IMG/VR virus record: IMGVR_UViG_3300025009_000009
Span: 1 to 64,000 of that record
Direction: 5' to 3' (one strand)
DNA: 64,000 bases
Source: a virus
Both the position numbers and the translations under genes were made by a program. Shown in pieces: positions 1 to 64,000 of this stretch; positions within the stretch are counted from its first letter, which is position 1; the number at the start of each line of letters is the position of its first letter. Under the pieces are notes generated by a model that had not been told where the DNA came from, did no database searches, and saw only the letters and a program-made list of their open reading frames with translations.

Positions 1-369
1 AATGGTTATGCTTTGAAATATGTTGAACATCAAACTCCCGAATTATGTTTAGCTGCTGTTAATCAATATGGTTATGCTTTACAATTTGTTAAGCATCAAA
101 CAGAAGAAATATGTTTAGCTGCTGTTAAACAAAATGGTTATGCTTTGAAATATGTTAAACATCAGACAGAAGAAATATATTTAGCTGCTGTTAAAGAGAA
201 TGGTATGGCTTTACAATTTGTTAAACATCAAACAGAAGAAATATGTTTAGCTGCTGTTAAGGAAAATAGTTATGCTTTACGTTTGGTTAAACCAGAGATT
301 AAAACAGAAGAATTCTTATTACGTTGTTTAGAAAATAATATAGCTTGTATAAAATATATAGAAGTATAA
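1..369 (+). CDS. DUF4116-type repeat protein, 5' truncated
   Basis: The reading frame is open to the window edge, so the true start lies upstream; the TTG at 13 is inside a repeat and is not a start. The protein is built of about 24-residue repeats of the form 'E-[IL]-C-L-A-A-V-x-x-N-G-x-A-L-x-[YF]-V-[KE]-H-Q-T', matching what I know as DUF4116 repeats, ending in a non-repeat tail. Function is unknown; such repeats occur in Legionella, giant viruses and some phages. A second copy lies at 13745-14089 with a nearly identical 3' part. The next gene starts 1 nt after the stop. Confidence 0.75.
   Translation, partial: NGYALKYVEHQTPELCLAAVNQYGYALQFVKHQTEEICLAAVKQNGYALKYVKHQTEEIYLAAVKENGMALQFVKHQTEEICLAAVKENSYALRLVKPEIKTEEFLLRCLENNIACIKYIEV
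219..351 (+). repeat. Direct repeat copy A (133 bp, DUF4116 gene 3' part)
   Basis: This 133-bp segment recurs at 13936-14068 in the same orientation. I see one difference (GCTGCTG here, GCCGCTG there). It covers the last repeat unit and the C-terminal tail of the DUF4116-type gene. Confidence 0.9.
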
Positions 370-370
370 T

Positions 371-829
371 ATGAAAAATAAGAGAAAACTTAGACTTCTT
401 CTTAAATGGTTAGGTCCACTTAAACCTAGAATAGTATTCAAACCACTCAAAGGTATTTCTGGTTATATAAATGATACTTCAACTGTTATATATGTTAATA
501 ATAAAAAAGAAAGTTCTTCTTGGATTCTAACAACAATAATACATGAGTATATACATTTTCTAGCTAGTTTATATAACATAAAAGGGTATAAGTTTGAAGG
601 TAATTATATAGAAATTGCAAATCTAAATGATATGTTTAAAGTTGTAGATTTGATTAAATCTGATTTATTAATTGAAACACATACAGAATTATTAACTTTA
701 CTAATTTACATAGAATTTTGTAGACAACATGATATTGTTTGTGATAATATTAATTTTAGTAATTATTTAGATGCTAATGAAGATGATTTAATAGAGGATA
801 CATTTAAAAGAATTTATAAGGAAAAATAA
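371..829 (+). CDS. Putative zincin-type metalloprotease (HExxH)
   Basis: A 152-residue protein with a hydrophobic helix carrying H58-E59-Y60-I61-H62, the zinc-binding HExxH signature of zincin peptidases. A plausible third ligand lies about 40 residues on in an IETHTELL segment. The basic N-terminus has no signal peptide, so it should act in the cytoplasm. The family cannot be assigned more precisely; the layout recalls small SprT- or ImmA-like phage and host proteases. The start is the first ATG after the upstream gene. The stop overlaps the next start (TAATG), so the genes are translationally coupled. Confidence 0.55.
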   Translation: MKNKRKLRLLLKWLGPLKPRIVFKPLKGISGYINDTSTVIYVNNKKESSSWILTTIIHEYIHFLASLYNIKGYKFEGNYIEIANLNDMFKVVDLIKSDLLIETHTELLTLLIYIEFCRQHDIVCDNINFSNYLDANEDDLIEDTFKRIYKEK

Positions 830-1101
830 TGGAAAATGTAGTATATACTATTCTTATGTTAATAATTTTATGTTTATTTATGTTAGTGATTGTACCACAG
901 GAATATAGTCTTACATTTGTCTCACTTATTGTTATACAATTTATAATGATGATTTATATTATGATATTCTTTCCTGCACAAAATGATGACTTTTGTGTAA
1001 TAAATGTTGATGGTAAAGAAAAATTAATGTTATATAAACATATAATAGAAGATAAAACAATACATGATAAAGATAATATTTTATATTTAAAGATTAAATA
1101 A
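829..1101 (+). CDS. Small membrane protein
   Basis: A 90-residue protein whose first 50 residues form two hydrophobic stretches (about 5-22 and 30-48), followed by a polar, mostly charged tail. It most likely sits in the inner membrane with a cytoplasmic tail. Its start overlaps the previous stop. No family recognised. Confidence 0.6.
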   Translation: MENVVYTILMLIILCLFMLVIVPQEYSLTFVSLIVIQFIMMIYIMIFFPAQNDDFCVINVDGKEKLMLYKHIIEDKTIHDKDNILYLKIK

Positions 1102-1111
1102 GGAGATATCT

Positions 1112-1489
1112 ATGTCTAGAAAATTAATTAATTTTTCAGAATTAAAAAATGTTACTTTTAATGCTATTGATAACACAGATGATATTATAACATTTTATTG
1201 TGATAATGGTGATAGATACGAAATGTATCATGAACAAGATTGTTGTGAAAAGGTATATATTGAAGATATAAATGGTAACTTAGATGATTTATTGAATTCT
1301 CCTATTCTTTTAGCTGAAGAAACAACTAACAATGAAAATCCAAAAAATACTTATGATGATTCGTTTACTTGGACTTTCTATAAATTAGCAACAATAAAGG
1401 GTTATGTTGACATTCGTTGGTACGGTGAATCAAATGGATATTATTCAGAAAGTGTTGAAGTGTATAAAATTAGTAAGGAGAAGGAATAA
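1112..1489 (+). CDS. Hypothetical acidic protein
   Basis: A 125-residue acidic protein with a good ribosome site (AAGGAGATATCT before ATG). The C-terminal half is beta-rich and ends WTFYKLATIKGYVDIRWYGE, which looks like a compact fold. No recognised domain. The stop overlaps the next start (TAATG). Confidence 0.65.
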   Translation: MSRKLINFSELKNVTFNAIDNTDDIITFYCDNGDRYEMYHEQDCCEKVYIEDINGNLDDLLNSPILLAEETTNNENPKNTYDDSFTWTFYKLATIKGYVDIRWYGESNGYYSESVEVYKISKEKE

Positions 1490-1689
1490 TGAAAAATATT
1501 ATTAAAAAAATTCGATTATTAATTTTTAAAATAAAAATATGGTATAAACAACCAAGGTATTGTGACTATCCTGAAGCTGCTACTCCTCTTTTTGGATGTT
1601 GGGGATTATTATACAATAAAGATTTTCCAAAATGTTGTAAAGATTGTGAATTAAATAAAGATTTAAAAAAGGATGAATATGAAAGCTAG
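1489..1689 (+). CDS. Hypothetical Cys-rich small protein
   Basis: A 66-residue protein with a very basic N-terminal amphipathic helix. It then has a Cys-containing module (C-D-Y-P ... F-G-C-W ... C-C-K-D-C), a plausible metal-binding knuckle. An AAGGAGAAGG ribosome site overlaps the end of the previous gene. Function unknown. Confidence 0.6.
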   Translation: MKNIIKKIRLLIFKIKIWYKQPRYCDYPEAATPLFGCWGLLYNKDFPKCCKDCELNKDLKKDEYES

Positions 1690-1885
1690 AAATGGTGAAC
1701 ATTTTGATTACTATACTTGTGAAGATATAGAAAAAGAATTAACAAAAGAAGAATTAAAGCAATTTTCTAAGTGGATTAATGGACAAACTTGTGGTATAGT
1801 AGATAATCAATGTGTGTATTATAGTGAAGATGTTGAGAGATTTATAAGAATGGTTAGAAAAGGAATACCAACATATTTTGATTAA
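1679..1885 (+). CDS. Hypothetical protein
   Basis: About 68 residues, no recognised domain. An in-frame ATG also lies at 1673, but AAAGG is correctly spaced only for the ATG at 1679, so that start is preferred. It overlaps the end of the previous gene by 11 nt, a typical coupled arrangement. Confidence 0.6.
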   Translation: MKARNGEHFDYYTCEDIEKELTKEELKQFSKWINGQTCGIVDNQCVYYSEDVERFIRMVRKGIPTYFD

Positions 1886-1898
1886 GAAAGGACAAAGA

Positions 1899-2162
1899 AT
1901 GAAAATAATACTAACTCCTATAGAAGAAGTAATATTAGAAAAATTATTAAAAGGTGAGATTGTTGGAAATTTAACATATACAATAAACGAGTCAATTATA
2001 GATAGATGTCTAAAAGAACATGGAAAATGTTTAGGTATAGGACATACTGATGTTGTAAAGTGGAAAGAGGTTACAGAAAGATGGGTTGCTTTAGAAGAAG
2101 GAAAACATGAAGAATTTACAATAAATGGTAAAAAAGTTATGTTTCATGCTGTAAGATGGTAG
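1899..2162 (+). CDS. Hypothetical protein
   Basis: About 87 residues. The frame is open from a TTG at 1878, but AAAGGA lies at the right distance from the ATG at 1899, so I use that. A charged alpha/beta protein with an N-terminal helix (about residues 6-17) and a beta-rich C-terminal end. No family recognised. Confidence 0.6.
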   Translation: MKIILTPIEEVILEKLLKGEIVGNLTYTINESIIDRCLKEHGKCLGIGHTDVVKWKEVTERWVALEEGKHEEFTINGKKVMFHAVRW

Positions 2163-2194
2163 GATATAAATTATTTTAACAAAGAGATAAACTT

Positions 2195-2461
2195 ATGGAA
2201 ACATTAGGAATGGTATTATTTGGTATTGTCTTAATATGGTTAATTAGTATAGAATTTAGAATGGGTAATAATGAATTATTTGACAAATGGTTAAACAGTT
2301 CTATGTTTGAAGATCGATATGTATCTAAGTCTAATTTATTAGATTATATTTTAAGAAAAAATATAGTTGACTATCAAAAAGATTCGTGTAAAGATAGTAT
2401 AAAAGATTATAGCGAAAGAATACAAAATCTAGAGGAAACTATTAAAAAATTGGAAGAATAA
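2195..2461 (+). CDS. Membrane-anchored coiled-coil protein
   Basis: 88 residues: one N-terminal membrane segment (about 5-20), a polar linker, and a C-terminal heptad-type helix (ERIQNLEETIKKLEE). The topology resembles an i-spanin or other bitopic phage membrane protein. It sits in the early block rather than the lysis cassette, so a lysis role is doubtful. Confidence 0.55.
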   Translation: METLGMVLFGIVLIWLISIEFRMGNNELFDKWLNSSMFEDRYVSKSNLLDYILRKNIVDYQKDSCKDSIKDYSERIQNLEETIKKLEE

Positions 2462-2476
2462 TCAATAAGGATTTAT

Positions 2477-2920
2477 ATGCAAATATTTGCTACATATAAC
2501 TGTCCTATTAAATCTGCAAAATATCTAGATAACAAACGCGTTATTAAACAAGTTTTAGAATCAGCTCAATTACTTTCAAATGCAATACATTTAAATAATG
2601 GTGTTGGACCTTACAAATTAACCCACAGACACCATCCATTAACTATATCAGTAAAATCATCTAGAAGTAACTATAAATGGTTACTAGAGCATTTCTATGC
2701 TTTATGTAAGGAGTATACTAGAAGGTTTAACAAAGTACATAAATGTCGCTATTTGAGTACTTATTTTGAGACTAACGTAAACCTAATACCAGACAATGAA
2801 TTATATTTTGTTAACTGTACAGATTTTAAGGATATACAAGATGTACATTTAGCATACCGAATTTGCTTGAGAAAAAAATGGAAGAATGATATAATAAAAC
2901 CTAGATGGAGGAAAAAATGA
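2477..2920 (+). CDS. Phage protein of the family often labelled pyrimidine-dimer DNA glycosylase
   Basis: 147 residues. It has the conserved pattern of a common phage family: 'YLDNKRVIKQVLESAQLLS' at about 15-33, 'THRHHPLTI' near 49-57, and 'NYKWLLEH...EYTRRFNKVHK' near 65-88. Members are frequently annotated as pyrimidine-dimer DNA glycosylase, but I know of no proof of that activity for this branch. His-rich and Glu/Lys positions are conserved as in a small nuclease or glycosylase. The stop overlaps the next start (ATGA). Confidence 0.5.
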   Translation: MQIFATYNCPIKSAKYLDNKRVIKQVLESAQLLSNAIHLNNGVGPYKLTHRHHPLTISVKSSRSNYKWLLEHFYALCKEYTRRFNKVHKCRYLSTYFETNVNLIPDNELYFVNCTDFKDIQDVHLAYRICLRKKWKNDIIKPRWRKK

Positions 2921-3276
2921 GTTCAGGACTAAGTTGGGCATATGAACAGATAAAAGAAGAGGAAAGAAGTAATAAATTAACAGAAAAACAAAGACAAAAA
3001 GAAGCCGATGAAGAAAAAAAGAAGTGGTTAAGAACACAGGAAGTATTTGACCTTCAAAATGAACATAAAAATAGTGATGAATATAGAGAATCTTTAAAAC
3101 TTATTGAAGAGAAAAATTTAATTTTAACTATATTACAAGAAGATTATAATTTAAAAGTAAAAGAAATAAATAACAAATATTGGAAAAATATTGAAAATTT
3201 ACAAAACATAGCTAAAAATAAAAACAAAGAAGAGTATGAGAGAAAATTAGAGTTAATAAATAAAAAATATAAATAA
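2917..3276 (+). CDS. Highly charged coiled-coil protein
   Basis: About 119 residues, nearly all Glu/Lys/Arg/Asn/Leu, predicted to be one long coiled coil. An in-frame ATG at 2905 exists, but GGAGG lies between it and the ATG at 2917, which makes 2917 the real start. Function unknown; possibly a scaffold or inhibitor-type helical protein. Confidence 0.6.
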   Translation: MSSGLSWAYEQIKEEERSNKLTEKQRQKEADEEKKKWLRTQEVFDLQNEHKNSDEYRESLKLIEEKNLILTILQEDYNLKVKEINNKYWKNIENLQNIAKNKNKEEYERKLELINKKYK

Positions 3277-3295
3277 TCCATAGATGGAGGAAAAA

Positions 3296-3532
3296 ATGAA
3301 AAATTATAAAAAAGGAACAAAATTAAAGTTTGATAAAACAGGCTTAGAATTAAATGGTGGATATAATGCTAATTCTACATGTGAATTTATTTTTATAAAA
3401 AGTAGAATAGGAAGAATATATAATGTGGATTTTATGGATAAATATGGAAATGTTATACATTCAGATACAGAAGAAGATATTAAAGATTTAGAATTTGTAA
3501 CAACTCCTATACAATACTTTCCTTGGGGGTAA
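3296..3532 (+). CDS. Hypothetical protein
   Basis: About 78 residues. The translation start region (TAGATGGAGGAAAAAATGA) is identical over 19 nt to that of the gene at 2917. The first ATG (3284) lies before the GGAGG, so 3296 is the start. The sequence looks like a small beta-barrel (KKGTKLKFDK...FIFIKSRIGRIYNVDFMDKYG), similar in feel to SH3-like modules. Unassigned. Confidence 0.6.
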   Translation: MKNYKKGTKLKFDKTGLELNGGYNANSTCEFIFIKSRIGRIYNVDFMDKYGNVIHSDTEEDIKDLEFVTTPIQYFPWG

Positions 3533-3534
3533 AT

Positions 3535-3714
3535 ATGATTGTTTCTTGTTGGATTTTATATTTTAATTTAATGTCATTATTACCTTTTAATGATTATACT
3601 ATGTTAACAAAAATGTATATTATGAATAAAGATGAAAAAATAATTGTTACTGAAATATTATTTCTATATCAATCTAATTATGTAATAGAAAGTAAAGATA
3701 TGTTTTGTTATTGA
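3535..3714 (+). CDS. Small hydrophobic protein
   Basis: About 59 residues. The frame is open from a TTG at 3523, but the GGGGG ribosome site fits the ATG at 3535. The N-terminal 20 residues are hydrophobic, suggesting a membrane anchor or buried strand. No family recognised. Confidence 0.5.
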   Translation: MIVSCWILYFNLMSLLPFNDYTMLTKMYIMNKDEKIIVTEILFLYQSNYVIESKDMFCY

Positions 3715-3745
3715 TAAGTACATTAAATTATAATTAGGGGTATTT

Positions 3746-3973
3746 ATGGGTAAAGATGGATGTGGAGGAGCTGTAGGAACTGAAGTTAGATATCAGAAAA
3801 TAGATATTGTATATATAGTTTTATATGATGGATATCTTGTTGAAGTATTTAGCACAAAAGAATTAGCTAATCAATTTATAAATTATTTAGTAAATGAAGA
3901 TTATGAATATAAATCTTATCATAAAGATGGTTTTGATATAGTGGAAAAATATATAAGGGAGGATTTACCATGA
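3746..3973 (+). CDS. Hypothetical protein
   Basis: 75 residues with an AGGGG ribosome site. It starts with a Gly/Cys-containing stretch (GKDGCGGAVG), then a beta-beta-alpha layout (IVYIVLYDGYLVEVFSTKELANQF) seen in several tiny genes of this block, including 4239 and 10787. Possibly these small genes share one fold. Overlaps the next start (ATGA). Confidence 0.55.
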   Translation: MGKDGCGGAVGTEVRYQKIDIVYIVLYDGYLVEVFSTKELANQFINYLVNEDYEYKSYHKDGFDIVEKYIREDLP

Positions 3974-4242
3974 AAGTAACTCTTAAAGATAGATTTGGAT
4001 TCACTAAAATTTATAAAGATAAATATATCAAACATGTTATTAAAAAAGGAAATTTATTAACATATGAGATAAGATATCCTTATATTGATAAAGATTCTAT
4101 ATTGGAATCAAATGAAGTATTTATTAGACCATATTCCATTTTAGAATCAAATGAAAATTATAAGGTCTTAATTTTTGTTTGGGATAGAATAAGTAATTTA
4201 GAAGATAAAAAGATAACTTTTATAGAAAAGGATTTACTATGA
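3970..4242 (+). CDS. Hypothetical protein
   Basis: 90 residues, beta-rich, with a short internal duplication (DSILESNEVF and YSILESNENY, about residues 41-62). Translationally coupled to the genes on both sides by ATGA overlaps. No recognised domain. Confidence 0.6.
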   Translation: MKVTLKDRFGFTKIYKDKYIKHVIKKGNLLTYEIRYPYIDKDSILESNEVFIRPYSILESNENYKVLIFVWDRISNLEDKKITFIEKDLL

Positions 4243-4415
4243 AATATTTTGTGGCATACAACGCTAGTCCTGGTAATCTTTTAGCAAATTACGAAGGACA
4301 TCTATCTGTAGAATTTAGTTCTTTTGAAGAAGCATATGAGTTTGCTATAAAAACTAAAGGAATTATTTATAAAGGAATTGCTATTGTAGATAAATCTATA
4401 GAAATAAAGGAATAA
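4239..4415 (+). CDS. Small protein, beta-beta-alpha type
   Basis: 58 residues beginning MKYFVAYNASPGNLL, with a central helix SFEEAYEFAIKTKG. ATGA overlap with the previous gene supports real translation. The layout (two strands, then FEEA helix, then strands) resembles the genes at 10787 and 3746. Function unknown. Confidence 0.55.
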   Translation: MKYFVAYNASPGNLLANYEGHLSVEFSSFEEAYEFAIKTKGIIYKGIAIVDKSIEIKE

Positions 4416-4416
4416 C

Positions 4417-4539
4417 ATGAAAACAACAAAAGAAATTAAAAATTTAGAATTAAAAAAGGAAAAATTAAATGGGTATAATATATTTTATAATGGTTTTATT
4501 TTAAAATATAAAATTGGTTATAAACAAAACTTGGTTTAA
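4417..4539 (+). CDS. Tiny hypothetical protein
   Basis: 40 residues, Lys/Asn/Tyr-rich, starting 1 nt after the previous stop; AAAGGAATAAC serves as ribosome site. Supported only by its position in a gene-dense operon. Confidence 0.4.
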   Translation: MKTTKEIKNLELKKEKLNGYNIFYNGFILKYKIGYKQNLV

Positions 4540-4551
4540 TATGGTGAAGTA

Positions 4552-4677
4552 ATGATGTGTTATATTATACTTTTAGTAGTGGGTGTGTTTTTTATTAAAG
4601 TAATACACTATTACTTTTTTCATTATGAATATAAGATAGATAAAGTTAGAAAATATATAAAGAAAAGGAGTAGTTAA
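4552..4677 (+). CDS. Tiny membrane protein
   Basis: 41 residues: one hydrophobic segment (YIILLVVGVFFIKVI) followed by a basic tail. Its stop overlaps the start of the next gene (TAATG). No good ribosome site is visible, so the start is uncertain. Confidence 0.45.
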   Translation: MMCYIILLVVGVFFIKVIHYYFFHYEYKIDKVRKYIKKRSS

Positions 4678-4925
4678 TGAAAAATATTGTTAAAAAAATT
4701 ATATTAAAATCTTATATAAAATTTGCATATCATAATTTACATTGGTTATCTGGTAGTGATTCTTATATTAAAGTTTACATATATAAGTTTTTATTTAACT
4801 GTTTTAAAATTAAAAAACATATAGATTTTGAAAGATGGTGTGTTTGGTTTAATCCTAAAAAGATAAATAGATATTATAAAAAAACTATGAATATTAATTT
4901 AAAACTTACTAGTGACTTTATATAA
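4677..4925 (+). CDS. Hypothetical basic protein
   Basis: 82 residues, rich in Lys, aromatic and Trp residues (NLHWLSGSDSY, FERWCVWFNPKK). It has a good AAAAGGAG ribosome site. Possibly nucleic-acid binding from charge alone; no family recognised. Confidence 0.55.
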   Translation: MKNIVKKIILKSYIKFAYHNLHWLSGSDSYIKVYIYKFLFNCFKIKKHIDFERWCVWFNPKKINRYYKKTMNINLKLTSDFI

Positions 4926-4930
4926 AAGGA

Positions 4931-5017
4931 ATGCTTGATAATAATCCAAATTTAACATATAATGAAGCATATATAATAATCTTTAACAAAGGTTTATATG
5001 TTATACAAAATACTTAA
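4931..5017 (+). CDS. Possible leader peptide before DNA polymerase
   Basis: A 28-residue frame (MLDNNPNLTYNEAYIIIF...) with an AAAAGGA ribosome site. It runs 20 nt into the polymerase gene in another frame. It may be a short coupled leader peptide or chance. Confidence 0.3.
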   Translation: MLDNNPNLTYNEAYIIIFNKGLYVIQNT

Positions 5018-6770
5018 AAGTGAATACCAAGACTTCCTAGACTATCTTAAAGACACTTCAATCAAATCATTTACAGAAAATTCAATACTTACGTTAGATA
5101 ATAACGAATACATATTTGAAGACATATCACAGTTTAATGAATTAAAGAATCCTAAAAAGAAAGATAACTCACAATTAAATGATACAACTATGTATAACAA
5201 GTGTCAATTAAATGACACAACTGATATAACTACGTCGATTGATAAAGATTTAATCTATGGTAAAGATCCAACTGAACGTATTGTTAATATATCTATCGAT
5301 GATAATTTGGTATATATCTATAGAGAATTAGAAGATGGTACAATAGATACTCAGGTTAAACAAGCTAACTACTGGATTATTGGTGCATCTAAGCCTGCTG
5401 GTAAGTATATTACTTTAGAAGGAAGTCAACCATATAAATACTTAAAAGAATATTCAGACTATGAAGATTATAAAGTAGCTAGAATTAACTGTTATAAGAA
5501 GAAGTCTGATGTATATTCTATATCTAATTTAGTTGAAAGTTACATGGTTAGAAATGGTTATACATATTTTAAGGGAATGAAGATTAGTGAAGTTTCTGTA
5601 CTTTCGTTTGATATTGAAACTACAGGATTAGATCCAAAGCTTGATGATGCTAGAGTGTTACTGATTTCCAATACTTATAGGAATAACAAAGGTGTGATAA
5701 CTAGGAAGTTGTTTAGTTTAGATGACTATGAGAATGATGCTGAGATGATCGAGGATTGGTGTTCTTGGGTGAGGAAAATGAATGCTAGTATATTACTAGG
5801 TCACAATATTTTTTCTTTTGACCTACCTTATTTAAACCATCGTGGAGGAGGGTTAGAACTAGGAAGAGATGATAGTTACTTAACTTTCGAAGAAAGACCA
5901 TCGAATCTAAGAGTTGATGGTAGTCAACAGTATACTTATTTTAAGGTACATATACAAGGAAGGGAATTGCTGGATACTTGGTTTTTATCGATAAAGTATG
6001 ATATACAACGAAAGTATCCTAATTATAAACTAAAAGATATTATAGAATTTGAAGGATTAACACAAAAAGACAGACAGTTTTATGATGCTAGTAAAATAAA
6101 AGATAATTGGCATCTTCCAGAAGAAAGAGTTAAGATTAAGGCGTACTGTATAAGTGATAGTGACGATAGTTTAAAATTGTTCGATTTAATGGGACCATCT
6201 TTTTTTTACTTTACAATTCACTGTCCTAAACCTTTTCAATTAATGTTGGAAAGCGCCTCTGGATCACAAATCAATAGTATGATGGTTAGAAGTTATTTAC
6301 AAATTAATAAATCATTACCAAAAACCACAGAACTATCCCCAGTACAAGGTGCCATAAGTTTCGGACTGCCTAAATTTAGATGCAACGTGTTAAAATTAGA
6401 TTTTTCTGGGCTTTACCCCTCAATAATACGAACTTGGCAATTATATGATCCAATAAAAGATCCAAATAGAAATTTCCTAAAGTTAACCGATTATTTTGCT
6501 GAAGAAAGATTAAAACATAAGAAAATAGCAAAAGATACTGATGATAAATACTATAAAGATTTGGAACAAATGGAAAAACAGACAGCAAATTCAATGTATG
6601 GTATGTTGAATTGTCAAGGATTATTATTCAATAATAGTTTAATCGCTGGTGAAATAACAAGAAATGCTAGAGAATTATTAAATAAAATAACACTATTTTT
6701 TACATCAATTGATATAAATAAATGGAAGGAAAAATTAGATACTGAATCCGAAGAAGTTGAAAATGAGTAG
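4998..6770 (+). CDS. DNA polymerase family B, N-terminal part (exonuclease and motifs A, B)
   Basis: 590 residues. A 3'-5' proofreading exonuclease domain is complete: ExoI FDIETTG (D205, E207), ExoII GHNIFSFD (about 269-275), ExoIII YCISDSDD (Y383, D387). The palm starts with motif A KLDFSGLYPS (D468) and continues to motif B KQTANSMYG (K527 to G535). The frame then stops at 6770, before motif C. The missing catalytic Asp pair is encoded by the next gene, 32 nt downstream in another frame, so the two products must assemble into one replicative polymerase. The N-terminal 190 residues are less conserved and contain a short repeat (QLNDTT twice). Confidence 0.93.
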   Translation: MLYKILKSEYQDFLDYLKDTSIKSFTENSILTLDNNEYIFEDISQFNELKNPKKKDNSQLNDTTMYNKCQLNDTTDITTSIDKDLIYGKDPTERIVNISIDDNLVYIYRELEDGTIDTQVKQANYWIIGASKPAGKYITLEGSQPYKYLKEYSDYEDYKVARINCYKKKSDVYSISNLVESYMVRNGYTYFKGMKISEVSVLSFDIETTGLDPKLDDARVLLISNTYRNNKGVITRKLFSLDDYENDAEMIEDWCSWVRKMNASILLGHNIFSFDLPYLNHRGGGLELGRDDSYLTFEERPSNLRVDGSQQYTYFKVHIQGRELLDTWFLSIKYDIQRKYPNYKLKDIIEFEGLTQKDRQFYDASKIKDNWHLPEERVKIKAYCISDSDDSLKLFDLMGPSFFYFTIHCPKPFQLMLESASGSQINSMMVRSYLQINKSLPKTTELSPVQGAISFGLPKFRCNVLKLDFSGLYPSIIRTWQLYDPIKDPNRNFLKLTDYFAEERLKHKKIAKDTDDKYYKDLEQMEKQTANSMYGMLNCQGLLFNNSLIAGEITRNARELLNKITLFFTSIDINKWKEKLDTESEEVENE

Positions 6771-6802
6771 GTATTAATAATCAAATATATGGTGGTATCA
6801 TT

Positions 6803-7516
6803 ATGATAAAAAAATATAATTTTGAATTAGTTAACTGTGATACTGATAGTATCAGTATTTGTAATTACGATCAAAGTAAAATAACAAAAGAAACCCAAAT
6901 ATTAATGTTAGAAGAAATTAATAAACTATTACCAGGAAAAGTTATATTAGATCACGATGGTTATTTTCCTAAATTCCTAGTTATTAGATCAAAAAACTAT
7001 GTGATGGTTAAAGAAGATGGTAAAATAAAATACAAAGGCAGCTCAATTTTAGACAAAAAAAGAGAGCTAAGTACCCGAAATCTCATGAATGAAATCATTT
7101 CTTCCATCTTAGAAAACGATATTAACTACGACTTAATCAATGCTATCTATGAAAAATACATAATAGAAGCCAACAACGTTACTGACATCAATCAATGGGC
7201 TGTTAAACGTACATACACCAAAGCAATCATGACTAGTGAAAGAACTAATGAATCTAAGGTGCGTGATGCTCTTAAAGATGAAACAATGTCTGAGGGTGAC
7301 AGGTTCTATATTTATACAAGTAAAGGTAATACTGTGAAACTAACAAAACATTGGGTTAAAGGTGACGAAGATTGCGAAAAGCTAACAAAACGCGTGTTTG
7401 ATACGTTAAACATTTTTAAAGAAATACTTGACATGTCTAAATTTACGAAGTATCATTTAAAGACTAAACGAAAAGAATTGGAGAAATTACTAAATGAAAA
7501 TGCAACAATTTTATAA
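6803..7516 (+). CDS. DNA polymerase family B, C-terminal part (motif C, thumb)
   Basis: 237 residues beginning with 12 residues and then motif C, C-DTDS (D13, D15), the second metal-binding pair of family B polymerases. A lysine-rich KSKNYVMV-type segment and the thumb follow. It has its own ATG but only a weak upstream GGTGG, so its start may depend on coupling to the first part. Codon use and protein sequence show no decay. I read this as a functional split polymerase; an unrecognised frameshift or an error near 6770 is the alternative. Confidence 0.9.
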   Translation: MIKKYNFELVNCDTDSISICNYDQSKITKETQILMLEEINKLLPGKVILDHDGYFPKFLVIRSKNYVMVKEDGKIKYKGSSILDKKRELSTRNLMNEIISSILENDINYDLINAIYEKYIIEANNVTDINQWAVKRTYTKAIMTSERTNESKVRDALKDETMSEGDRFYIYTSKGNTVKLTKHWVKGDEDCEKLTKRVFDTLNIFKEILDMSKFTKYHLKTKRKELEKLLNENATIL

Positions 7517-7670
7517 TATTATAGTAACAATATGCCTTATAATAGCAATATATACTATTTTAAATCTTAACAAAAGTTATATAGAATTAGCACAAAAATA
7601 TAATAATCTTTATATGTGCACATTTAATATTACGGAAATTGAACCTAAAGAATGGTGTGAAAATATTTAA
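7494..7670 (+). CDS. Small membrane protein
   Basis: 58 residues with one N-terminal membrane segment (IIVTICLIIAIYTIL) and an outward polar tail with two Cys. It begins inside the 3' end of the polymerase gene in another frame. The bitopic topology could fit a spanin or inhibitor peptide; no family recognised. Confidence 0.5.
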   Translation: MKMQQFYNIIVTICLIIAIYTILNLNKSYIELAQKYNNLYMCTFNITEIEPKEWCENI

Positions 7671-7680
7671 TGGGGGTTAA

Positions 7681-7905
7681 ATGTTATTAAAATTTAAAAA
7701 TGTTAAAAATAAAACAATATTAATAGATTCTAAGGATACTTTTTTAAAAAGTTATAAAAATAAAGGATCATATTTTATTATTTCCTTAAAATTTAATAAA
7801 GAATGGAAAATAACGAGATATTTTTTTATAAAAATGTATAATTCCAAAATGAATACAGAATTTACTTCTATAAAACAAATATATTTAAATGATAATATTA
7901 AATAA
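7681..7905 (+). CDS. Hypothetical basic protein
   Basis: 74 residues, Lys/Phe-rich, with a GGGGG ribosome site 6 nt before the ATG. Several beta strands are likely. The 77 nt downstream of it hold no gene that I can support. Confidence 0.5.
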   Translation: MLLKFKNVKNKTILIDSKDTFLKSYKNKGSYFIISLKFNKEWKITRYFFIKMYNSKMNTEFTSIKQIYLNDNIK

Positions 7906-7982
7906 GTTTACAAAATACCATTTAATGAATAAATATTTCCGATGAAATAGAGTAATTATTTACGATAACTTAGAGAAAATAT

Positions 7983-8420
7983 ATGAAAATAGTAAACGAT
8001 AGTATATTTAGTTATTCAGCAACACACACTATAGTTCATTGTATTTCTTTAGACTGTGTTATGGGTAAAGGTATAGCTAAACAAATAGTGGATTTAAATC
8101 CTAATTTACGTAAATTACTATTAAATGGTCCTTTCGATTTAGATATTGGTAGATCTTACTATATTGAAGATATACATAAAGTTATAAACATGATAACAAA
8201 AGAATTTTATTATGATAAACCAACATACTTAGATTTTATTAATGCTTTAATTGATATTAGAAGAATAGTAGAAGAAAATGATATAAAAAAAATAGTTATG
8301 CCTAAAATTGGGTGTGGTTTAGATAAACTGGAATGGACTAAAGTTAAATTCTTAATAGAACAAATACTAGATGATGTTGTTGAAGAATTAATTGTTTGTG
8401 ATTTAAGTAAATGGGATTGA
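7983..8420 (+). CDS. Macro-domain protein (ADP-ribose binding/hydrolase-like)
   Basis: 145 residues forming a complete minimal macro domain. It has a strand IVHCISLDC, the phosphate-binding glycine loop VMGKGIAKQI (about 26-35), and the second loop MPKIGCGLDKLEW (about 106-118). This pattern is typical of ADP-ribose-1''-phosphatase/Poa1-like macro domains. Such enzymes remove or bind ADP-ribose derivatives. In a phage the likely roles are salvage of ADP-ribose products or reversal of host ADP-ribosylation or NAD-derived immune signals; that is inference. It stands alone, without a fused transferase. Confidence 0.85.
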   Translation: MKIVNDSIFSYSATHTIVHCISLDCVMGKGIAKQIVDLNPNLRKLLLNGPFDLDIGRSYYIEDIHKVINMITKEFYYDKPTYLDFINALIDIRRIVEENDIKKIVMPKIGCGLDKLEWTKVKFLIEQILDDVVEELIVCDLSKWD

Positions 8421-8469
8421 CAGAACATAGCAAATTATGCTACTATATTTAAATTGGAGTAATTACTAA

Positions 8470-8688
8470 ATGTTAATTAAACATTATGAAATTTTAGATA
8501 TTCAATGTTGGTATGCACATATAAAACCAATGACATACCAAGTTGGTGATTTTTATGAAGTTATTTTAACTAAAAGAATGAATGTATTCACTGTTACAAC
8601 AACTGATGGTTATACTTTTGGATTTTATAAACAATATTTAAATTTTGAAGAAGCAAACAAACAGTTTAAAAAATTATTAAGGGGTTGA
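8470..8688 (+). CDS. Hypothetical protein
   Basis: 72 residues with GGAG upstream of the ATG. Beta-rich with a C-terminal helix (NFEEANKQFKKLL). No recognised family. It ends 1 nt before the phosphoesterase gene. Confidence 0.55.
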   Translation: MLIKHYEILDIQCWYAHIKPMTYQVGDFYEVILTKRMNVFTVTTTDGYTFGFYKQYLNFEEANKQFKKLLRG

Positions 8689-8689
8689 T

Positions 8690-9874
8690 ATGTCAAGTTA
8701 CACAGATAGTATGATTATTTTTATAAGGGAACTAAAAGATAAAGGAAATACTTGGGATGAAATAGCTGTTAAATTTAATAAAAAGTTTGGTGAAGAAGAA
8801 AGAAAGACAGCTAATGCTTTAAGAAAAATATACTCACGTTATTCTGATATAGACTTTACCGATGAAACTGTGATAAACAGTATTCAAAGTAATGAAACTT
8901 CAAAAAAGAAGTCGTCTATTTTAGCTAAAGAAAATAGAGCTTTAGTTAATTATGTATCTGGTAGGAAGAATTTATTAGAAGAAATTAGAGAAATGTTATC
9001 TAGTAGATCATTTACACAATATAAAGTACCAATATATAAACCAGATAAGTCTAAACGAAATATGACAATGGAAACATTATTAAGTGATTTGCATGATGGT
9101 AAAAGAACACCAACATTTAATAATAGAATACTAAAAGAAAGATTACAAAAATATACTTCAGTTATTATTGGTGAAATAAATAGATATGAAAAAATATATA
9201 ATGTTGAACGTATTGTTGCACCTATTTTAGGTGATTTAATAGAAAATTCATATATGCATGGTATAGAATCTTTAGCTGGTTGTGAATATCAGAATCCTGA
9301 ACAAATTAGACATGTTACCCAATTATTATTTCAAGATTTTCTTATACCATTATCATTAACTGGAAGGCAGATAGTAGTTCCTTGTCTGACAGGAAATCAT
9401 AGTAAATATTCCTTTAAAGATACATATATTGATCCAGGAAAAAATAATTTAAGTTGGATAATTTATAACATGTTAGAAATGCTATGTAAAGCATCTAAAT
9501 TAACAAATATTGAATTTATAATACCTGAAGGTATATATTGTGTCTATGAAATATATGGAGATCCTATATTATATGAACATAAAGTTGACAGTTATCAACA
9601 AAAAAATGTAGAAGCTCATATACATGATAGATCTAAACAAGTCAAGAAGATGATAAAATTTGCTAGATTTGGTCATTTTCATGAATCATTATCTTATGGT
9701 AGGGGTAGAATTATATTTAATGCTTCATTTAGTGGTCTTGACTCTTATTCTGAGATAAAAGGATATTCATCTGAGCCAAGCCAGACCATAAATTATTATA
9801 TAGAAACAGATACTAGATGTGATAGCTATTACCACTCATTTATAGTGAATTTAAACAAATATGAAAAAGTGTAG
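8690..9874 (+). CDS. Calcineurin-like metallophosphoesterase (SbcD/Mre11-like)
   Basis: 394 residues. Residues 1-55 look like a helix-turn-helix (DKGNTWDEIAVKFN...). The phosphoesterase core follows with all signature motifs in order: LSDLHDG (D133, H135), LGDLIEN (181-185), LTGNHSK (G235-N236-H237) and GHFHES (327-332). Enzymes with this arrangement are binuclear-metal phosphodiesterases; in phages they are often DNA repair or recombination exonucleases. No SbcC-type ATPase is in the window. The gene ends inside the start of the HNH-AP2 gene. Confidence 0.85.
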   Translation: MSSYTDSMIIFIRELKDKGNTWDEIAVKFNKKFGEEERKTANALRKIYSRYSDIDFTDETVINSIQSNETSKKKSSILAKENRALVNYVSGRKNLLEEIREMLSSRSFTQYKVPIYKPDKSKRNMTMETLLSDLHDGKRTPTFNNRILKERLQKYTSVIIGEINRYEKIYNVERIVAPILGDLIENSYMHGIESLAGCEYQNPEQIRHVTQLLFQDFLIPLSLTGRQIVVPCLTGNHSKYSFKDTYIDPGKNNLSWIIYNMLEMLCKASKLTNIEFIIPEGIYCVYEIYGDPILYEHKVDSYQQKNVEAHIHDRSKQVKKMIKFARFGHFHESLSYGRGRIIFNASFSGLDSYSEIKGYSSEPSQTINYYIETDTRCDSYYHSFIVNLNKYEKV

Positions 9875-10523
9875 TAAATGTAAAAAATTAAAAGAAAATT
9901 CTGATTTTACAAAAAAACAAAAAGATGGAGAATCGTTAAGATCTCAATGTAAAGAATGTGAACGAGAATATAGTAGATTATATGATACTAGAACAAAAAA
10001 CAAGGTATCAAAAAAATATGAAAAAACAATAAATGGTTTTATAATGAGAGTATATAGAAATATGAAATCTAGAGTTTTAGGTATTCAAAAACAAAAATTT
10101 CATTTATATGAAAATTTAGAACTTTTAGATAAGGATCTATTCTATGAATGGTCAAAAAACAATATAGATTTCTTAACATTATTTAAAAATTGGGAAAATA
10201 ATAAATATGTAAGAAAATTAACACCTAGTATTGATAGAATAGATTCAAAAAAGGGATATGTTTTTAATAATATTAGGTGGGTTATTTTTAGTGATAATTG
10301 TAAAAATATCCAAAGATTACAGTCAAATAACACAAGTTCATATCGTGGTGTATATTTTAATAAATCTAACAATAGATGGGTTTCTCAAATAAGTCACGAT
10401 AAAAAACATTATTTTTTAGGATATTTTGAAAATATTGAAGATGCTATAGAAACATATAATAAAAAAGCAATTGAATTATTTGGAAAATTTGCTTTTATAA
10501 ATATTAAAAAAATAGAAAATTAA
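9861..10523 (+). CDS. HNH homing endonuclease with AP2 DNA-binding domain
   Basis: 220 residues in three modules. The N-terminal zinc finger has CSKCKK...CKECE (residues 4-34). The HNH-like core is PSIDRIDSKKGYVFNNIRW near residues 117-135. The C-terminal AP2 domain runs from SSYRGVYFNKSNNRWVSQI to FGKFAFIN. This is the composition of free-standing phage homing endonucleases. It starts inside the last codons of the phosphoesterase gene, as expected for a mobile gene inserted at a gene boundary. Confidence 0.88.
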   Translation: MKKCSKCKKLKENSDFTKKQKDGESLRSQCKECEREYSRLYDTRTKNKVSKKYEKTINGFIMRVYRNMKSRVLGIQKQKFHLYENLELLDKDLFYEWSKNNIDFLTLFKNWENNKYVRKLTPSIDRIDSKKGYVFNNIRWVIFSDNCKNIQRLQSNNTSSYRGVYFNKSNNRWVSQISHDKKHYFLGYFENIEDAIETYNKKAIELFGKFAFINIKKIEN

Positions 10524-10547
10524 TATATACAAACAAAGGATAGTATT

Positions 10548-10778
10548 ATGAAGTTTTATAAATTTGCAAATGGTCAGCTAATTAACGTTGACTATATCAA
10601 AGAAAAGTTAGCAATCATTGATATCGTTGAACAATCTTATGGTTGTAATGAATGGTTTTTTACTATTAAGTTTAAAGCTGATACAGGATTAGAAAGTATA
10701 CAACCAACGTTTGATAACGAAATATTAGCTAAGGAACAACTTAAAGAGTTTATATATTATCTGGAGACTAATTTATAG
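10548..10778 (+). CDS. Hypothetical protein
   Basis: 76 residues, good AAAGGA ribosome site, ending in a helix (LAKEQLKEFIYYLETNL). The beta-rich first part (FYKFANGQLINVDYIKEKLAIIDIVEQ) suggests a small alpha/beta fold. Unassigned. Confidence 0.6.
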   Translation: MKFYKFANGQLINVDYIKEKLAIIDIVEQSYGCNEWFFTIKFKADTGLESIQPTFDNEILAKEQLKEFIYYLETNL

Positions 10779-10786
10779 GAGATACT

Positions 10787-10942
10787 ATGAAAAATAAAAT
10801 AACGGTAATAGTTAGAAACTATAACGATTATTGTTTTCATGTAAAACAATTTGAAACCTTCGAAGAAGCAAAAAATTACTTGATTGATAACTGTGGTAAT
10901 GGTATAATAATCATAGGAACAGAATACCATATTATAAACTAG
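10787..10942 (+). CDS. Small hypothetical protein
   Basis: 51 residues with AGGAG before the ATG. It has two strands, a FEEAKNYLID helix and a final strand (IIIIGTEYHII), like the gene at 4239. Its stop is 9 nt before the ClpP-like gene. Unassigned. Confidence 0.6.
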   Translation: MKNKITVIVRNYNDYCFHVKQFETFEEAKNYLIDNCGNGIIIIGTEYHIIN

Positions 10943-10951
10943 GAGGAAGAT

Positions 10952-11503
10952 ATGGCAAAAAAAGATAAAGAATCAACACAGTATTGGATAGAGAAGGGAA
11001 TAGATGTTGAAAATCGTATACTAGATATTGATGATTATATAGATTCAGAGACTGTTTCACCTAAGATTAGAGCTTTACGTTGTATGCAAAGAAAGAGTAA
11101 CGACCCAATAACAATCAATGTTAATAGTATGGGTGGTTGTGTTTATAATTCATTCGCATTATATGATACAATACGAGACATATCGAACTCTGGAATTCTT
11201 ATTAGAACAATGGCTTATGGTAGTATAATGAGTGGTGGTTCCATTATTTTTTTAGCTGGAGATGAGAGAAGTATGTTGATAAATACCACCACAATGATAC
11301 ACACGATCAACTTCGGGGTCGAGGGTAAGGTTAAAGAAGTAGAAATAGAAATGAAAGAATCTAAGAGATTAGAAGAAAAGATGATTGAAATATATGCATC
11401 TAGAACTAAGAAAAGTAAACGTTTTTGGAAGAAACAAATAAAATATATAGACAATTATTATGATTATAAAACTTCTAAAAAACTAGGAATAATTAATAAA
11501 TAA
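10952..11503 (+). CDS. ClpP-like serine protease (cytoplasmic, S14)
   Basis: 183 residues with the ClpP/crotonase fold sequence. NVNSMGGCVYNSFALYDTI is the oxyanion loop and first helix. YGSIMSGGS carries the nucleophile (S94), MIHTINFG the histidine (H117), and YIDNYY a candidate Asp (D167), followed by the family's usual GIIN end. There is no signal peptide. In other phages ClpP-like proteins are often prohead maturation proteases. This one sits in the early block, far from scaffold and capsid, so it may instead act on host proteins. AGGAGG precedes the ATG. Confidence 0.85.
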   Translation: MAKKDKESTQYWIEKGIDVENRILDIDDYIDSETVSPKIRALRCMQRKSNDPITINVNSMGGCVYNSFALYDTIRDISNSGILIRTMAYGSIMSGGSIIFLAGDERSMLINTTTMIHTINFGVEGKVKEVEIEMKESKRLEEKMIEIYASRTKKSKRFWKKQIKYIDNYYDYKTSKKLGIINK

Positions 11504-11515
11504 CTTTAACGAATA

Positions 11516-11698
11516 ATGAGATATATGGAAGAACTACTTAAACAATTTAACATTACTAAAGACGAAGTAATTAAAATACTTCAAGATGCTATACTAGATA
11601 CTACAGATACTAATATAATGAAATTACTAAATTTCAGCAAAATATTCAATTGTCACCCAACAAATGCTATTAAATTCTTTAGAAAACCTTGGGAATAA
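11516..11698 (+). CDS. Hypothetical helical protein
   Basis: 60 residues, all-helical by composition (MEELLKQFNITKDEVIKILQDAI). The ribosome site is weak, so a start at the second Met (11525) is possible. No family recognised. Confidence 0.5.
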   Translation: MRYMEELLKQFNITKDEVIKILQDAILDTTDTNIMKLLNFSKIFNCHPTNAIKFFRKPWE

Positions 11699-11700
11699 CT

Positions 11701-11886
11701 ATGGAAAACAACGAAACAAATCCCACAATAATAAATTGTGATGAAAATGATATATGTTACGAATGTCTATTCTTTGATAGACAAGACGAATACTGTAACT
11801 TATATAGTGTTAATAATCTTGATGCACAAAAAAGTAAACATAAATGTTGTAAAATTAAAAGAATTATTATACAATATAATGAATAA
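11701..11886 (+). CDS. Cys-rich small protein, probable metal binding
   Basis: 61 residues with C-Y-E-C ... D-E-Y-C ... K-C-C, a likely Zn knuckle (about residues 15-48). The frame extends back to a TTG at 11689, but the ATG at 11701, placed just after the previous stop, is the natural start. Confidence 0.55.
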   Translation: MENNETNPTIINCDENDICYECLFFDRQDEYCNLYSVNNLDAQKSKHKCCKIKRIIIQYNE

Positions 11887-11895
11887 GGGGTAAAT

Positions 11896-12363
11896 ATGAA
11901 TTTTAATCATTATTTGATGGTATTTAACTATCTTGATATCTTTGAAAAATGTTTTTGTATTTTTATAATATTATTATGTGTTGGTATTTTATCTGTTATA
12001 TCATATAATATTTATTGGCATTTAAACTATAAATATGAATACTCTGACGCAAAAGAAACTACAGGAATTGTTACTGATATGAACTATAGAGCTTCGTATA
12101 TGATAACAGTTTTTAATGGAAAAACAATAAATACTATTCATCATCCAGAAAAAAATGAAGTATATATTTATATTGAGTCTTTAAATTTAAAGAAAGAATT
12201 TGATAGTTCAAAATTATATCAACTTGTTCGAATTGATGATACCATTAAAATAACATATAAAGAGTGTTATATAGTAAAAAAAGATTACTCTAAAAAGAAA
12301 ACTTTAGATTCATATGAAATATTAACAATAACAACACCAAAAGGTAGAATTTGGGAGAATTAA
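11896..12363 (+). CDS. Membrane protein
   Basis: 155 residues with a membrane segment at about 17-40 (FCIFIILLCVGILSVISYNIYW). A soluble beta-rich domain follows, ending ILTITTPKGRIWEN. It is likely anchored in the inner membrane with one large domain. AGGGG ribosome site. No family recognised. Confidence 0.6.
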   Translation: MNFNHYLMVFNYLDIFEKCFCIFIILLCVGILSVISYNIYWHLNYKYEYSDAKETTGIVTDMNYRASYMITVFNGKTINTIHHPEKNEVYIYIESLNLKKEFDSSKLYQLVRIDDTIKITYKECYIVKKDYSKKKTLDSYEILTITTPKGRIWEN

Positions 12364-12377
12364 TTTAGGGAGAAAAA

Positions 12378-12674
12378 ATGAAAAAAATATTTATAGTATA
12401 TAGATCTGATTATGACTATAATGAAAATATTATAGCCTTCAATTCTAAAGAAAAAGCAGAAGAAATGATACTAAGAAATAAAGAAGCTAATTATCAAACA
12501 TATTTAAAGGATTTTAATGATTTTTTAAATAATAAGGAATCCCTTTTTTATAAAATTACTAGAGATGAAAAAATTAGAAGAAAAGAACCCTGTTCTATGA
12601 AGGAAGTCTTACAAAGTTGTTCATATGCATCTGATATGTATTTTGAAGAAATAGAATATGATGAGGAGAATTAA
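12378..12674 (+). CDS. Hypothetical protein
   Basis: 98 residues, AGGGAG ribosome site. It starts with a strand and an AFNSKEKAEEMILRN helix, like the 'FEEA' small genes of this block, then a longer charged helical part. The stop abuts the kinase start. Confidence 0.6.
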   Translation: MKKIFIVYRSDYDYNENIIAFNSKEKAEEMILRNKEANYQTYLKDFNDFLNNKESLFYKITRDEKIRRKEPCSMKEVLQSCSYASDMYFEEIEYDEEN

Positions 12675-13367
12675 ATGAGTAATATCATTGGTATAGGTGG
12701 TAAAGCTAAACATGGTAAAGATTCTATTGCTAACGTTTTAATTGATAATTTTGGTTATAAACGTATATCTTTAGCCGATCCACTTAAAAAAATACTTTAC
12801 ATAGGCTTAAAAGAATACTTTACATTAAACGATTTCTACGATCAGAACATCAAAGATTTAACGTTTGATAAATATACTAGTTATCCAGAATTAGTTTTAA
12901 CCAAAGTCCAAATAGAGCGTATTGTGTGTGCTATAAACATCAATTACAATCTTACTGGTGTTGAAATGGATATAATACGTGAATGGTTTAGAAACGAAAA
13001 ATTCTATTCTTTACGTGATTTAATGCAAAGATTTGGTACTGATTTATGTAGAAACCTAATTAATAAACAAATATGGATATTGACCTCACAAAAACAAATT
13101 AATCATACATCAATAAATAGTCCAGAAATTAATTTTGTAATATCTGATATTCGCTTTCCAGAAGAAAGACAAATGGTTAAAAATCTTAATGGGTTACTAT
13201 TACTAGTAAAACGTGATTTAAAAATTGAAGGTGAGGTTCATACATCTGAACAATCTTTAGGTGATGATAGTGAATATAATACTATTATACATAATACATC
13301 AACATTAGAAGATCTAGAAAAAAACATCATTAAATTACACAAATCTAAATATCCTCTTTTTAAATAA
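12675..13367 (+). CDS. Deoxynucleoside monophosphate kinase
   Basis: 230 residues. The P-loop is GGKAKHGKDS (residues 8-17). A RISLADPLKK segment and LMQRFGTDLCR are characteristic of the phage dNMP kinase family (T4 gene 1 type), and VISDIRFPEE (about 155-164) is the second conserved block. It phosphorylates dNMPs to dNDPs for phage DNA synthesis and fits with the dUTPase and HAD nucleotidase at the other end of the window. GAGGAG ribosome site. Confidence 0.88.
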   Translation: MSNIIGIGGKAKHGKDSIANVLIDNFGYKRISLADPLKKILYIGLKEYFTLNDFYDQNIKDLTFDKYTSYPELVLTKVQIERIVCAININYNLTGVEMDIIREWFRNEKFYSLRDLMQRFGTDLCRNLINKQIWILTSQKQINHTSINSPEINFVISDIRFPEERQMVKNLNGLLLLVKRDLKIEGEVHTSEQSLGDDSEYNTIIHNTSTLEDLEKNIIKLHKSKYPLFK

Positions 13368-13372
13368 TTCTC

Positions 13373-13401
13373 TTGTCTTTTCTATATTTATATCATATAA
13401 T
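13373..13401 (+). promoter_or_regulatory. Sigma70-like promoter for the 13438 gene
   Basis: TTGTCT, 17-nt spacer, TATAAT. It lies in the gap after the dNMP kinase and about 37 nt before the candidate ATA start of the next gene. Confidence 0.65.
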
Positions 13402-13437
13402 GAAAATAACGTTGTTAACCTTAACAAAGGAATAACT

Positions 13438-13743
13438 ATAGAAACTGAATTAAAACAACTAAAAGCTGAGAATGACCGCCTTAAAAAAAGATTGAAAATC
13501 TTGGAGAAGAGATTAGGTAAGTTTCGAAGTAAGAACAAAGAGTTATGTGACGAAATAGAAGAACTAGATGTTGAAGCTGAAACAAAGAAAGCATTAAAAA
13601 CAACACCACTTAAAGAAGATGGATGTCCTAAGTGTGGTAGAGATTTGAACGTTAGTTCTGTTCCTCATGGTGAATTGGAGATATGTACAAATCCTGATTG
13701 TTCTTATAGAAAAGTTAATAGAAAAAAAGTAAAGGAAAGATAA
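13438..13743 (+). CDS. Coiled-coil zinc-ribbon protein with apparent ATA start
   Basis: The 102-codon frame starts with a leucine-zipper-like helix (ELKQLKAENDRLKKRLKILEKRL). It ends in a zinc ribbon, CPKCGRDL...CTNPDCSY. The AAAGGA ribosome site is placed 6 nt before an ATA codon at 13438, exactly where ATG is expected; no ATG or GTG is in frame. The only other start is a TTG at 13492, which has no ribosome site and would cut the coiled coil. Rare AUA initiation, a mutated start or a base error are all possible. Function unknown; probably DNA or protein binding. Confidence 0.6.
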   Translation: METELKQLKAENDRLKKRLKILEKRLGKFRSKNKELCDEIEELDVEAETKKALKTTPLKEDGCPKCGRDLNVSSVPHGELEICTNPDCSYRKVNRKKVKER

Positions 13744-13744
13744 A

Positions 13745-14089
13745 ATGACACAATATGAAAAAGACTTAGCTGCTGTTAAACAAAATGGTTATGCTTTACA
13801 ATATGTTAACCATCAAACAGAAGAATTGTGTTTAATTGCTGTTAAAGAATATGGTAATGTATTACAATATGTTAAACATCAAACACCAGAACTTTGTTTA
13901 GCTGCTGTTAAAGAGAATGGTTATGTTTTACAATATGTTAAACATCAAACAGAAGAAATATGTTTAGCCGCTGTTAAGGAAAATAGTTATGCTTTACGTT
14001 TGGTTAAACCAGAGATTAAAACAGAAGAATTCTTATTACGTTGTTTAGAAAATAATATAGCTTGTATAGAACATATGGAGATAAAATGA
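13745..14089 (+). CDS. DUF4116-type repeat protein (complete copy)
   Basis: 114 residues made of four DUF4116-like repeats (core 'ELCLAAVKENGYVLQYVKHQT'-like, about 24 residues each) plus a C-terminal cap. It shares 133 bp with the gene at the left window edge. AAAGGAAAG precedes the ATG. The stop overlaps the start of the resolvase gene (ATGA), so it is coupled to a recombination enzyme. Function unknown. Confidence 0.75.
   Translation: MTQYEKDLAAVKQNGYALQYVNHQTEELCLIAVKEYGNVLQYVKHQTPELCLAAVKENGYVLQYVKHQTEEICLAAVKENSYALRLVKPEIKTEEFLLRCLENNIACIEHMEIK
13936..14068 (+). repeat. Direct repeat copy B (133 bp)
   Basis: Matches 219-351 with one visible mismatch, same orientation. The two copies bound the whole early block (about 13.7 kb apart). 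Confidence 0.9.
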
Positions 14090-14583
14090 TCATAACAATA
14101 GATTTATCTGTACATTCAACGGGATATACAGTTTTTGATGAAGAAGTCTTAATTGACTATGGAATAATAACACCAGAAAGATACCCAAAACAATCAATAG
14201 ATCGTTATCCTATTAAGTCTGTTAATCAAGTAAAGTCAACAGCTAAACAGGTACATACTCTAATTGAGTCATATTTGCCTCAAATTGAAGCTATTGTAAT
14301 AGAAGAGATAAATGGTGCTGGTAGAAGAAACATCATTGGTACAAAGGCATTGTGTGGCATTCACTACGTTTTAATGTCTTTGATGGATTTGGAAACATTA
14401 AAGAAGGTTGTTTTCATTAAATCATGTGAATGGAGAAAGGCTTTAAACCTTAAACGTAATGGTGATTGGAAACAATCTGCTGTTGATTTTATCAATGAAA
14501 AGCATGGTACTGAGTTTATTAGAGAAGAAAATGATTTGACAGATGCTTTGTGTTTGTACTACGCTTATCTAAAACTTAAGTAA
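14086..14583 (+). CDS. RuvC-like Holliday junction resolvase
   Basis: 165 residues of the RNase H-fold resolvase type. Strand 1 is TIDLSVHSTGYTVF with the first catalytic Asp (D6). AIVIEEING carries the catalytic Glu (about 73). The C-terminal DLTDALCLYYAY has the final Asp pair (D150, D153). It resolves branched DNA before packaging. The frame extends to an ATG at 14062, but GGAGATAAA is correctly spaced for the ATG at 14086, which also overlaps the previous stop. Confidence 0.82.
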   Translation: MIITIDLSVHSTGYTVFDEEVLIDYGIITPERYPKQSIDRYPIKSVNQVKSTAKQVHTLIESYLPQIEAIVIEEINGAGRRNIIGTKALCGIHYVLMSLMDLETLKKVVFIKSCEWRKALNLKRNGDWKQSAVDFINEKHGTEFIREENDLTDALCLYYAYLKLK

Positions 14584-14606
14584 AATTATGAGAATAATAT
14601 ACCTCG

Positions 14607-14715
14607 TGTTCATCAATTAGTGAACATATAAGTAAAAGTGAACATTTGTATAAATTATCGAGTAGTTATAGTGTTTTTGTTCACATTTATCATTATGTTC
14701 AGTAAGAAGTGAACA
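14607..14715. promoter_or_regulatory. Cluster of six TGTTCA/TGAACA sites at the convergent junction
   Basis: TGTTCA at 14607, 14678, 14696; TGAACA at 14621, 14639, 14710. Two pairs (14607/14621 and 14696/14710) have the same geometry, TGTTCA-N8-TGAACA, 89 bp apart. Candidate operators for a dimeric protein, an origin-like iteron cluster, or RNA hairpins; no U-tract follows, so they are not simple terminators. Confidence 0.6.
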
Positions 14716-14731
14716 TTAAAAGAAGGTTAAA

Positions 14732-14791
14732 AATGAATTGTGAAAGCTTAGAACTCTTATCTTTAGTTATATTTTTAATAATTAATCCTTA
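14732..14791 (+). CDS. Possible 19-residue hydrophobic peptide
   Basis: AGAAGG ribosome site followed by ATG and 19 codons (MNCESLELLSLVIFLIINP), ending 3 nt into the convergent lysis gene. A single membrane-size segment. Could be a small toxic peptide or chance. Confidence 0.25.
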
Positions 14792-15343
14792 AAAATATTT
14801 CATTGTTAATTTTTCATATTCTTTTCTAGGTTTTTGATTAAAACTATGATAACAAGTCCAGGGATTCTTCTTATTTTTACAAGCGTTTATTTTATCCTTT
14901 AGTATCTTAAAATGACTATCAAACATATATTCTAAGTTATTCTTAAGCTTTAAAGGGTCAAGGTTGTAGTTTTGAATCGTTTTAACATGGATTTGGAATA
15001 ACCCTAAGTCTGTTTTAGCTTTAACTATCTTAGCAGTCTCTGTACATTTGATAGTATCATCAGAAATAGCCACACAATTATTCTCATATATAATAACTTC
15101 AGTTTTCCTATGTGTTTTATGGTTGAGATTACTCTCTTGTTTTGCTATAGATATTGATATATTTGGGTCAATGTCGTACTTTTTGCTGTATTTTTTAAAT
15201 AGATTTGTGTATTTTTCGGCTAATTTTAAGTCTTTTACTTCCATTAAGTTGTATATCTTATTACAAAGTTTATCTTTTTTACATTCAAAAGCGTTAATTT
15301 GATTAGATAATACTAAAAAACTTATAAATAATAATTTCTTCAT
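14789..15343 (-). CDS. Exported lytic transglycosylase (SLT-type endolysin)
   Basis: 184 residues. An N-terminal signal peptide (KKLLFISFLVLSNQINA, cleavage near 18) leads into an SLT domain. SISIAKQESNLN holds the catalytic Glu (E70) and TDLGLFQIH (111-119) is the second SLT motif. It cleaves peptidoglycan glycan strands in the periplasm, so it should be exported by Sec rather than released by a holin. Four or more Cys suggest disulfides. It is the most distal gene of the minus-strand lysis cassette. AAAGGAG ribosome site. Confidence 0.85.
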   Translation of the reverse strand: MKKLLFISFLVLSNQINAFECKKDKLCNKIYNLMEVKDLKLAEKYTNLFKKYSKKYDIDPNISISIAKQESNLNHKTHRKTEVIIYENNCVAISDDTIKCTETAKIVKAKTDLGLFQIHVKTIQNYNLDPLKLKNNLEYMFDSHFKILKDKINACKNKKNPWTCYHSFNQKPRKEYEKLTMKYF

Positions 15344-15352
15344 TAAACTCCT

Positions 15353-15517
15353 TTAACCAGGTTTAATTAAACTTACATCAACAATCTTAAACCATCTATA
15401 AATGTTATCTATTTTTATACGTAAACAATACTCATTATCAGCATCAATAGCTCTTATTATTCCTTCATTTCCATTTATCCAAACTTTCTGGTTAATTCTG
15501 AATCTTTCAATGTTCAT
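15353..15517 (-). CDS. Small beta-barrel-like protein
   Basis: 54 residues (MNIERFRINQKVWINGNEGIIRAI...), KOW/SH3-like in appearance: a positively charged strand, 'VWING-x-GII' and a final strand. It ends 9 nt before the transglycosylase start. No function assigned. Confidence 0.55.
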   Translation of the reverse strand: MNIERFRINQKVWINGNEGIIRAIDADNEYCLRIKIDNIYRWFKIVDVSLIKPG

Positions 15518-15535
15518 ATTAGTCTCTAAAATAAT

Positions 15536-15568
15536 AAAGAGGACTAGGGTTTAATTAGTCCTCTTTTT
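15536..15568 (-). terminator. Bidirectional-looking terminator
   Basis: An 11-bp stem (AAAGAGGACTA / TAGTCCTCTTT) with a 9-nt loop lies between two minus-strand lysis genes. T-rich tails are present on both strands. Confidence 0.7.
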
Positions 15569-15615
15569 AAACAAGGAGGTTGCAAATGAAAATAGATCCG
15601 ATTGTGTCGTTCGGA

Positions 15616-16266
15616 TTATTTAATAATAGCAGTTTTTTTCTTTTTTGTCAATCTCTTTTTTTTAACTTTATTTACTTTTGTTATTTCAGGATCTAGAGCT
15701 TCCTGTTGTTCTTGTTCCGTTAACATATTAAAGTGTTCATTCATCTTTTCTTTAAGAATATAAGCATCTTCTGGAGACATATAATCGAAATTAGCTTCAT
15801 CCTTCATATCTAAAGTATAATTACCAGAATACAATTCATCATCATTTAAAAGTATTCTAAAGCTATTCTTCTCCTTTTTACTTTTAGTATAATAATCTCT
15901 ACTCATTGAATTAGCTACATGATTACATTCTTTTCTTTGTTCTGAGGTATTATGTACATTATCTTTAGAGTATTTATATGAATCATCTGTGGTAAAATTA
16001 CCATTTTCATCTTTGTAGTATTTAACTTCTTTACGGAATTTTCTTAAATCTCTATCATTAATACAAACATATTCACCATTTTCTATGATATATGTATCCC
16101 TAATAGTAAAAGCTGCACCATAGTATTCGTCACTAAATTTAGATAACCACTTCTTAGCTTCTGGGTCTAGATTTTTAACATAGTCAAAATCTATGAATTC
16201 TTTTCTTTCTTTTGGTAAATATTTTTTATTAAATGATTTATCGTTATCTCTTATTTTCTTAGTCAT
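15616..16266 (-). CDS. Hypothetical charged protein
   Basis: 216 residues, strongly charged, with a Lys-rich C-terminal tail (KVKKKRLTKKKKTAIIK). The central part (GAAFTIRDTYIIENGEYVCINDRDL) looks folded. No signal peptide and no membrane segment, so it is presumably cytoplasmic or in the virion. CGGAG ribosome site. No family recognised. Confidence 0.65.
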   Translation of the reverse strand: MTKKIRDNDKSFNKKYLPKERKEFIDFDYVKNLDPEAKKWLSKFSDEYYGAAFTIRDTYIIENGEYVCINDRDLRKFRKEVKYYKDENGNFTTDDSYKYSKDNVHNTSEQRKECNHVANSMSRDYYTKSKKEKNSFRILLNDDELYSGNYTLDMKDEANFDYMSPEDAYILKEKMNEHFNMLTEQEQQEALDPEITKVNKVKKKRLTKKKKTAIIK

Positions 16267-16298
16267 CCTTGACTCCGTAAATGTAAGTTAAATGAACG

Positions 16299-16664
16299 TT
16301 ATTTTGATGTGTTTTTGATTATTTTAGAGGTTGTATAGAATCCAACACCAGTAACTCCAACACCTAGAAAAAACCATCCTATTCTTTCCCAAGTACCCAT
16401 TGGAGCTAAATCCTTAGTTTCATCAACATACTTCTTATAACCATCTAATCTTAGTTCCTGAATCTCTATCTTTCTATCTTTTAAAACATTTAAATCTTCT
16501 AATTTTATCTTTTCTTCATTAGTTTGTCTTAGTTTAGACTCCTCTTCAGAAGTAAATAAATACCCATCGTAAGGTACTTTATCATCCTTCTTAACAGGAG
16601 TCATAGCTAAGATATTCGTAGTCAATAGAGACAATAAAACAAAGGTTGTGATTATCTTTTTCAT
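16299..16664 (-). CDS. Exported protein with C-terminal membrane anchor (spanin-like)
   Basis: 121 residues. It has a clear N-terminal signal peptide (MKKIITTFVLLSLLTTNILA, cleavage after A20) and a periplasmic helical segment (about 40-85, EKIKLEDLNVLKDRKIEIQELRL). A C-terminal membrane segment, WFFLGVGVTGVGFYTTS, follows. This is the layout of unimolecular spanins, except that no lipobox Cys is present. With the adjacent N-anchored coiled-coil gene it may form a spanin pair. The start overlaps the stop of that gene by 4 nt. Confidence 0.55.
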   Translation of the reverse strand: MKKIITTFVLLSLLTTNILAMTPVKKDDKVPYDGYLFTSEEESKLRQTNEEKIKLEDLNVLKDRKIEIQELRLDGYKKYVDETKDLAPMGTWERIGWFFLGVGVTGVGFYTTSKIIKNTSK

Positions 16665-16930
16665 AAGTTTCTCTTCCAGTAGTCAACTTTTTGATCATCA
16701 GTTAAATCTTGAACACCCTCAGTCTTAATTTTTTCTAGTTCCTTTTCTTTCTTATCAATTTCGGTATCAACTTTAGCTTCTTCTTTTGTTAGAATTTCTT
16801 CTTTAGTTTCAATCTTTATATTAGCGTTTTCTATTTTATCTGAATCATTAATCTTTTTAAAGATCAAGATACCAATTATAGCTGTAACTATACCTAATAT
16901 ATACTTTAGTATTTCTTTTACTTTTTCCAT
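16661..16930 (-). CDS. N-anchored coiled-coil protein (i-spanin-like)
   Basis: 89 residues: an N-terminal membrane segment (ILKYILGIVTAIIGILIF) followed by a Glu/Lys-rich coiled coil, the architecture of Rz-type inner-membrane spanins. The frame is open from 16960, but AAGG sits before the ATG at 16930. It overlaps the next gene by 4 nt. The spanin role is inferred from topology and position. Confidence 0.55.
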   Translation of the reverse strand: MEKVKEILKYILGIVTAIIGILIFKKINDSDKIENANIKIETKEEILTKEEAKVDTEIDKKEKELEKIKTEGVQDLTDDQKVDYWKRNL

Positions 16931-16943
16931 ATTTACCTTCAGT

Positions 16944-17696
16944 TTAATAAAGATGTTCACTATTTGATGTATCTTTCTTGATTTCTTTTATTTCACCAAT
17001 GGGTTTTCTAAGTAGAGGACACCCTGAATAAACAACGGTTTTTGTTGAACTAAAGAAAAAGAATCCACTAGTTTGTTGTTCTTCTAGTCTTTGATTTAGA
17101 AGTTCCTTAGAGCATTTAATTTGTATAACTTCATCTGCTGCATTTTCTTTAACAGCATTTTTGTCATATAACCACATTTCATTTTGTATCTTTTCTTTAT
17201 ACTCTTTAATAGATATTCCCATTCTTTTAGAAACATCTTCTTCCATATCTTTAACAATAGATTTCCATAAATTAAGCTGACTCTCAACTTCACCTACTTC
17301 AAATTGACCTGAAAATCCACCACTAGCCCTATGACCCATCATAACACCTTTATTGTTTATAAAGCGTTTATCACCATGTTGTGAGATCATGAAAGTCATA
17401 GATGCAGCAAAGATTGTGATTGTGTGTATTTTTTGAGGAATTAGTTTAAACGTATTGATCATATCTATTCCAGCATATACACTACCCCCTGGAGAATCCA
17501 GGACTAGATAAATAATCTCACTTTCAGGTAGTTTCGATGACAATTCTAGGAGTTTTCTTTGAGTTTTATTAACACTATCACCAGATACTTCATCACGTAA
17601 TAATACCATATTGTCTGGTGTTAATGTTATTTGTGTTTGAGAATAACAAGACATTGAAAAAAGTAGAATAAAAAGCATTAAAAATAGTTGACGCAT
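16944..17696 (-). CDS. Exported ClpP-like serine protease
   Basis: 250 residues. An N-terminal signal sequence (LFLMLFILLFSMSCYSQ) is followed by a ClpP/crotonase-type domain: LDSPGGSVYAGIDMI (about 67-80), FAASMTFM with the nucleophile S99, and MMGHRASGG with H122. The C-terminal part continues the family pattern (MWLYDKNAVKENAADEV), but the usual catalytic Asp is not evident. Cleavage near C17 or S19 would release it to the periplasm; a lipoprotein is less likely because the -3 residue is Ser. It is the first gene of the lysis cassette behind its own sigma70-like promoter. A phage protease exported to the envelope is unusual. Confidence 0.78.
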   Translation of the reverse strand: MRQLFLMLFILLFSMSCYSQTQITLTPDNMVLLRDEVSGDSVNKTQRKLLELSSKLPESEIIYLVLDSPGGSVYAGIDMINTFKLIPQKIHTITIFAASMTFMISQHGDKRFINNKGVMMGHRASGGFSGQFEVGEVESQLNLWKSIVKDMEEDVSKRMGISIKEYKEKIQNEMWLYDKNAVKENAADEVIQIKCSKELLNQRLEEQQTSGFFFFSSTKTVVYSGCPLLRKPIGEIKEIKKDTSNSEHLY

Positions 17697-17744
17697 AATA
17701 TCACCATTTGTTTTATTTGATAAAAAGGTATTAACCTTATATAC

Positions 17745-17773
17745 ATTTTAACAAATTTCGATATCAATGTCAA
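17745..17773 (-). promoter_or_regulatory. Sigma70-like promoter for the lysis cassette
   Basis: On the minus strand: TTGACA, 17-nt spacer, TAAAAT, about 50 nt before the exported protease gene. The -35 box is a perfect consensus. Confidence 0.75.
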
Positions 17774-17797
17774 GTATAATTTGTATTTAAATCAATA

Positions 17798-18109
17798 TTA
17801 TTTGAGATAGTTGATTAATTCAAAGATGGCTACAGCTATACCTATTGGTATTGCAATAAATTTAAAAAACTTAGATATTTTTTCGTAGATGTATTTTCTA
17901 ATTTCTATAGGTTTTTCTATTATATCTACTCGATTTTCAAGCAATTCTGTACGTTTCATATGCTCAACCAATGATGTCTTATTTTGTGCAATATCAAACC
18001 CTTGAGTGATTTGTACACCTTTCATCTGTTTTAGGTCATCAGCAGAATCCTTGACTATATCATATATTAGATTTACTTTTTCATTTAATAAGTCTATCTT
18101 ATCATTCAT
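17798..18109 (-). CDS. XhlA-like small protein with C-terminal membrane segment
   Basis: 103 residues: an N-terminal coiled coil (MNDKIDLLNEKVNLIYDIV...), a second helix, and a C-terminal membrane segment (FIAIPIGIAVAIFELINYL). The same layout occurs in haemolysin XhlA-type phage proteins that associate with holins. It starts 1 nt after the stop of the upstream virion gene. Possible holin partner. Confidence 0.5.
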   Translation of the reverse strand: MNDKIDLLNEKVNLIYDIVKDSADDLKQMKGVQITQGFDIAQNKTSLVEHMKRTELLENRVDIIEKPIEIRKYIYEKISKFFKFIAIPIGIAVAIFELINYLK

Positions 18110-20335
18110 CTAAGGCTCCTTCTTTTCAAGATCAACACCAAAAGTTTTTAATAATAGATCTTTAGTATTAGGATTTTGCATAGCACTAAATAATAATGCT
18201 CTACGAGATTGTTCATTTTCAGTAGCAGCTAAGTTTCTAAACAATTGAGCTATCTTTGGATTTTCAGCTTTATCAGCTAATTTAGCTAAGTTATTAGGTA
18301 ATGTGTTTACTATCTCTTTAACCATCTTCCCTGTCCAATCTGAAGCCTTCTCAATACCTTTAGAAACCTTACCTAATCCAATAGCACCTCTAATACCAGC
18401 AGCTTCAACACCACCAATAAAAGCTTTAGATACTTGTAATCCAGAGTTAGCTGCTGATTGGTTGATATCATATAGTTGGGATAGCTTATTTACTGCTGTA
18501 TATAATTCATCAGCTTTTTCCTGTCCTACAATATCTCTATAGTATTTCATGAATTTTTCAAACTTTCTCTGTGCTTTTTCACCAGCAGCAGTTTCCAATT
18601 TGATATTCTTTAACATGTCAGTTAAATCGTCTATAGCATTATCTTTAGTTACAACGTCTTCACTTATTAAATCTTTCTTTTTTAGTTTTTTAGTAGCACC
18701 ATACATTGATTCATAAGATTTCATTACTTTACTAAATTCATCTAACATACCCTTTTCACCTAAAAGACTATCGAAATCTTTTCTAACACCCTTAGCTAAT
18801 TCTCTTACTCTACTTTCAATAGTACCTTTATCTTTACCAGCTATTAGTTTTAATGAATCACTAAATTCTTTCATTTCCTTAGGTTTAAGATTTATAGCAT
18901 TTTGTATTTCTCTAGTTTCAACTTTAGTTGGTATCTTACCCCAATAAACAGAATTTACTCTACCTCTAGCATCTTTAAAATAAGCTAACCCCTTTAGATC
19001 ATCAACAATAATCTCACCAGGTTCAAATGTTTTAGCTACAGCTTTCATTTCTTTTGGTAAAGACATTTCAACACCTAATTCAGGTATCAATTCTTTTTGT
19101 TTATATTTCAATCTAACAACGTCTTTTAGTATATCAGTAGCTTCTTCTCCTGATATATTTAACAATTTAGAAACTTTAATTGTATCAATTTTGGCTGGTT
19201 GTATATCACCCTCTATTAAAGCATATTTGTCTAACATTTTAGCTATTTCTTTAGAAGCTCCTTCCCCTTCAGAGTCTGCTAATTCCATTAACACTTTCTT
19301 CTTTTCCAAAGCACCTAAAGCTGTTTCTTTAGCTGTATAATCAGGTACAATAACATCTTCTTTTGTTATGAATTTCTTTTTAATATTATTCAATTGTTCT
19401 AATACTTTACCAGCTTTCTTTGCTGTATCATCAGTTAAAGCATTCTGATGTTCTAACTTAAATTCATTAGATAGATTATCTATATATGTAGTATAATCTT
19501 TTTTCATTTGTTCAGCTTCAGTTTTTTGCCATAGATCATCAAATTTCTTAACACCCTCTCTTTTAACATTTTCTAAATTCTTTTGAATTTCAGTAGCTTT
19601 AGAACTCAAATCATCCATAATAGTTTGTTGTATTTTTTGCCCTATTATCTCTTCACCTTCTTTAGCTAATTCACCAGCTTCAAACATTTTTCTAAATGAA
19701 GATGTTGATTTTTCTCTTATATATTCTCTTAAAGAATTAAGTTTTTCCATTCCAGGTTTAATTGCTTTTTGACCAATATAACCCATACCAGCACCCAAAG
19801 CACCACCAGTAAGTGATCCCATACCAATTTCTTGTACAGCTTTTGGTACTTCAGCTTGAGTTAAATCAGCTTCACCATAACCAAGTCCAGCAGCTGCACC
19901 ATATTTAGCTCCAGTAGCAGCACTTTGTTTAACTGCTTCTTTTAAACCTAGTTTACCTAACGTTGCAGCAGCAGTAGCACCACCAGTAAAGAAAGCAGGA
20001 GCTATACCAGATCCAATTTCAGAAGCTGTAAATATGATAGGATTAGCTTCTTGTGCAGCTTCCATCTTAGCTCTTTCTGTATCTCTTTCTCTACGATATG
20101 TATCCATAAAATTAGATAATTCATCTTGTCCAAATAAAGTACTTCCAACAGCTTTACCAGCACCAATAAGTTCATCACCAAAACCTAAAGTTAAACCTTG
20201 TACGCCACCACGTATAGCAGATTCTGTTTGTGATATTTCTTCATTAGATTTTGATTCTAAATCAAAATTATCATCTTCTATTGGTTCTAAATCTAATTTT
20301 GTATCTTCAATTGGTTCTAAATCTAATTTATTCAT
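18110..20335 (-). CDS. Large internal virion / ejection protein
   Basis: 741 residues. The N-terminus has a tandem KLDLEPIED repeat, then a Gly/Ala-rich hydrophobic region (about 33-185, GGVQGLTLGFGDELIGAG...AGAGMGYIG) and a long helical C-terminal two-thirds. Amphipathic Gly/Ala-rich stretches in a long helical protein after the nozzle genes are typical of podovirus ejection (inner core) proteins that enter the cell envelope with the DNA. Function is inferred from composition and position. It is the last gene of the virion run. Confidence 0.65.
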   Translation of the reverse strand: MNKLDLEPIEDTKLDLEPIEDDNFDLESKSNEEISQTESAIRGGVQGLTLGFGDELIGAGKAVGSTLFGQDELSNFMDTYRRERDTERAKMEAAQEANPIIFTASEIGSGIAPAFFTGGATAAATLGKLGLKEAVKQSAATGAKYGAAAGLGYGEADLTQAEVPKAVQEIGMGSLTGGALGAGMGYIGQKAIKPGMEKLNSLREYIREKSTSSFRKMFEAGELAKEGEEIIGQKIQQTIMDDLSSKATEIQKNLENVKREGVKKFDDLWQKTEAEQMKKDYTTYIDNLSNEFKLEHQNALTDDTAKKAGKVLEQLNNIKKKFITKEDVIVPDYTAKETALGALEKKKVLMELADSEGEGASKEIAKMLDKYALIEGDIQPAKIDTIKVSKLLNISGEEATDILKDVVRLKYKQKELIPELGVEMSLPKEMKAVAKTFEPGEIIVDDLKGLAYFKDARGRVNSVYWGKIPTKVETREIQNAINLKPKEMKEFSDSLKLIAGKDKGTIESRVRELAKGVRKDFDSLLGEKGMLDEFSKVMKSYESMYGATKKLKKKDLISEDVVTKDNAIDDLTDMLKNIKLETAAGEKAQRKFEKFMKYYRDIVGQEKADELYTAVNKLSQLYDINQSAANSGLQVSKAFIGGVEAAGIRGAIGLGKVSKGIEKASDWTGKMVKEIVNTLPNNLAKLADKAENPKIAQLFRNLAATENEQSRRALLFSAMQNPNTKDLLLKTFGVDLEKKEP

Positions 20336-20337
20336 TT

Positions 20338-21927
20338 TTATTCCACCAATTTATAACCTTGTTTAATTGAATCTTCTAATTGTTCTTTTGGTAATTTAAA
20401 TTTCTTACCTTGACTATCCATAACAGTCACTTTATTTTCTATATTTTTAACTGTTCTATTTTCTTTAATTTTTTTCATATTTTCTAATCTATATTTTTCA
20501 GCATCAGGATTTGATACATTATAAAAATCCACAATATCATTATACTGCCTTTTAAACGTTTGGTCAAATGAATTTAATCTTGACATAAAAGTATCGGCAG
20601 TAACGTTAGGATTTGCAACAATATCTTTTAATCTTTCATATTCAGCATCTGTAACAGCTAATCCAGATTGACCTTTAATATAATTGGAAAGAAATGAATT
20701 CAATTTCGAATAAAATGCAGATCTATCTTTATTTGTGTTCCATATTTTTTCTGAGGTACTACCTAATCTTCCATCAACTGGTCCAACATATGATTTTTTA
20801 AATAATGATTTCAACTCATCTAAATCATTACTAGTCACATAAGCGTTTTTAGTAATTTCTTGTTGTTTAGATGTTAATTCGTCCTTCTCTTTTTGAGTCC
20901 ATTTAAATCTTTCTTCACTAAGATTAGCTTTTTTTGTAGCAGCATCAGCTTGCTGTTGTCTAATTTCAAGAAGTTTAGCTGCGTTATCACTTTGAAGTTG
21001 TTGCATCTTGAGTTTCATTTCTCTATCGTCTTGAAGTAATAATAATTTTTGTAACTCTTCAAGTTGTGGTTTATTCATACCATCTAAATCTTTAAGATAT
21101 GGGTTTAACTTATCTTTAAAAGATTGATTGTTTTTAATTAATGTTCTATATAATTCAGAAGCTTTACTATTTGGATCTAGTTCGGCAGCTTTACCTTGCA
21201 TAGCAGCTTCTTCTAAAGCTTCTTTTACTAATCCTTTAGATTCCTTTCTTTGTTGTTTACTCATTTCTATCTTAGACATAGCATCAGACATCACTTTCTT
21301 AGCGTCTTCTTTAAGTGATTTACCAGCATTAGGATCACCTTCAACTCTAGCCATACCAGCACTTATCTTTTCTAAACCACCTCTAAGACCACCCATGAAG
21401 TCTACCCAATTAGCCATTTTTTTAGATTCTTCATATATTTCATTTTCTTTGTTCTTAGCAGCTTCATCATCTTTTTGTAAACGTTTTAATATAGAATTAA
21501 AACCTTCTTCATCTTTTACTTCTTCTTTTACTTCTTTAACTATAGGTTTATCTTCCTTAACTGGAGATGGTGTAATTTGTTTAGTTTTAGATGGTATAAC
21601 TGGTGGTGTAACAGGAGCAACATTAACATCTTTTGGTATGTTTATCGGCTGTTGTGGTATGTTTGTTTGTGGTATAGATGGTTGTGTACTACCAAAATCA
21701 AATCCTTGTTTATTTGGTTGTAAAGGAATATCTTTTGATAAATTAGTTTGTAGATTATACCTATTTAGTAATTCATCTAATCTATTTTGTTCTAAGTTTT
21801 CTTGACTAATAAATGGTGTTGGTTGTTCACCTGTTTGATATGGAATATTAGATGATATAGTTTTACTACCATTTAATAAATCATCAAGAAACTTACTATA
21901 ATCTATATTATTTTTATTCTCAGCCAT
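20338..21927 (-). CDS. Helical virion protein (putative ejection protein)
   Basis: 529 residues: a Pro/Gln-rich N-terminal linker (about 20-125), a Gly/Met-rich segment near 175-200, and a long Lys/Gln-rich coiled coil (about 220-360). The C-terminal domain resembles no family I recognise. Likely part of the same ejection complex as its neighbours; tight spacing of 2-15 nt to both sides. Confidence 0.6.
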   Translation of the reverse strand: MAENKNNIDYSKFLDDLLNGSKTISSNIPYQTGEQPTPFISQENLEQNRLDELLNRYNLQTNLSKDIPLQPNKQGFDFGSTQPSIPQTNIPQQPINIPKDVNVAPVTPPVIPSKTKQITPSPVKEDKPIVKEVKEEVKDEEGFNSILKRLQKDDEAAKNKENEIYEESKKMANWVDFMGGLRGGLEKISAGMARVEGDPNAGKSLKEDAKKVMSDAMSKIEMSKQQRKESKGLVKEALEEAAMQGKAAELDPNSKASELYRTLIKNNQSFKDKLNPYLKDLDGMNKPQLEELQKLLLLQDDREMKLKMQQLQSDNAAKLLEIRQQQADAATKKANLSEERFKWTQKEKDELTSKQQEITKNAYVTSNDLDELKSLFKKSYVGPVDGRLGSTSEKIWNTNKDRSAFYSKLNSFLSNYIKGQSGLAVTDAEYERLKDIVANPNVTADTFMSRLNSFDQTFKRQYNDIVDFYNVSNPDAEKYRLENMKKIKENRTVKNIENKVTVMDSQGKKFKLPKEQLEDSIKQGYKLVE

Positions 21928-21942
21928 AAATTATTCCTTTAA

Positions 21943-23010
21943 TTATTTACTATAAGGATTAGATCCACCAAAAATACCAGTAGGAGCTTTAGCTGTTGTC
22001 ACATTAACACCTGATTGTGTTGGAGCAGCAGAACTACCACTACCAGAAAAAGCTTTACCGGCACTCATTGCTATATCAGCTAATCCTGATCCCATAGATT
22101 GTATACCAGCAGCTTTGTTTGCACCAGCAGCACTTGTTGCAGCAGCATTACCAGTTAACGCACTCATTTGTAAACCAGCTTTCTGTACTTCTCTATCATA
22201 TTTTCTACCAGCAGCTTCGGCGTTCCATTGAGATACCTGATTTGCAGCATTAACTCTGTCAGCTTCAAGTTGTTGAGCTAAACTTTGTTTAGTTAGATTT
22301 GCTGTATTTAAACCAGCTACATTACGTTGTTCAACTCCTGCTTTTTGTAAAGCATTAAATTGAGCTATGATATCTTCAGCACTAGCCTTTTGTGCTTCTT
22401 CACCAAACTCTTGAGATCTCATTTGTGTACTATAATCACCCAATTGACCTAAAGCTGCTAGTTTAGCTTGTGCTGATGTTTGAGCTATACGATCAGCTTG
22501 TTCAGCTTGAGCTAACATAGCTTGTTGGCTTGACGACTGTCTTTGTGCTAACTCAGCACCAGAACCCAACATACCTCGTTCAGCCATAGATTGAAGTATT
22601 CTAGCATCTCTAGCTTCAGCTTGAGATCCAGTGCTACGTCTTAGTTGTTCAAACTCAGCCATATCAGCACTAGTTAAACCATCCATACTTCTTTCTTGTA
22701 TACCACTTAATGCTGCAAGTTGAGCTTCTTTCAATCTAGGGTCAACACCAATATCTGTCATTGATGTTTTCTGTAGTTGAATAGCTTTCTCTTCTTCTGG
22801 TAAGAAATCCCAAACTAATTCAGGACTTTCAAGTATAAGTTTTTCAGCTTCTGCTGTTGGTATTTGAAGACTATTAGCTATATTTAATGCTGCTTCTCTT
22901 AAAGCTTGTGATCTTGCTTCAGCTTCTTCAGCAGCATTTCCAGCCATTATACCACTAACTAATGACGACCCAATTCCTGCTGCTGCTCCTGCGGCTATCA
23001 TTCCAGCCAT
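21943..23010 (-). CDS. Ala-rich internal virion protein
   Basis: 355 residues. It starts with a hydrophobic Gly/Ala segment (MAGMIAAGAAAGIGSSLVSGI). A long Ala/Gln-rich helical region follows, including 'SMAERGMLGSGAELAQRQ', a pattern I associate with many podovirus and other phage virion proteins next to the ejection genes. It ends in a Gly/Ser/Ala tail. Likely an ejected membrane-interacting protein. AAGGAG ribosome site. Confidence 0.65.
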   Translation of the reverse strand: MAGMIAAGAAAGIGSSLVSGIMAGNAAEEAEARSQALREAALNIANSLQIPTAEAEKLILESPELVWDFLPEEEKAIQLQKTSMTDIGVDPRLKEAQLAALSGIQERSMDGLTSADMAEFEQLRRSTGSQAEARDARILQSMAERGMLGSGAELAQRQSSSQQAMLAQAEQADRIAQTSAQAKLAALGQLGDYSTQMRSQEFGEEAQKASAEDIIAQFNALQKAGVEQRNVAGLNTANLTKQSLAQQLEADRVNAANQVSQWNAEAAGRKYDREVQKAGLQMSALTGNAAATSAAGANKAAGIQSMGSGLADIAMSAGKAFSGSGSSAAPTQSGVNVTTAKAPTGIFGGSNPYSK

Positions 23011-23034
23011 ATAAAACTCCTTAAATAATATATT

Positions 23035-24918
23035 TTAAGATAAACCAAAGAATTGTCGAAGTTGATTAAAATAACCACCTTCTCTTGCTGTTGTTTCACC
23101 TTTTACTTTATTACGTTGTTCTACTGTTTTTTCTATGAATTGATTTTTTAAATTAAGTATATTATTAATTTTAGCTTGTCTATTAGCTATTTCACTTTGT
23201 ATTTCTGGCATTGCTAATATTTGTTCCTCTGTAAAACCAGAATAACGATCAGGACCTAATTGATAAACAATATTATTTAAATTCAAAATTGATCGATCTA
23301 TTGGAAACAATCTAGTAACAGCAGGATCATTATCCATAGCAACTCTAATTTCATTATCTGATTTATTAATCCATTCATTATTAGGATTTAAATATTGATA
23401 ACTAGCTGTTGTTGCATCCTTATCGCCAGGTTGAAATCCATATCCTGTTCTTTCACCTAAAACATCATAATACCATTGGTTCATTGAAGTAGAAGCTTCT
23501 AACGCTTCTTCTTCTTTAGTTTTGTTTGTTTTAGTTTGTCTATCTAGTATTTCTTTTTCTAAGTTAGATACACCTAATCCTTCTAAACCAACTTGATTAG
23601 CTTGCAATCTTCTTGCTGCTTCAACTTCAGATAGATTACTACCTAATTGATCTTGAAATAATTCCTCTAACGCTTGTTGTTTAGCTACTTCTTCTGATGT
23701 AGCAAATCTTGACTTTTCAGCTAAGGATTCACCTATATTAGCTGTATTAAGAAGTTCAGCTAATTTAGCTTGATCTAGAGTTCCATAATTATATAAACTA
23801 GATTCAGCTTCTCCTGGTGCCTTTCCTGCATAATATGCTGATGTACCACCAACGTTCCATCTACCTTCAACCCCTGTACCGAATTCACCTTGATAACTTA
23901 AGTTGTTAGCAATGTTTAACATTTTATCAGCAGCTTCTCCTGATGTATTTTGTCTTAAGAAATTTTGTTCATCAGAACTAATAGCTTGACCCGATAGTAA
24001 TTTAGTATATAACTCAGATACTTTATTTTTATTAGTATTATATTGTTTTAACTTTTCAACAACATTAGTTTCAATATTACCGAATGCTTGTTCTGCACCA
24101 GTAGTTACAGCAGACTTTGTTGCTTCAATTTCTTCTAAAGTTTTACCTTTAGCTAATTGTTGTAATTTTTCTAGATCTGTAAGTTGTCTAGAAACATCAG
24201 TTCCTGCTATTTTAGAATAGTCTTCTAAAGCTTGTTTTTCTTGTTGTTTAGATTGTAACAATAATTGATCTAAAGATTGTTGTCCTGTAGTATATGTTTT
24301 ATCAGGACGACTAAACATTTCACGAAGTAATTGAAATCTACCAGCTTCACTAGTTCCTAATCCTGCTTTTTGTTGAAAAGCATTAACATCTTGTTTTAAT
24401 GTAGGTAAAGCTTGAGATTCGTATGTATTGAATCCACCTTGTTTAGCTGTTAGATATTCTTGATATTCTGGTGTATCCATATATGAACGAATATCGGCAG
24501 CATTTTTTTCATATAGTCCAGGTAAGTCTTGTTGTACTTTTTGTATACGAGCTATTTCACCACCACCAATTTGTTTTAGATTATCTTGATCTAATCCAAA
24601 TCCGGTTTTAGTTTCAATATCGCTTCTTTCTGTAGCAGTTTTTGTTGCTAATCCAGTTTCTTCTTCTTGAAGTTTACCTGTTATTTTTTCAGCTAATTTA
24701 GGTTCTTGATGTGCTTGAACATATTTTTGAGCAGAAGTACCTTTCATACCAGTACCTAATTTTCCTGCTGTACTAGCTTGAGTAGCAACAGGAGAAACAC
24801 CAGCACTAACAGAAGATGGTGATCCACTAACTGATATATCACCAGTTTGTTCTAGATTACCAGCTTTCTTCTTTTTCTCTTCTTCAGTTTGTTGAAGTGT
24901 ATCTGCTATATATGGCAT
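23035..24918 (-). CDS. Large Gln/Ala-rich virion protein
   Basis: 627 residues, low in hydrophobics, with a flexible Ser/Gly/Thr-rich N-terminus (about 20-60) and long helical Gln/Glu/Ala segments. Sequence and position group it with the ejection-protein cluster. No enzymatic domain seen. Confidence 0.6.
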   Translation of the reverse strand: MPYIADTLQQTEEEKKKKAGNLEQTGDISVSGSPSSVSAGVSPVATQASTAGKLGTGMKGTSAQKYVQAHQEPKLAEKITGKLQEEETGLATKTATERSDIETKTGFGLDQDNLKQIGGGEIARIQKVQQDLPGLYEKNAADIRSYMDTPEYQEYLTAKQGGFNTYESQALPTLKQDVNAFQQKAGLGTSEAGRFQLLREMFSRPDKTYTTGQQSLDQLLLQSKQQEKQALEDYSKIAGTDVSRQLTDLEKLQQLAKGKTLEEIEATKSAVTTGAEQAFGNIETNVVEKLKQYNTNKNKVSELYTKLLSGQAISSDEQNFLRQNTSGEAADKMLNIANNLSYQGEFGTGVEGRWNVGGTSAYYAGKAPGEAESSLYNYGTLDQAKLAELLNTANIGESLAEKSRFATSEEVAKQQALEELFQDQLGSNLSEVEAARRLQANQVGLEGLGVSNLEKEILDRQTKTNKTKEEEALEASTSMNQWYYDVLGERTGYGFQPGDKDATTASYQYLNPNNEWINKSDNEIRVAMDNDPAVTRLFPIDRSILNLNNIVYQLGPDRYSGFTEEQILAMPEIQSEIANRQAKINNILNLKNQFIEKTVEQRNKVKGETTAREGGYFNQLRQFFGLS

Positions 24919-24920
24919 TG

Positions 24921-26144
24921 TTATTTACCTTTACTGAAAGTATTTAATACGATATCTTCAATAGCTTTTAATCTTAGTTCTTGTTCTTTCTGTTTCTGAC
25001 TTATATTAGTTTCTTCTGGAGTAGATTTTCTAACTATTGGATTTTCATTCTTAAGTGATTCAAATGGTATTTTACCTTGAATTGCTTCCATTAATCTTTG
25101 TTGACCTTCTAGATTAACAACAGACTCACCTTCATTAACTTGAGCATCAACATTATCACCAACATAATTCATACCATCATCTTCAATTACACCACCATTA
25201 CGATAGTAGTTAATTTTATCCATTGCTAGTTTTTTTAACTGATCTTGCATTGGATCAACGTTATAAGCAACACCACCATCTTCAAATTTAGGTAACACTC
25301 TTTCTTGTGTTCCTTGAGTTTTTTCAGCTAACATTCTTCTTAAATATTCAGTGACAGGATCTTGAATTCCTGGCATTTGTGGAGGTAAAGTATAACTAGA
25401 AAGATCTTGTGAAGGCATAAATGAATTTAAATTAGGTATTTGAAGACCAGAAACTATACCACCATCTTGATATGCATTTCTAGATGGTATCTTTTTTTGT
25501 GAAAGTTCATTTTCATATTTTTCAGAATCTTTTATGTGTTGTATTAATTCTGAATCACTTAAATTTTTATATTCTGGAAGTGATCTAAATTTTTCAAATT
25601 TCTCAGCTATTCCAAATTTAGAATCTAAATTCTCTGAAATATTAGCACCTAACTTAGAAGTATTTTCTGTATCTCTATTCATATAAACATTTCCACCATC
25701 TTCATATTTCTTAACTACACCACCACATTTATAACCATTATTAGACTTAAGTATTTCCATTTCTTCAGGTGACAAACTATCTCCAGATTCTAATTTATAA
25801 GCTAAGGTTCCTTCTTTTGGACCCAATGGTTGTACTTCTCCTGCTTTTTGAATGGCTTCACCTAAAGCTGCACCATATACATTACCAAATAAATTCTTAC
25901 CACCAGCCATTCTTACTGTTGGACGAGAAGTTCTAATCATATTTAATTCTTTTTCTAAATTCACTTTTTGTTCTGGAGGAGTTTTTGGATTATTCAATGA
26001 CTTAAGTATTTCACTTTCTCTTAGAAATGATTGAGTTTCATTAGATACAATCTCACCTCTAGGTAAAGGTTTAACCACACCACCTTCCGCATATTTAGGT
26101 TTTTTAAATTTATCTCTTAAATTTGAAAAATTGTCACTTTTCAT
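24921..26144 (-). CDS. Virion protein with recurring GGVV-type motifs
   Basis: 407 residues carrying at least six copies of a short motif of aromatic/acidic residues followed by GG and a hydrophobic residue: YAEGGVV, YEDGGNV, YQDGGIV, FEDGGVA, YRNGGVI, plus NEGESVVNLEG. They are spaced along a Pro/Asn-rich chain. The same motif type is known from phage and marine-virus structural proteins. It may bind other virion proteins. It is the first gene after a late-promoter site. Confidence 0.6.
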   Translation of the reverse strand: MKSDNFSNLRDKFKKPKYAEGGVVKPLPRGEIVSNETQSFLRESEILKSLNNPKTPPEQKVNLEKELNMIRTSRPTVRMAGGKNLFGNVYGAALGEAIQKAGEVQPLGPKEGTLAYKLESGDSLSPEEMEILKSNNGYKCGGVVKKYEDGGNVYMNRDTENTSKLGANISENLDSKFGIAEKFEKFRSLPEYKNLSDSELIQHIKDSEKYENELSQKKIPSRNAYQDGGIVSGLQIPNLNSFMPSQDLSSYTLPPQMPGIQDPVTEYLRRMLAEKTQGTQERVLPKFEDGGVAYNVDPMQDQLKKLAMDKINYYRNGGVIEDDGMNYVGDNVDAQVNEGESVVNLEGQQRLMEAIQGKIPFESLKNENPIVRKSTPEETNISQKQKEQELRLKAIEDIVLNTFSKGK

Positions 26145-26166
26145 GTCTTCCTCGAATATAGTAATT

Positions 26167-26183
26167 ACATTAATACTTGATAA
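26167..26183 (-). promoter_or_regulatory. Late promoter motif (perfect copy)
   Basis: Minus strand TTATCAAGTATTAATGT, 17/17 match to the consensus derived from six sites. It lies 23 nt before the start codon of the 24921-26144 gene. Confidence 0.75.
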
Positions 26184-26188
26184 ACCCT

Positions 26189-26590
26189 TTAATTACTGTA
26201 TATTATGATAGTTAATGTGTAAGTTGTGTTTGCTAGTAAACCTGTAATATTACTAACTTTTATTATTTTATTTTCTTCGGTATATGTTATAAAGGGATGT
26301 GAAGTTATAGCACCACCTAGAACTCTTATGATTTGTGTTCCTGTTGACTTTAAAGCTAAATTATGTTTAAAAGAGATTGAAAATACAGGATTACCACTTG
26401 CATCAACTTTGATGTTATTAATAGTTTTAATTTCTTGATTAAGATTTTCTGATATTGAAAGATTCTTATTTAAAGCATTGTAAACACTTTCAGCAAAGGA
26501 ATTATAACAAATACCAATCTTTTCAACTAGTTCCTTTTCATCGTCTTTAAAATCTTCAACGTTTAATCTTTTTGGGCTATCTATTTTCAT
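26189..26590 (-). CDS. Small virion-type beta protein
   Basis: 133 residues. A helical first half (residues 10-50) leads into a beta-rich C-terminal half (SFKHNLALKSTGTQIIRVLGG...). It overlaps the nozzle gene by one nt. Probably a tail accessory protein. Confidence 0.55.
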   Translation of the reverse strand: MKIDSPKRLNVEDFKDDEKELVEKIGICYNSFAESVYNALNKNLSISENLNQEIKTINNIKVDASGNPVFSISFKHNLALKSTGTQIIRVLGGAITSHPFITYTEENKIIKVSNITGLLANTTYTLTIIIYSN

Positions 26591-29484
26591 TATTTATATG
26601 CTCTCGGTGTTGTTTGTTCGTTGTAAGTTACTGAATATCCAATAATACCAAACTTCTCTCTGGCTACGTTATGTTCAAATTTCAAATATATATAACGACA
26701 TCTTTGTTTATTTCTAGGCACATACGTTCTAAATGGTCTTTCTCCACCATCACCACCATAAACATACTCACCATATGTTTGAGTACCATAATCACCATTA
26801 CCTTCTGCTTCAAATTCAATACCTTCTAAATGAGCACTTATATCACTTCTAAAAGACATAGTACCATATGTAAAGTTATATTGATCAAACATTAACGTTG
26901 ATTCTCTAAATTGTTTCATTAATGATGAATCACCTAAAGTTTCCGCGGAATATTGCGTTTCAGTACTTATACCATTGAATATAATACAATCACCAACTAG
27001 AATTGGTATTTCGTTATAAAGAATAACTTTACCTAAAGAAAATATTACATCTTTAATAACGGCTTCGTAAGTTATAGCTGTTGTATATTTTTCATAGTTA
27101 GTAAAGGCAATACCAGTTGATGTATTTAGTTCGTCTACAAGAAGATTAAACCCATCTCTAAGGTCTTCTATATCGTTACTACCAGAATAACTAGTATAAG
27201 TTTGTAGAACGTCATCTAGGGCTATTTTTGACACTAATGCTTGTAGTCTACCACCTAGATCATTACCTGTTGATAATTTCAATTCGGTATAGTAATCTGA
27301 ATCATCTAACATCCAATCTTTATCTAACTGATTTAATAATCGATTAAATCTAACAATAGTAATATATTGTATTTGATATAATACATCATGAATGTTAACA
27401 TTAAGTATGTTACTTGGAAAAATTATATCACTTCTAATTGTTGATGGTGATAATGTTTTTTCATATTCTCTATCAGCATAGTCTGTTCTTTCAAAGTTTT
27501 TTCTTTCAATTTCTATCTGGTTAATATCTGATGGACCTAAATAAAGTCTATCATTACCACTATTTACAATACCACAAGTTTTACTCATTATCCAACGAGT
27601 CCAAGTCCTTGTAAATACGTTAAAACGATAACATTGTGTTGCTGTTGTATCTGTTGGTAATGTTGGTAAAAACAATAGATAAGCTCTATCACTTTCATAA
27701 GTTATACCAAAAGACTTCTTAGAGAAATTAGGAAAATTACTAGATGTTGGTTTTAGTATTAAGTCTTCTATCTTTCTAGAAATAATACTAACAGCACCAT
27801 CAGTAACGGTAACAACACCTTGACTTGTTAACATATATATTTGATTATTCAATACTTGAGCTGTGTCAGCAGCTATTAATGGACTAGATGAGTCTGTTAA
27901 TGTAACAACGAAAGTATCTGGAGTAGTTCCAGTTAATCTATATATACCATCAGTCTTAAGAATAAATAAAGATTCTCTTAAAGACATAACTCTTAGAATT
28001 GGTTTATCTTTAGATCCAATAGCTATGTAATTTAATATTGGAACAGATTCAGGTTGTTCTGCTTTTGAATAATAAATCCTATTAGGATTAACTTCATTAT
28101 CAGACTTAACTGATGAAGTAAATGGTGTTGATGGAACTACCAAGGGTATTTTAGGACTAATATCATTACCAGAAGCTTCTATATTTGTTCCTAAATAAAA
28201 TGGTATGTTAGCCATAACTCTTTTTTCTAACATCAATTGACCTGGAAGATCATTTGGTCCAGAAAGATAGAAAGCATATACTCTAGATGATTGATTACGA
28301 TTAATTACTTTAATCAAAGAATTAACCGTATCGTCTATATTTTGTGAAGGTGTACCAGCTTTAGCTAAAGCAAACTTTTTATTTGGTATATCCTCAACTG
28401 TTGAAGCTTCATAAGTTTCATAACCACTTATATCACCAATATAAAGTTTAGTTGGTCCACCCACATCACCTTCATCTTTAAAATCATCAACAGCTAAAAC
28501 ATCAAAAAATAAACGATGTAACGTTGATGTATTTGCATAAAAGACATAACTTTGATATTTAGTTACATCTTTAGCTAATGGTGGTCTATCATTTGAAGAA
28601 TTTATTCCTTCTCCTGATATTGGATTTGTATATAAAGTAGTTCCAGAAGCTCTAAAATCTTCAGAAACTAAATCAGTAGCAGTTACATAACCATTACTAA
28701 AATCTGTTGAAGTTGGATAATCTTCAAACACTAAATTCATTTCATCTTCTGGAACATTTAAAATAGCACCAACCATGTTATCTTTTTGTACATCTCTATA
28801 GACTTGGTATCCATAGTTGTTTTCAGAAGTTATTGTGTACGCATCAATTATTTCGGTTGGTATTGTAAATGTTAAAGTTGTTGCTTTTGAAGCACCTGAA
28901 GTATTTCTTATTATTCCTATCTGTCCCGGAGATCCTATTTTTAAATTACCATTAACATCTTTTCTAAACCAAACAACTCTATAAGCTGTCATCTTATTGT
29001 TTTCTAACCAATCTGTAGAGGCGTTTAACTCTATTTGTATATCTAACGCTTTAGGAACACCAGCACTAACTATATAACCTGGATCTGTTGTTAATTCTGT
29101 AGCTTCCAATGCTGATATTACTTTGATTCCTTCATTTGTTGTAAAATATAAATTACCATTAGATTCAACACTCTTTATTCTAAGTCCTGATTCTAATTCT
29201 GTATATGTTCCTGAGAATTCAGAAAAAGCACCACTACCATCATCAAACAATAATTTAGTAGCGTAGTGTATTAGTATTCTACCTTTATATTGTAATAGTT
29301 GTTTAGAGACATCCGATGCTGTTCCAAAAGAATCACCATATATTTTCATACCTCTACGAGGTTCAATAACACCATCTTTATCTATTACTATATTATTAGC
29401 TTGAACTAATGCACCATCTTCCAGTGTTAATTCATTTTTAAATGAATGTAATCCCAATGCTGCATTTACTGTTTTTTGTGGCAT
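26590..29484 (-). CDS. Tail nozzle / packaged-DNA stabilisation protein
   Basis: 964 residues, mostly beta. The opening LTLEDGALVQANNIVIDKDG and the repeated blade-like motifs (YKGRILIHY, LFILKTDGIYRLTG, QIYMLTSQGVVTVTDG, YLLFLPTLPTD) are typical of the beta-propeller tail-nozzle family of podoviruses (T7 gp12 / P22 gp10 type). It would form the distal tail tube that binds fibres. It follows the adaptor gene directly, as in other podoviruses. Confidence 0.78.
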   Translation of the reverse strand: MPQKTVNAALGLHSFKNELTLEDGALVQANNIVIDKDGVIEPRRGMKIYGDSFGTASDVSKQLLQYKGRILIHYATKLLFDDGSGAFSEFSGTYTELESGLRIKSVESNGNLYFTTNEGIKVISALEATELTTDPGYIVSAGVPKALDIQIELNASTDWLENNKMTAYRVVWFRKDVNGNLKIGSPGQIGIIRNTSGASKATTLTFTIPTEIIDAYTITSENNYGYQVYRDVQKDNMVGAILNVPEDEMNLVFEDYPTSTDFSNGYVTATDLVSEDFRASGTTLYTNPISGEGINSSNDRPPLAKDVTKYQSYVFYANTSTLHRLFFDVLAVDDFKDEGDVGGPTKLYIGDISGYETYEASTVEDIPNKKFALAKAGTPSQNIDDTVNSLIKVINRNQSSRVYAFYLSGPNDLPGQLMLEKRVMANIPFYLGTNIEASGNDISPKIPLVVPSTPFTSSVKSDNEVNPNRIYYSKAEQPESVPILNYIAIGSKDKPILRVMSLRESLFILKTDGIYRLTGTTPDTFVVTLTDSSSPLIAADTAQVLNNQIYMLTSQGVVTVTDGAVSIISRKIEDLILKPTSSNFPNFSKKSFGITYESDRAYLLFLPTLPTDTTATQCYRFNVFTRTWTRWIMSKTCGIVNSGNDRLYLGPSDINQIEIERKNFERTDYADREYEKTLSPSTIRSDIIFPSNILNVNIHDVLYQIQYITIVRFNRLLNQLDKDWMLDDSDYYTELKLSTGNDLGGRLQALVSKIALDDVLQTYTSYSGSNDIEDLRDGFNLLVDELNTSTGIAFTNYEKYTTAITYEAVIKDVIFSLGKVILYNEIPILVGDCIIFNGISTETQYSAETLGDSSLMKQFRESTLMFDQYNFTYGTMSFRSDISAHLEGIEFEAEGNGDYGTQTYGEYVYGGDGGERPFRTYVPRNKQRCRYIYLKFEHNVAREKFGIIGYSVTYNEQTTPRAYK

Positions 29485-29493
29485 TTTTCATCC

Positions 29494-30483
29494 TTATATT
29501 GAACGTTTACCTTTTCTACCGATACCACTACTTCTTAAAATATTATGACGAGATTTAGCTTTGATTGGAGATCCTGATATTCTGTTGTCTAACATTAATC
29601 CGTTATTGTTCTCCATTTTTTCTAAACGTCTAGTAGCAACGGCTAAATTTTGAACATCACCATTAGCTTCTAAAACTAATGTTGCTGTCATTTGTGCTAA
29701 TAATGGGTGTAGTTCACTTGGACAATTAATTAGATCTGTTTCACCAGCTAATGATAATCTATCACCAATAGATAATCTTGGTGGTATGTTCTCGGGATCT
29801 AGTTGTATATATTTACCTGAAGTATTTATCGATATAATAGGAACATCAAAACTTATAATTTTATGAGGTGATTTTGTTCTGACGAAATCATATAAAGCTG
29901 TTGCTGAAAAATTAGTAGGTAAAGCTGTTTTATTTTCATCAGAATTAATTAAAGTTATAATACCGTTAGTTCTATCAATGTTTTGAATTATCGCAACTCT
30001 TTCATTTAATACTAAAGCGTTTGGTTTTATTAAATAGAAGAATAGTAAACCACCAATACCGTCTATATTATCTTCACTAGTGTGTATTACTAGATTCTCA
30101 CCTTCTATATAGTATCTAAAAACTCCATTATTACCATTATAATCAACTAATTCATCTGTTGATACTTGTATCATATCCTGTTTAGTTTCTTCATCATTTA
30201 TGTCACTAATATAAAACACTTCTTGAAATTTAGCTCCTATTGAACGATATGGTATTTCATATCGTTTTACACCAGCTTCTAATGGTATTATTTCTTGAAT
30301 ACGAAAATAGTTCTCTTGTTTTGATAAAATTAAAGGAATTAATGAGCTTGACATCTCATCGTTTGCTAATTTTAATATGTCATTATCATCTAGTAAATTT
30401 TGACTGTCTGGTATATTAGTACGTTTTTTTATACTATCTAATAATTCAATAGATGAATAATAGGATTTGTTTGCTGTAGACAT
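29494..30483 (-). CDS. Head-to-tail adaptor protein
   Basis: 329 residues. The N-terminal helices (ELLDSIKKRTNIPDSQNLLDDNDILKLANDE) and the beta segment LEAGVKRYEIPYR resemble the podovirus adaptor family (T7 gp11 / P22 gp4-like), whose twelve subunits join the portal to the nozzle. Its gene lies 9 nt upstream of the nozzle gene. Family assignment rests on pattern and gene order. Confidence 0.7.
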   Translation of the reverse strand: MSTANKSYYSSIELLDSIKKRTNIPDSQNLLDDNDILKLANDEMSSSLIPLILSKQENYFRIQEIIPLEAGVKRYEIPYRSIGAKFQEVFYISDINDEETKQDMIQVSTDELVDYNGNNGVFRYYIEGENLVIHTSEDNIDGIGGLLFFYLIKPNALVLNERVAIIQNIDRTNGIITLINSDENKTALPTNFSATALYDFVRTKSPHKIISFDVPIISINTSGKYIQLDPENIPPRLSIGDRLSLAGETDLINCPSELHPLLAQMTATLVLEANGDVQNLAVATRRLEKMENNNGLMLDNRISGSPIKAKSRHNILRSSGIGRKGKRSI

Positions 30484-30497
30484 AGTACATCCTTATA

Positions 30498-30845
30498 TTA
30501 TTCTTTTAATTGAGAAGCTAATTCCATTAGTTTTTTAAGTTTAGCTAATTTATTATCTTTTCCTTCTTCCATTCCATCACATTCAGCTTCATCTTCTTTA
30601 CATTCTTCCATTTCTTCTTCACTTCCAACAATTTCTTTAGCTTTCTCTAGTCCTTCTTCTAATCCATCTTTATCTGGAGCGGCTACTGTTACTTTTTTCA
30701 TACCTTTTAATTCTTCACCACCAGCTTCATTCATGATAGAATCAATATCATCAAGCATTGACTCTTTAATCTTCTTAGATTTATCATCAACAAATTTACC
30801 TTCTTTTGCTTTCTTTCTTAGTAGATCTTTAAATTTTTCAATCAT
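30498..30845 (-). CDS. Acidic hypothetical protein
   Basis: 115 residues, very acidic in the middle (EEEMEECKEDEAECDGMEEGKD) with four Cys/Met pairs, and helical ends. Likely disordered or DNA-mimic-like in the centre. Good AAAGGAG site. Function unknown. Confidence 0.55.
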   Translation of the reverse strand: MIEKFKDLLRKKAKEGKFVDDKSKKIKESMLDDIDSIMNEAGGEELKGMKKVTVAAPDKDGLEEGLEKAKEIVGSEEEMEECKEDEAECDGMEEGKDNKLAKLKKLMELASQLKE

Positions 30846-31074
30846 TAGAAACTCCTTTATTTTTATTCTCTAAGTAAGTTTTAGTACCACTTATCAAATG
30901 TTCTGTTAAGTTTGCACCAAAAAAAGATACAGCACAAACCTTTAATAAATCAACTAGCTGAGCACCATCTATATAGTTACCAACTCTAAGTAAAACACTT
31001 AGTAGTGTTATTATTCCCATTATCCAAACTTTACGATAACCCATTAAAAAATCTAGTTTTAATCTAGATAACAT
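30838..31074 (-). CDS. Holin-like membrane protein
   Basis: 78 residues with two membrane segments (KVWIMGIITLLSVLLRVGNY and LVDLLKVCAVSFFGANLT) and a charged C-terminus, the size and topology of a class II holin. The frame is open from 31095, but CTGGAG sits before the ATG at 31074. It lies among virion genes rather than the lysis cassette, so the holin role is a suggestion only. Confidence 0.55.
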   Translation of the reverse strand: MLSRLKLDFLMGYRKVWIMGIITLLSVLLRVGNYIDGAQLVDLLKVCAVSFFGANLTEHLISGTKTYLENKNKGVSND

Positions 31075-31075
31075 A

Positions 31076-31471
31076 TTAAACTCCAGTTGTCTCACTTCTA
31101 AATTTAAAAGTTAGACTAACATAACCACTAACGTCAGGTGAAGTATATTGTACTTGACCACTAGATGTTATATCAAATTCTATACCACTATCATCACCTG
31201 TACTATTTACTGACATATACCAACCAGAATTATTTTGTACACCTATTAATTCAAATATTTCAAATTTATCACTAGTAGCTTGCAAATCAACACTAACTAT
31301 AGTTTTAAAAGATCTAACATCAGCATTAGCAAAAGCTAATCCTGTTACGTTAGTAAATGATGTTTGATTGTTGCTACCACTAAAAGACGTTTCTTCGATA
31401 TCACCTGTGCTAGGTGAAGATATAGACACTAATTTTGGTATTCCATTTACAAAATTTACAGCATATCCCAT
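31076..31471 (-). CDS. Short decoration/fibre protein with shared C-terminal module
   Basis: 131 residues, beta-rich, few charged residues. Its body (NNQTSFTNVTGLAFANADVR...GIEFDITSSGQV) matches the C-terminal modules of the proteins at 38421 and 40047, so it is the module standing alone. Probably a trimeric adhesin or fibre tip. CAAGGAT site before the ATG. Confidence 0.65.
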   Translation of the reverse strand: MGYAVNFVNGIPKLVSISSPSTGDIEETSFSGSNNQTSFTNVTGLAFANADVRSFKTIVSVDLQATSDKFEIFELIGVQNNSGWYMSVNSTGDDSGIEFDITSSGQVQYTSPDVSGYVSLTFKFRSETTGV

Positions 31472-31491
31472 TTTATATCCTTGTAAAAAGA

Positions 31492-31516
31492 AGAGAAGGA
31501 CTTCATGTCCTTCTCT
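31492..31516 (-). terminator. Rho-independent terminator
   Basis: A 10-bp stem AGAGAAGGAC/GTCCTTCTCT with a 5-nt loop, followed on the minus strand by TTCTTTTT. It closes the transcript of the repeat fibre gene at 31532. Confidence 0.85.
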
Positions 31517-31531
31517 GCTTAATTATGTTAA

Positions 31532-33130
31532 TTAGATAGCTAATTCAAGATGTGGAGCAAGAACTATTTTACCAAGAGCACTAGCATGTCCAAGTAGTAC
31601 TATGTTTTTATCGGCTGGAGCAGTTTTAGTAGCATTTCCAGCAGTAGCAGAAAGATAAACACGTTTACCTAAATCAAAGTTTCCATCTTTAAGTACAGTA
31701 ACTTCACCAGCTACTTGTACTAGTCCAGAAGCTTCATCTGCTATTTCAGCAATAACAACACCAATAGTACCTTCACAAGTACTTAATGCGTCAGCATCAG
31801 CAAGAATGATTTCACCAGCAACAGTTTGACTTAAACAAACAACAGATCCTGCTGGTATAGCACTTCCTGTATTATTAGTTAATGTGATAGAAACAGATTG
31901 AACAGAACTACGTGCATCTAATTTAGCGATAGCACTTTCAATAGTATCGGTATTTGCTATAACGCCAGCAGAAGCAGCATATGCATCAGAAAGTCCAATA
32001 TCATTAGCTTCAAGTACAACGTCACCGGCTTGACCATTTACAGATGTAACTTCATCGCTAACATCCCATTTTTCCCAAGCACTACCATTGTAAGCTACTT
32101 TATCACCAGAAGCAAGAACTATACTACCTCCAAAAGCACCAAAATCATGTGTTCCTGCTGTTGTAACTCTATATAGAGCACCTTGTACTCTTGCAGCTTC
32201 TAAATCTAAATCTGGACTATTTGTAGTAGCATTATAAGTACCAGCATAGAACAATGGACTTGGTATAGATTCTACTTCAGTTTCCAAAGCTTGTAAAGCT
32301 GCTTTGATTGTTGAACTATCAGCAATAACTGATCCTGTAAATGTTCCTAAATGTTGAGCATTTTCAGCAACACCAGAAAGAGTTACTAAATCGTTAGCGT
32401 TAGCATCTATTTCTTCTTGAGCTGTTTCTAGAGCTTGTAGAGCAGCTTTGATTGTTTGATCATCAGCTATAGTAGATCCTGTGAATGATCCTAGATTATC
32501 AGAATCAACAGCTACACCAGAAAGTGTTACAAGATGTCCAACATCATCAGCAGCACCAGAAGCTACACCGGCAGTTGTTTCATGAGCACTTTCAATTGCT
32601 TGTAATGCGACTTTGATAGTTGAGCTATCAGCGATTGTGCTTCCAGTAAAAGCACCTAAGTGTTGTGCATTTTCTGCAACACCTGATAATGTAATTAAAT
32701 CATTAGCATTTACATCAACTTCTTCATGTGCTGTTTCTAATGCTTGTAATGCAGCTTTTACTGTAGAATTATCGACTATTGTTGATCCAGTAAATTCACC
32801 TAAATTCTCAGCATTAACGGCAACACCAGAAAGTATTACCAAATCACCAATAGCAGTTTCAGCAGTTCCTAAATCTGTATCTAATTTTTCAATACCTGAT
32901 TGAACAGTTACTTGTGTACGAACAGCAGTTAAACCTACTTGATCAGCACCTGAACTACCATCAACTACAGAAGCGATAAGAATTAACTTATCAGCAATAG
33001 CTCCAGTAATTTCAGCACTATTTGCACCTACTTTAATGGAACTTACTTTAAGTATGTCTGTACCACCATTTAGATCGACTTCTTTATGAAACCCATCTAT
33101 ATAACGAATTAATTTACTAATGTCTGTCAT
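31532..33130 (-). CDS. Repeat-containing fibre protein
   Basis: 532 residues, acidic, Ala/Thr/Ser/Val-rich. Residues of about 80-290 hold four tandem copies of a 45-50-residue repeat (LVTLSGVAENAQHLGAFTGS then TIKAALQALETAHEEVDANA). This is a collagen-free coiled-coil/beta type repeat typical of trimeric fibres. A C-terminal module (NNTGSAIPAGSVVCLSQ...LGHASALGKIVLAP) is shared with the protein at 33959. Likely a tail or head fibre. Confidence 0.7.
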   Translation of the reverse strand: MTDISKLIRYIDGFHKEVDLNGGTDILKVSSIKVGANSAEITGAIADKLILIASVVDGSSGADQVGLTAVRTQVTVQSGIEKLDTDLGTAETAIGDLVILSGVAVNAENLGEFTGSTIVDNSTVKAALQALETAHEEVDVNANDLITLSGVAENAQHLGAFTGSTIADSSTIKVALQAIESAHETTAGVASGAADDVGHLVTLSGVAVDSDNLGSFTGSTIADDQTIKAALQALETAQEEIDANANDLVTLSGVAENAQHLGTFTGSVIADSSTIKAALQALETEVESIPSPLFYAGTYNATTNSPDLDLEAARVQGALYRVTTAGTHDFGAFGGSIVLASGDKVAYNGSAWEKWDVSDEVTSVNGQAGDVVLEANDIGLSDAYAASAGVIANTDTIESAIAKLDARSSVQSVSITLTNNTGSAIPAGSVVCLSQTVAGEIILADADALSTCEGTIGVVIAEIADEASGLVQVAGEVTVLKDGNFDLGKRVYLSATAGNATKTAPADKNIVLLGHASALGKIVLAPHLELAI

Positions 33131-33158
33131 TTTTTAAATCTCCAAAAAATTGTTTATA

Positions 33159-33677
33159 TTATGCTTTTTTTACCAGTAAACGAGCAATAGCTCCTGCTCC
33201 TGGATCTGCTGACCATGTTAATGTAATTGCATCTACTGCCTGATTAAAAGATACTAAAGCTGTACTATTAGCTCCTGCTGTTTTTTGTGAACAAGCAAGA
33301 ATAACATCACCAGCAGCTAAACCAACAGCAGCAACACTTTCTACAGCACCACCACCAGCAGAAGCTGCGGTATCAATTACAACTAAATCTGCTATATCTA
33401 ATTTTAAAGCTAATGCATCAAATACTACATTTTGTGATGGAGCTTTAGTTGTAACTCCGTCAACTAATGCATCTTCTATATCAGAACTATTAGCTTTCAA
33501 TGCTAATGCATCAAATACTGCATTTTGTGAAGGTGCTTTATCAACAACAGCATTAACAATAGCATCTTCTATAACATCAGCAGCAGCATCTTCAGCAATA
33601 TCAGTAGCTTCAACTAAAACAGCATCGATAGCATCTTGTACGTTTTTTTCATCAATTCCTTTGTAATCTACACTCAT
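33159..33677 (-). CDS. Fibre protein with 'KAPSQNAVFDALALK' repeats
   Basis: 172 residues. Two near-identical repeats (DKAPSQNAVFDALALK and TKAPSQNVVFDALALK) sit in an acidic helical stem of the type often seen in phage fibres and head appendages. A beta C-terminal domain (GDVILACSQKTAGANSTALVSF) follows. Function inferred. Confidence 0.65.
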   Translation of the reverse strand: MSVDYKGIDEKNVQDAIDAVLVEATDIAEDAAADVIEDAIVNAVVDKAPSQNAVFDALALKANSSDIEDALVDGVTTKAPSQNVVFDALALKLDIADLVVIDTAASAGGGAVESVAAVGLAAGDVILACSQKTAGANSTALVSFNQAVDAITLTWSADPGAGAIARLLVKKA

Positions 33678-33692
33678 TATTATCTCCTTAGT

Positions 33693-33866
33693 TTATTCAT
33701 CAATTTTTTCAAATTGATATTGAAGTTTTACTTTTAAAGGCAATCCTGACATCTTTAAAAGTTTGTTAACTCTTGTTACTAATAATTTTAACATCTTAGC
33801 TACTTTCTTACCTACTTCCTGAGAAAGTTGTTGAATCTCTTCGTTACTTTTTGATTCTAAATCCAT
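33693..33866 (-). CDS. Small helical protein
   Basis: 57 residues (MDLESKSNEEIQQLSQEVGK...), a charged helix followed by an amphipathic helix. AGGAG ribosome site, and it is the first gene after a late-promoter site. Possible chaperone or minor virion protein. Confidence 0.6.
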   Translation of the reverse strand: MDLESKSNEEIQQLSQEVGKKVAKMLKLLVTRVNKLLKMSGLPLKVKLQYQFEKIDE

Positions 33867-33935
33867 GAAATTGCTCCTATTTAATGTTTATCACCGTTTA
33901 TTATTCTTCCTAAATAACAGCTACGATAAATACTC

Positions 33936-33952
33936 ACATTAAAACTTGATAA
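33936..33952 (-). promoter_or_regulatory. Late promoter motif (16/17)
   Basis: Minus strand TTATCAAGTTTTAATGT, one difference from the consensus, 69 nt before the start of the small helical gene at 33866. Confidence 0.65.
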
Positions 33953-33958
33953 AATGAA

Positions 33959-34936
33959 TTAACTTAATTGAATTATTACATCTGGATCTAGTATAATATC
34001 TTTATTTAAAGGATTATCTTGATTTTTAGAAACCACACCAACTTTTATAACGAAATCTCCAGAAACAAATCCATTAATACCAACTTGAGGTAAAACATTA
34101 GTTAAACCACCAGTTTTACTAACATATAGTATATCACCAAAACTAAAAGCTATTGATACGTTTTTTATAACTCTATCAGACTTAATTTCACCTTGTTCAC
34201 CATCTAAAGTGTCTGAAGCTAATAAACCAATAATACCAACACTATTTGATATAGAAACATCTATCAAATCCATATCACCATTAGTATTAACTCTAACTGG
34301 TGTATTCTCTAGAATAGTACTTCCTGTATTATTTTCTAGAAGTATAGGTGGTGTTTGATTCTGTATCTCTAATAGTTCTTGACTATTTTCCCATTTACCA
34401 CTAGTAAAGTTGAATTTAAGTATATCACTTTCATCAGGACTATATAAATCAACATCAGTTAAACTAGATAAAGAAGCACCAGCACTTACAGCTTTTAAAT
34501 CAATTTCATTTGTCGAAGCATTTCCTGTGATACTAATTGTAGAATCACTAGAAATAAAATTGAAGCTTCTTGTAGACAAATCATCCCCATTAGTACAGCC
34601 AATCTCTACCGATCCACCAATGGGACGTTTAAAAAAACTTGCAACAACTATTTTTGGTATTCCTGAAGCATTATAAACAGAACATCTAAAACGTATTAAC
34701 TCATATGAACTAATATCAACATAAGTGCTATCAACACCAATTATAGTATCGATAGTATCCCAATTAGATTGATTTTTTAGTTTTCCTTCTACAACAACAG
34801 CATTGATAATTCCTACATTTTCAGTTACAACTCTTAGTGAAGGCTGTTCGGCTAAGTCATAACCATCAGAACTACCAAGTATCCCTGTAGATCGAAAATC
34901 AATTTCTAAATTGAGTCTACGATCTGCTGTAGACAT
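33959..34936 (-). CDS. Fibre/appendage protein
   Basis: 325 residues, beta-rich. A central GCTNGDDLSTRSFNFISSDSTISITGN segment looks like a beta-helix or shaft start. The C-terminal part (LENNTGSTILENTPVRVN...GDILYVSKTGGLTNVLPQ) is homologous in layout to the C-terminal module of the protein at 31532. AGGAGG ribosome site. Probably a virion fibre. Confidence 0.65.
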   Translation of the reverse strand: MSTADRRLNLEIDFRSTGILGSSDGYDLAEQPSLRVVTENVGIINAVVVEGKLKNQSNWDTIDTIIGVDSTYVDISSYELIRFRCSVYNASGIPKIVVASFFKRPIGGSVEIGCTNGDDLSTRSFNFISSDSTISITGNASTNEIDLKAVSAGASLSSLTDVDLYSPDESDILKFNFTSGKWENSQELLEIQNQTPPILLENNTGSTILENTPVRVNTNGDMDLIDVSISNSVGIIGLLASDTLDGEQGEIKSDRVIKNVSIAFSFGDILYVSKTGGLTNVLPQVGINGFVSGDFVIKVGVVSKNQDNPLNKDIILDPDVIIQLS

Positions 34937-34953
34937 TTGTACCTCCTAATAAT

Positions 34954-35421
34954 TTATAAATTCTTAAATTCTTCGAATGTTAATGGACTTTCTGGTAAAA
35001 CTTGTTCTTGTGTTATATCTCTTAAGTACATTCTATAGTTCTTCATTAGTATTAATTCTTCTGATGTTATAGGGTAATCAGAAAGCATATACTTATCTGT
35101 AGATTGTAGTAGTACATTTCTTTTGTTTCTTAACTGTTCTATGTTATACTCATTAGTAATGTCTTCAATTGTGATAACATAATCAGCTTTGATTGTGTAT
35201 TCTGTATATATAACAGTTTCTCCTAGTATTTCTTCTGTTTTTTCTTCTTGACTAAGGATTCTAGAAAGAAGTTCTTCTGGGACTGTTCTTAGTTTACGTT
35301 CTGGTAAACCTATTACCTTTTCATCAATTTGTTGTTGTAACCAAGAGTCAATTCTTTCATCTTCAACTTTTGATGGATAGTATTTATTTGTTATTTCATT
35401 ATGTATTATTACTTTTTTCAT
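34954..35421 (-). CDS. Tail fibre assembly chaperone-like protein
   Basis: 155 residues. The C-terminal 60 residues (RNKRNVLLQSTDKYMLSDYP ... EELILMKNYRMYLRDIT ... P) have the pattern of phage tail assembly chaperone/XkdW-like domains, which often follow fibre genes. Here it directly follows the fibre gene at 35433 in transcription order, as expected for its chaperone. Confidence 0.7.
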   Translation of the reverse strand: MKKVIIHNEITNKYYPSKVEDERIDSWLQQQIDEKVIGLPERKLRTVPEELLSRILSQEEKTEEILGETVIYTEYTIKADYVITIEDITNEYNIEQLRNKRNVLLQSTDKYMLSDYPITSEELILMKNYRMYLRDITQEQVLPESPLTFEEFKNL

Positions 35422-35432
35422 ATATTATCCTT

Positions 35433-37718
35433 TTAATCAATATTAAAAATACTTAATCTAGTTCTACTATCACCTGAACTAACATTTAATGTTGAACCAT
35501 AATTGTGATATAATTGTAATTCAAAGTAGTCTCCAGTTACTCCGGTTAATATCCCTGAAACTCTCTGCATTTGGGGTATTGCTGGAGTTAAAAAATCCAT
35601 GTATCTTGGTGATGCTATTCCATTTTTAAGAACTTTCATTGATGCATTCGTTGGATTATTTTCAAGCCAAATCCAAACATCAATAAAAAAACTTCCATTT
35701 CTTTTCAATCTTATCTTTCCATCACTTTCAATCATTCCATGTGTGTCTTTTATTTTTGTTGGAAAAATAACAGTTGTAAATGTACCATCAATTAATGAAT
35801 TGCCACCTGTTGCAACATAATTAACTATTACTTTCTCACTCGCAGCTATTGTAGCTGGACCTGATTCTCTAATTATAAATATACCATTGGCACTGGCATT
35901 GGAACTTAGCGTACCTCCTACTCCCATTGTAATTTTTAACATATCTCCAACATTCAAAGGCAATGCTGTATTAAGGAAAAAATCTGTTTGATCTCCTAAT
36001 CTAAAGGACTTGACAATAGAATAAGATCCTCCGACAGGTTTGTATTGTAATTGTATAGTATCACTTGTCACAGCTGTATATTTTAATTGCGCTCCTATTC
36101 TATAATCGCCTGCAATTTGAGTTGTAAATTCTCCAGTAGAAGAATTATAAGAGGAGTGAGTATCCTTGACTTTTGTTTCATAAATTACAGTTCCACCAGA
36201 AGAAATTGTTTGTCCATTAGAACTAGAGTAAATTGTAGTGTTTACTCTTGTATCTGCTCCATCACTTAAAACTACATTAGAAGACCAACCAGCTACAGGA
36301 ATAAAATTAGTATGAAATCTATATTCAGTTGAATCTTCAAATTGTGCATTTCCATCTACAGCTTGACAAGCGTCTTGTGCCGAACCATTATTTCTAATAC
36401 CAAAAAACAAGGATTTATTAGAACCATTACTATATGTATTAATAATCCAATCAATATTTGAAGTACCATCTTTGTATAGAATTCCGATAGGTGTGTAGTC
36501 ACCATCAATCCCTATTTTATCAAAAGTTACACTAGTGTCTGTTATTTTAGCAGCGGTTGCTGTGCAAGTACCTGTAGTAAACCATCCCATATATTGAACG
36601 CTATCACCAACTCTTCTTTTATAAAATTTAGCAGATGATATTGTACCAAATCCCTCAGTTGTTGGTGTAAATTCTGTCCAATCTGTTGACGGAGTTCCAG
36701 TAACTACACCTTTACTATTAGCTACAACAACATTATCAAATATAAAATCAAAATTCAAAGCACTAGTAGTTGTAAAATGTATATACAATCTATAGTTTGT
36801 ACTAGTATTTGCGTTAGCTTGAAATTCTCCTTTATAACTTCCAGAACCATCAAATATATCTGGCGTTAAAGGAACTATAACATCGGCGTCTTGATCACTA
36901 ATAAAAGCTTTAACATCATTATTTACATAGCTAAAATTAGAAGTTACTTGATATAAAAAACTTAAGAAATGTGGTTTACTAGCATATCCTCTAGGAACAA
37001 CAAAGTCATAATAATAACCTTCACCTTGAACAGATGTTGATCCAGTTTTAGCAATTTTAAATGATGCTATACCATCTAAAACTTCACCAGCGGTTGTTGT
37101 TCTAGTTAAAGCTAAATTACCACTAGGTGCTCCTCCAGGAGTTATTTCTGGTGTTGCTGCTGATGTTGTGTTTTTATATGCTGTCCAACTAGTTGTATCA
37201 TATAACGCTTTACTATTTCTAATATAACTATCTTCTAAGTATTGACTAGTAAAAGTAGTACCATTATATTGTAATAAATCATAAGCAGCAGGACTACCAA
37301 CAACTAAATTATCAGTATCAATACTTTGAGTATTAATTGTTCCAAATATATATTTACCACCTACAGCTATCCATCTAGTAGTTCCACCATCGTTAGTACT
37401 TAATATAAAAGTATTATCATCAGTCTCAGAACTATTAGATTCATAACGATAGAATGATTCTGTTTCAACAACATAAATTAAATCAGGCTCAGAATAACCA
37501 GTAGCTGCTTCAGCTAATGCTACTGTTGTGAAAGTATCTAAACCTCCACCACCTCCACCCAATGATACCCAACTTGTGGTATCTAAATCATATCGCCAAT
37601 ATTCTTTAGCATAACTTCCTAATCCATCACTAGCCCATAACTGCATATCGACAGGATTTGATGGTGGATTGGTTGTTGGTTCAACTCGAATTCCTTTTTG
37701 ATAAGTTCTAATACTCAT
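35433..37718 (-). CDS. Tail fibre with C1q-like domains (receptor-binding candidate)
   Basis: 761 residues. The N-terminal 60 residues (SIRTYQKGIRVEPTTNPPSN) look like a virion-attachment peptide. A carbohydrate-binding-like jelly-roll region (about 175-330) follows. Two C-terminal C1q/TNF-like domains (about 470-620 and 625-760) share strands such as GEFTTQIAGDYRIGAQL and GSFFIDVWIWL. Such domains bind receptors as trimers. The next gene encodes its putative chaperone. Confidence 0.72.
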   Translation of the reverse strand: MSIRTYQKGIRVEPTTNPPSNPVDMQLWASDGLGSYAKEYWRYDLDTTSWVSLGGGGGGLDTFTTVALAEAATGYSEPDLIYVVETESFYRYESNSSETDDNTFILSTNDGGTTRWIAVGGKYIFGTINTQSIDTDNLVVGSPAAYDLLQYNGTTFTSQYLEDSYIRNSKALYDTTSWTAYKNTTSAATPEITPGGAPSGNLALTRTTTAGEVLDGIASFKIAKTGSTSVQGEGYYYDFVVPRGYASKPHFLSFLYQVTSNFSYVNNDVKAFISDQDADVIVPLTPDIFDGSGSYKGEFQANANTSTNYRLYIHFTTTSALNFDFIFDNVVVANSKGVVTGTPSTDWTEFTPTTEGFGTISSAKFYKRRVGDSVQYMGWFTTGTCTATAAKITDTSVTFDKIGIDGDYTPIGILYKDGTSNIDWIINTYSNGSNKSLFFGIRNNGSAQDACQAVDGNAQFEDSTEYRFHTNFIPVAGWSSNVVLSDGADTRVNTTIYSSSNGQTISSGGTVIYETKVKDTHSSYNSSTGEFTTQIAGDYRIGAQLKYTAVTSDTIQLQYKPVGGSYSIVKSFRLGDQTDFFLNTALPLNVGDMLKITMGVGGTLSSNASANGIFIIRESGPATIAASEKVIVNYVATGGNSLIDGTFTTVIFPTKIKDTHGMIESDGKIRLKRNGSFFIDVWIWLENNPTNASMKVLKNGIASPRYMDFLTPAIPQMQRVSGILTGVTGDYFELQLYHNYGSTLNVSSGDSRTRLSIFNID

Positions 37719-37781
37719 TTTTTCTCCTTTTTTATATCAGTTTCACAGGAAGTGGAGTACTTCATTGGTTTATACCAAAGG

Positions 37782-38411
37782 TTATTCCTGATATTTATTA
37801 CTTTTTCTTAAATTATCTATAGCAAATAATGGTTGTAAATTAGTATAGTGAAAACATTTCTTCTGTTCTTCTTCATTTGTTAAATCAAATTTACTAATTG
37901 GTTTAATATGATCTATATGCCAAACTATTCCTCTATTTTCCCATGTCATCCCTTCCTTAAATTGTTTTTCTAAATATATTTTTAATTCTTCAATTGTACA
38001 TCCAACCAATTCCATAGTTTTTTTATATTTTCTAGTACCTTTTAAAACTTTATTTATTTTTGTACGAATTAACCACATAAATCTATATTCAGGATCAGAA
38101 TGATATCTTTGGTTAACATATCTTCTCTTATAATCTCTAACCTTCTCTATATTATTTAATCGCCAATTTTTATTTCTTATTTTTATTTTATCTTTATTTT
38201 TTAAATATCTCTCATGACTTTTAATCTTTTTTTCTTCTTCAGTCAATTTAATTTTTTCTTTTTTTGGTTTTCTATTTTTTTCTAAATAAATTTTCCTTTC
38301 TATTTTTCTACATTCTTTACAATCATTTCTTAAACCATCTTTGGATGAAGTTTTTTTACCAAATTCATTTAACTCTTTATCTTTTTTACATTTTGTACAA
38401 ATTTTTCCCAT
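37782..38411 (-). CDS. HNH homing endonuclease
   Basis: 209 residues: an N-terminal four-Cys zinc finger (CTKCKK...CKEC, residues 5-34), a long Lys/Arg-rich DNA-binding linker, and a C-terminal HNH core (VWHIDHIKPISKF ... NLQPLFAIDNLRKSNK). It is free-standing between two fibre genes, the usual place for a mobile endonuclease next to its own target. Confidence 0.88.
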   Translation of the reverse strand: MGKICTKCKKDKELNEFGKKTSSKDGLRNDCKECRKIERKIYLEKNRKPKKEKIKLTEEEKKIKSHERYLKNKDKIKIRNKNWRLNNIEKVRDYKRRYVNQRYHSDPEYRFMWLIRTKINKVLKGTRKYKKTMELVGCTIEELKIYLEKQFKEGMTWENRGIVWHIDHIKPISKFDLTNEEEQKKCFHYTNLQPLFAIDNLRKSNKYQE

Positions 38412-38420
38412 TTTTATCTC

Positions 38421-40025
38421 TTAATCCAAATATATACTAGTAGCAAAATATTTAATAAATGCAGAACTAAATCCGGCAAAGTTCGGACTTGAATAAGTTA
38501 CTTGACCAGCAGACACATCAAATGTAATTCCTGATACATCACCAGAATGGTTGGCATCTAAAACCCATGTACCATTTTTATTAACTAAATTTAATTTAAA
38601 CATTTGATAATAATCAACAGTAGCATCAACGAAAACATATGCTAGTATTTCAACACAATGAGTATCAACATGAAAATTCATACCTAATACGTTAGTGTTT
38701 GTTTGATTATTTTGTAAATTAGCTACTCCAGTTTTTTGTTTTGCATATTTCCAAGTTTGTGTTCCTGAGATTTCTGGATTAGTATAAGTTTTATTTGTTA
38801 ATTCTTGAGTATCACTTGTTCCTACAATACTTCCTGTTACACCATGAACACCACTTGAAGGATCATCAACTTCAGCACCGTGTTCAAAGTTAGTAAAAGT
38901 ATTATTATCAGCATCCATAGTTTTATTTGTTAAAGTTTGGTTATCATCTTTACCAACTATGTCTGAGGTAGTTCCATGTGTTGTTGTATCTAAAATGTGA
39001 TTATTCAAATCACTTGCAACAGTTCCAGTATTACCAGATACTGTAGCAATTGCTGCATCTAAATCATCTAACACATCTTGTACGTTAGAAGAATTACTAT
39101 ATGTAAATTCATCTATTGTACTTATAGCTGAAGCATCATGAGCATCTGTTACATTAGTTATGTGATTGCTTAAATTAGTTCCAACGGTACTTACAGCACC
39201 TTCAGCGGTTTCTAACCTTCCCTCAACCTCATCTATAGCATCTTGTACATCGGTCGCTACAAGCCCAGAAACAGCGTTATCGTAGGTTATCTCACTAGCT
39301 TGGTCATGATTAGCAATAGCATCGTTGATCGCTTTATAGATACAAGCGGACGTTGCTATATGGGTTTCATTGTTAATCAACCCTGTCGTTGCTGTATCCA
39401 ATATACTACTCTTTATATTTGTAGTATTTATATTACTAATTGTGCTGTTATCAGCATTTATAGTTTTGTTAGTTAATGTTTGGTTATCGTCTTTACCAAC
39501 AATATCACTAGTTACACCATGTGTTGTCTTATCTAATTCATGATTTGAAAGATCTGTTGCTACGTTACCTATGTTTGTTTCTGCTGTACCTAGTCTTCCT
39601 TCAACTTCATCTATTGCAGCTTGAACATCTGTGGCTACTAATCCAGAAACTGCATTATCATAAGATATTTCACTAGCTTGATCTTTTGTTGCAATAGCAT
39701 CAGCTAAAGCTTTGTAAATAGAAGCTGATGTTGCTAAATGTGTTTCGTTGTTGATTAGACCTGTTGTTGCTGTGTCTAATATTGAAGTCTTTATGTTTGT
39801 GGTATTTATGTTAGTTATTGTACTAGTATCAGCATTTATTGTTTTATTTGTTAGTGTTTGAGTTTGTGTATCGGTAATTATTTCTCTATCAGCACCATTT
39901 ATATGTACTTTTATCTTTTCATTATTTTGATTATAAAGATTACCTTCAGAAGATTTATCATATGTTCTAGACGTTAGTTCTTTAACTAATATAATACCTT
40001 TAATCCATGCCCATGCTTTTTTCAT
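38421..40025 (-). CDS. Long repeat fibre with shared C-terminal module
   Basis: 534 residues. It has two nearly identical repeats of about 125 residues (DNQTLTNKTINAD ... ILDTATTGLINNETHLATSA ... VEGRLGTAETNIGNVATDL), plus partial copies of DNQTLTNKT near 365 and of TDTQTLTNK near 55. The C-terminal about 100 residues carry the module shared with the proteins at 31076 and 40047 (GITFDVSAGQVTYSSPNFAG). A classic long trimeric fibre. Confidence 0.72.
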   Translation of the reverse strand: MKKAWAWIKGIILVKELTSRTYDKSSEGNLYNQNNEKIKVHINGADREIITDTQTQTLTNKTINADTSTITNINTTNIKTSILDTATTGLINNETHLATSASIYKALADAIATKDQASEISYDNAVSGLVATDVQAAIDEVEGRLGTAETNIGNVATDLSNHELDKTTHGVTSDIVGKDDNQTLTNKTINADNSTISNINTTNIKSSILDTATTGLINNETHIATSACIYKAINDAIANHDQASEITYDNAVSGLVATDVQDAIDEVEGRLETAEGAVSTVGTNLSNHITNVTDAHDASAISTIDEFTYSNSSNVQDVLDDLDAAIATVSGNTGTVASDLNNHILDTTTHGTTSDIVGKDDNQTLTNKTMDADNNTFTNFEHGAEVDDPSSGVHGVTGSIVGTSDTQELTNKTYTNPEISGTQTWKYAKQKTGVANLQNNQTNTNVLGMNFHVDTHCVEILAYVFVDATVDYYQMFKLNLVNKNGTWVLDANHSGDVSGITFDVSAGQVTYSSPNFAGFSSAFIKYFATSIYLD

Positions 40026-40046
40026 TATGTAATTCCTTTAAATGTA

Positions 40047-40715
40047 TTATACTGAAATTATTGATTTGGCAAAAAACTTTAATAAAGAAGCGTGAGATCC
40101 AACTTCTCCACTTAAAACTTCTGGATTATAGGTTATTGTACCAGAAGAATTTATATCAAATTCAACCTTAGCATCACCTAATCTTCTTTGGGCTAATACC
40201 CAACCTTGAAGTGAGTAGTTTCCAGAAAGGACACCACTCTCTACTAATTCAATATCAAACTTACCACCAACATCAGAACCATTAAATGTTGAAAGAATAC
40301 TAAAAGATGTTGCATTTATTCTAGTAATAACAAATGTACTGTCTATGTTTGAAGTATCTGTTATTGTTACAGTATCACCGTTGTTTAGATTGTGATTATA
40401 TGAAAGTACCACAATTGTGGTAACTCCATTACCAGTATAGGAAGTTATTTCTTTAGTAATCCGTCTTGATATGTTATATGGAGCTTCAAATGATCTAACT
40501 GTTGAAGAATTGAAATGGAATGTTATTATTTCTTTAGCTCCAGAAGTATTTAGTATTGTTTCTGAAGTTTCAATAATGTCATCTGGACCTTGGAGTGTAT
40601 TTAATGCATCAATAATTGCATTTATTATATCAGCTTGTTCCTCACCCCAAGGAGCATTCTCACCTTGAAGTGGTAGGTTATAAGTCTTATTATTAATATA
40701 TACGATTTTAGACAT
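40047..40715 (-). CDS. Fibre/appendage protein with shared module
   Basis: 222 residues. The N-terminal YINNKTYNLPLQGENAPWGEE resembles short appendage anchoring segments of other phages. A beta domain (about 85-150) is inserted, and the last 45 residues (KVEFDINSSGTITYNPEVLSG) are the end of the module also seen at 31076 and 38421. It is the first gene downstream of a perfect late-promoter site. Confidence 0.65.
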   Translation of the reverse strand: MSKIVYINNKTYNLPLQGENAPWGEEQADIINAIIDALNTLQGPDDIIETSETILNTSGAKEIITFHFNSSTVRSFEAPYNISRRITKEITSYTGNGVTTIVVLSYNHNLNNGDTVTITDTSNIDSTFVITRINATSFSILSTFNGSDVGGKFDIELVESGVLSGNYSLQGWVLAQRRLGDAKVEFDINSSGTITYNPEVLSGEVGSHASLLKFFAKSIISV

Positions 40716-40739
40716 TTGTTTTCCTTGATGTTATTATAT

Positions 40740-40756
40740 ACATTAATACTTGATAA
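40740..40756 (-). promoter_or_regulatory. Late promoter motif (perfect copy)
   Basis: Minus strand TTATCAAGTATTAATGT, 17/17, 24 nt before the start of the gene at 40715 and just after the capsid-gene terminator. Confidence 0.75.
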
Positions 40757-40782
40757 GATTAAATAAATACTGGAAATTAGAT

Positions 40783-40825
40783 AAAAAAAAGGGAGAGCAG
40801 AACGCCCCCCCCCCCCCCCCCCCCC
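40783..40825 (-). terminator. Terminator after the capsid gene with a G21 tract
   Basis: On the minus strand a run of 21 G (40805-40825) is followed by CGTTCTGCT, then CTCCC and T8. GGGGG pairs with CTCCC to give a terminator-like hairpin before the U-tract. Because any five G of the run can pair, the hairpin can slip. Confidence 0.7.
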
Positions 40826-40852
40826 TAAAGGTAGGATAACTGTTTGTTATAA

Positions 40853-42988
40853 TTAGTTAACGATACCAGTGAATACGATATTGCGTCCTAAAGCATTACA
40901 GAAAATTGCTAAGTCACAATAAGTACGATATTCAATACCGTTTTGATTTTCAAGAACAATTAACATTTCTTCATTTTTTCCTGGAAGATTGAAAGTAATA
41001 TCAGAAGATCCAACTCTTTCAAAAGATTCAAGGTCAAGTCCGAAAGCTATTCCTTCTTTAACATAAGTACAGCTAATGATTTCAATCAAACCATTTTGGC
41101 TATGAAATACGATAGTTTGTGAACCATTCTCATATTTCTTGACATCATAAGACTCATCAAATAGTCTTTTTGCTGTTTGTTCATTTAACAAATCAGACCA
41201 TGTTTTAGGATTAACGAAAAGAGAAATCTTTCCTTCAAGTCCTTTAGCTACTGCATCAGCAATACCATCAGAAATTTTTTCGAATGATAAAGCTCCACCT
41301 ACTGGATAAACGTTACCTGTCCATAAGCTGTAATCAGTAGAAACACCAAAAATGTTACCAGTAGTAGTTGTTAACATTTTATAGATACCCATAAATTCGT
41401 TACCCTTAGCACCATGCTCATAAATAACTAGTTCATCACCAGCTAATTTAGAAGCTTTCAAAGTAGCTAAGTTATCACCTACAGCAGAAGCCATATCAAC
41501 ATAAAGTCTTTTGTTTCTGATATCAACTTTAGTAATTTTGATAATAGTAGTGTTCATTGCTGAATCAGTTAGATTATAAATATCTAACTTCATTTTCTCA
41601 CCACCAACCCAAATTCCAGGTGCCCATTCAGCTACTGTAATATCAAAATAAGCAGAAGCATCATCAACAACACTTATAGTAGCCAATCCAGATTGACCAT
41701 AGAAACATTGGTATTCATGCTTCTTATAAGTTGAATTTAAAAGGTTACGAACAACATGTTTTGTTGCTTTACCGTAAGCAGCAGCATCATTAATGGAACG
41801 TGAAATAGCTGCGAATGATAATTGGGCTTTCAATATCATTTCACAACCTTTTACTGTTGCTTCTTTAGTAGCTCCTGAAATTGCATCTTTTAAAGTTACA
41901 ATTTCTCCAGAATCACCGTTGTAAGAAACTCCGTGCTCTAACATATTGTTATTACTAGCTTTTGATGCTAGTAAGTTTGAGTAATCAAACTCTCAGTTTT
42001 ATCTATTTTATAACTGAGATCAGAAACAACTTGAATTTTATAAAGCATATCAGGATGAATATAATCTTTTATTAAATTAATAAATCTTTCTTTATCTTCT
42101 TTTTTTCCAATTCTAATATAAGGATAAAAATTATGTTCAAGATATACTTTACTATGAATATTAAATTTTTCTAATAATAAATTAGAAAGTTTAATAACAT
42201 CTTCTTTTGGAAATCCACCTAAAGAAAATTTAAAAGCTTTTAGTTTTCCTTTATGACTTTCTTTTGAACCATCGTCCATAAAAAGTATAGCTAAAGAAAT
42301 TTCATTAAAATGTTTTAGAACATAATCAGTTATTCTTTTTTTACCATCAACAATCATTCTATAATATAAAGAAGTAAATTTATGATGTACAGTTGTCCAA
42401 AATCTATAAAAATTTTGTCTTTTTCCCGAAGGTGATGTCATAGATTTAGCTAAACACATTTTACTTCCAACACCATATTCTGTTGATATCAAATCTAATT
42501 TCCATTTACCATAATCTTTTTGTTTCTCACAATGACCAAAAAGTATATGTTTATTTTTTTTTCCAGCAAAAGAAGAATCTCCTAACAATGTCCCTATTAA
42601 AAACGCTTTTTTATTTTTCTTTAATTCCAACATTCGAACTCCCTATTGGGTTTCTTTTATTTTTTCAAGTTGACTTTCGCATCTTCTTTCGAAGTCCTTT
42701 CGTTAAGTCGTTCAGGCTGGTTTTACCCTTGCCCCTTGTTACCTTTATTATATTATAGAAAGGCTTCCAAGTCAATTAGAAAGGATTTTACTTGGGCTTA
42801 GATTGCACTATCTATTGTTAACCCAAATTAATCGTATTCTTGTATTCCAATCCCATTCTTTTATTAGGTGATACGAAAGGTATCATCTTAGAAATCTTAA
42901 CACCTTCTGGTATTAAATCAGTTAATTCGCCATAAATGGATTTATGAAAACCATTTAGAGCTGCCATATCATTATGATTATAAGACAT
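40853..42988 (-). CDS. Major capsid protein, interrupted by a group I intron
   Basis: Two exons: 42821-42988 (56 codons, MSYNHNDMAALNGF...NTINLG) and 40853-41941 (362 codons from LEHGVSYNGDSGE). The 879-nt stretch between them is a group I intron. The spliced product is 418 residues. The Met at 41944 is the last intron codon, not the start; the real start has AAGGAGTTTCT before ATG at 42988. Size, position right after the scaffold gene, and composition identify the HK97-fold-type major capsid protein. Residues such as GQSGLATISVVDDAS and FVNPKTWSDLLNEQT are typical of this class. It forms the capsid shell. Confidence 0.88.
41942..42820 (-). mobile_element. Group I intron in the major capsid gene
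   Basis: Splice sites follow from pairing. Exon 1 ends TTGGGT and pairs with AGCCCAA (42792-42798) to form P1 with the required U.G at the splice site. Exon 2 starts TTAGA and pairs with the adjoining TCTAA (42798-42802) as P10. The intron ends in G. Downstream of the guide lie GAACGACTTAACG (42701-42713, R-like) and AAGATGCGAAAGTC (42672-42685, S-like), whose GACTT/AAGTC form P7. Splicing rejoins the frame as NLG-LEH. It carries a LAGLIDADG gene behind the catalytic core. Confidence 0.9.
41968..42633 (-). CDS. LAGLIDADG homing endonuclease (intron-encoded)
   Basis: 221 residues with two LAGLIDADG-type helices, FLIGTLLGDS (11-20) and SLAILFMDDG (113-122), making a monomeric two-repeat enzyme. 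Conserved GCG-like and GGFPKED segments follow. It is encoded wholly inside the intron, after the core and 26 nt before the 3' splice site, with a GGGAG ribosome site. It should cut intronless capsid genes at the exon junction to spread the intron. Confidence 0.9.
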   Translation of the reverse strand: MLELKKNKKAFLIGTLLGDSSFAGKKNKHILFGHCEKQKDYGKWKLDLISTEYGVGSKMCLAKSMTSPSGKRQNFYRFWTTVHHKFTSLYYRMIVDGKKRITDYVLKHFNEISLAILFMDDGSKESHKGKLKAFKFSLGGFPKEDVIKLSNLLLEKFNIHSKVYLEHNFYPYIRIGKKEDKERFINLIKDYIHPDMLYKIQVVSDLSYKIDKTESLITQTY

Positions 42989-43019
42989 ATAGAAACTCCT
43001 TAATTTATTTAAAAAATAT

Positions 43020-43042
43020 CATTTATAGACTACCTATAAATG
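43020..43042 (-). promoter_or_regulatory. Hairpin in the capsid mRNA leader
   Basis: A perfect 9-bp inverted repeat CATTTATAG/CTATAAATG with a 5-nt loop, 32 nt before the capsid start. Followed on the minus strand by ATATTTTTT. It may be a 5' stabiliser, an RNase site or a weak attenuator. The whole 42989-43219 stretch holds no convincing gene. Confidence 0.55.
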
Positions 43043-43144
43043 AAAAACCTACTTTGTTTGTTAATTACTCTTTTTCTATTTCTGGTATTTCATAATCCAT
43101 CGTTGGGTATATGAAAATCATAATAAATACTAAAATAATAACCC

Positions 43145-43161
43145 ACATAAGTACTTGATAA
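43145..43161 (-). promoter_or_regulatory. Late promoter motif (15/17) for the capsid gene
   Basis: Minus strand TTATCAAGTACTTATGT, two differences from the consensus, 156 nt upstream of the capsid start, between the scaffold terminator and the leader hairpin. Confidence 0.6.
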
Positions 43162-43185
43162 TTATGTTGTACTAAGATAACAAAG

Positions 43186-43208
43186 GGTTACCTATTAGCT
43201 AGGTAACC
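43186..43208 (-). terminator. Terminator after the scaffold gene
   Basis: A 9-bp stem GGTTACCTA/TAGGTAACC with a GCTAA loop, followed on the minus strand by CTTTGTT. It separates the scaffold transcript from the capsid promoter, giving the capsid its own strong transcript. Confidence 0.75.
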
Positions 43209-43219
43209 TGTTTAAATTA

Positions 43220-44170
43220 TTATATTTTACTCCAAAAATCTTTTTGTTCTATCGTTTTAAATTTTCGGTCAATAACTTCTTTATTTGGTTTACTTCCAGT
43301 ATCCTTTATACTATTACTAGTTGGTGGTGCTTCTTTTTTAACTGGTTCAGCTTTCTTTCTTTTCTTTATTATTTGTCCAACTTTATCTTCACCCAACAAT
43401 TTTTCAATAACTTCTAAAGGCATTACACTAGCTATCGATTTGATTTCATTTAGTATTTGATCTTTAACCAAAGGAACGATATCATTAAAACTAACATCAA
43501 TATTATTCTTCAATGCTATTCTCATATATCCAGTCATTCTATTAATAATCTCAGGATTCATTGGTAATTGATTCTTTTCAATAGCAGCCATCAAATCTCT
43601 TTGATATTCAGCAGCATATCTATCTTGTAGTGCTTTCATTTCAATTTCTTCAGCACGTTTTTTAGCTTTCTGTTCTTCTTCTTCCTTTTGTCTAAGCTTT
43701 TCTTGAAGTTCCATTAACTCTCTATCTTTTGGATCTAGTTGAGCTTTCTCTAATTTGTCATTCATTATCTTTTCAGAAAGTCCATCAATATCAATACCCA
43801 TTTTACGTAAAGCATTAGCTGTATCTTTTTGTAAATAGTTAAAGAAGTCTTGTAAATCCTTTTGTACCTTAGCATCTTTCTTTTCTAGTTCAGCAGCTTT
43901 TTGTGCTCTTTTCTGTGACATTTCAGCAAGTTGAACCATTCTAATTAGTTCTTCTTCGTTAGCTAAGTCAATTTGTTTTTCAATTTCTTTACCATCAACT
44001 TTAATGTTTAACTTTTTTAAAGTTGACTTAACTGCGTCTTTCATTTCAGGACTAGCTTCTGCTGGTTGTTCTGGTGCAGCTTCAACATTACCTTCTTCTG
44101 GTTGTACAACAGCTTCTACATTTTCTGCTGGTGCTTCTTGTGATGGTTGTTCTTGTGTTACTTCAGCCAT
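43220..44170 (-). CDS. Scaffolding protein
   Basis: About 316 residues. It has an acidic Glu/Pro/Ala-rich N-terminus (VEAVVQPEEGNVEAAPEQP), a long central coiled coil (about 75-190) and a basic C-terminal end (KKRKKAEPVKKEAP ... TIEQKDFWSKI), which usually binds the capsid. This composition, and position between portal and capsid, is diagnostic for phage scaffolds. The frame is open from 44191, but AAAGG fits the ATG at 44170. Confidence 0.82.
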   Translation of the reverse strand: MAEVTQEQPSQEAPAENVEAVVQPEEGNVEAAPEQPAEASPEMKDAVKSTLKKLNIKVDGKEIEKQIDLANEEELIRMVQLAEMSQKRAQKAAELEKKDAKVQKDLQDFFNYLQKDTANALRKMGIDIDGLSEKIMNDKLEKAQLDPKDRELMELQEKLRQKEEEEQKAKKRAEEIEMKALQDRYAAEYQRDLMAAIEKNQLPMNPEIINRMTGYMRIALKNNIDVSFNDIVPLVKDQILNEIKSIASVMPLEVIEKLLGEDKVGQIIKKRKKAEPVKKEAPPTSNSIKDTGSKPNKEVIDRKFKTIEQKDFWSKI

Positions 44171-44278
44171 AAATTTTCCTTTGTTTACCATCCATATAGG
44201 ATAGGTGTATTATTTTCTCCATCGATAGTGATAGGAGAATGACGAGTAAATCTTTCGAAAAACTCGTCAAAATGTATA

Positions 44279-46330
44279 CTAACTATTTGATATATTTGTC
44301 ATTCCTTCATTTGCTGTTAATGGTGCATTTTCAAAACCTTCAGGCATTCTTGGCTTTTGTAATGTTGTATCTTGTTGATTCAATGCCTGTTCTACTGGTG
44401 GTAGATTTTGGGGTGCTTCCATTTGTGATGGTGATGTTGTCTGTCCTGGATTTGGTTGGGTTATTGGTTGAACTATCGGTTGAATACCCATAGCTTGTAA
44501 CAACATAGGATCTGTATTTTTCCAAGTTTGAATATGTTCATTGATATGAGTTAATACTAGATTAACTAACTCAGCATCAGATTTTAATATAGTATCATTC
44601 AATACACCTCTATGACATTGAATATGTTTGGGGTGATTTTCTATAGCTAATACAATAGGTTTTGTTCCCATTAAGAAACCTTCGTTTTCACCACGTATTA
44701 AAAATTCCTCTTTTACAATATCTTCTGTACCCATTTCTAATTTACCAGTATGTATAATTGTTATGTATTGTTCTGGGGTAAGTGTGCCATATTGAAGTAA
44801 ATTATCAGCCATTTGTGCTCTACCAGCAAGTGTATTAGTTAAAGGATTTGCAACATCAACAATAACTCTATTTATAGAACGTAGGTCTTCTCCTTTAAAT
44901 TCTTTCATATACGACCTTCCAGATTTACCAACAATAGCCGCAATTCTTGGAGAGTTAGCAAAATCTTGAAGTATTTCAATTAAACAAATACCGACATTTT
45001 CAATTAAGTAAATATATTCTTGTTGTAAACCCGACATAAATTGTATAGCATTAGTTTGTACCATAGCCAATGCTGATCCAGAACGTAAAGATGCTTCTGG
45101 ATTTCCTCTAGCTGTTGAATTTATAGCCGATAGAGTTTCCATATCTTTAACATAACGATCCATTAAATTATACAATTCAGGAGCTGTTTTTGTTAAGTTT
45201 AAAGCTTCAGGTTTAGCACCACCTTGAGGGTTATAATCCATGATACTTAAACCATTAGCTAATTGTGTGACATCAATATTTGATCCACTAGGATTTAATA
45301 TTGTTTGTACACCAAAAGCAACGTTGTTACTTAATGCTGCTGAATTTAAACTATTATGTGCGTCCTGTATTGATAGTAAATCAAATAAAGGACTATATCC
45401 TAATGGTGTTCCTAGTATTCTTCCTGGATAAATTGGGAATACAGGTATCCTCCTATATGGTAGTTCACCCTCATGGAGTATTGCTTCTTCAGAAACAAAT
45501 AACATATATTTACCTTCAGGCATTGCCTCACTACGCCTGTGATAAAACTCTAACACAGATATATCATCAGTTTCATCTCCACTATATAAACCAACACGTA
45601 CTCTTTTCGAATGATCTTTCGATTCTATAGCCATTATTTCTTTTTCTAAATGTGGATACTTAGCGATCAAGTCATATCTATTTTTAAATGATCTAGTTAT
45701 AATCCAATCGAAATCTCTACCTTCTTTGGAAAGATCCATAACAACATCTAAAGCTGATAGAACATTAAATTCAACATCACCTTCATACTGTGGATCTGGT
45801 ATTTCTACTTTCTCTCCATTTTCTTGTAGTTCTTTGTATTCTTGTATTTCTTTTTTATTAGTTACTTCACCTAACATACCATTCCAAGACATTTTCATCC
45901 AACCCAAAGATGTAGATAATGCATATTCACATGCCATCTTTAAGTATTCTTCTAGTTTCTTTTCTCTCATATAATAGTCAAGTAGACCATTTCCTAGATA
46001 TGTCTGTGTAACCGATTTAAAGTCTGTATTTACTGCTCTACATTCCATTGCCGGTCTAGTTGATGTTGTCATAGTCAACATATGTCTAGCTATGTTTCTG
46101 AGATGATTAACTACTATCTGAGCTAGTTCTCCATCTTCACCAGCAAACGTAATTTGATGAGCTTCACCTATTGAATTATAGTATCCACCATAATATGCAG
46201 CATATAAATCTCTAAGTTTATCCATGAATCCACAAGAGTTAAGTGATCTATCCCATGATTCAATTTTAGATAACAAAGCTGAAGCACATTCTTTTGATTC
46301 TCTTGCTGCAAAATATTTATTATTTTCCAT
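44279..46330 (-). CDS. Portal protein
   Basis: 683 residues. The features are those of large podovirus portals: an N-terminal clip/stem region, a central DLLSIQDAHNSLNSAALSNNVA segment and SINSTARGNPEASLRSGSALAMVQ in the crown-side helices. It ends in a Pro/Gln-rich flexible tail. Twelve copies form the DNA-entry ring. It is followed by the scaffold and capsid genes. AAGGAT ribosome site. Confidence 0.85.
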   Translation of the reverse strand: MENNKYFAARESKECASALLSKIESWDRSLNSCGFMDKLRDLYAAYYGGYYNSIGEAHQITFAGEDGELAQIVVNHLRNIARHMLTMTTSTRPAMECRAVNTDFKSVTQTYLGNGLLDYYMREKKLEEYLKMACEYALSTSLGWMKMSWNGMLGEVTNKKEIQEYKELQENGEKVEIPDPQYEGDVEFNVLSALDVVMDLSKEGRDFDWIITRSFKNRYDLIAKYPHLEKEIMAIESKDHSKRVRVGLYSGDETDDISVLEFYHRRSEAMPEGKYMLFVSEEAILHEGELPYRRIPVFPIYPGRILGTPLGYSPLFDLLSIQDAHNSLNSAALSNNVAFGVQTILNPSGSNIDVTQLANGLSIMDYNPQGGAKPEALNLTKTAPELYNLMDRYVKDMETLSAINSTARGNPEASLRSGSALAMVQTNAIQFMSGLQQEYIYLIENVGICLIEILQDFANSPRIAAIVGKSGRSYMKEFKGEDLRSINRVIVDVANPLTNTLAGRAQMADNLLQYGTLTPEQYITIIHTGKLEMGTEDIVKEEFLIRGENEGFLMGTKPIVLAIENHPKHIQCHRGVLNDTILKSDAELVNLVLTHINEHIQTWKNTDPMLLQAMGIQPIVQPITQPNPGQTTSPSQMEAPQNLPPVEQALNQQDTTLQKPRMPEGFENAPLTANEGMTNISNS

Positions 46331-46343
46331 AAATCATCCTTAA

Positions 46344-47024
46344 TTAAGAAAACAAAGGTTTTTGAAAAGTTAAACCCCAAGCCGTATATACATCATTACC
46401 GTCTATTTTTCCACTAACTAATAAACCACCTGTCATTATTATTTTTATTTTATATCTTTCACCGCGATAGAAATCAAATTCTATAGCACAAGTTAATTGT
46501 GATACATTTTGTAAAGTATCTTTATAGTCTAAAACAAACCATTCTTCATCAGATTCTTCACCAACTTTAAATATACTTAACGTTACTGTACTAACATCAA
46601 GTAAAGATTTTAATTTCATTTGTAAGTCTAATAAATATATACCATCTCTAGGTATAACAAATTCGTCATTATCTGAATCATAATTACCATCTAAATCCCA
46701 AAGTACTCTAGATGATGTTACTGCGGTCCAAGAAGTTGATATGTTTTGATCTGTACCATTTTTATCAACAGCTAATGAAGAATAAAAATCAAAAGGATTC
46801 ATTCTATTCATATGTAGAATCGCCTTTTCATACGACAAATCTTCAACACCATCATTTAATATGACTGTACCATTTTCTAATCTAGTTAATACACTCTCAC
46901 TAGATAATAATTTGAACCATTGGTTTGATGGTACATCATATGATTCACCAGAAGGAATATCACTATTTAATATTTGTATAGTCTCTTCTGTATTATTTTT
47001 AAGTATCTTTTTCATCATAATCAT
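46344..47024 (-). CDS. Virion protein with C1q-like domain
   Basis: About 226 residues. The C-terminal half shows the strand pattern of a C1q/TNF jelly roll (FVIPRDGIYLLDLQMKL ... EFDFYRGERYKIKIIMTGG). It lies between terminase and portal, where head fibres and decoration proteins of this phage are encoded. The start is placed at 47024, which overlaps the previous stop (ATGA); the frame is open from 47045. Confidence 0.6.
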   Translation of the reverse strand: MIMMKKILKNNTEETIQILNSDIPSGESYDVPSNQWFKLLSSESVLTRLENGTVILNDGVEDLSYEKAILHMNRMNPFDFYSSLAVDKNGTDQNISTSWTAVTSSRVLWDLDGNYDSDNDEFVIPRDGIYLLDLQMKLKSLLDVSTVTLSIFKVGEESDEEWFVLDYKDTLQNVSQLTCAIEFDFYRGERYKIKIIMTGGLLVSGKIDGNDVYTAWGLTFQKPLFS

Positions 47025-47509
47025 ACTGGAACCCTCGAAACCCATAATGTTAAATCCATATCACTACAGTTAGTACCGTCATCTAAGTATTGAGCATATA
47101 CAACACTACCAGCATCAAAAGTATAATCTAGACCATTAACAAATCCATATCCATCGTTTGGGCTATCAACATCTAATGTATAAAAAATAGTTCCAGTTTT
47201 AGAAACTGATCTAAATTGTACTCTAAAAGATACATTTATAGTTTGATTAGACCAACTTATTTCGTTTATTTTGGTTTTAACAGCAAATACACAAAATGGT
47301 GTGTTTGGTAGTAATTCTGTTGGACCTAACCAATTATTATTACCAACAATACCGTTATATACACCTCTTATTCCTGCTCTAGGAAATCCTTCACCATATT
47401 GTTTAGATTCTTCTATTGCAGACTGAGTATCTGTGGAATTGAATCCATTTGTTGAATTATCAAATGGTGTAGATTTTGCTACTTGAGTTGGGTGTGTACG
47501 ATGTGTCAT
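47021..47509 (-). CDS. Virion-associated beta protein
   Basis: 162 residues. A polar N-terminus contains FDNSTNGFNSTDTQSAIEES, a linker sequence widespread in phage fibres and head appendages. A jelly-roll-like domain follows (VSFRVQFRSVSKTGTIFYTLDV). Overlaps by one nt with the upstream gene. Likely forms a head fibre with the neighbours. Confidence 0.6.
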   Translation of the reverse strand: MTHRTHPTQVAKSTPFDNSTNGFNSTDTQSAIEESKQYGEGFPRAGIRGVYNGIVGNNNWLGPTELLPNTPFCVFAVKTKINEISWSNQTINVSFRVQFRSVSKTGTIFYTLDVDSPNDGYGFVNGLDYTFDAGSVVYAQYLDDGTNCSDMDLTLWVSRVPV

Positions 47510-47802
47510 TATGCTACCTCTGTTATTCTAACATCAACAGTTCCAGTAGCTGTAATAACCCAAACCCTTAATTCTGGTCCAACTTCAAGTGGAAAAAATT
47601 GATTACTAAATATTTTAGTACCGTTAGATGTTGTAACACCATTACTATATCCGTAATAAATATCACCATTCAAAGGTTGAATTGTTATTATTTTACGTTC
47701 ACTTAATGGAGTTGTATCATAAACAACTTCTTGTGCTGTTGTTGTAACACTCAAAGCTTTATTATAGCCAGGACCATCCAGTTGTGAAAAATTTCCAGAC
47801 AT
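47509..47802 (-). CDS. Small beta virion protein
   Basis: 97 residues, all-beta (KALSVTTTAQEVVYDTTPLSERK ... YYGYSNGVTTSNGTKI ... TGTVDVRITEVA). It looks like a small capping or decoration protein of the type often found between portal and fibres. GGATA site before ATG. Confidence 0.6.
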   Translation of the reverse strand: MSGNFSQLDGPGYNKALSVTTTAQEVVYDTTPLSERKIITIQPLNGDIYYGYSNGVTTSNGTKIFSNQFFPLEVGPELRVWVITATGTVDVRITEVA

Positions 47803-47804
47803 AA

Positions 47805-48333
47805 TTATATCCTATTCCCTTTTTTCATATTTTCTATAGCAGGAAGATATTGTAAATTCCAAGGAACATGTAGTCCAGTAATATTTTTACCTTTTATCGG
47901 TATTATATGATCAACATGATATCCTTTTGGACAATTTTTATATATTAATTTTAATTCTTCTTTTTGTTCTTTTGTTATCCATTTTGGTTGAACTTTTTTG
48001 TTTCTTCTACTATTTTCTCTTACTTTTGCTCTAGAATTATCTATATCTAAATAATATTCTCTTTTAGAACGTTCTCTACTTTTTTGATGTGTTAATTCTA
48101 AATCTTCATAATAATATTTTTTTTGCATTAATTCTTCCTAATTCGCATATTCTATCTTTATTTTTTCTATAATATTTTCTTCTTCTAGAATTAACGTTGT
48201 CTTTTGTTTCTCTTATTCTATCTATTTTACATTTTCTACAATATGAACTTCTTCCAGATTTTTTTGCTCTATCAATACAAAAATCTTCTATATTTTTTTC
48301 TTGTTTACATTTAGGACAGAACTTAGTTGTCAT
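47805..48333 (-). pseudogene. HNH homing endonuclease broken by a frameshift
   Basis: Two frames form one protein. 48106-48333 has the N-terminal zinc finger (CPKCKQ...CRKCK) and runs to RINAKKILL. 47805-48128 continues with KKYYYEDLELTHQK and ends in the HNH core (YHVDHIIPIKG ... WNLQYLPAIENMKKGN). They overlap at an A8 run (48117-48124); with A7 the frame would read through as INAKKYYYEDL. It is either a decayed element, a real slippage site, or a base-call error. Confidence 0.8.
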
Positions 48334-48339
48334 ATATAA

Positions 48340-48555
48340 TTATTCTACCTTACTTTCTTTAGATTTAATAATTCGTTTAACTTCTAAAATATTAGCATCT
48401 AATTTAGGTATAAATTTAGTTTGAATATAACTAAGTAATTTGAAATAGTCGATTATATCTTGTGTTTTGAAATGATTGAATTCTGCTTTTTTAGCTATTG
48501 TATTTATAAATTCAATAAACTTTTCTTTGTCTTCTTCATTGAAATAATTTTCCAT
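48340..48555 (-). CDS. Small helical protein
   Basis: 71 residues, helical (EEDKEKFIEFINTIAKKAEFN...IKSKESKVE), with a good AAAGGAG ribosome site. It sits just before the broken HNH gene. No family recognised. Confidence 0.6.
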   Translation of the reverse strand: MENYFNEEDKEKFIEFINTIAKKAEFNHFKTQDIIDYFKLLSYIQTKFIPKLDANILEVKRIIKSKESKVE

Positions 48556-48587
48556 ATAAACTCCTTTTATATGAACAAGGGATTAGA

Positions 48588-48605
48588 GAGAGTATTTCTA
48601 CTCTC
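48588..48605 (-). terminator. Possible terminator hairpin
   Basis: A 7-bp stem GAGAGTA/TACTCTC with a 4-nt loop between the genes at 48626 and 48555. There is no strong U-tract, so termination is uncertain. Confidence 0.4.
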
Positions 48606-48625
48606 CCTTCCTACTTGTTATTGAA

Positions 48626-49537
48626 TTATGATAATTCCATGTGTCTAATTTCATGACCTAATGTTGCTGCTATCCATTGAACATCTACAGCAGCTCCTGC
48701 TCTTAGTTCCATAATGTTCGCTGGATCTAGTGGAAATCCGTTTGCTTGTGTAACTGAAGCACCACCAACAAATGCTCTTTTATTTGTATTATTAAAAATA
48801 TATAAATACTTTCTATTAGCTAATGCTGATGCAACAACAGATTCTCTAGTATCTGCAACATCTAGAGTATTAACATCATTTGCAATAGCTGTGTTAGCTA
48901 AAGCTGCATCATTAACAACTATTGAAGAATTGATGATATTAACATCTAATCCAGTATCAGCACCAACAACAGTAGAAGTGATAGATGTTCCTGCTCCGTC
49001 TTTAGTCCAAGAAGATACACTATCAGTAGCAGCAGCTAAGTCTCTAATATCCAAATCTGAAGCATCTACTGTAATTGAATTACCACCATCACCAATAACC
49101 CAAGGATCTGTTCCTTGATAAGCTGTAACACTATCAGATGTATATACTAAATCTCTAATGTCTAAATCTGAAGCAGTTACTGCTATTGAAGAATTAGAAA
49201 TATGAACATCTAATGCAATATCACTGTTTTCAGAAGTAGAAGTAAAATAATTAGTACCATCACCAAGTCTTACAGAATCTTCTGTATGATCTAAATCAAC
49301 ATCAATTTGAATATCACTAGAAGCAATGTTAACATCTAATGCATTACCGGTAGAAGTAATACCATTACCGGCACTATCAAATAAAGCCGATGCTGTATTC
49401 AACCATTCTTGAGAATTAATTGTTTGATGGTCAATTAACGTACCATCAGATGATCTTACATATGCACCAACGGAATCACTAGCTAATATAGTGTCAGCGT
49501 CGGTTACATCGAAAATTAGCTTTGTCTTCCAACCCAT
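48626..49537 (-). CDS. Repeat-rich head fibre-like protein
   Basis: 303 residues, acidic. It has several imperfect repeats of 'SNSSIAVTASDLDIRDL' type (about 120-220), a beta-helix-like pattern, and a folded C-terminus (AVDVQWIAATLGHEIRHMEL). AGGAGG ribosome site. Likely a trimeric head fibre. Confidence 0.6.
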   Translation of the reverse strand: MGWKTKLIFDVTDADTILASDSVGAYVRSSDGTLIDHQTINSQEWLNTASALFDSAGNGITSTGNALDVNIASSDIQIDVDLDHTEDSVRLGDGTNYFTSTSENSDIALDVHISNSSIAVTASDLDIRDLVYTSDSVTAYQGTDPWVIGDGGNSITVDASDLDIRDLAAATDSVSSWTKDGAGTSITSTVVGADTGLDVNIINSSIVVNDAALANTAIANDVNTLDVADTRESVVASALANRKYLYIFNNTNKRAFVGGASVTQANGFPLDPANIMELRAGAAVDVQWIAATLGHEIRHMELS

Positions 49538-49562
49538 AAAACCTCCTAAAAATTGTTAAAAT

Positions 49563-49588
49563 AATTATCTAGCTCCAACTAGATAATT
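49563..49588 (-). terminator. Terminator overlapping a stop codon
   Basis: A 10-bp stem AATTATCTAG/CTAGATAATT with a 6-nt loop, followed on the minus strand by ATTTT. The stop codon of the gene at 49569 lies inside the hairpin. Confidence 0.65.
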
Positions 49589-49967
49589 CTATAGTATCAT
49601 TTGCCTTGTTAGATCTAAAGTATACAACTATCGGAACAACTAATTTTAAATTATCTTCAGTCTTTAAATTTCCAGGACTTAATGTTGAAAATGTTGTTCC
49701 ACTTTCACCAATCTGAAAAGACCATTGTATCTCTCCAAATTTCCTTGATTTCCATTCAAATCTTTTAGTACCCAAAGGTATTGTAAAACTATATTCTGTA
49801 TTAGCTAGAGGTGCCGCTATATTTTGAGTTAAACCAGAATCAACTTCAATAGCTAAACTTATTTCACCTTGAATACGTACAGCAGTATTACCATCACCAT
49901 CGGTGGTAAACTTTTCAGACTCCTTTCTGTGAAGCCAGTTATTTAAATGATTGAAAACTCCCTTCAC
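49569..49967 (-). CDS. Virion-associated beta protein
   Basis: 132 residues. It starts with GTG: AGGAAGGATTTGTT precedes GTG-AAG-GGA, and no ATG is available. The protein is beta-rich (TSGLTQNIAAPLANTEYSFTIP-like) and resembles small capsid decoration proteins. It ends in the hairpin described at 49563. Confidence 0.55.
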   Translation of the reverse strand: MKGVFNHLNNWLHRKESEKFTTDGDGNTAVRIQGEISLAIEVDSGLTQNIAAPLANTEYSFTIPLGTKRFEWKSRKFGEIQWSFQIGESGTTFSTLSPGNLKTEDNLKLVVPIVVYFRSNKANDTIELSSWS

Positions 49968-49979
49968 AACAAATCCTTC

Positions 49980-50978
49980 CTAGATTATTTTTTCAATAGA
50001 AGATATTAATTTAGTAACTACATCATAATGTATTCTAACTTTCGCTACTAACCCTCCGATTTCTCCTATTTGTACAGATTTAATCATTCCATGTTCAGTA
50101 TTAACATCTGTAGTTATTGTTGCTACACCATATGTATTATTCTTTATTGTTACTTCATTCGTTCTATATGTAGCAATAAAATAATCTAATATATCTATAG
50201 CATTATTTGTTTTTTCAGCAATAGTGTTCTCATTATCACTTGATAAAATATTAACAATAATTGGTATACTACCTAGAGGTGATGGATCAACACCTAATCC
50301 ATCTAAATTATACCAAACGTGAAATTTAAACTCATCATTTGTTGTATATAAAAAAAAGTATTTATTATTAAGAGTGTTTAAACCTTTTTGTGATGATATA
50401 CCTAAACCACTTGTACCATTTGTTGCATCTGGTTTATCACCAACACTATTACTAGCTATAGTTGTCATACACCCAATATTAAGTGATGTAAATTCACTAT
50501 CTAAATTCATAACTTCTTTTAATCTAGAAGCTAATAAATTAGAATTATCTGATGAATATATAACAACTTCTAAATCTCTTAAAGCTCCAGTAACTGGATG
50601 TATTGATGTACCATTAAGATTAAACCATACACCAACAGATCCAACATCATCATATATTATGAAATATTTACCATCTAAATTTATACCAGTTTTACCATTA
50701 AAAGTAACTGTAGTAATTTCGCTTCTACCATCTGGTGTTCCTCTACATGAAATTAAAGTTTCATGAGCAATACCTTCACCATAAAAATTAATATATTCAA
50801 CTTCAAACGTTCCATCACTCATATCTTTATATTCATAACTAACTTTAACGTAACGTTTAGGAACAAAGTCATTGGCTAATATAACATCAAACGCTCTTTG
50901 TGTGTCGTTAAATGCAGTTTGAAGTGTTTGTCCTGGATCTAATACTGACAAACTATTTGGACTATTTTTAGAAAACAT
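49980..50978 (-). CDS. Virion protein with an internal duplication
   Basis: 332 residues with two copies of one domain (about residues 105-165 and 205-270). They share the pattern GKYFIIYDDVGSVGVWFNLNG / NKYFFLYTTNDEFKFHVWYNLDG and VVIYSSDNSNLLA / VNILSSDNENTIA. A third domain ends the protein. This is the first gene of a late transcript (site at 51018) but has only a weak ribosome site. Function unknown; probably a head-fibre or neck protein. Confidence 0.6.
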   Translation of the reverse strand: MFSKNSPNSLSVLDPGQTLQTAFNDTQRAFDVILANDFVPKRYVKVSYEYKDMSDGTFEVEYINFYGEGIAHETLISCRGTPDGRSEITTVTFNGKTGINLDGKYFIIYDDVGSVGVWFNLNGTSIHPVTGALRDLEVVIYSSDNSNLLASRLKEVMNLDSEFTSLNIGCMTTIASNSVGDKPDATNGTSGLGISSQKGLNTLNNKYFFLYTTNDEFKFHVWYNLDGLGVDPSPLGSIPIIVNILSSDNENTIAEKTNNAIDILDYFIATYRTNEVTIKNNTYGVATITTDVNTEHGMIKSVQIGEIGGLVAKVRIHYDVVTKLISSIEKII

Positions 50979-51017
50979 ATATTATATTCCAATAACATTA
51001 GTTGTTTAATTTAAACT

Positions 51018-51034
51018 ACATTAATACTTGATAA
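51018..51034 (-). promoter_or_regulatory. Late promoter motif (perfect copy)
   Basis: Minus strand TTATCAAGTATTAATGT, 17/17, directly after the terminase stop codon and about 40 nt before the next start. Confidence 0.75.
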
Positions 51035-53017
51035 TCATCTACGACGCTTAACTGTGAAAATGTCACGAATACTCTGTTGAACGTCCGTAAGTTGTTGTTT
51101 TTGTTTAGGAGAGTAGAATCCACCTTTAGGTAAATCGTAATCTTTAGGGTATGGATTTTTATGATAGTTGATGTTACGTATCAAATAAATCAATGCATCT
51201 AAACAGTCAAAATGTGAACCATCAGCAGCTTTCTCATATTTAGTTCTTGCTTTATTCCAAGTAGCATTCATTAAATGAAATATTAGGTTTATACATCTAG
51301 GATTTATCTTTAGTTTTTTACCAGAAACTTTCATACGTAAAGCGTTTATTTGTGCGTTTTTATCATCTTTTCTAGTTGGTATAAACGATAAGTTGTGTAA
51401 GTTATTAAAGTCTACGATAATTTGCCAACTAGTATCACATATCCTTGACTCTGGTAATTTGTCACCCCAAAGCATCTTTTCCTTTAATTTAATAGCATCA
51501 GCCATATCAATAGTTGTATATTCTTTACCATTGAATACTAATTCATCTTCAACAACAATTTCATCATTTCTAAAATCATAATACGCAAACAAAAAAGCTG
51601 TCCAATCTAGTATACCAAAGTCACCAGAAGTATAACATGTATAGTGTGCTGGTCGTTTCCATGTTTGTATTATGTCTTTCATTTTTTCATCAGTAGCTTC
51701 TGGTATAACTAATGAATTTGTGTCAGCTAATAATTTACATAAGTATTCTCTTTTAAAATCTATAGAATCTTTACCACCAACAGCATTAGCCATTTCTTCT
51801 ATTTCATATCCTTTAAATCTAGGACAATCATATATAGTTCTTCTGGTATATGCTTTTTTATAGTCAGCTTCTTTAATATATTTATTAAATGTATGTGCTG
51901 CTGAAGATGGTGGAGTTGAAATCATGATTGTTAATCTACGCTTAGACGTATTCATAGTTGGAAATAATACAGATTTATAATAGTAGTCAAATTCAGATGA
52001 ATCCATAAATCCACACTCATCCATGAATACCCTATCAAATCTTTGACCTCTAGCATTTTCAATATTACCAGAGTCTGTACCAATACAATGAATTTCAGAA
52101 CCATTATCAAATACGAATACGTTTTCTTGAGTATTAAATTTAGGTCTTAATTCTTTAGGACAATCTATACATATTTCATTGAAACGAGATTTAATTAATT
52201 TTCTAGCTTGATTCTGTCTAGGTAAAACGTAAGCTATTTTAAAGTTGGGATTACGAATACATTCTTCGATTGCTAATAAAGAAATTAGGAAAGAGTTATG
52301 AGTTACCAATCCATCACCAGTAAGATATAAATGTGTATCATTATCAACAGTAATATCCCAACATTGTTCCATTCTTCTATTTTCTTTTCTAACACTAACA
52401 GAATCTGTCACACCATTTACAACAGTTACTATTTTATCATACTCATTAAAATCTTTTAGTGGTTTCTCCAAAAGATTACCTTCACCATTTTTAACTAACC
52501 AGTAATGTTCATCAGTACAACCAGCTAAAACTTTACCATTACCAACTAAATCAAATACTTCTTCAACACCACAATCTATTTTATCAACAACTTTAGTTGG
52601 ACTTACACTACCGTCTTTATTATATCCATAAATAATATCACCAATATTAATATCTTTGATTAACTTTGGTCCAGTTTCTGTGATGACGTAAGTACTTGAA
52701 TTTATTGACTTTCCAGTTTGTCTTGAGAGGCACCATACTAACAAATTATTCTTAGTAGTATGGTAATTTTCATATAAACTTTTCTGATTACTATCCAACT
52801 TCCAATGAAGTACTCCTCTTTTCCACAATTTAACAGCAGCTTCTCTTTGTAATCTCTGTTTTTTAGCATCAGGTTTAGTTGTACCTTTAGGTCTACCTCT
52901 AGGTACAATCTTGACTAAATCTTCTTCAGTATTTATTATTTTACTATCAACAACAGGTTCTTTATCCTCAACAACTTCTTCTATGATAGTTTTATCTCCA
53001 CTATTCATCATCTTCAC
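51035..53017 (-). CDS. Large terminase subunit with a mini-intein in Walker A
   Basis: 660 residues before splicing and 522 after. The Walker A motif CLSRQTGK-S is split after GK by residues 104-241 (see intein). After the intein come FLISLLAIEE, the Walker B FMDEC (331-335), and a C-terminal RNase H-fold nuclease (SGDFGILDWTAF ... SRICDTSW ... DGSHFDCLDALIYL). It drives packaging and cuts the concatemer. The frame opens at GTG 53017; AGGTG fits the ATG at 53008 better, so the start is uncertain by three codons. Confidence 0.92.
   Translation of the reverse strand: MKMMNSGDKTIIEEVVEDKEPVVDSKIINTEEDLVKIVPRGRPKGTTKPDAKKQRLQREAAVKLWKRGVLHWKLDSNQKSLYENYHTTKNNLLVWCLSRQTGKSINSSTYVITETGPKLIKDINIGDIIYGYNKDGSVSPTKVVDKIDCGVEEVFDLVGNGKVLAGCTDEHYWLVKNGEGNLLEKPLKDFNEYDKIVTVVNGVTDSVSVRKENRRMEQCWDITVDNDTHLYLTGDGLVTHNSFLISLLAIEECIRNPNFKIAYVLPRQNQARKLIKSRFNEICIDCPKELRPKFNTQENVFVFDNGSEIHCIGTDSGNIENARGQRFDRVFMDECGFMDSSEFDYYYKSVLFPTMNTSKRRLTIMISTPPSSAAHTFNKYIKEADYKKAYTRRTIYDCPRFKGYEIEEMANAVGGKDSIDFKREYLCKLLADTNSLVIPEATDEKMKDIIQTWKRPAHYTCYTSGDFGILDWTAFLFAYYDFRNDEIVVEDELVFNGKEYTTIDMADAIKLKEKMLWGDKLPESRICDTSWQIIVDFNNLHNLSFIPTRKDDKNAQINALRMKVSGKKLKINPRCINLIFHLMNATWNKARTKYEKAADGSHFDCLDALIYLIRNINYHKNPYPKDYDLPKGGFYSPKQKQQLTDVQQSIRDIFTVKRRR
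52295..52708 (-). mobile_element. Mini-intein in the terminase Walker A motif
   Basis: 138 residues (terminase 104-241). Block A is SINSSTYVITETG with Ser1, block B GCTDEHYW has the TxxH signature (T168, H171), block F is CWDITVDNDTHLYL, and block G is LVTHN followed by Ser+1. No endonuclease domain is inserted. Splicing restores CLSRQTGK-SFLIS, a normal P-loop. Insertion in the catalytic P-loop of a terminase is typical for inteins. Confidence 0.93.
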
Positions 53018-53435
53018 CTGAAACTATGCGCAATAAATCAGCAGTAGCTTCTTGTTTATCTTCCTTGGATAGTTTAGGAAGCTTATCACCATTCTTTAAA
53101 GCTACATATGCTTTTATAAGTACGTCAAATTTACGCAAATCAGCCCCTTCTAAGCGTTCTCCTTGCATGACTATACCATCATGCATCCTTTTGAATTCAA
53201 CCTCAATAATCTCCATTTGGTGGCTTCTACGAGCCAGTATACCTTCTTCCTGCTTTGGTTGAATTGATGGAACACTACTATTTTTTAGTAACTCTTCTAA
53301 ATGTTTGACTTTCTCTTCTAAGTCATCAATATAATTCTTTGCTTCAAAAAGCATATTACATGCTTTCTCAGCAAATTCCTTAGAATTCATTTCATTTTTC
53401 AATTGCTCTAGATTTAGTATATTTAATGTATCCAT
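53001..53435 (-). CDS. Putative small terminase subunit
   Basis: 144 residues, helical, with a central coiled coil (YIDDLEEKVKHLEELLKN) and a charged C-terminus (DKQEATADLLRIVSGEDDE). Its stop overlaps the start of the large terminase, the normal place of TerS. No HTH is obvious, so the assignment rests mainly on position. Confidence 0.55.
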   Translation of the reverse strand: MDTLNILNLEQLKNEMNSKEFAEKACNMLFEAKNYIDDLEEKVKHLEELLKNSSVPSIQPKQEEGILARRSHQMEIIEVEFKRMHDGIVMQGERLEGADLRKFDVLIKAYVALKNGDKLPKLSKEDKQEATADLLRIVSGEDDE

Positions 53436-53437
53436 AT

Positions 53438-53725
53438 CTATTTTCTCTTCGATTGTTGAAACTCTAGATTAACTCTAGCTAGTTTACTTTTAATATCGTT
53501 TATCTCTTCTCTAGTACTTTCTTTAAAGTCTTCTTCAGTTTCTATCTTACGTTTATTATCCATCCAATAAATAAAACAATAAACACCACCTAACACTAAA
53601 AGATTAGCTGCTGTTTGTAATGTTGGTTGAATCAATAGTAATTTAATAACAAAGAGTACATAGACACTTAAAAGATAGTGTTTGAAACTAGATAAAAATA
53701 ACCATATCCGTTTTAAATAATTCAT
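53438..53725 (-). CDS. Membrane protein, first gene of the late region
   Basis: 95 residues with two membrane segments (KHYLLSVYVLFVIKLLLI and AANLLVLGGVYCFIYW) and a charged C-terminal helix. Two segments with a charged tail are holin-like. AAAGGAG ribosome site. It is the gene closest to the divergent control region. Confidence 0.55.
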   Translation of the reverse strand: MNYLKRIWLFLSSFKHYLLSVYVLFVIKLLLIQPTLQTAANLLVLGGVYCFIYWMDNKRKIETEEDFKESTREEINDIKSKLARVNLEFQQSKRK

Positions 53726-53748
53726 AAAACTCCTTTTTTATGATATAA

Positions 53749-53834
53749 TAGGGTATCGGTAGTTTCGTTAACGGCTTGTATGTGTTAAACACTATGTCAA
53801 TATAGACCTTCCGACTTGACACTACGTAACCCTA
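53749..53834 (-). ncRNA. Foldable leader of the late transcript
   Basis: On the minus strand the segment begins TAGGGT and ends ACCCTA (6-bp closing stem), with inner pairs TCGG/CCGA and the palindrome GTGTTTAACAC. It starts at the late-motif edge and ends just before the AAAGGAG site of the gene at 53725. Confidence 0.4.
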
Positions 53835-53850
53835 CAATAACACTTGATAA
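53834..53850 (-). promoter_or_regulatory. Late promoter motif (15/17)
   Basis: Minus strand TTATCAAGTGTTATTGT, two differences from the consensus, heading the terminase-side late block. Confidence 0.6.
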
Positions 53851-53885
53851 TCAAATAATAGTTTAAAAAATAGTTGTTAGTACTC

Positions 53886-53914
53886 TTTACAAACCAAGAA
53901 AAATATGATACAAT
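53886..53914 (+). promoter_or_regulatory. Sigma70-like promoter
   Basis: TTTACA, 17-nt spacer, TACAAT. It precedes the nested hairpin RNA and the plus-strand block. Confidence 0.7.
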
Positions 53915-53942
53915 AGGAAACAACAGTAGGACGTTAGGTAGT

Positions 53943-54025
53943 GTTACATCAGTCTTTTCTTGCGTTTAACTATGTATAACCTTTCGTAGCAAAAAGCGGA
54001 GAAAGGTTGTGTTAAACAATGTAAT
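53943..54025 (+). ncRNA. Nested-hairpin RNA element
   Basis: Three consecutive helices: 53943-53949/54019-54025 (GTTACAT/ATGTAAT), 53964-53970/54011-54017 (GTTTAAC/GTTAAAC) and 53978-53985/54001-54008 (AACCTTTC/GAAAGGTT), with a 15-nt apical loop. It is transcribed from the promoter at 53886 and ends before the promoter at 54080. No terminator is visible. Could be an sRNA or a leader. Confidence 0.5.
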
Positions 54026-54079
54026 AAACCTTAGACAAATGGCACGGATAAGTTTAATTAAAATAATTTATTATTTCTC

Positions 54080-54108
54080 TTGATTTCTAATTATAGATAT
54101 GGTATAAT
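54080..54108 (+). promoter_or_regulatory. Sigma70-like promoter
   Basis: TTGATT, 17-nt spacer, TATAAT, about 30 nt before the start codon of the gene at 54139. Confidence 0.8.
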
Positions 54109-54138
54109 ATAGGTATTAACAATAATAAAGGAGTAACT

Positions 54139-54507
54139 ATGAAGTTAGAGTTTACTATAGATGAGAAGCAATATCTTAACATGGTAATAAAAGATGCAAT
54201 ACAAGGAGCTAAGAATAACAAAGCAAGGAATACTGTTAGATATGGTAACAAAGTATTAGCTAAGTTTGACCATAATAATGTCTATAGTGAGTTAAAGTTA
54301 AAGGAATTAGATATACTAGCTAAATTGGTAACTAGTTCTGTTGAAACTCTAGATAAACTATCTCAAGATGACAAACTAAAGGATAAGTTAGATATTATAA
54401 GTACTAACTTAAAGTTTGCAAAGCAATTCTCTATTAAACTTAACCAACTATATGTTGAACATGCTAATAGATGTTATTTACTTGATAATACTGAGAAACG
54501 TAGCTAG
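54139..54507 (+). CDS. First gene of the right early block
   Basis: 122 residues, helical, charged (KLDIISTNLKFAKQFSIKLNQLYVEHANRCYLL at the end). AAAGGAG ribosome site with ideal spacing and a strong promoter directly upstream, so it should be expressed early and strongly. No family recognised; a host-takeover protein would be typical here. Confidence 0.6.
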   Translation: MKLEFTIDEKQYLNMVIKDAIQGAKNNKARNTVRYGNKVLAKFDHNNVYSELKLKELDILAKLVTSSVETLDKLSQDDKLKDKLDIISTNLKFAKQFSIKLNQLYVEHANRCYLLDNTEKRS

Positions 54508-54515
54508 GATTATAT

Positions 54516-55181
54516 ATGTCATATTTTGATTCAAATGGATTGCTTAACAGTATAGATAACGAAGATGGTGGAGAAAATAGTATGTTATACACATTTGAGT
54601 ATATACTACTATTTAAGTTATGTTATGGATTTAATTGTCATGAATACTTAACATTTACTGAAGCTATGGATAAATGTGAACTAAGTAAAGGTGTGTTTAA
54701 ACAACATCCAACAAATATAGATTCAATGAGTCATGATAACTTAACATCTATGGTATGTTATTCTAAATTATTTAATAAGAAATACCATAAAGATATTTGG
54801 GATGAAATAAAGAGACAAGGATACTTTAAATATGATAACCAGACACCAGATAAACCGACTAAATGGTTACACCCTAGAGATACAATATACTATGGTATAC
54901 TAAACAATAATGTTATATGTTATATGTTTATACCAATACTATTTATTATGATGTTAGTTAGTATGTTTGAAGAAAAAGAATCTACTTGTGGTAAGATACT
55001 ATGGTTTATTAGAATATATAGTTCAAACAATTTATTTTTTAAATTGTTTTTTAAACCAATATATGATATAATACTAAGAGTACAGTATGGAAAGAATCCA
55101 TTACAACAATTATTTAGTATTTACTTTAAGGAAGTTAATCATCCAATACACTATTTAACAAGGGTTTATTATGAACGATGA
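54516..55181 (+). CDS. Membrane protein
   Basis: 221 residues. A soluble acidic N-terminal part (LTFTEAMDKCELSKGVFKQHPT) is followed by one membrane segment (about 128-147, NNVICYMFIPILFIMMLVSMF) and a basic C-terminal part. Overlaps the next start. No family recognised. Confidence 0.55.
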   Translation: MSYFDSNGLLNSIDNEDGGENSMLYTFEYILLFKLCYGFNCHEYLTFTEAMDKCELSKGVFKQHPTNIDSMSHDNLTSMVCYSKLFNKKYHKDIWDEIKRQGYFKYDNQTPDKPTKWLHPRDTIYYGILNNNVICYMFIPILFIMMLVSMFEEKESTCGKILWFIRIYSSNNLFFKLFFKPIYDIILRVQYGKNPLQQLFSIYFKEVNHPIHYLTRVYYER

Positions 55182-55533
55182 TAAAGATTTTATACTAGAA
55201 TTAGAGAAGAAACTAAAAGAAGCTCAGAAAGAAAATGGTATATATTCATCTTTTGATGAGTGGTATGAAGTAAATAAAGCTAGAGTGAACTGTATTGAAG
55301 CTTATGTTAACAATGAAGATTTAGTACGTATAGGTTGGGAAGCTAGAACTGAGGAAGTACATTCACTTAAAATGAAATATAATCAATTACTAAATCATGT
55401 TGGTGGTAAGGAGATAATTGAAGGTATTGTTAGTCTTCCTATTCCAGTAAAGGAAATAGATGTTGTAATATCAACATTGTTTAAAGTTGTTGGAGCATTA
55501 ATTGTTGTTTTTGGGATATATTACTTCATATGA
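55171..55533 (+). CDS. Tail-anchored membrane protein
   Basis: 120 residues: a charged helical N-terminal part with a coiled coil (about 5-20), and a C-terminal membrane segment (VISTLFKVVGALIVVFGIYYFI) that runs to the last residue. Tail-anchored topology. Overlaps both neighbours by short coupled overlaps. Confidence 0.55.
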   Translation: MNDDKDFILELEKKLKEAQKENGIYSSFDEWYEVNKARVNCIEAYVNNEDLVRIGWEARTEEVHSLKMKYNQLLNHVGGKEIIEGIVSLPIPVKEIDVVISTLFKVVGALIVVFGIYYFI

Positions 55534-55745
55534 GAGTATTACTAGGAACAACAATAACTAATTACTTCTTTAAAAAATCAGATATGAAAGAAAATATGAA
55601 TCATATCTTTTATTGTGATTTTGAAAGCATTGAAGAAGTTGAAAATTTTATACATAATTCATATAATAATAGATTATTAATATTACTAAATCCAAATGGA
55701 GAACAAGATGACGAAAGAAGCGAAAGGGAATCTGATTTGTGTTAA
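55530..55745 (+). CDS. Hypothetical protein
   Basis: 71 residues, ATGA-coupled to the previous gene. A beta start, then a FESIEEVENFIHNS helix as in the small genes of the left block, and an acidic tail. No family recognised. Confidence 0.5.
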   Translation: MRVLLGTTITNYFFKKSDMKENMNHIFYCDFESIEEVENFIHNSYNNRLLILLNPNGEQDDERSERESDLC

Positions 55746-56028
55746 GTGTGGTAAAAAAACATATAGAAATCATAGAGGTGTTGGTTTGTGTAGAGATTGT
55801 CAACCTTACATTAGAGATATGAGAGATATGTTTGTTGACGAAGCTCTTACTATTGAAAAAAATGGTGAAAAGGAAAGATTGAATGTGAAAGTAACAGGCA
55901 CACTCAATACATCATTGATTGTTAATTTTCTTATCAGTAATAAAAAACCTGAAGATGAATTTGTTGAGTTTAAAAAGAAAAAAGAAGAAGCAATTTTATT
56001 AAGTAAAACTATGGATAAGAAAAAATAA
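55708..56028 (+). CDS. Zinc-ribbon protein
   Basis: About 106 residues. The N-terminus has a treble-clef-like zinc motif CVKCGKKTYRNHRGVGLCRDC. A beta segment and a charged C-terminal helix follow. The ATG at 55708 has GGAGAACAAG before it and is preferred to 55696. It overlaps the previous gene by 38 nt in another frame. Confidence 0.6.
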   Translation: MTKEAKGNLICVKCGKKTYRNHRGVGLCRDCQPYIRDMRDMFVDEALTIEKNGEKERLNVKVTGTLNTSLIVNFLISNKKPEDEFVEFKKKKEEAILLSKTMDKKK

Positions 56029-56408
56029 TGAAATTAGCTATATGCGGATCTAGAACTATAACATTAAGTCCAGAAGAATTACATACTTATATTAATAAAT
56101 TATATTCAGAAAGATTCTTAGATCCATATGCTGAAGATTTTATAAAAATAGTAAGTGGTGGAGCTAAGGGTGTAGATTTGTCTGCAAAAATATATAGTGA
56201 ATTATATAATATTGATTATATTGAATATCTTCCTGATTGGGATAAATTTGGTAAATCTGCTGGATATATTAGAAATAAGGAAATAGCTAAATGTGCAGAT
56301 AAATTATTATTAATATGGGATGGTAGGAGTAGAGGTTCGAATATTACAAAAACATTATTTGAAAAATTAAATAAACCTATATATCAAATAGTTTTGGAGA
56401 AAGTATGA
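56028..56408 (+). CDS. SLOG-superfamily (DUF2493/YspA-like) nucleotide-binding protein
   Basis: 126 residues with the full pattern of this Rossmann-like family: CGSRT (6-10), VSGGAKGVD (42-50), PDWDKFGKSAGYIRN (69-83) and WDGRSRGSNIT (97-107). SLOG proteins bind or process nucleotide-derived ligands and some act in bacterial immunity as sensors. A phage copy next to dUTPase may be a nucleotide-binding or signal-sequestering protein; that is inference. Overlaps dUTPase by 4 nt. Confidence 0.78.
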   Translation: MKLAICGSRTITLSPEELHTYINKLYSERFLDPYAEDFIKIVSGGAKGVDLSAKIYSELYNIDYIEYLPDWDKFGKSAGYIRNKEIAKCADKLLLIWDGRSRGSNITKTLFEKLNKPIYQIVLEKV

Positions 56409-56845
56409 AATTAGAATTTAAAAAATTAAATAGAGATGCTATAATTCCTTCGTATGGTCGTGATGGTGATTCTGGTTTTGATTTTAGTTCTGTTATATCT
56501 AGAAGGATAACAATACAACCAGGAGAGACTATGTTAATTCCAACAGGTTTAAGTGTAAATATACCAGAAAATTATGAGATACAGATTCGACCAAGAAGTG
56601 GTCTTACGTTAAACACTAAACTAAGAATAGCTAATAGTCCTGGAACAATTGATTCGAACTTTTTGGGTGAAATATGTATTATTGTTGATAACATAAGTCA
56701 AACACAAACTGAGTATATAAATTTTGGGGATAGGATAGCACAAGGGGTCTTATGTAAAGTTACTAAAGCTAACATTGAAGAAGTTGAAATAATAACAAAA
56801 GAAACCAATAGAGGTACTAATGGTTTCGGTAGTAGTGGAGTATAA
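56405..56845 (+). CDS. dut: dUTPase (deoxyuridine triphosphatase)
   Basis: 146 residues with all five dUTPase motifs: DSGFDF (22-27), RPRSGL (62-67), NSPGTIDSNFLGE (77-89), GDRIAQ (108-113) and RGTNGFGSSG (136-145). The Tyr-type specificity residue in motif 3 is Asn here. It hydrolyses dUTP to dUMP and pyrophosphate, keeping uracil out of phage DNA. Trimeric in this family. ATGA-coupled to the SLOG gene. Confidence 0.95.
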   Translation: MKLEFKKLNRDAIIPSYGRDGDSGFDFSSVISRRITIQPGETMLIPTGLSVNIPENYEIQIRPRSGLTLNTKLRIANSPGTIDSNFLGEICIIVDNISQTQTEYINFGDRIAQGVLCKVTKANIEEVEIITKETNRGTNGFGSSGV

Positions 56846-56848
56846 AAA

Positions 56849-57115
56849 ATGTTTGAAAAAATTATTTATTATTATCTAACGTTAGTTGATATACCTAATA
56901 TATTTAATATTTATAATAAACCTTACGTTGAACAGAACGTTAGAACATATACATTTTTCGAACTTACTGATGTAGAAAATTATAGTGATGAGTATTTAAA
57001 TAAACAGTTATTTTTTCTAGTACACCTAAATGATCCAGAATTTGTATATAACTATGATGAATATTTGTTAACTATATTAAACGAAATAGAATATAGAAAG
57101 ATAATTAACTCTTGA
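56849..57115 (+). CDS. Hypothetical protein
   Basis: 88 residues, aromatic and acidic (FFELTDVENYSDEYLNKQLFFLVHLNDPEF). GGAG ribosome site. Its stop overlaps the start of the -35 box of the following promoter. No family recognised. Confidence 0.55.
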   Translation: MFEKIIYYYLTLVDIPNIFNIYNKPYVEQNVRTYTFFELTDVENYSDEYLNKQLFFLVHLNDPEFVYNYDEYLLTILNEIEYRKIINS

Positions 57116-57140
57116 CTGTTTTTAAAAGCTATGTTATAAT
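57112..57140 (+). promoter_or_regulatory. Strong sigma70-like promoter
   Basis: TTGACT, 17-nt spacer, TATAAT. The -35 box overlaps the preceding stop codon. A start near 57147 leads into the RNA described next. Confidence 0.85.
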
Positions 57141-57146
57141 TAGATA

Positions 57147-57239
57147 TTCTCAGAAAAGCCTCCTTCTGAGATAGACAAGGAAGTCGATAGTATCCTCTTA
57201 TATGGTAGATAAAGAAATGAATTTTTTATCTATCCTTTT
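57147..57239 (+). ncRNA. Candidate small RNA with CCTCC-displaying hairpin
   Basis: An about 93-nt transcript bounded by the promoter at 57112 and the terminator at 57204-57239. Its first element is a 7-bp hairpin CTCAGAA (57149-57155) / TTCTGAG (57164-57170) with an 8-nt loop AAGCCTCC. CCTCCTT (57159-57165) is the anti-Shine-Dalgarno sequence. AAGGA (about 57177) can pair with the loop side. It could mask Shine-Dalgarno sites or act as a leader of the HAD gene, which starts 14 nt after the terminator. Confidence 0.6.
57204..57239 (+). terminator. Terminator of the candidate small RNA
   Basis: Stem GGTAGATAAA against TTTATCTATCC with one bulged T, followed by TTTTA. It would end the RNA before the HAD gene. 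Confidence 0.65.
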
Positions 57240-57253
57240 ATAAAGAGAATTAT

Positions 57254-57937
57254 ATGGGTAATTTAATTACATTGGAAGAGTTTAAAAAACTATTAGATAA
57301 TAAAAAATATTTATTATCTGATAAATCAACAAATAAAATTCCTGCGGTTGTTCTAGATATAGATGATTGCCTACTAAATTTTATAGTAACTCTAATACTT
57401 CTTTTTAATAAAATAAATAACACAAATATAAACACAAACCAAATCATAGAATGGAATTTTGAAAGTATCTTACTGAAAGACGATATTAATAATAGTTTTA
57501 TACAAGGTAAAGATATTCGAAATTTTATGAAAAGCTATGAAAAAGAAATTTTAACTTTATTGACACCTCTTCAATATGTTAACGACACATTAAATATAAT
57601 TAACAAATTAGGTTATAAAATAATACTTTTAACAGCAAGAGATAAAAAACATACAAAAACCACAAGGTTTAATCTATCACATAATGGTATTTTATACGAT
57701 AAAATTATTTTTAATTCGAACAAAAAGGAAATAATTAAACAATTATCAAAAAAATACAATATAGAATTATATATCGATGATAATGTTAATAATATAGTTA
57801 ACGTTAATAGTCTAGGTTTAGTTAAAAATATATGTATGGTAAATCAAGCTCATAATATATATAAAAATATACCAAATAACATTAAAAGAATTGATGGTAT
57901 ATATGAAACAATTTCTTTATTAAAAGAAATAGATTAG
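57254..57937 (+). CDS. HAD-superfamily 5'(3')-nucleotidase-like phosphatase
   Basis: 227 residues with the HAD motifs: VLDIDDCL (nucleophile D35, D37), LLTARDK (motif II, 126-131), a Lys near 158 and YIDDN (173-177, motif IV). The DxDD start and the alpha-helical cap match the deoxyribonucleotidase branch. Likely dephosphorylates nucleotides as part of dNTP metabolism, together with the dNMP kinase and dUTPase. It starts with a weak ribosome site just after the small RNA. Confidence 0.75.
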   Translation: MGNLITLEEFKKLLDNKKYLLSDKSTNKIPAVVLDIDDCLLNFIVTLILLFNKINNTNINTNQIIEWNFESILLKDDINNSFIQGKDIRNFMKSYEKEILTLLTPLQYVNDTLNIINKLGYKIILLTARDKKHTKTTRFNLSHNGILYDKIIFNSNKKEIIKQLSKKYNIELYIDDNVNNIVNVNSLGLVKNICMVNQAHNIYKNIPNNIKRIDGIYETISLLKEID

Positions 57938-57947
57938 AAGGATATAA

Positions 57948-58193
57948 ATGAAAATAAACATAAATCATTATAGAACAGGTAAGAAAATATTAGAAAACTA
58001 TTTAAAAATGTTTCCTAATACTGAAAAATCACAACTACTAGCTGAATTTTCAGCAACTCAAGGAGTACCATTATTGATATGTTATTACTTTCTAGGTGAA
58101 TTACAAGGGTTTGATGATTTTATACGTAATAAGATTATAGAATATAAGAAATACTACGATATTGATATGATGGAAGGAGAAACTTATGAATAA
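57948..58193 (+). CDS. Hypothetical protein
   Basis: 81 residues, helical, with AAGGAT before the ATG. LENYLKMFPNTEKSQLLAEFSATQGV looks like an HTH-type or all-helical fold. Overlaps the next start. Confidence 0.55.
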   Translation: MKININHYRTGKKILENYLKMFPNTEKSQLLAEFSATQGVPLLICYYFLGELQGFDDFIRNKIIEYKKYYDIDMMEGETYE

Positions 58194-58527
58194 TCTAGAT
58201 ACTAATATAATATATGTAACAAAAACTAAAGATTATACTATGTTATATGCTAAAATTACAGCTATTGGTAAACATAATGTTTGTTATGATAGATGTAAAG
58301 ATTTAAATGATCTAAACTCTGGATTAGCTATGGAAGAATGTTCTAGTATAGATGATTTTAGGTCTTTTTTTGAAGAATATAAAGAAAAGCCTAAAAAAGT
58401 AACATTATATCGTTATTTATATGATGGGGCTGGTGGAATACTTCATTTAAGTGAGTGGAGTAGTGAAAAAAAAGAAAAACAAACATGGATACTTATGGAA
58501 TTTACTAAAGAAATAGATTTAGAATAA
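58186..58527 (+). CDS. Hypothetical protein
   Basis: 113 residues, beta-rich at the start and end. GGAGAAA ribosome site. The C-terminal strands (KKVTLYRYLYDGAGGILHLSEW) suggest a small globular domain. No family recognised. Confidence 0.55.
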   Translation: MNNLDTNIIYVTKTKDYTMLYAKITAIGKHNVCYDRCKDLNDLNSGLAMEECSSIDDFRSFFEEYKEKPKKVTLYRYLYDGAGGILHLSEWSSEKKEKQTWILMEFTKEIDLE

Positions 58528-58538
58528 GGAATACAACA

Positions 58539-58760
58539 ATGAGTAAAAAACTAAAGCCTGAAGTAACTGATCCTACAACAAAACTAATATTATCTATACA
58601 AGATGTTGGTTGGGGTTTTATTGTACCAGCTGCTAGTGATAAAGATGATGTGATAAATGGTATGTTAATTGGTAATAATGAATTTTTAGATTTAGTACAT
58701 AGTTATTTACCAGAAAACTTCGCTCAGATTCTTAAAGAGAAAATGGAAAAGAAAGGATAA
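58539..58760 (+). CDS. Hypothetical protein
   Basis: 73 residues, AAGGA ribosome site. Conserved-looking VGWGFIVPAASDKDDVING segment. It lies 2 nt before the M15 peptidase; a joint role is possible but not supported by sequence. Confidence 0.5.
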   Translation: MSKKLKPEVTDPTTKLILSIQDVGWGFIVPAASDKDDVINGMLIGNNEFLDLVHSYLPENFAQILKEKMEKKG

Positions 58761-58762
58761 TT

Positions 58763-59167
58763 ATGATAACACTTAAAGAGGTTATTGGAGATATAGATTT
58801 CGATGAATTAGACGAACAGATACAAGATAATATAATAGATCTTCTGGATAAAATTAACATAATTAGAAAAGCTTGGAATAAACCAATGATTGTTACATCA
58901 GGGTTTAGAACTATGGAAGATCATATAAGAGTATATAGAGAAAAAGGAATAACTGATGTAACTAAAATACCTATGAAATCGTTACATTTAACAGGAAAAG
59001 CTATTGACATATATGATCCAAATTTTGAGTTAACAGATTGGTGTAAATTAAATAATAGTAAAATACTAAAAGAAGTGGGGTTATGGTGTGAAGATGATAA
59101 GTCAGTAAAAAGATTACATTTTCAAACGAGTCCTCCTCGTAGTGGTAGTCGATGGTTTAAACCTTAA
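58763..59167 (+). CDS. M15-family peptidase (peptidoglycan peptide-cleaving)
   Basis: 134 residues. It matches the short Peptidase_M15_3 type: VTSGFRT (44-50), SLHLTGKAIDI (73-83) with H75 and D82 as zinc ligands, and LHFQ (118-121) with H119. These enzymes cleave L-Ala-D-Glu or D-Ala-D-Ala bonds. No signal peptide. It is a second lytic activity besides the transglycosylase at 14789 but lies in an early operon, so a role in virion or early peptidoglycan handling is possible. Confidence 0.82.
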   Translation: MITLKEVIGDIDFDELDEQIQDNIIDLLDKINIIRKAWNKPMIVTSGFRTMEDHIRVYREKGITDVTKIPMKSLHLTGKAIDIYDPNFELTDWCKLNNSKILKEVGLWCEDDKSVKRLHFQTSPPRSGSRWFKP

Positions 59168-59177
59168 AGGAGTTAAT

Positions 59178-59624
59178 ATGGAATTTATAAGAAATATACA
59201 AGCTAATATTATTGTTTTTTATGAAACGGTTAAAAGATTTTTCTATTATGGTTGGAAACTAAGAAAGAATGGAGATTGGGATTATAATTACTTATATAAG
59301 ATCATACATCTTAAGATTTGTAATATAGAAAAAGCTATAAAAAATGATAAACTACATAGTTGGTCTAAACGAGATTTTAGAGATCTTAAAATAGCTAAGA
59401 ATTGTTTAGATAGACTAATAAACGACAGATATACAGTATATAGTAATGAAGATAGATATCTTGAAAGAAAAGTACATCCTGAATTTGGTATAGTTTATAG
59501 TATTAAACCTGATAAACTTAAATTTTATAAAAAATCTTTAGAAAAAGAACAATATCTACGTAATCAAGATATGGATATGTTTTGTAAGATACTAAAAGAA
59601 AGAAGTACCCGATGGTGGATATAA
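59178..59624 (+). CDS. Hypothetical basic protein
   Basis: 148 residues, helical and basic. The frame runs back to 59142, but AAAGGAG fits the ATG at 59178. It contains DWDYNYLYKIIHLKICNIEKAIK, then a WSKRDFRDLK segment. No family recognised. Confidence 0.55.
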   Translation: MEFIRNIQANIIVFYETVKRFFYYGWKLRKNGDWDYNYLYKIIHLKICNIEKAIKNDKLHSWSKRDFRDLKIAKNCLDRLINDRYTVYSNEDRYLERKVHPEFGIVYSIKPDKLKFYKKSLEKEQYLRNQDMDMFCKILKERSTRWWI

Positions 59625-59628
59625 TACT

Positions 59629-60132
59629 ATGTTAAAGTATATAGTAAACAAAGATACTATAAATCTATGTAAACAGTTTGCTTTAGATTCAGTAGAAAGT
59701 AGCTTAGATGAATATTCAAAACGCAATCAATCAAACAAAGAATTAATCATTCAACAAATATTTGAAGGTAAGGTAGCAGAATTTGCTGTGTATCAATATT
59801 ACAAAGATAGACAACTTGATTGTACTTTACCTGATATATCAATTTATACCAAAAGAAAAAAGTCATTCTCATCAGATTTACAAGTAGGTATGTATCATAT
59901 ACATGTTAAATCACAAAATTTAAGTTCACAAAGAAGATATGGTAAGTCTTGGTTATTTCAAGCTAAAGATCCTTTGTTTAAAAAAGCTACAGAATACGAT
60001 ATATGTGTGTTCTGTACTGTTGATGAAAACGTTGTAACTATTGAATTAAAGGATCAATTTGTTAATCTTACATTTTCAGAACCTAAATTAGATAAATTAA
60101 AAGGAAATAAAAAAGCTTTTTATCTTGACTAA
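59629..60132 (+). CDS. PD-(D/E)XK nuclease-like protein
   Basis: 167 residues with an arrangement of the PD-(D/E)XK type: an early helix Glu (FEGKVAEFAVYQYY, E46/E51), an Asp (SSDLQV, D83) and HVK (92-94) on the next strand. The last residue is Lys and the acidic residue is replaced by His, as in some restriction-endonuclease-like folds. Likely a DNA endonuclease of unknown target. The -35 box of the next promoter overlaps its stop. Confidence 0.55.
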   Translation: MLKYIVNKDTINLCKQFALDSVESSLDEYSKRNQSNKELIIQQIFEGKVAEFAVYQYYKDRQLDCTLPDISIYTKRKKSFSSDLQVGMYHIHVKSQNLSSQRRYGKSWLFQAKDPLFKKATEYDICVFCTVDENVVTIELKDQFVNLTFSEPKLDKLKGNKKAFYLD

Positions 60133-60153
60133 AATTTAAAATTAGTTTATACT
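60125..60153 (+). promoter_or_regulatory. Sigma70-like promoter
   Basis: TTGACT, 17-nt spacer, TATACT. The -35 box overlaps the end of the upstream gene. It precedes the structured leader and the genes to 63.5 kb. Confidence 0.8.
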
Positions 60154-60159
60154 TTATAA

Positions 60160-60254
60160 ATAACGACGATGCTCAGGTAGCTCCTGACTGATCTATGGGA
60201 TAACGGTTAGCCATAGTAAGAATAACAAAAATCCGTTACAATTAAAGGATATAT
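60160..60254 (+). ncRNA. Structured leader with possible pseudoknot
   Basis: TCAGG/CCTGA hairpin (60173-60187) and CTATGG/CCATAG hairpin (about 60194-60217). The loop of the latter holds TAACGG, which can pair with CCGTTA about 30 nt downstream, giving an H-type pseudoknot before AAAGGA of the gene at 60255. Riboswitch-like or an sRNA leader; no known family recognised. Confidence 0.45.
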
Positions 60255-60380
60255 ATGTTTTTAATTATTTTTTGGTTAGGAGCAGCTACTACAGTTACAG
60301 CTATTGGAATTGATAGTGATTGGAAGTTTGAGTTAAATGGTATAAAATTATATAAAGAAGAAAGAGCAATAAAGGAGTAA
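60255..60380 (+). CDS. Small exported or membrane protein
   Basis: 41 residues starting with a hydrophobic segment (MFLIIFWLGAATTVTAIG), then a charged tail. AAAGGAT ribosome site directly after the structured leader. No family recognised. Confidence 0.5.
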   Translation: MFLIIFWLGAATTVTAIGIDSDWKFELNGIKLYKEERAIKE

Positions 60381-60384
60381 TTTT

Positions 60385-60597
60385 ATGAAAAAAGCGATTT
60401 TAATTAGTGATAATACATCGATAAATAGAGTTAAAAAAATTTTTAAAAATATAAAGAACATTACAAATGATATTGATACGTTGCGTGGTGAAAAATATGA
60501 TGAAATTATAATCGTTGATGGTACAAATATAAAAAATTTTGAATATATTATGGACACATTAAAATCTATTTCTGATAAAATAACATTTTATATATAG
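60385..60597 (+). CDS. Hypothetical alpha/beta protein
   Basis: 70 residues with two strands and two helices (AILISDNTSINRVKKIF ... DEIIIVDGTNIKNFEYIM). AAAGGAG ribosome site. It resembles half a receiver-like or Rossmann fold, but no family is recognised. Confidence 0.5.
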   Translation: MKKAILISDNTSINRVKKIFKNIKNITNDIDTLRGEKYDEIIIVDGTNIKNFEYIMDTLKSISDKITFYI

Positions 60598-60605
60598 AGG
60601 AATAT

Positions 60606-60965
60606 ATGATACTATACGATGTAGTCAAAAAAGAACTAATAAAATTTAAAGCTGTTACTGATGATAATGGTAATGAAATCTTTGTAGAAAACATATTCGA
60701 ACAAGATGGAACACTATACTCAAATAAAGAACAAGCAATAAAAGAACTAACTAGAATTACTGAAGAACATGAAAAAAACTTAAAAGATACTGGTGATTGG
60801 TACTTATTACTTAATCCTCAACAGCTTCAACAAGGTTATCACTATACATACGATACAGGTAATGAAGTAATTGAATTCTTTATTCTTGAAAGAGAAATAG
60901 ATATAAAACTTTGTTCCTGTCCCCGTCCTTCTGATGATAATGATGGTATGATACAATTTGATTAA
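60606..60965 (+). CDS. Hypothetical protein
   Basis: 119 residues, acidic, with AGAGGA before the ATG. A C-terminal segment (FFILEREIDIKLCSCPRPSDDNDG) has two Cys. No family recognised. Confidence 0.55.
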   Translation: MILYDVVKKELIKFKAVTDDNGNEIFVENIFEQDGTLYSNKEQAIKELTRITEEHEKNLKDTGDWYLLLNPQQLQQGYHYTYDTGNEVIEFFILEREIDIKLCSCPRPSDDNDGMIQFD

Positions 60966-60974
60966 TGGAGATAT

Positions 60975-61112
60975 ATGACGAAGATTTTAAACCTTCTTAA
61001 ACAAAGAATAGAAGTACATTTAAGTGGTTTTAACGTAAGAGAGAAAGATATACCAGAGTTAACGAAACTTATATTAGAAGAAATAGAAGATTTACTGAAG
61101 GATAAGAAATGA
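60975..61112 (+). CDS. Small helical protein before RtcB
   Basis: 45 residues (MTKILNLLKQRIEVHLSGFN then a Glu/Lys/Leu-rich helix) with ATGA overlap into RtcB and GGAG before its start. The coupling suggests it is made with RtcB. No family recognised. Confidence 0.55.
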   Translation: MTKILNLLKQRIEVHLSGFNVREKDIPELTKLILEEIEDLLKDKK

Positions 61113-62287
61113 AATATATAGACACTGAAAATGTTATAATTAAAAGTTGGTGTAATGAACCTGAAGAAAGTACTATAGAACAAGCTAAAAATCTAGCAAA
61201 TCTTCCTTTTGTATTTAGACAAGTTTGTTTAATGCCAGACACACATATGGGTCATGGTATGCCTATTGGTGGAGTTTTAGCTACTAAAGGTGTTGTAATT
61301 CCAAACGCTGTTGGTGTTGATATTGGGTGTGGAATGTATTGTGTTAAAACCTCATTAAAAGTAAACGAAATAGATACTGAAACTATAAAAAAAATAATGA
61401 CTATAATTAGAAAAAAAGTACCTGTAGGATTTGCTCACCACCAAAAAGAACAGCCATTACAATATATACCAAAAATTGACAATAATTTATTTTTTACTCA
61501 TGAGTTATATATTATAAATAATGAATTTTCATCGGCTATGAAACAAGTTGGTACATTAGGTGGTGGTAATCATTTTATTGAAATTCAAAAAGGATCTGAT
61601 GGTTATGTATATTTTATGATACATACAGGAAGTAGAAATTTAGGTAAAAAAGTATGTGATTATTATAATAAAATAGCTAGAGATATAAATGATAAATGGT
61701 TTTCTAAAGTACCTAAAGAATGGGATTTAGCGTTTTTACCATTGGATACAAGAGAAGCTAAACTATATATAAACGAAATGACATTTTGTTTAGAGTTTGC
61801 GTTTTTAAATAGAAAACTTATTGCCGAAAGAATAAAAGAATCGTTTTTAGATGTTATTTCTTGCTCTTTTACTGATGAAATTAATATACATCATAATTAT
61901 GCAGCTATTGAACATCATTTTGATTCTAATGTTGTTGTACATAGAAAAGGAGCTACATCGGCTAGAGATGGTGAATTAGGATTAATACCAGGATCACAAG
62001 GAACATCTTCTTATATAGTTAGAGGAAAAGGAAACGTAGAATCGTTCATGAGTTGTTCACATGGTGCTGGTAGAAAACTTAGTAGAACAAAAGCTAGAAA
62101 TGAATTAAATTTAGAAAATGAACAAAAGATTTTAAACGATAAAGGTATTATACATTCAATAAGAAATCAAGAAGATTTAGATGAAGCTAGTAATGCATAT
62201 AAAGATATTGATATAGTAATGGAAGAACAAAAAGATTTGGTTGATATTTTAATAAAACTAGAACCTATGGGTGTAATCAAAGGATAA
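61109..62287 (+). CDS. rtcB: RtcB RNA-splicing ligase
   Basis: 392 residues with the RtcB signature in order: MPDTHMGHGMPIGG (42-55), GVDIGCGM (69-76, metal-binding C74), LGGGNHF (150-156), HNYA (262-265), HRKGATSA (278-285) and SCSHGAGRKLS (315-325) with the nucleophilic His at 318. It joins 2',3'-cyclic phosphate or 3'-phosphate ends to 5'-OH RNA using GTP. Phages use it to repair tRNA cut by host anticodon nucleases. Length is close to the bacterial enzyme. Confidence 0.94.
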   Translation: MKYIDTENVIIKSWCNEPEESTIEQAKNLANLPFVFRQVCLMPDTHMGHGMPIGGVLATKGVVIPNAVGVDIGCGMYCVKTSLKVNEIDTETIKKIMTIIRKKVPVGFAHHQKEQPLQYIPKIDNNLFFTHELYIINNEFSSAMKQVGTLGGGNHFIEIQKGSDGYVYFMIHTGSRNLGKKVCDYYNKIARDINDKWFSKVPKEWDLAFLPLDTREAKLYINEMTFCLEFAFLNRKLIAERIKESFLDVISCSFTDEINIHHNYAAIEHHFDSNVVVHRKGATSARDGELGLIPGSQGTSSYIVRGKGNVESFMSCSHGAGRKLSRTKARNELNLENEQKILNDKGIIHSIRNQEDLDEASNAYKDIDIVMEEQKDLVDILIKLEPMGVIKG

Positions 62288-62290
62288 AAA

Positions 62291-62485
62291 ATGAAACAAC
62301 AAGTAACACAAAATTCTAATGGTATTGGATTTATAGGACTACTAACTATTGTATTTATTACGCTAAAACTATGTGGAGTCATAGCTTGGAGTTGGTGGTG
62401 GGTATTAAGTCCTATATTGTTATCAACAGGAATAGCTATTATTATACTTATTGTAATGTTCTTAATATTAATGTTAGCTAAATAA
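62291..62485 (+). CDS. Small membrane protein
   Basis: 64 residues with two membrane segments (about 11-26 and 32-60, WSWWWVLSPILLSTGIAIIILIVMFLILML). AAAGGAT ribosome site. Located directly behind RtcB. Confidence 0.55.
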   Translation: MKQQVTQNSNGIGFIGLLTIVFITLKLCGVIAWSWWWVLSPILLSTGIAIIILIVMFLILMLAK

Positions 62486-62495
62486 GGAATATACT

Positions 62496-62828
62496 ATGAA
62501 TGAAAAGAAAGAAATTAAAATAGAAGATTTAAGAATAGGTCAAGAAGTTTGGTATCTTGATATAATATATAAAGTTATGGGGTTGTATGGAAGAACTAAC
62601 TCTATAACTATTTCAAATGGTTGTAATACATATTATGTTAAACCTTATGTGTTATCTTTAACTCCACCAAAGAAGAAGATAAAGAAAACTAAAACTTTAT
62701 GGTTTAACATATATCCAGAGGATATAATATGTTTACATTCATCACAAGAATTCGCTAAAAGCGTTTCAAGTAATTGCTTAATAGCGACAATATCACAAAC
62801 AATTGAATGGGAAGAAGATGAAAAATAA
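62496..62828 (+). CDS. Hypothetical protein
   Basis: 110 residues. It begins with a beta segment (EDLRIGQEVWYLDIIYKVMGLYG) resembling an SH3/KOW-type start, followed by a Lys-rich linker. AAGGA ribosome site. The stop overlaps the next gene's start. Confidence 0.55.
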   Translation: MNEKKEIKIEDLRIGQEVWYLDIIYKVMGLYGRTNSITISNGCNTYYVKPYVLSLTPPKKKIKKTKTLWFNIYPEDIICLHSSQEFAKSVSSNCLIATISQTIEWEEDEK

Positions 62829-63045
62829 AGAAAAGTTTAACTGTGATAAATGTAAGAAAGCTACACAAGAACTATATGTATTAAATAATAACAATAGTTT
62901 AGTTGCTACTACCGATCCAAGAGATACTTGGATCTGCTACAAATGTGGAGCTGAACATATTAAAGACTTTGAGAAAAGCGTAGGAGCTGCTAGATGCTTT
63001 CTAGAAGCCTTAGGTTACATTCAAAGAGAAGATCAAGAAGAATAA
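62818..63045 (+). CDS. Zinc-ribbon protein
   Basis: 75 residues with a two-knuckle zinc ribbon (CDKCKK ... CYKCGAEH) and a helical C-terminus (AARCFLEALGYI). ATG at 62818 preferred to the TTG at 62803. No specific family. Confidence 0.6.
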   Translation: MKNKEKFNCDKCKKATQELYVLNNNNSLVATTDPRDTWICYKCGAEHIKDFEKSVGAARCFLEALGYIQREDQEE

Positions 63046-63102
63046 TAACATATTAACTAAGAACGCTGAATAAGCCTATTTCTGTGATCCTAGGAGCCTA
63101 TT

Positions 63103-63570
63103 TTGAAAATATATCGATATAGCCTAAAAAAGATACCTCGTTCAATACTTGCTGAATTGATTATGATGGATGATCAATTTGAATATGCTAGATGGGATAT
63201 AGATACATGGCATAGCTTAGGTATGGATTTTTATTTAAATCAAGATAAATACGATTTATTTTTAATAGAGAATTGGTATGGTTTTGTTATTGGTTATGCT
63301 TTCTTTAGAAAAGATCCAGAAAGCTATCATCTCATGAAAATGGCTATCGTATCCAAAGATCAGTCTAAAGGGTTAGGAACTAAGCTTTTTGAGTATGTTA
63401 AAAACTATTACAAAGGAAAGCATGAAACTTATAATATAACATTGGAAGTGAAAGAAGACAATGTCAAGGGTATTGGTTTATATAAAAAGACAGGATTTGA
63501 AGAATTGCAAAAACTTGAGAACTATTATGCTGAAAACATACATGGTATCAAAATGATACTAAAAGTTTAA
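63103..63570 (+). CDS. GNAT-family N-acetyltransferase
   Basis: 155 residues with the GNAT fold. Motif A QSKGLGTKLFEYVK (87-100) holds the acetyl-CoA pyrophosphate-binding Q-x-x-G-x-G-x, and LEVKEDNVKGIGLYKKTGFEE (about 115-135) is the typical C-terminal half. Target unknown. The start is TTG: AGGAG sits 6 nt before TTG at 63103 and no ATG lies nearby. Confidence 0.8.
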   Translation: MKIYRYSLKKIPRSILAELIMMDDQFEYARWDIDTWHSLGMDFYLNQDKYDLFLIENWYGFVIGYAFFRKDPESYHLMKMAIVSKDQSKGLGTKLFEYVKNYYKGKHETYNITLEVKEDNVKGIGLYKKTGFEELQKLENYYAENIHGIKMILKV

Positions 63571-63755
63571 TTTCGTAATACTCAATAATTGGTTGCGTCT
63601 TTTTCCAATTATCTCTCCTAAGCCTCGATTCACTATCGTTCATTGTTCGGCTACTCCATCCAACGCTAAGCATCAAATAAACAGAGTTAGTCCTAATTAT
63701 GCATTGCATTAATAAAAGCTAAGTTAAAAATATTTTTTGGCTATGTAATTTACAC

Positions 63756-63784
63756 TTGACAACCTTCGGCTAATATTATATACT
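63756..63784 (+). promoter_or_regulatory. Near-consensus sigma70 promoter
   Basis: TTGACA, 17-nt spacer, TATACT, 30 nt before the start codon at 63814. The 243-nt gap 63571-63813 holds no gene I can support; an ATAATTGG/CCAATTAT inverted repeat (about 63588-63615) is visible near its start. Confidence 0.85.
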
Positions 63785-63813
63785 AATCAATATACTAAAC
63801 AAAGAGGTGCTAC

Positions 63814-64000
63814 ATGACTCTAACACAATTTGAAGAATTTATGGACTATCTAGATAAGAACGATGAAGCTATGCCTACATCTATGTTATTGAAAGAACAA
63901 GAAATTATAAGTCTAAAAATAGATATGCTTACTCAAAACTACAATTCTTGGGCTGGACTTGTAAACATAACAAACAGTGAGATACTCTTTGTAAATACAA
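63814..64000 (+). CDS. Hypothetical protein, 3' truncated
   Basis: 62 codons to the window edge, starting MTLTQFEEFMDYLDKNDEAM, acidic and helical. GAGGTG ribosome site and the strong promoter at 63756 support it as the first gene of the next transcript. Confidence 0.6.
   Translation, partial: MTLTQFEEFMDYLDKNDEAMPTSMLLKEQEIISLKIDMLTQNYNSWAGLVNITNSEILFVNT

Follow-up and report, generated by a model that had tools for sequence, protein, structure and literature searches.

A probable mobile group I intron encoding an I-SceI-like endonuclease in the probable major capsid gene of a phage related to a Silvanigrella phage

The gene of the LAGLIDADG enzyme I-SceI lies within an intron of a mitochondrial rRNA gene. 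Among phages, the Cluster J mycobacteriophage LittleE has a probable group I intron of ~820 bp in its major capsid gene, with a LAGLIDADG gene inside it; splicing of this intron was shown by RT-PCR and N-terminal sequencing (PMC3706429). An intron in a capsid subunit gene is also attributed to the lactococcal phage Tuc2009, as cited in PMC3706429. The LAGLIDADG_2 genes of phrog_11023 include one in a group I intron of the DNA polymerase gene of a Nitunavirus, a Bacillus phage (PMC11878797). Concerning the functions of such proteins, the intron endonuclease of PhiPA3 cuts a gene of co-infecting relatives and gives a competitive advantage (PMC11620839), and a LAGLIDADG protein of Thermotoga has been reported as a splicing helper (PMC3984707).

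We analysed 64,000 bases of an uncultured bacterial virus (the window, positions 1-64000 of a record of 85,259 bases), which contain P22-like portal and terminase genes. Based on the sequence, we give a probability of about 95% to the reading that a mobile group I intron lies after codon 56 of the probable major capsid gene and has an I-SceI-like endonuclease gene inside; splicing, cleavage and homing are predicted activities. The features of the locus are presented in Table 1.

Table 1. Coordinates of the features of the interrupted gene and its intron in the window
Feature	Coordinates	Strand	Basis
Exon 1 of the probable capsid gene, residues 1-56 (168 nt, 56 aa)	42988-42821	-	In-frame join to exon 2; homologue alignment; profile match
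Predicted group I intron, 879 nt	42820-41942	-	RF00028 19.1 bits; core descriptor; P1/P10
P1 and internal guide sequence, with UCUAA for P10 5' of the guide G	42790-42828	-	Sequence; unique solution
Catalytic core, P3-P8	42785-42672	-	Helices checked base by base; Rfam alignment agrees in part
P3	42785-42779/42701-42695	-	UCCUUUC/GAAAGGA
P4	42771-42768/42738-42735	-	Base-by-base pairing
P5	42763-42759/42746-42742	-	Base-by-base pairing
P6	42734-42731/42717-42714	-	Base-by-base pairing
P6a	42727-42725/42721-42719	-	Base-by-base pairing
P7, guanosine-site elements	42709-42705/42676-42672	-	GACUU/AAGUC
P8	42694-42691/42686-42683	-	CUUC-GAAA-GAAG
Proposed P9/P9.1	42671-42637	-	AACU/AGUU, CCC/GGG; sequence and pairing
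Predicted LAGLIDADG_2 homing endonuclease gene, 221 aa	42633-41968	-	PF03161, phrog_11023, PDB 6x1j
Element	41953-41975	-	Sequence and local fold
Exon 2 of the probable capsid gene, residues 57-418 and stop	41941-40853	-	27-31% identity to uninterrupted Silvanigrella phage gene

Split gene and uninterrupted homologue

Exon 1 is preceded by a Shine-Dalgarno-like AAGGAG and ends in AAT TTG GGT; its unspliced reading frame meets an immediate stop inside the intron (GGT/TAA). The next long ORF of the gene, of 363 codons on the minus strand, starts with an ATG at 41944, which is formed by the final three bases of the intron and has no Shine-Dalgarno-like sequence upstream. ORF calling therefore starts the capsid protein at 41944. 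Removal of the 879 nt from 42820 to 41942 joins the two exons in frame and gives a protein of 418 amino acids (...NTINLG-LEHGVSY...). An earlier reading of the window, made from the sequence only, had called the start at 41944 apparent, had described a 168-nt exon upstream of an 879-nt insert, and had expected ORF-based annotation to mis-start the protein and miss its first 56 residues. The position of the ATG agrees with the first of these claims, the coordinates of the second are exact, and the third is supported by the join and by the homologue described below.

The same protein is encoded as a single uninterrupted gene in the Silvanigrella phage CP017838 (L006:7953-9320). The 418-aa protein is 27.2% identical to this homologue over 95% of the query (E=5e-37). 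In this empty-site comparison, which consists of one distant homologue, the alignment crosses the exon junction gap-free at residue 56, as the sequence-only reading had anticipated for an intronless capsid homologue. Residues 19-56 of exon 1 align with the N-terminal part of the uninterrupted protein; the residues shared before the junction are Y19 G20, T23 D24, P27, I36 P37 F38, Y49 and L55 G56. Also, in four further assemblies of the virus, a profile built from the two proteins matches exon 1 and exon 2 separately; the match to exon 1 covers the first 61 positions. In IMG/VR, the only relatives of the capsid protein found were from the same virus; the Silvanigrella homologue as the query in IMG/VR, together with a genome_contigs search, gave no relatives. 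A 98% match to residues 47-418 was considered as an empty site and rejected, since that stretch, together with its intron, is 100% identical to the window at the DNA level.

At the DNA level, no resemblance to the stretch 40000-47000 was found among 50,697 annotated phage records. The nearest relative found is the phage of Silvanigrella aquatica named above, whose capsid, portal and terminase proteins are 27-29% identical to those of the window. Another four contigs of IMG/VR represent the same virus, with >99.9% identity to the window over the stretches that were compared; all four contain the identical intron, which rules out an assembly error.

Some other genes of the window were also noted. 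The ORF of the terminase large subunit (51035-53017, minus strand) contains an in-frame insert of ~138 aa in Walker A (RQTGK^SINSSTYV...DGLVTHN^SFLIS), which resembles a mini-intein: it has Ser at position 1 and no endonuclease, and its intein C-terminal region (TIGR01443) scores above the cut-off; the terminase of the Silvanigrella phage reads RRFGKSFL and lacks the insert. A family B DNA polymerase (4998-7516, plus strand) is divided into two ORFs (4998-6770 and 6803-7516) with 32 bases between them; the P3-P8 descriptor (see below) finds no group I core there, and a split enzyme, a frameshift or an assembly error are possible. Three ORFs (9861-10523 on the plus strand, 37782-38411 and 47805-48128 on the minus strand) look by eye like free-standing HNH-type endonucleases, two of them among the structural genes. 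The ORF 61109-62287 (plus strand) reads in translation as an RtcB-like RNA ligase, a possible RNA repair gene in an intron-carrying phage. Finally, ORFs 13-369 and 13745-14089 (plus strand) contain repeats of ~22 aa (LAAVKENGYALQYVKHQTEEIC-like), which are alike at both places.

Group I core, splice sites and endonuclease

All pairs of P1, P3, P4, P5, P6, P6a, P7, P8, P9 and P9.1 were verified in this single sequence. An alternative P3 partner (42763-42758) was dropped because it already belongs to P5 and would leave no P4. In an all-family Rfam search, the 241-nt leader matches the group I model RF00028 end to end (model positions 1-253) on the same strand, with 19.1 bits (E=0.0067), which is below the gathering score of 50, a curated cut-off and not a mechanistic feature; the match appears only with the 241 nt and is absent when the whole window or 1.4 kb is searched. 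P3, P5 and the R element of P7 are placed by this alignment as in the base-by-base model, and the second strand of P7 is poorly assigned. As a control, RF00028 gives 83 bits beside the LAGLIDADG_2 gene of Bacillus phage BpSp. The descriptor of P3-P8 matches nowhere but at this intron when both strands of the 64 kb window (128 kb) are scanned. Of 406,791 shuffled leaders, none matched it, and 71 matched P3/P7/P8 alone; the zero count overstates the significance, as the descriptor was composed after the sequence was seen. Looking for related introns with a pattern of the R region gave none; the one contig returned (L028) is unrelated, a chance match inside a coding gene. The group I intron with R/S-like core elements that had been proposed earlier is thus borne out by the core P3-P8 and by the sub-threshold RF00028 match over the same stretch.

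The intron starts with TAACAATAG and ends in ...AATATG; its terminal base is G, and the base 5' of the 5' splice site, at the end of exon 1, is U. P1 consists of eight pairs including the U.G at the cleavage site, formed by AUUUGGGU (42828-42821) and GCCCAAGU (42797-42790), and P10 of five pairs between UUAGA of exon 2 and UCUAA directly 5' of the guide G. When all U.G P1 helices of at least 6 pairs and all P10 helices of at least 5 pairs were enumerated in both flanks, exactly one P1/P10 solution was obtained. It gives the splice sites of the sequence-only reading, which had derived them from P1 and P10 independently and had rejoined the frame as NLG-LEH; an in-frame pair of this kind arises by chance in 42 of 20,000 shuffles (0.2%).

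The LAGLIDADG gene described earlier within the insert is likewise supported by the PF03161 profile (E=2e-28, 99.9 bits against a cut-off of 25) and by the acidic residue retained in each of its two motifs, FLIGTLLGDSS and LAILFMDDGS. The protein also matches phrog_11023 ('homing endonuclease with LAGLIDADG motif'), and its closest solved relatives are PDB 6x1j (E=9.5e-16) and I-SceI (7e-8). LLGD and FMDD align to the same motifs of 6x1j, and the second motif also to that of I-SceI. The ORF is full length and located on the sense strand of the intron. Most of its Shine-Dalgarno-like AGGGAG falls in the stems proposed as P9.1 and P9, and folding of the RNA could thereby damp translation of the endonuclease; the stop codon sits in a stem near the 3' splice site. 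Distant relatives are found in crAss-like phages and in BpSp (26-30% identity), and the relatives found in IMG/VR are of the same virus only.

Proposed mechanism and alternative readings

In the mechanism we propose, the intron RNA would fold in the late transcript, with P1 (U.G) holding the 5' splice site and P10 the 3' exon. Excision by two guanosine-initiated transesterifications is predicted to give the mRNA for the 418-residue protein. The internal ORF, read from unspliced or intron RNA, would provide the I-SceI-like LAGLIDADG endonuclease, which in co-infection may cut intronless capsid alleles around the NLG/LEH site; repair after cutting would then copy the intron into the intronless allele.

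It is unlikely, although conceivable, that the intron RNA is intact and the element immobile, or that the protein has turned into a splicing helper (maturase). Maturase-like activity is possible for LAGLIDADG intron proteins (PMC3984707), and the IMG/VR assemblies yielded no intronless allele for this virus. However, the ORF is retained at full length together with both motif acids, and the five assemblies come from one near-identical population and thus give little information on mobility. Within the mobile intron reading, a further proposal, made by analogy with PhiPA3, is unlikely as well: the endonuclease could serve as a weapon against the capsid genes of co-infecting relatives, with an advantage for its carrier beyond homing, capsid translation might have to wait for splicing, and P9.1 might conceal the start of the endonuclease gene.

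Concerning the identity of the host gene, it is very probably the major capsid gene, based on the gene order: the P22-type portal (PF16510, 44279-46330) is followed by an acidic scaffold-like gene (43220-44191) and then by the split gene, which is the portal, scaffold and capsid order of P22. Of the earlier claim that the capsid gene is split, the split stands, and the sequence and fold searches gave no confirmation of the capsid identity. Profile searches with the protein gave no capsid family matches, neither the P22 coat nor the crAss001 capsid protein was matched when profiles were compared, and an AlphaFold model of exon 2, made without an alignment, has a pLDDT of 35. The match to phrog_14242 ('major head protein') is weak (E=0.019) and belongs to the Silvanigrella homologue only. 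These results leave room for a structural gene other than that of the major capsid protein; we regard this as improbable, since the gene lies directly after the portal and the scaffold-like gene and, by position, no gene of the head region fits the capsid better.

It is very improbable that the insert is an element of another kind, whether a group II intron or an endonuclease gene splitting the capsid gene into two separately translated proteins: free-standing endonuclease-like genes occur in this genome and exon 2 has an in-frame ATG at its start, but that ATG lacks a Shine-Dalgarno-like sequence and belongs to the intron end, the insert has the group I core and P1/P10, and the N-terminal part of the homologue is conserved in exon 1. 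The chance that frame, homologue, core, P1/P10 and endonuclease agree by accident would be negligible.

Significance and comparison with known systems

The locus illustrates clearly how annotation from ORFs gives a structural protein the wrong start and loses its first 56 residues, and how an intron escapes Rfam at the default cut-off. A further I-SceI-family enzyme, whose target site can be predicted, is thereby added from a little-known phage lineage related to the Silvanigrella phage. One genome also appears to combine an intron (in the probable capsid gene) and an intein (in the terminase) among its head and packaging genes.

This arrangement is already known from LittleE, where a capsid intron with a LAGLIDADG gene was described and its splicing shown. 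In both phages exon 1 ends in U, the intron ends in G and the LAGLIDADG gene lies within the capsid intron; the two phages are unrelated at the DNA level, and the LittleE endonuclease gene is on the opposite strand and I-CreI-related, whereas the gene described here is on the sense strand and I-SceI-like. Tuc2009 shares the intron in a capsid gene and belongs to another phage and host group. The Nitunavirus and BpSp (L009) Bacillus phages have endonucleases of the same family, but other genes are interrupted; the BpSp enzyme has ~26% protein identity, and RF00028 matches flank its gene on both sides. I-SceI and 6x1j belong to the same LAGLIDADG family by sequence, but the target site must differ here. 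The locus is a well-supported further example of this arrangement, from a new phage lineage and with a sense-strand I-SceI-like enzyme.
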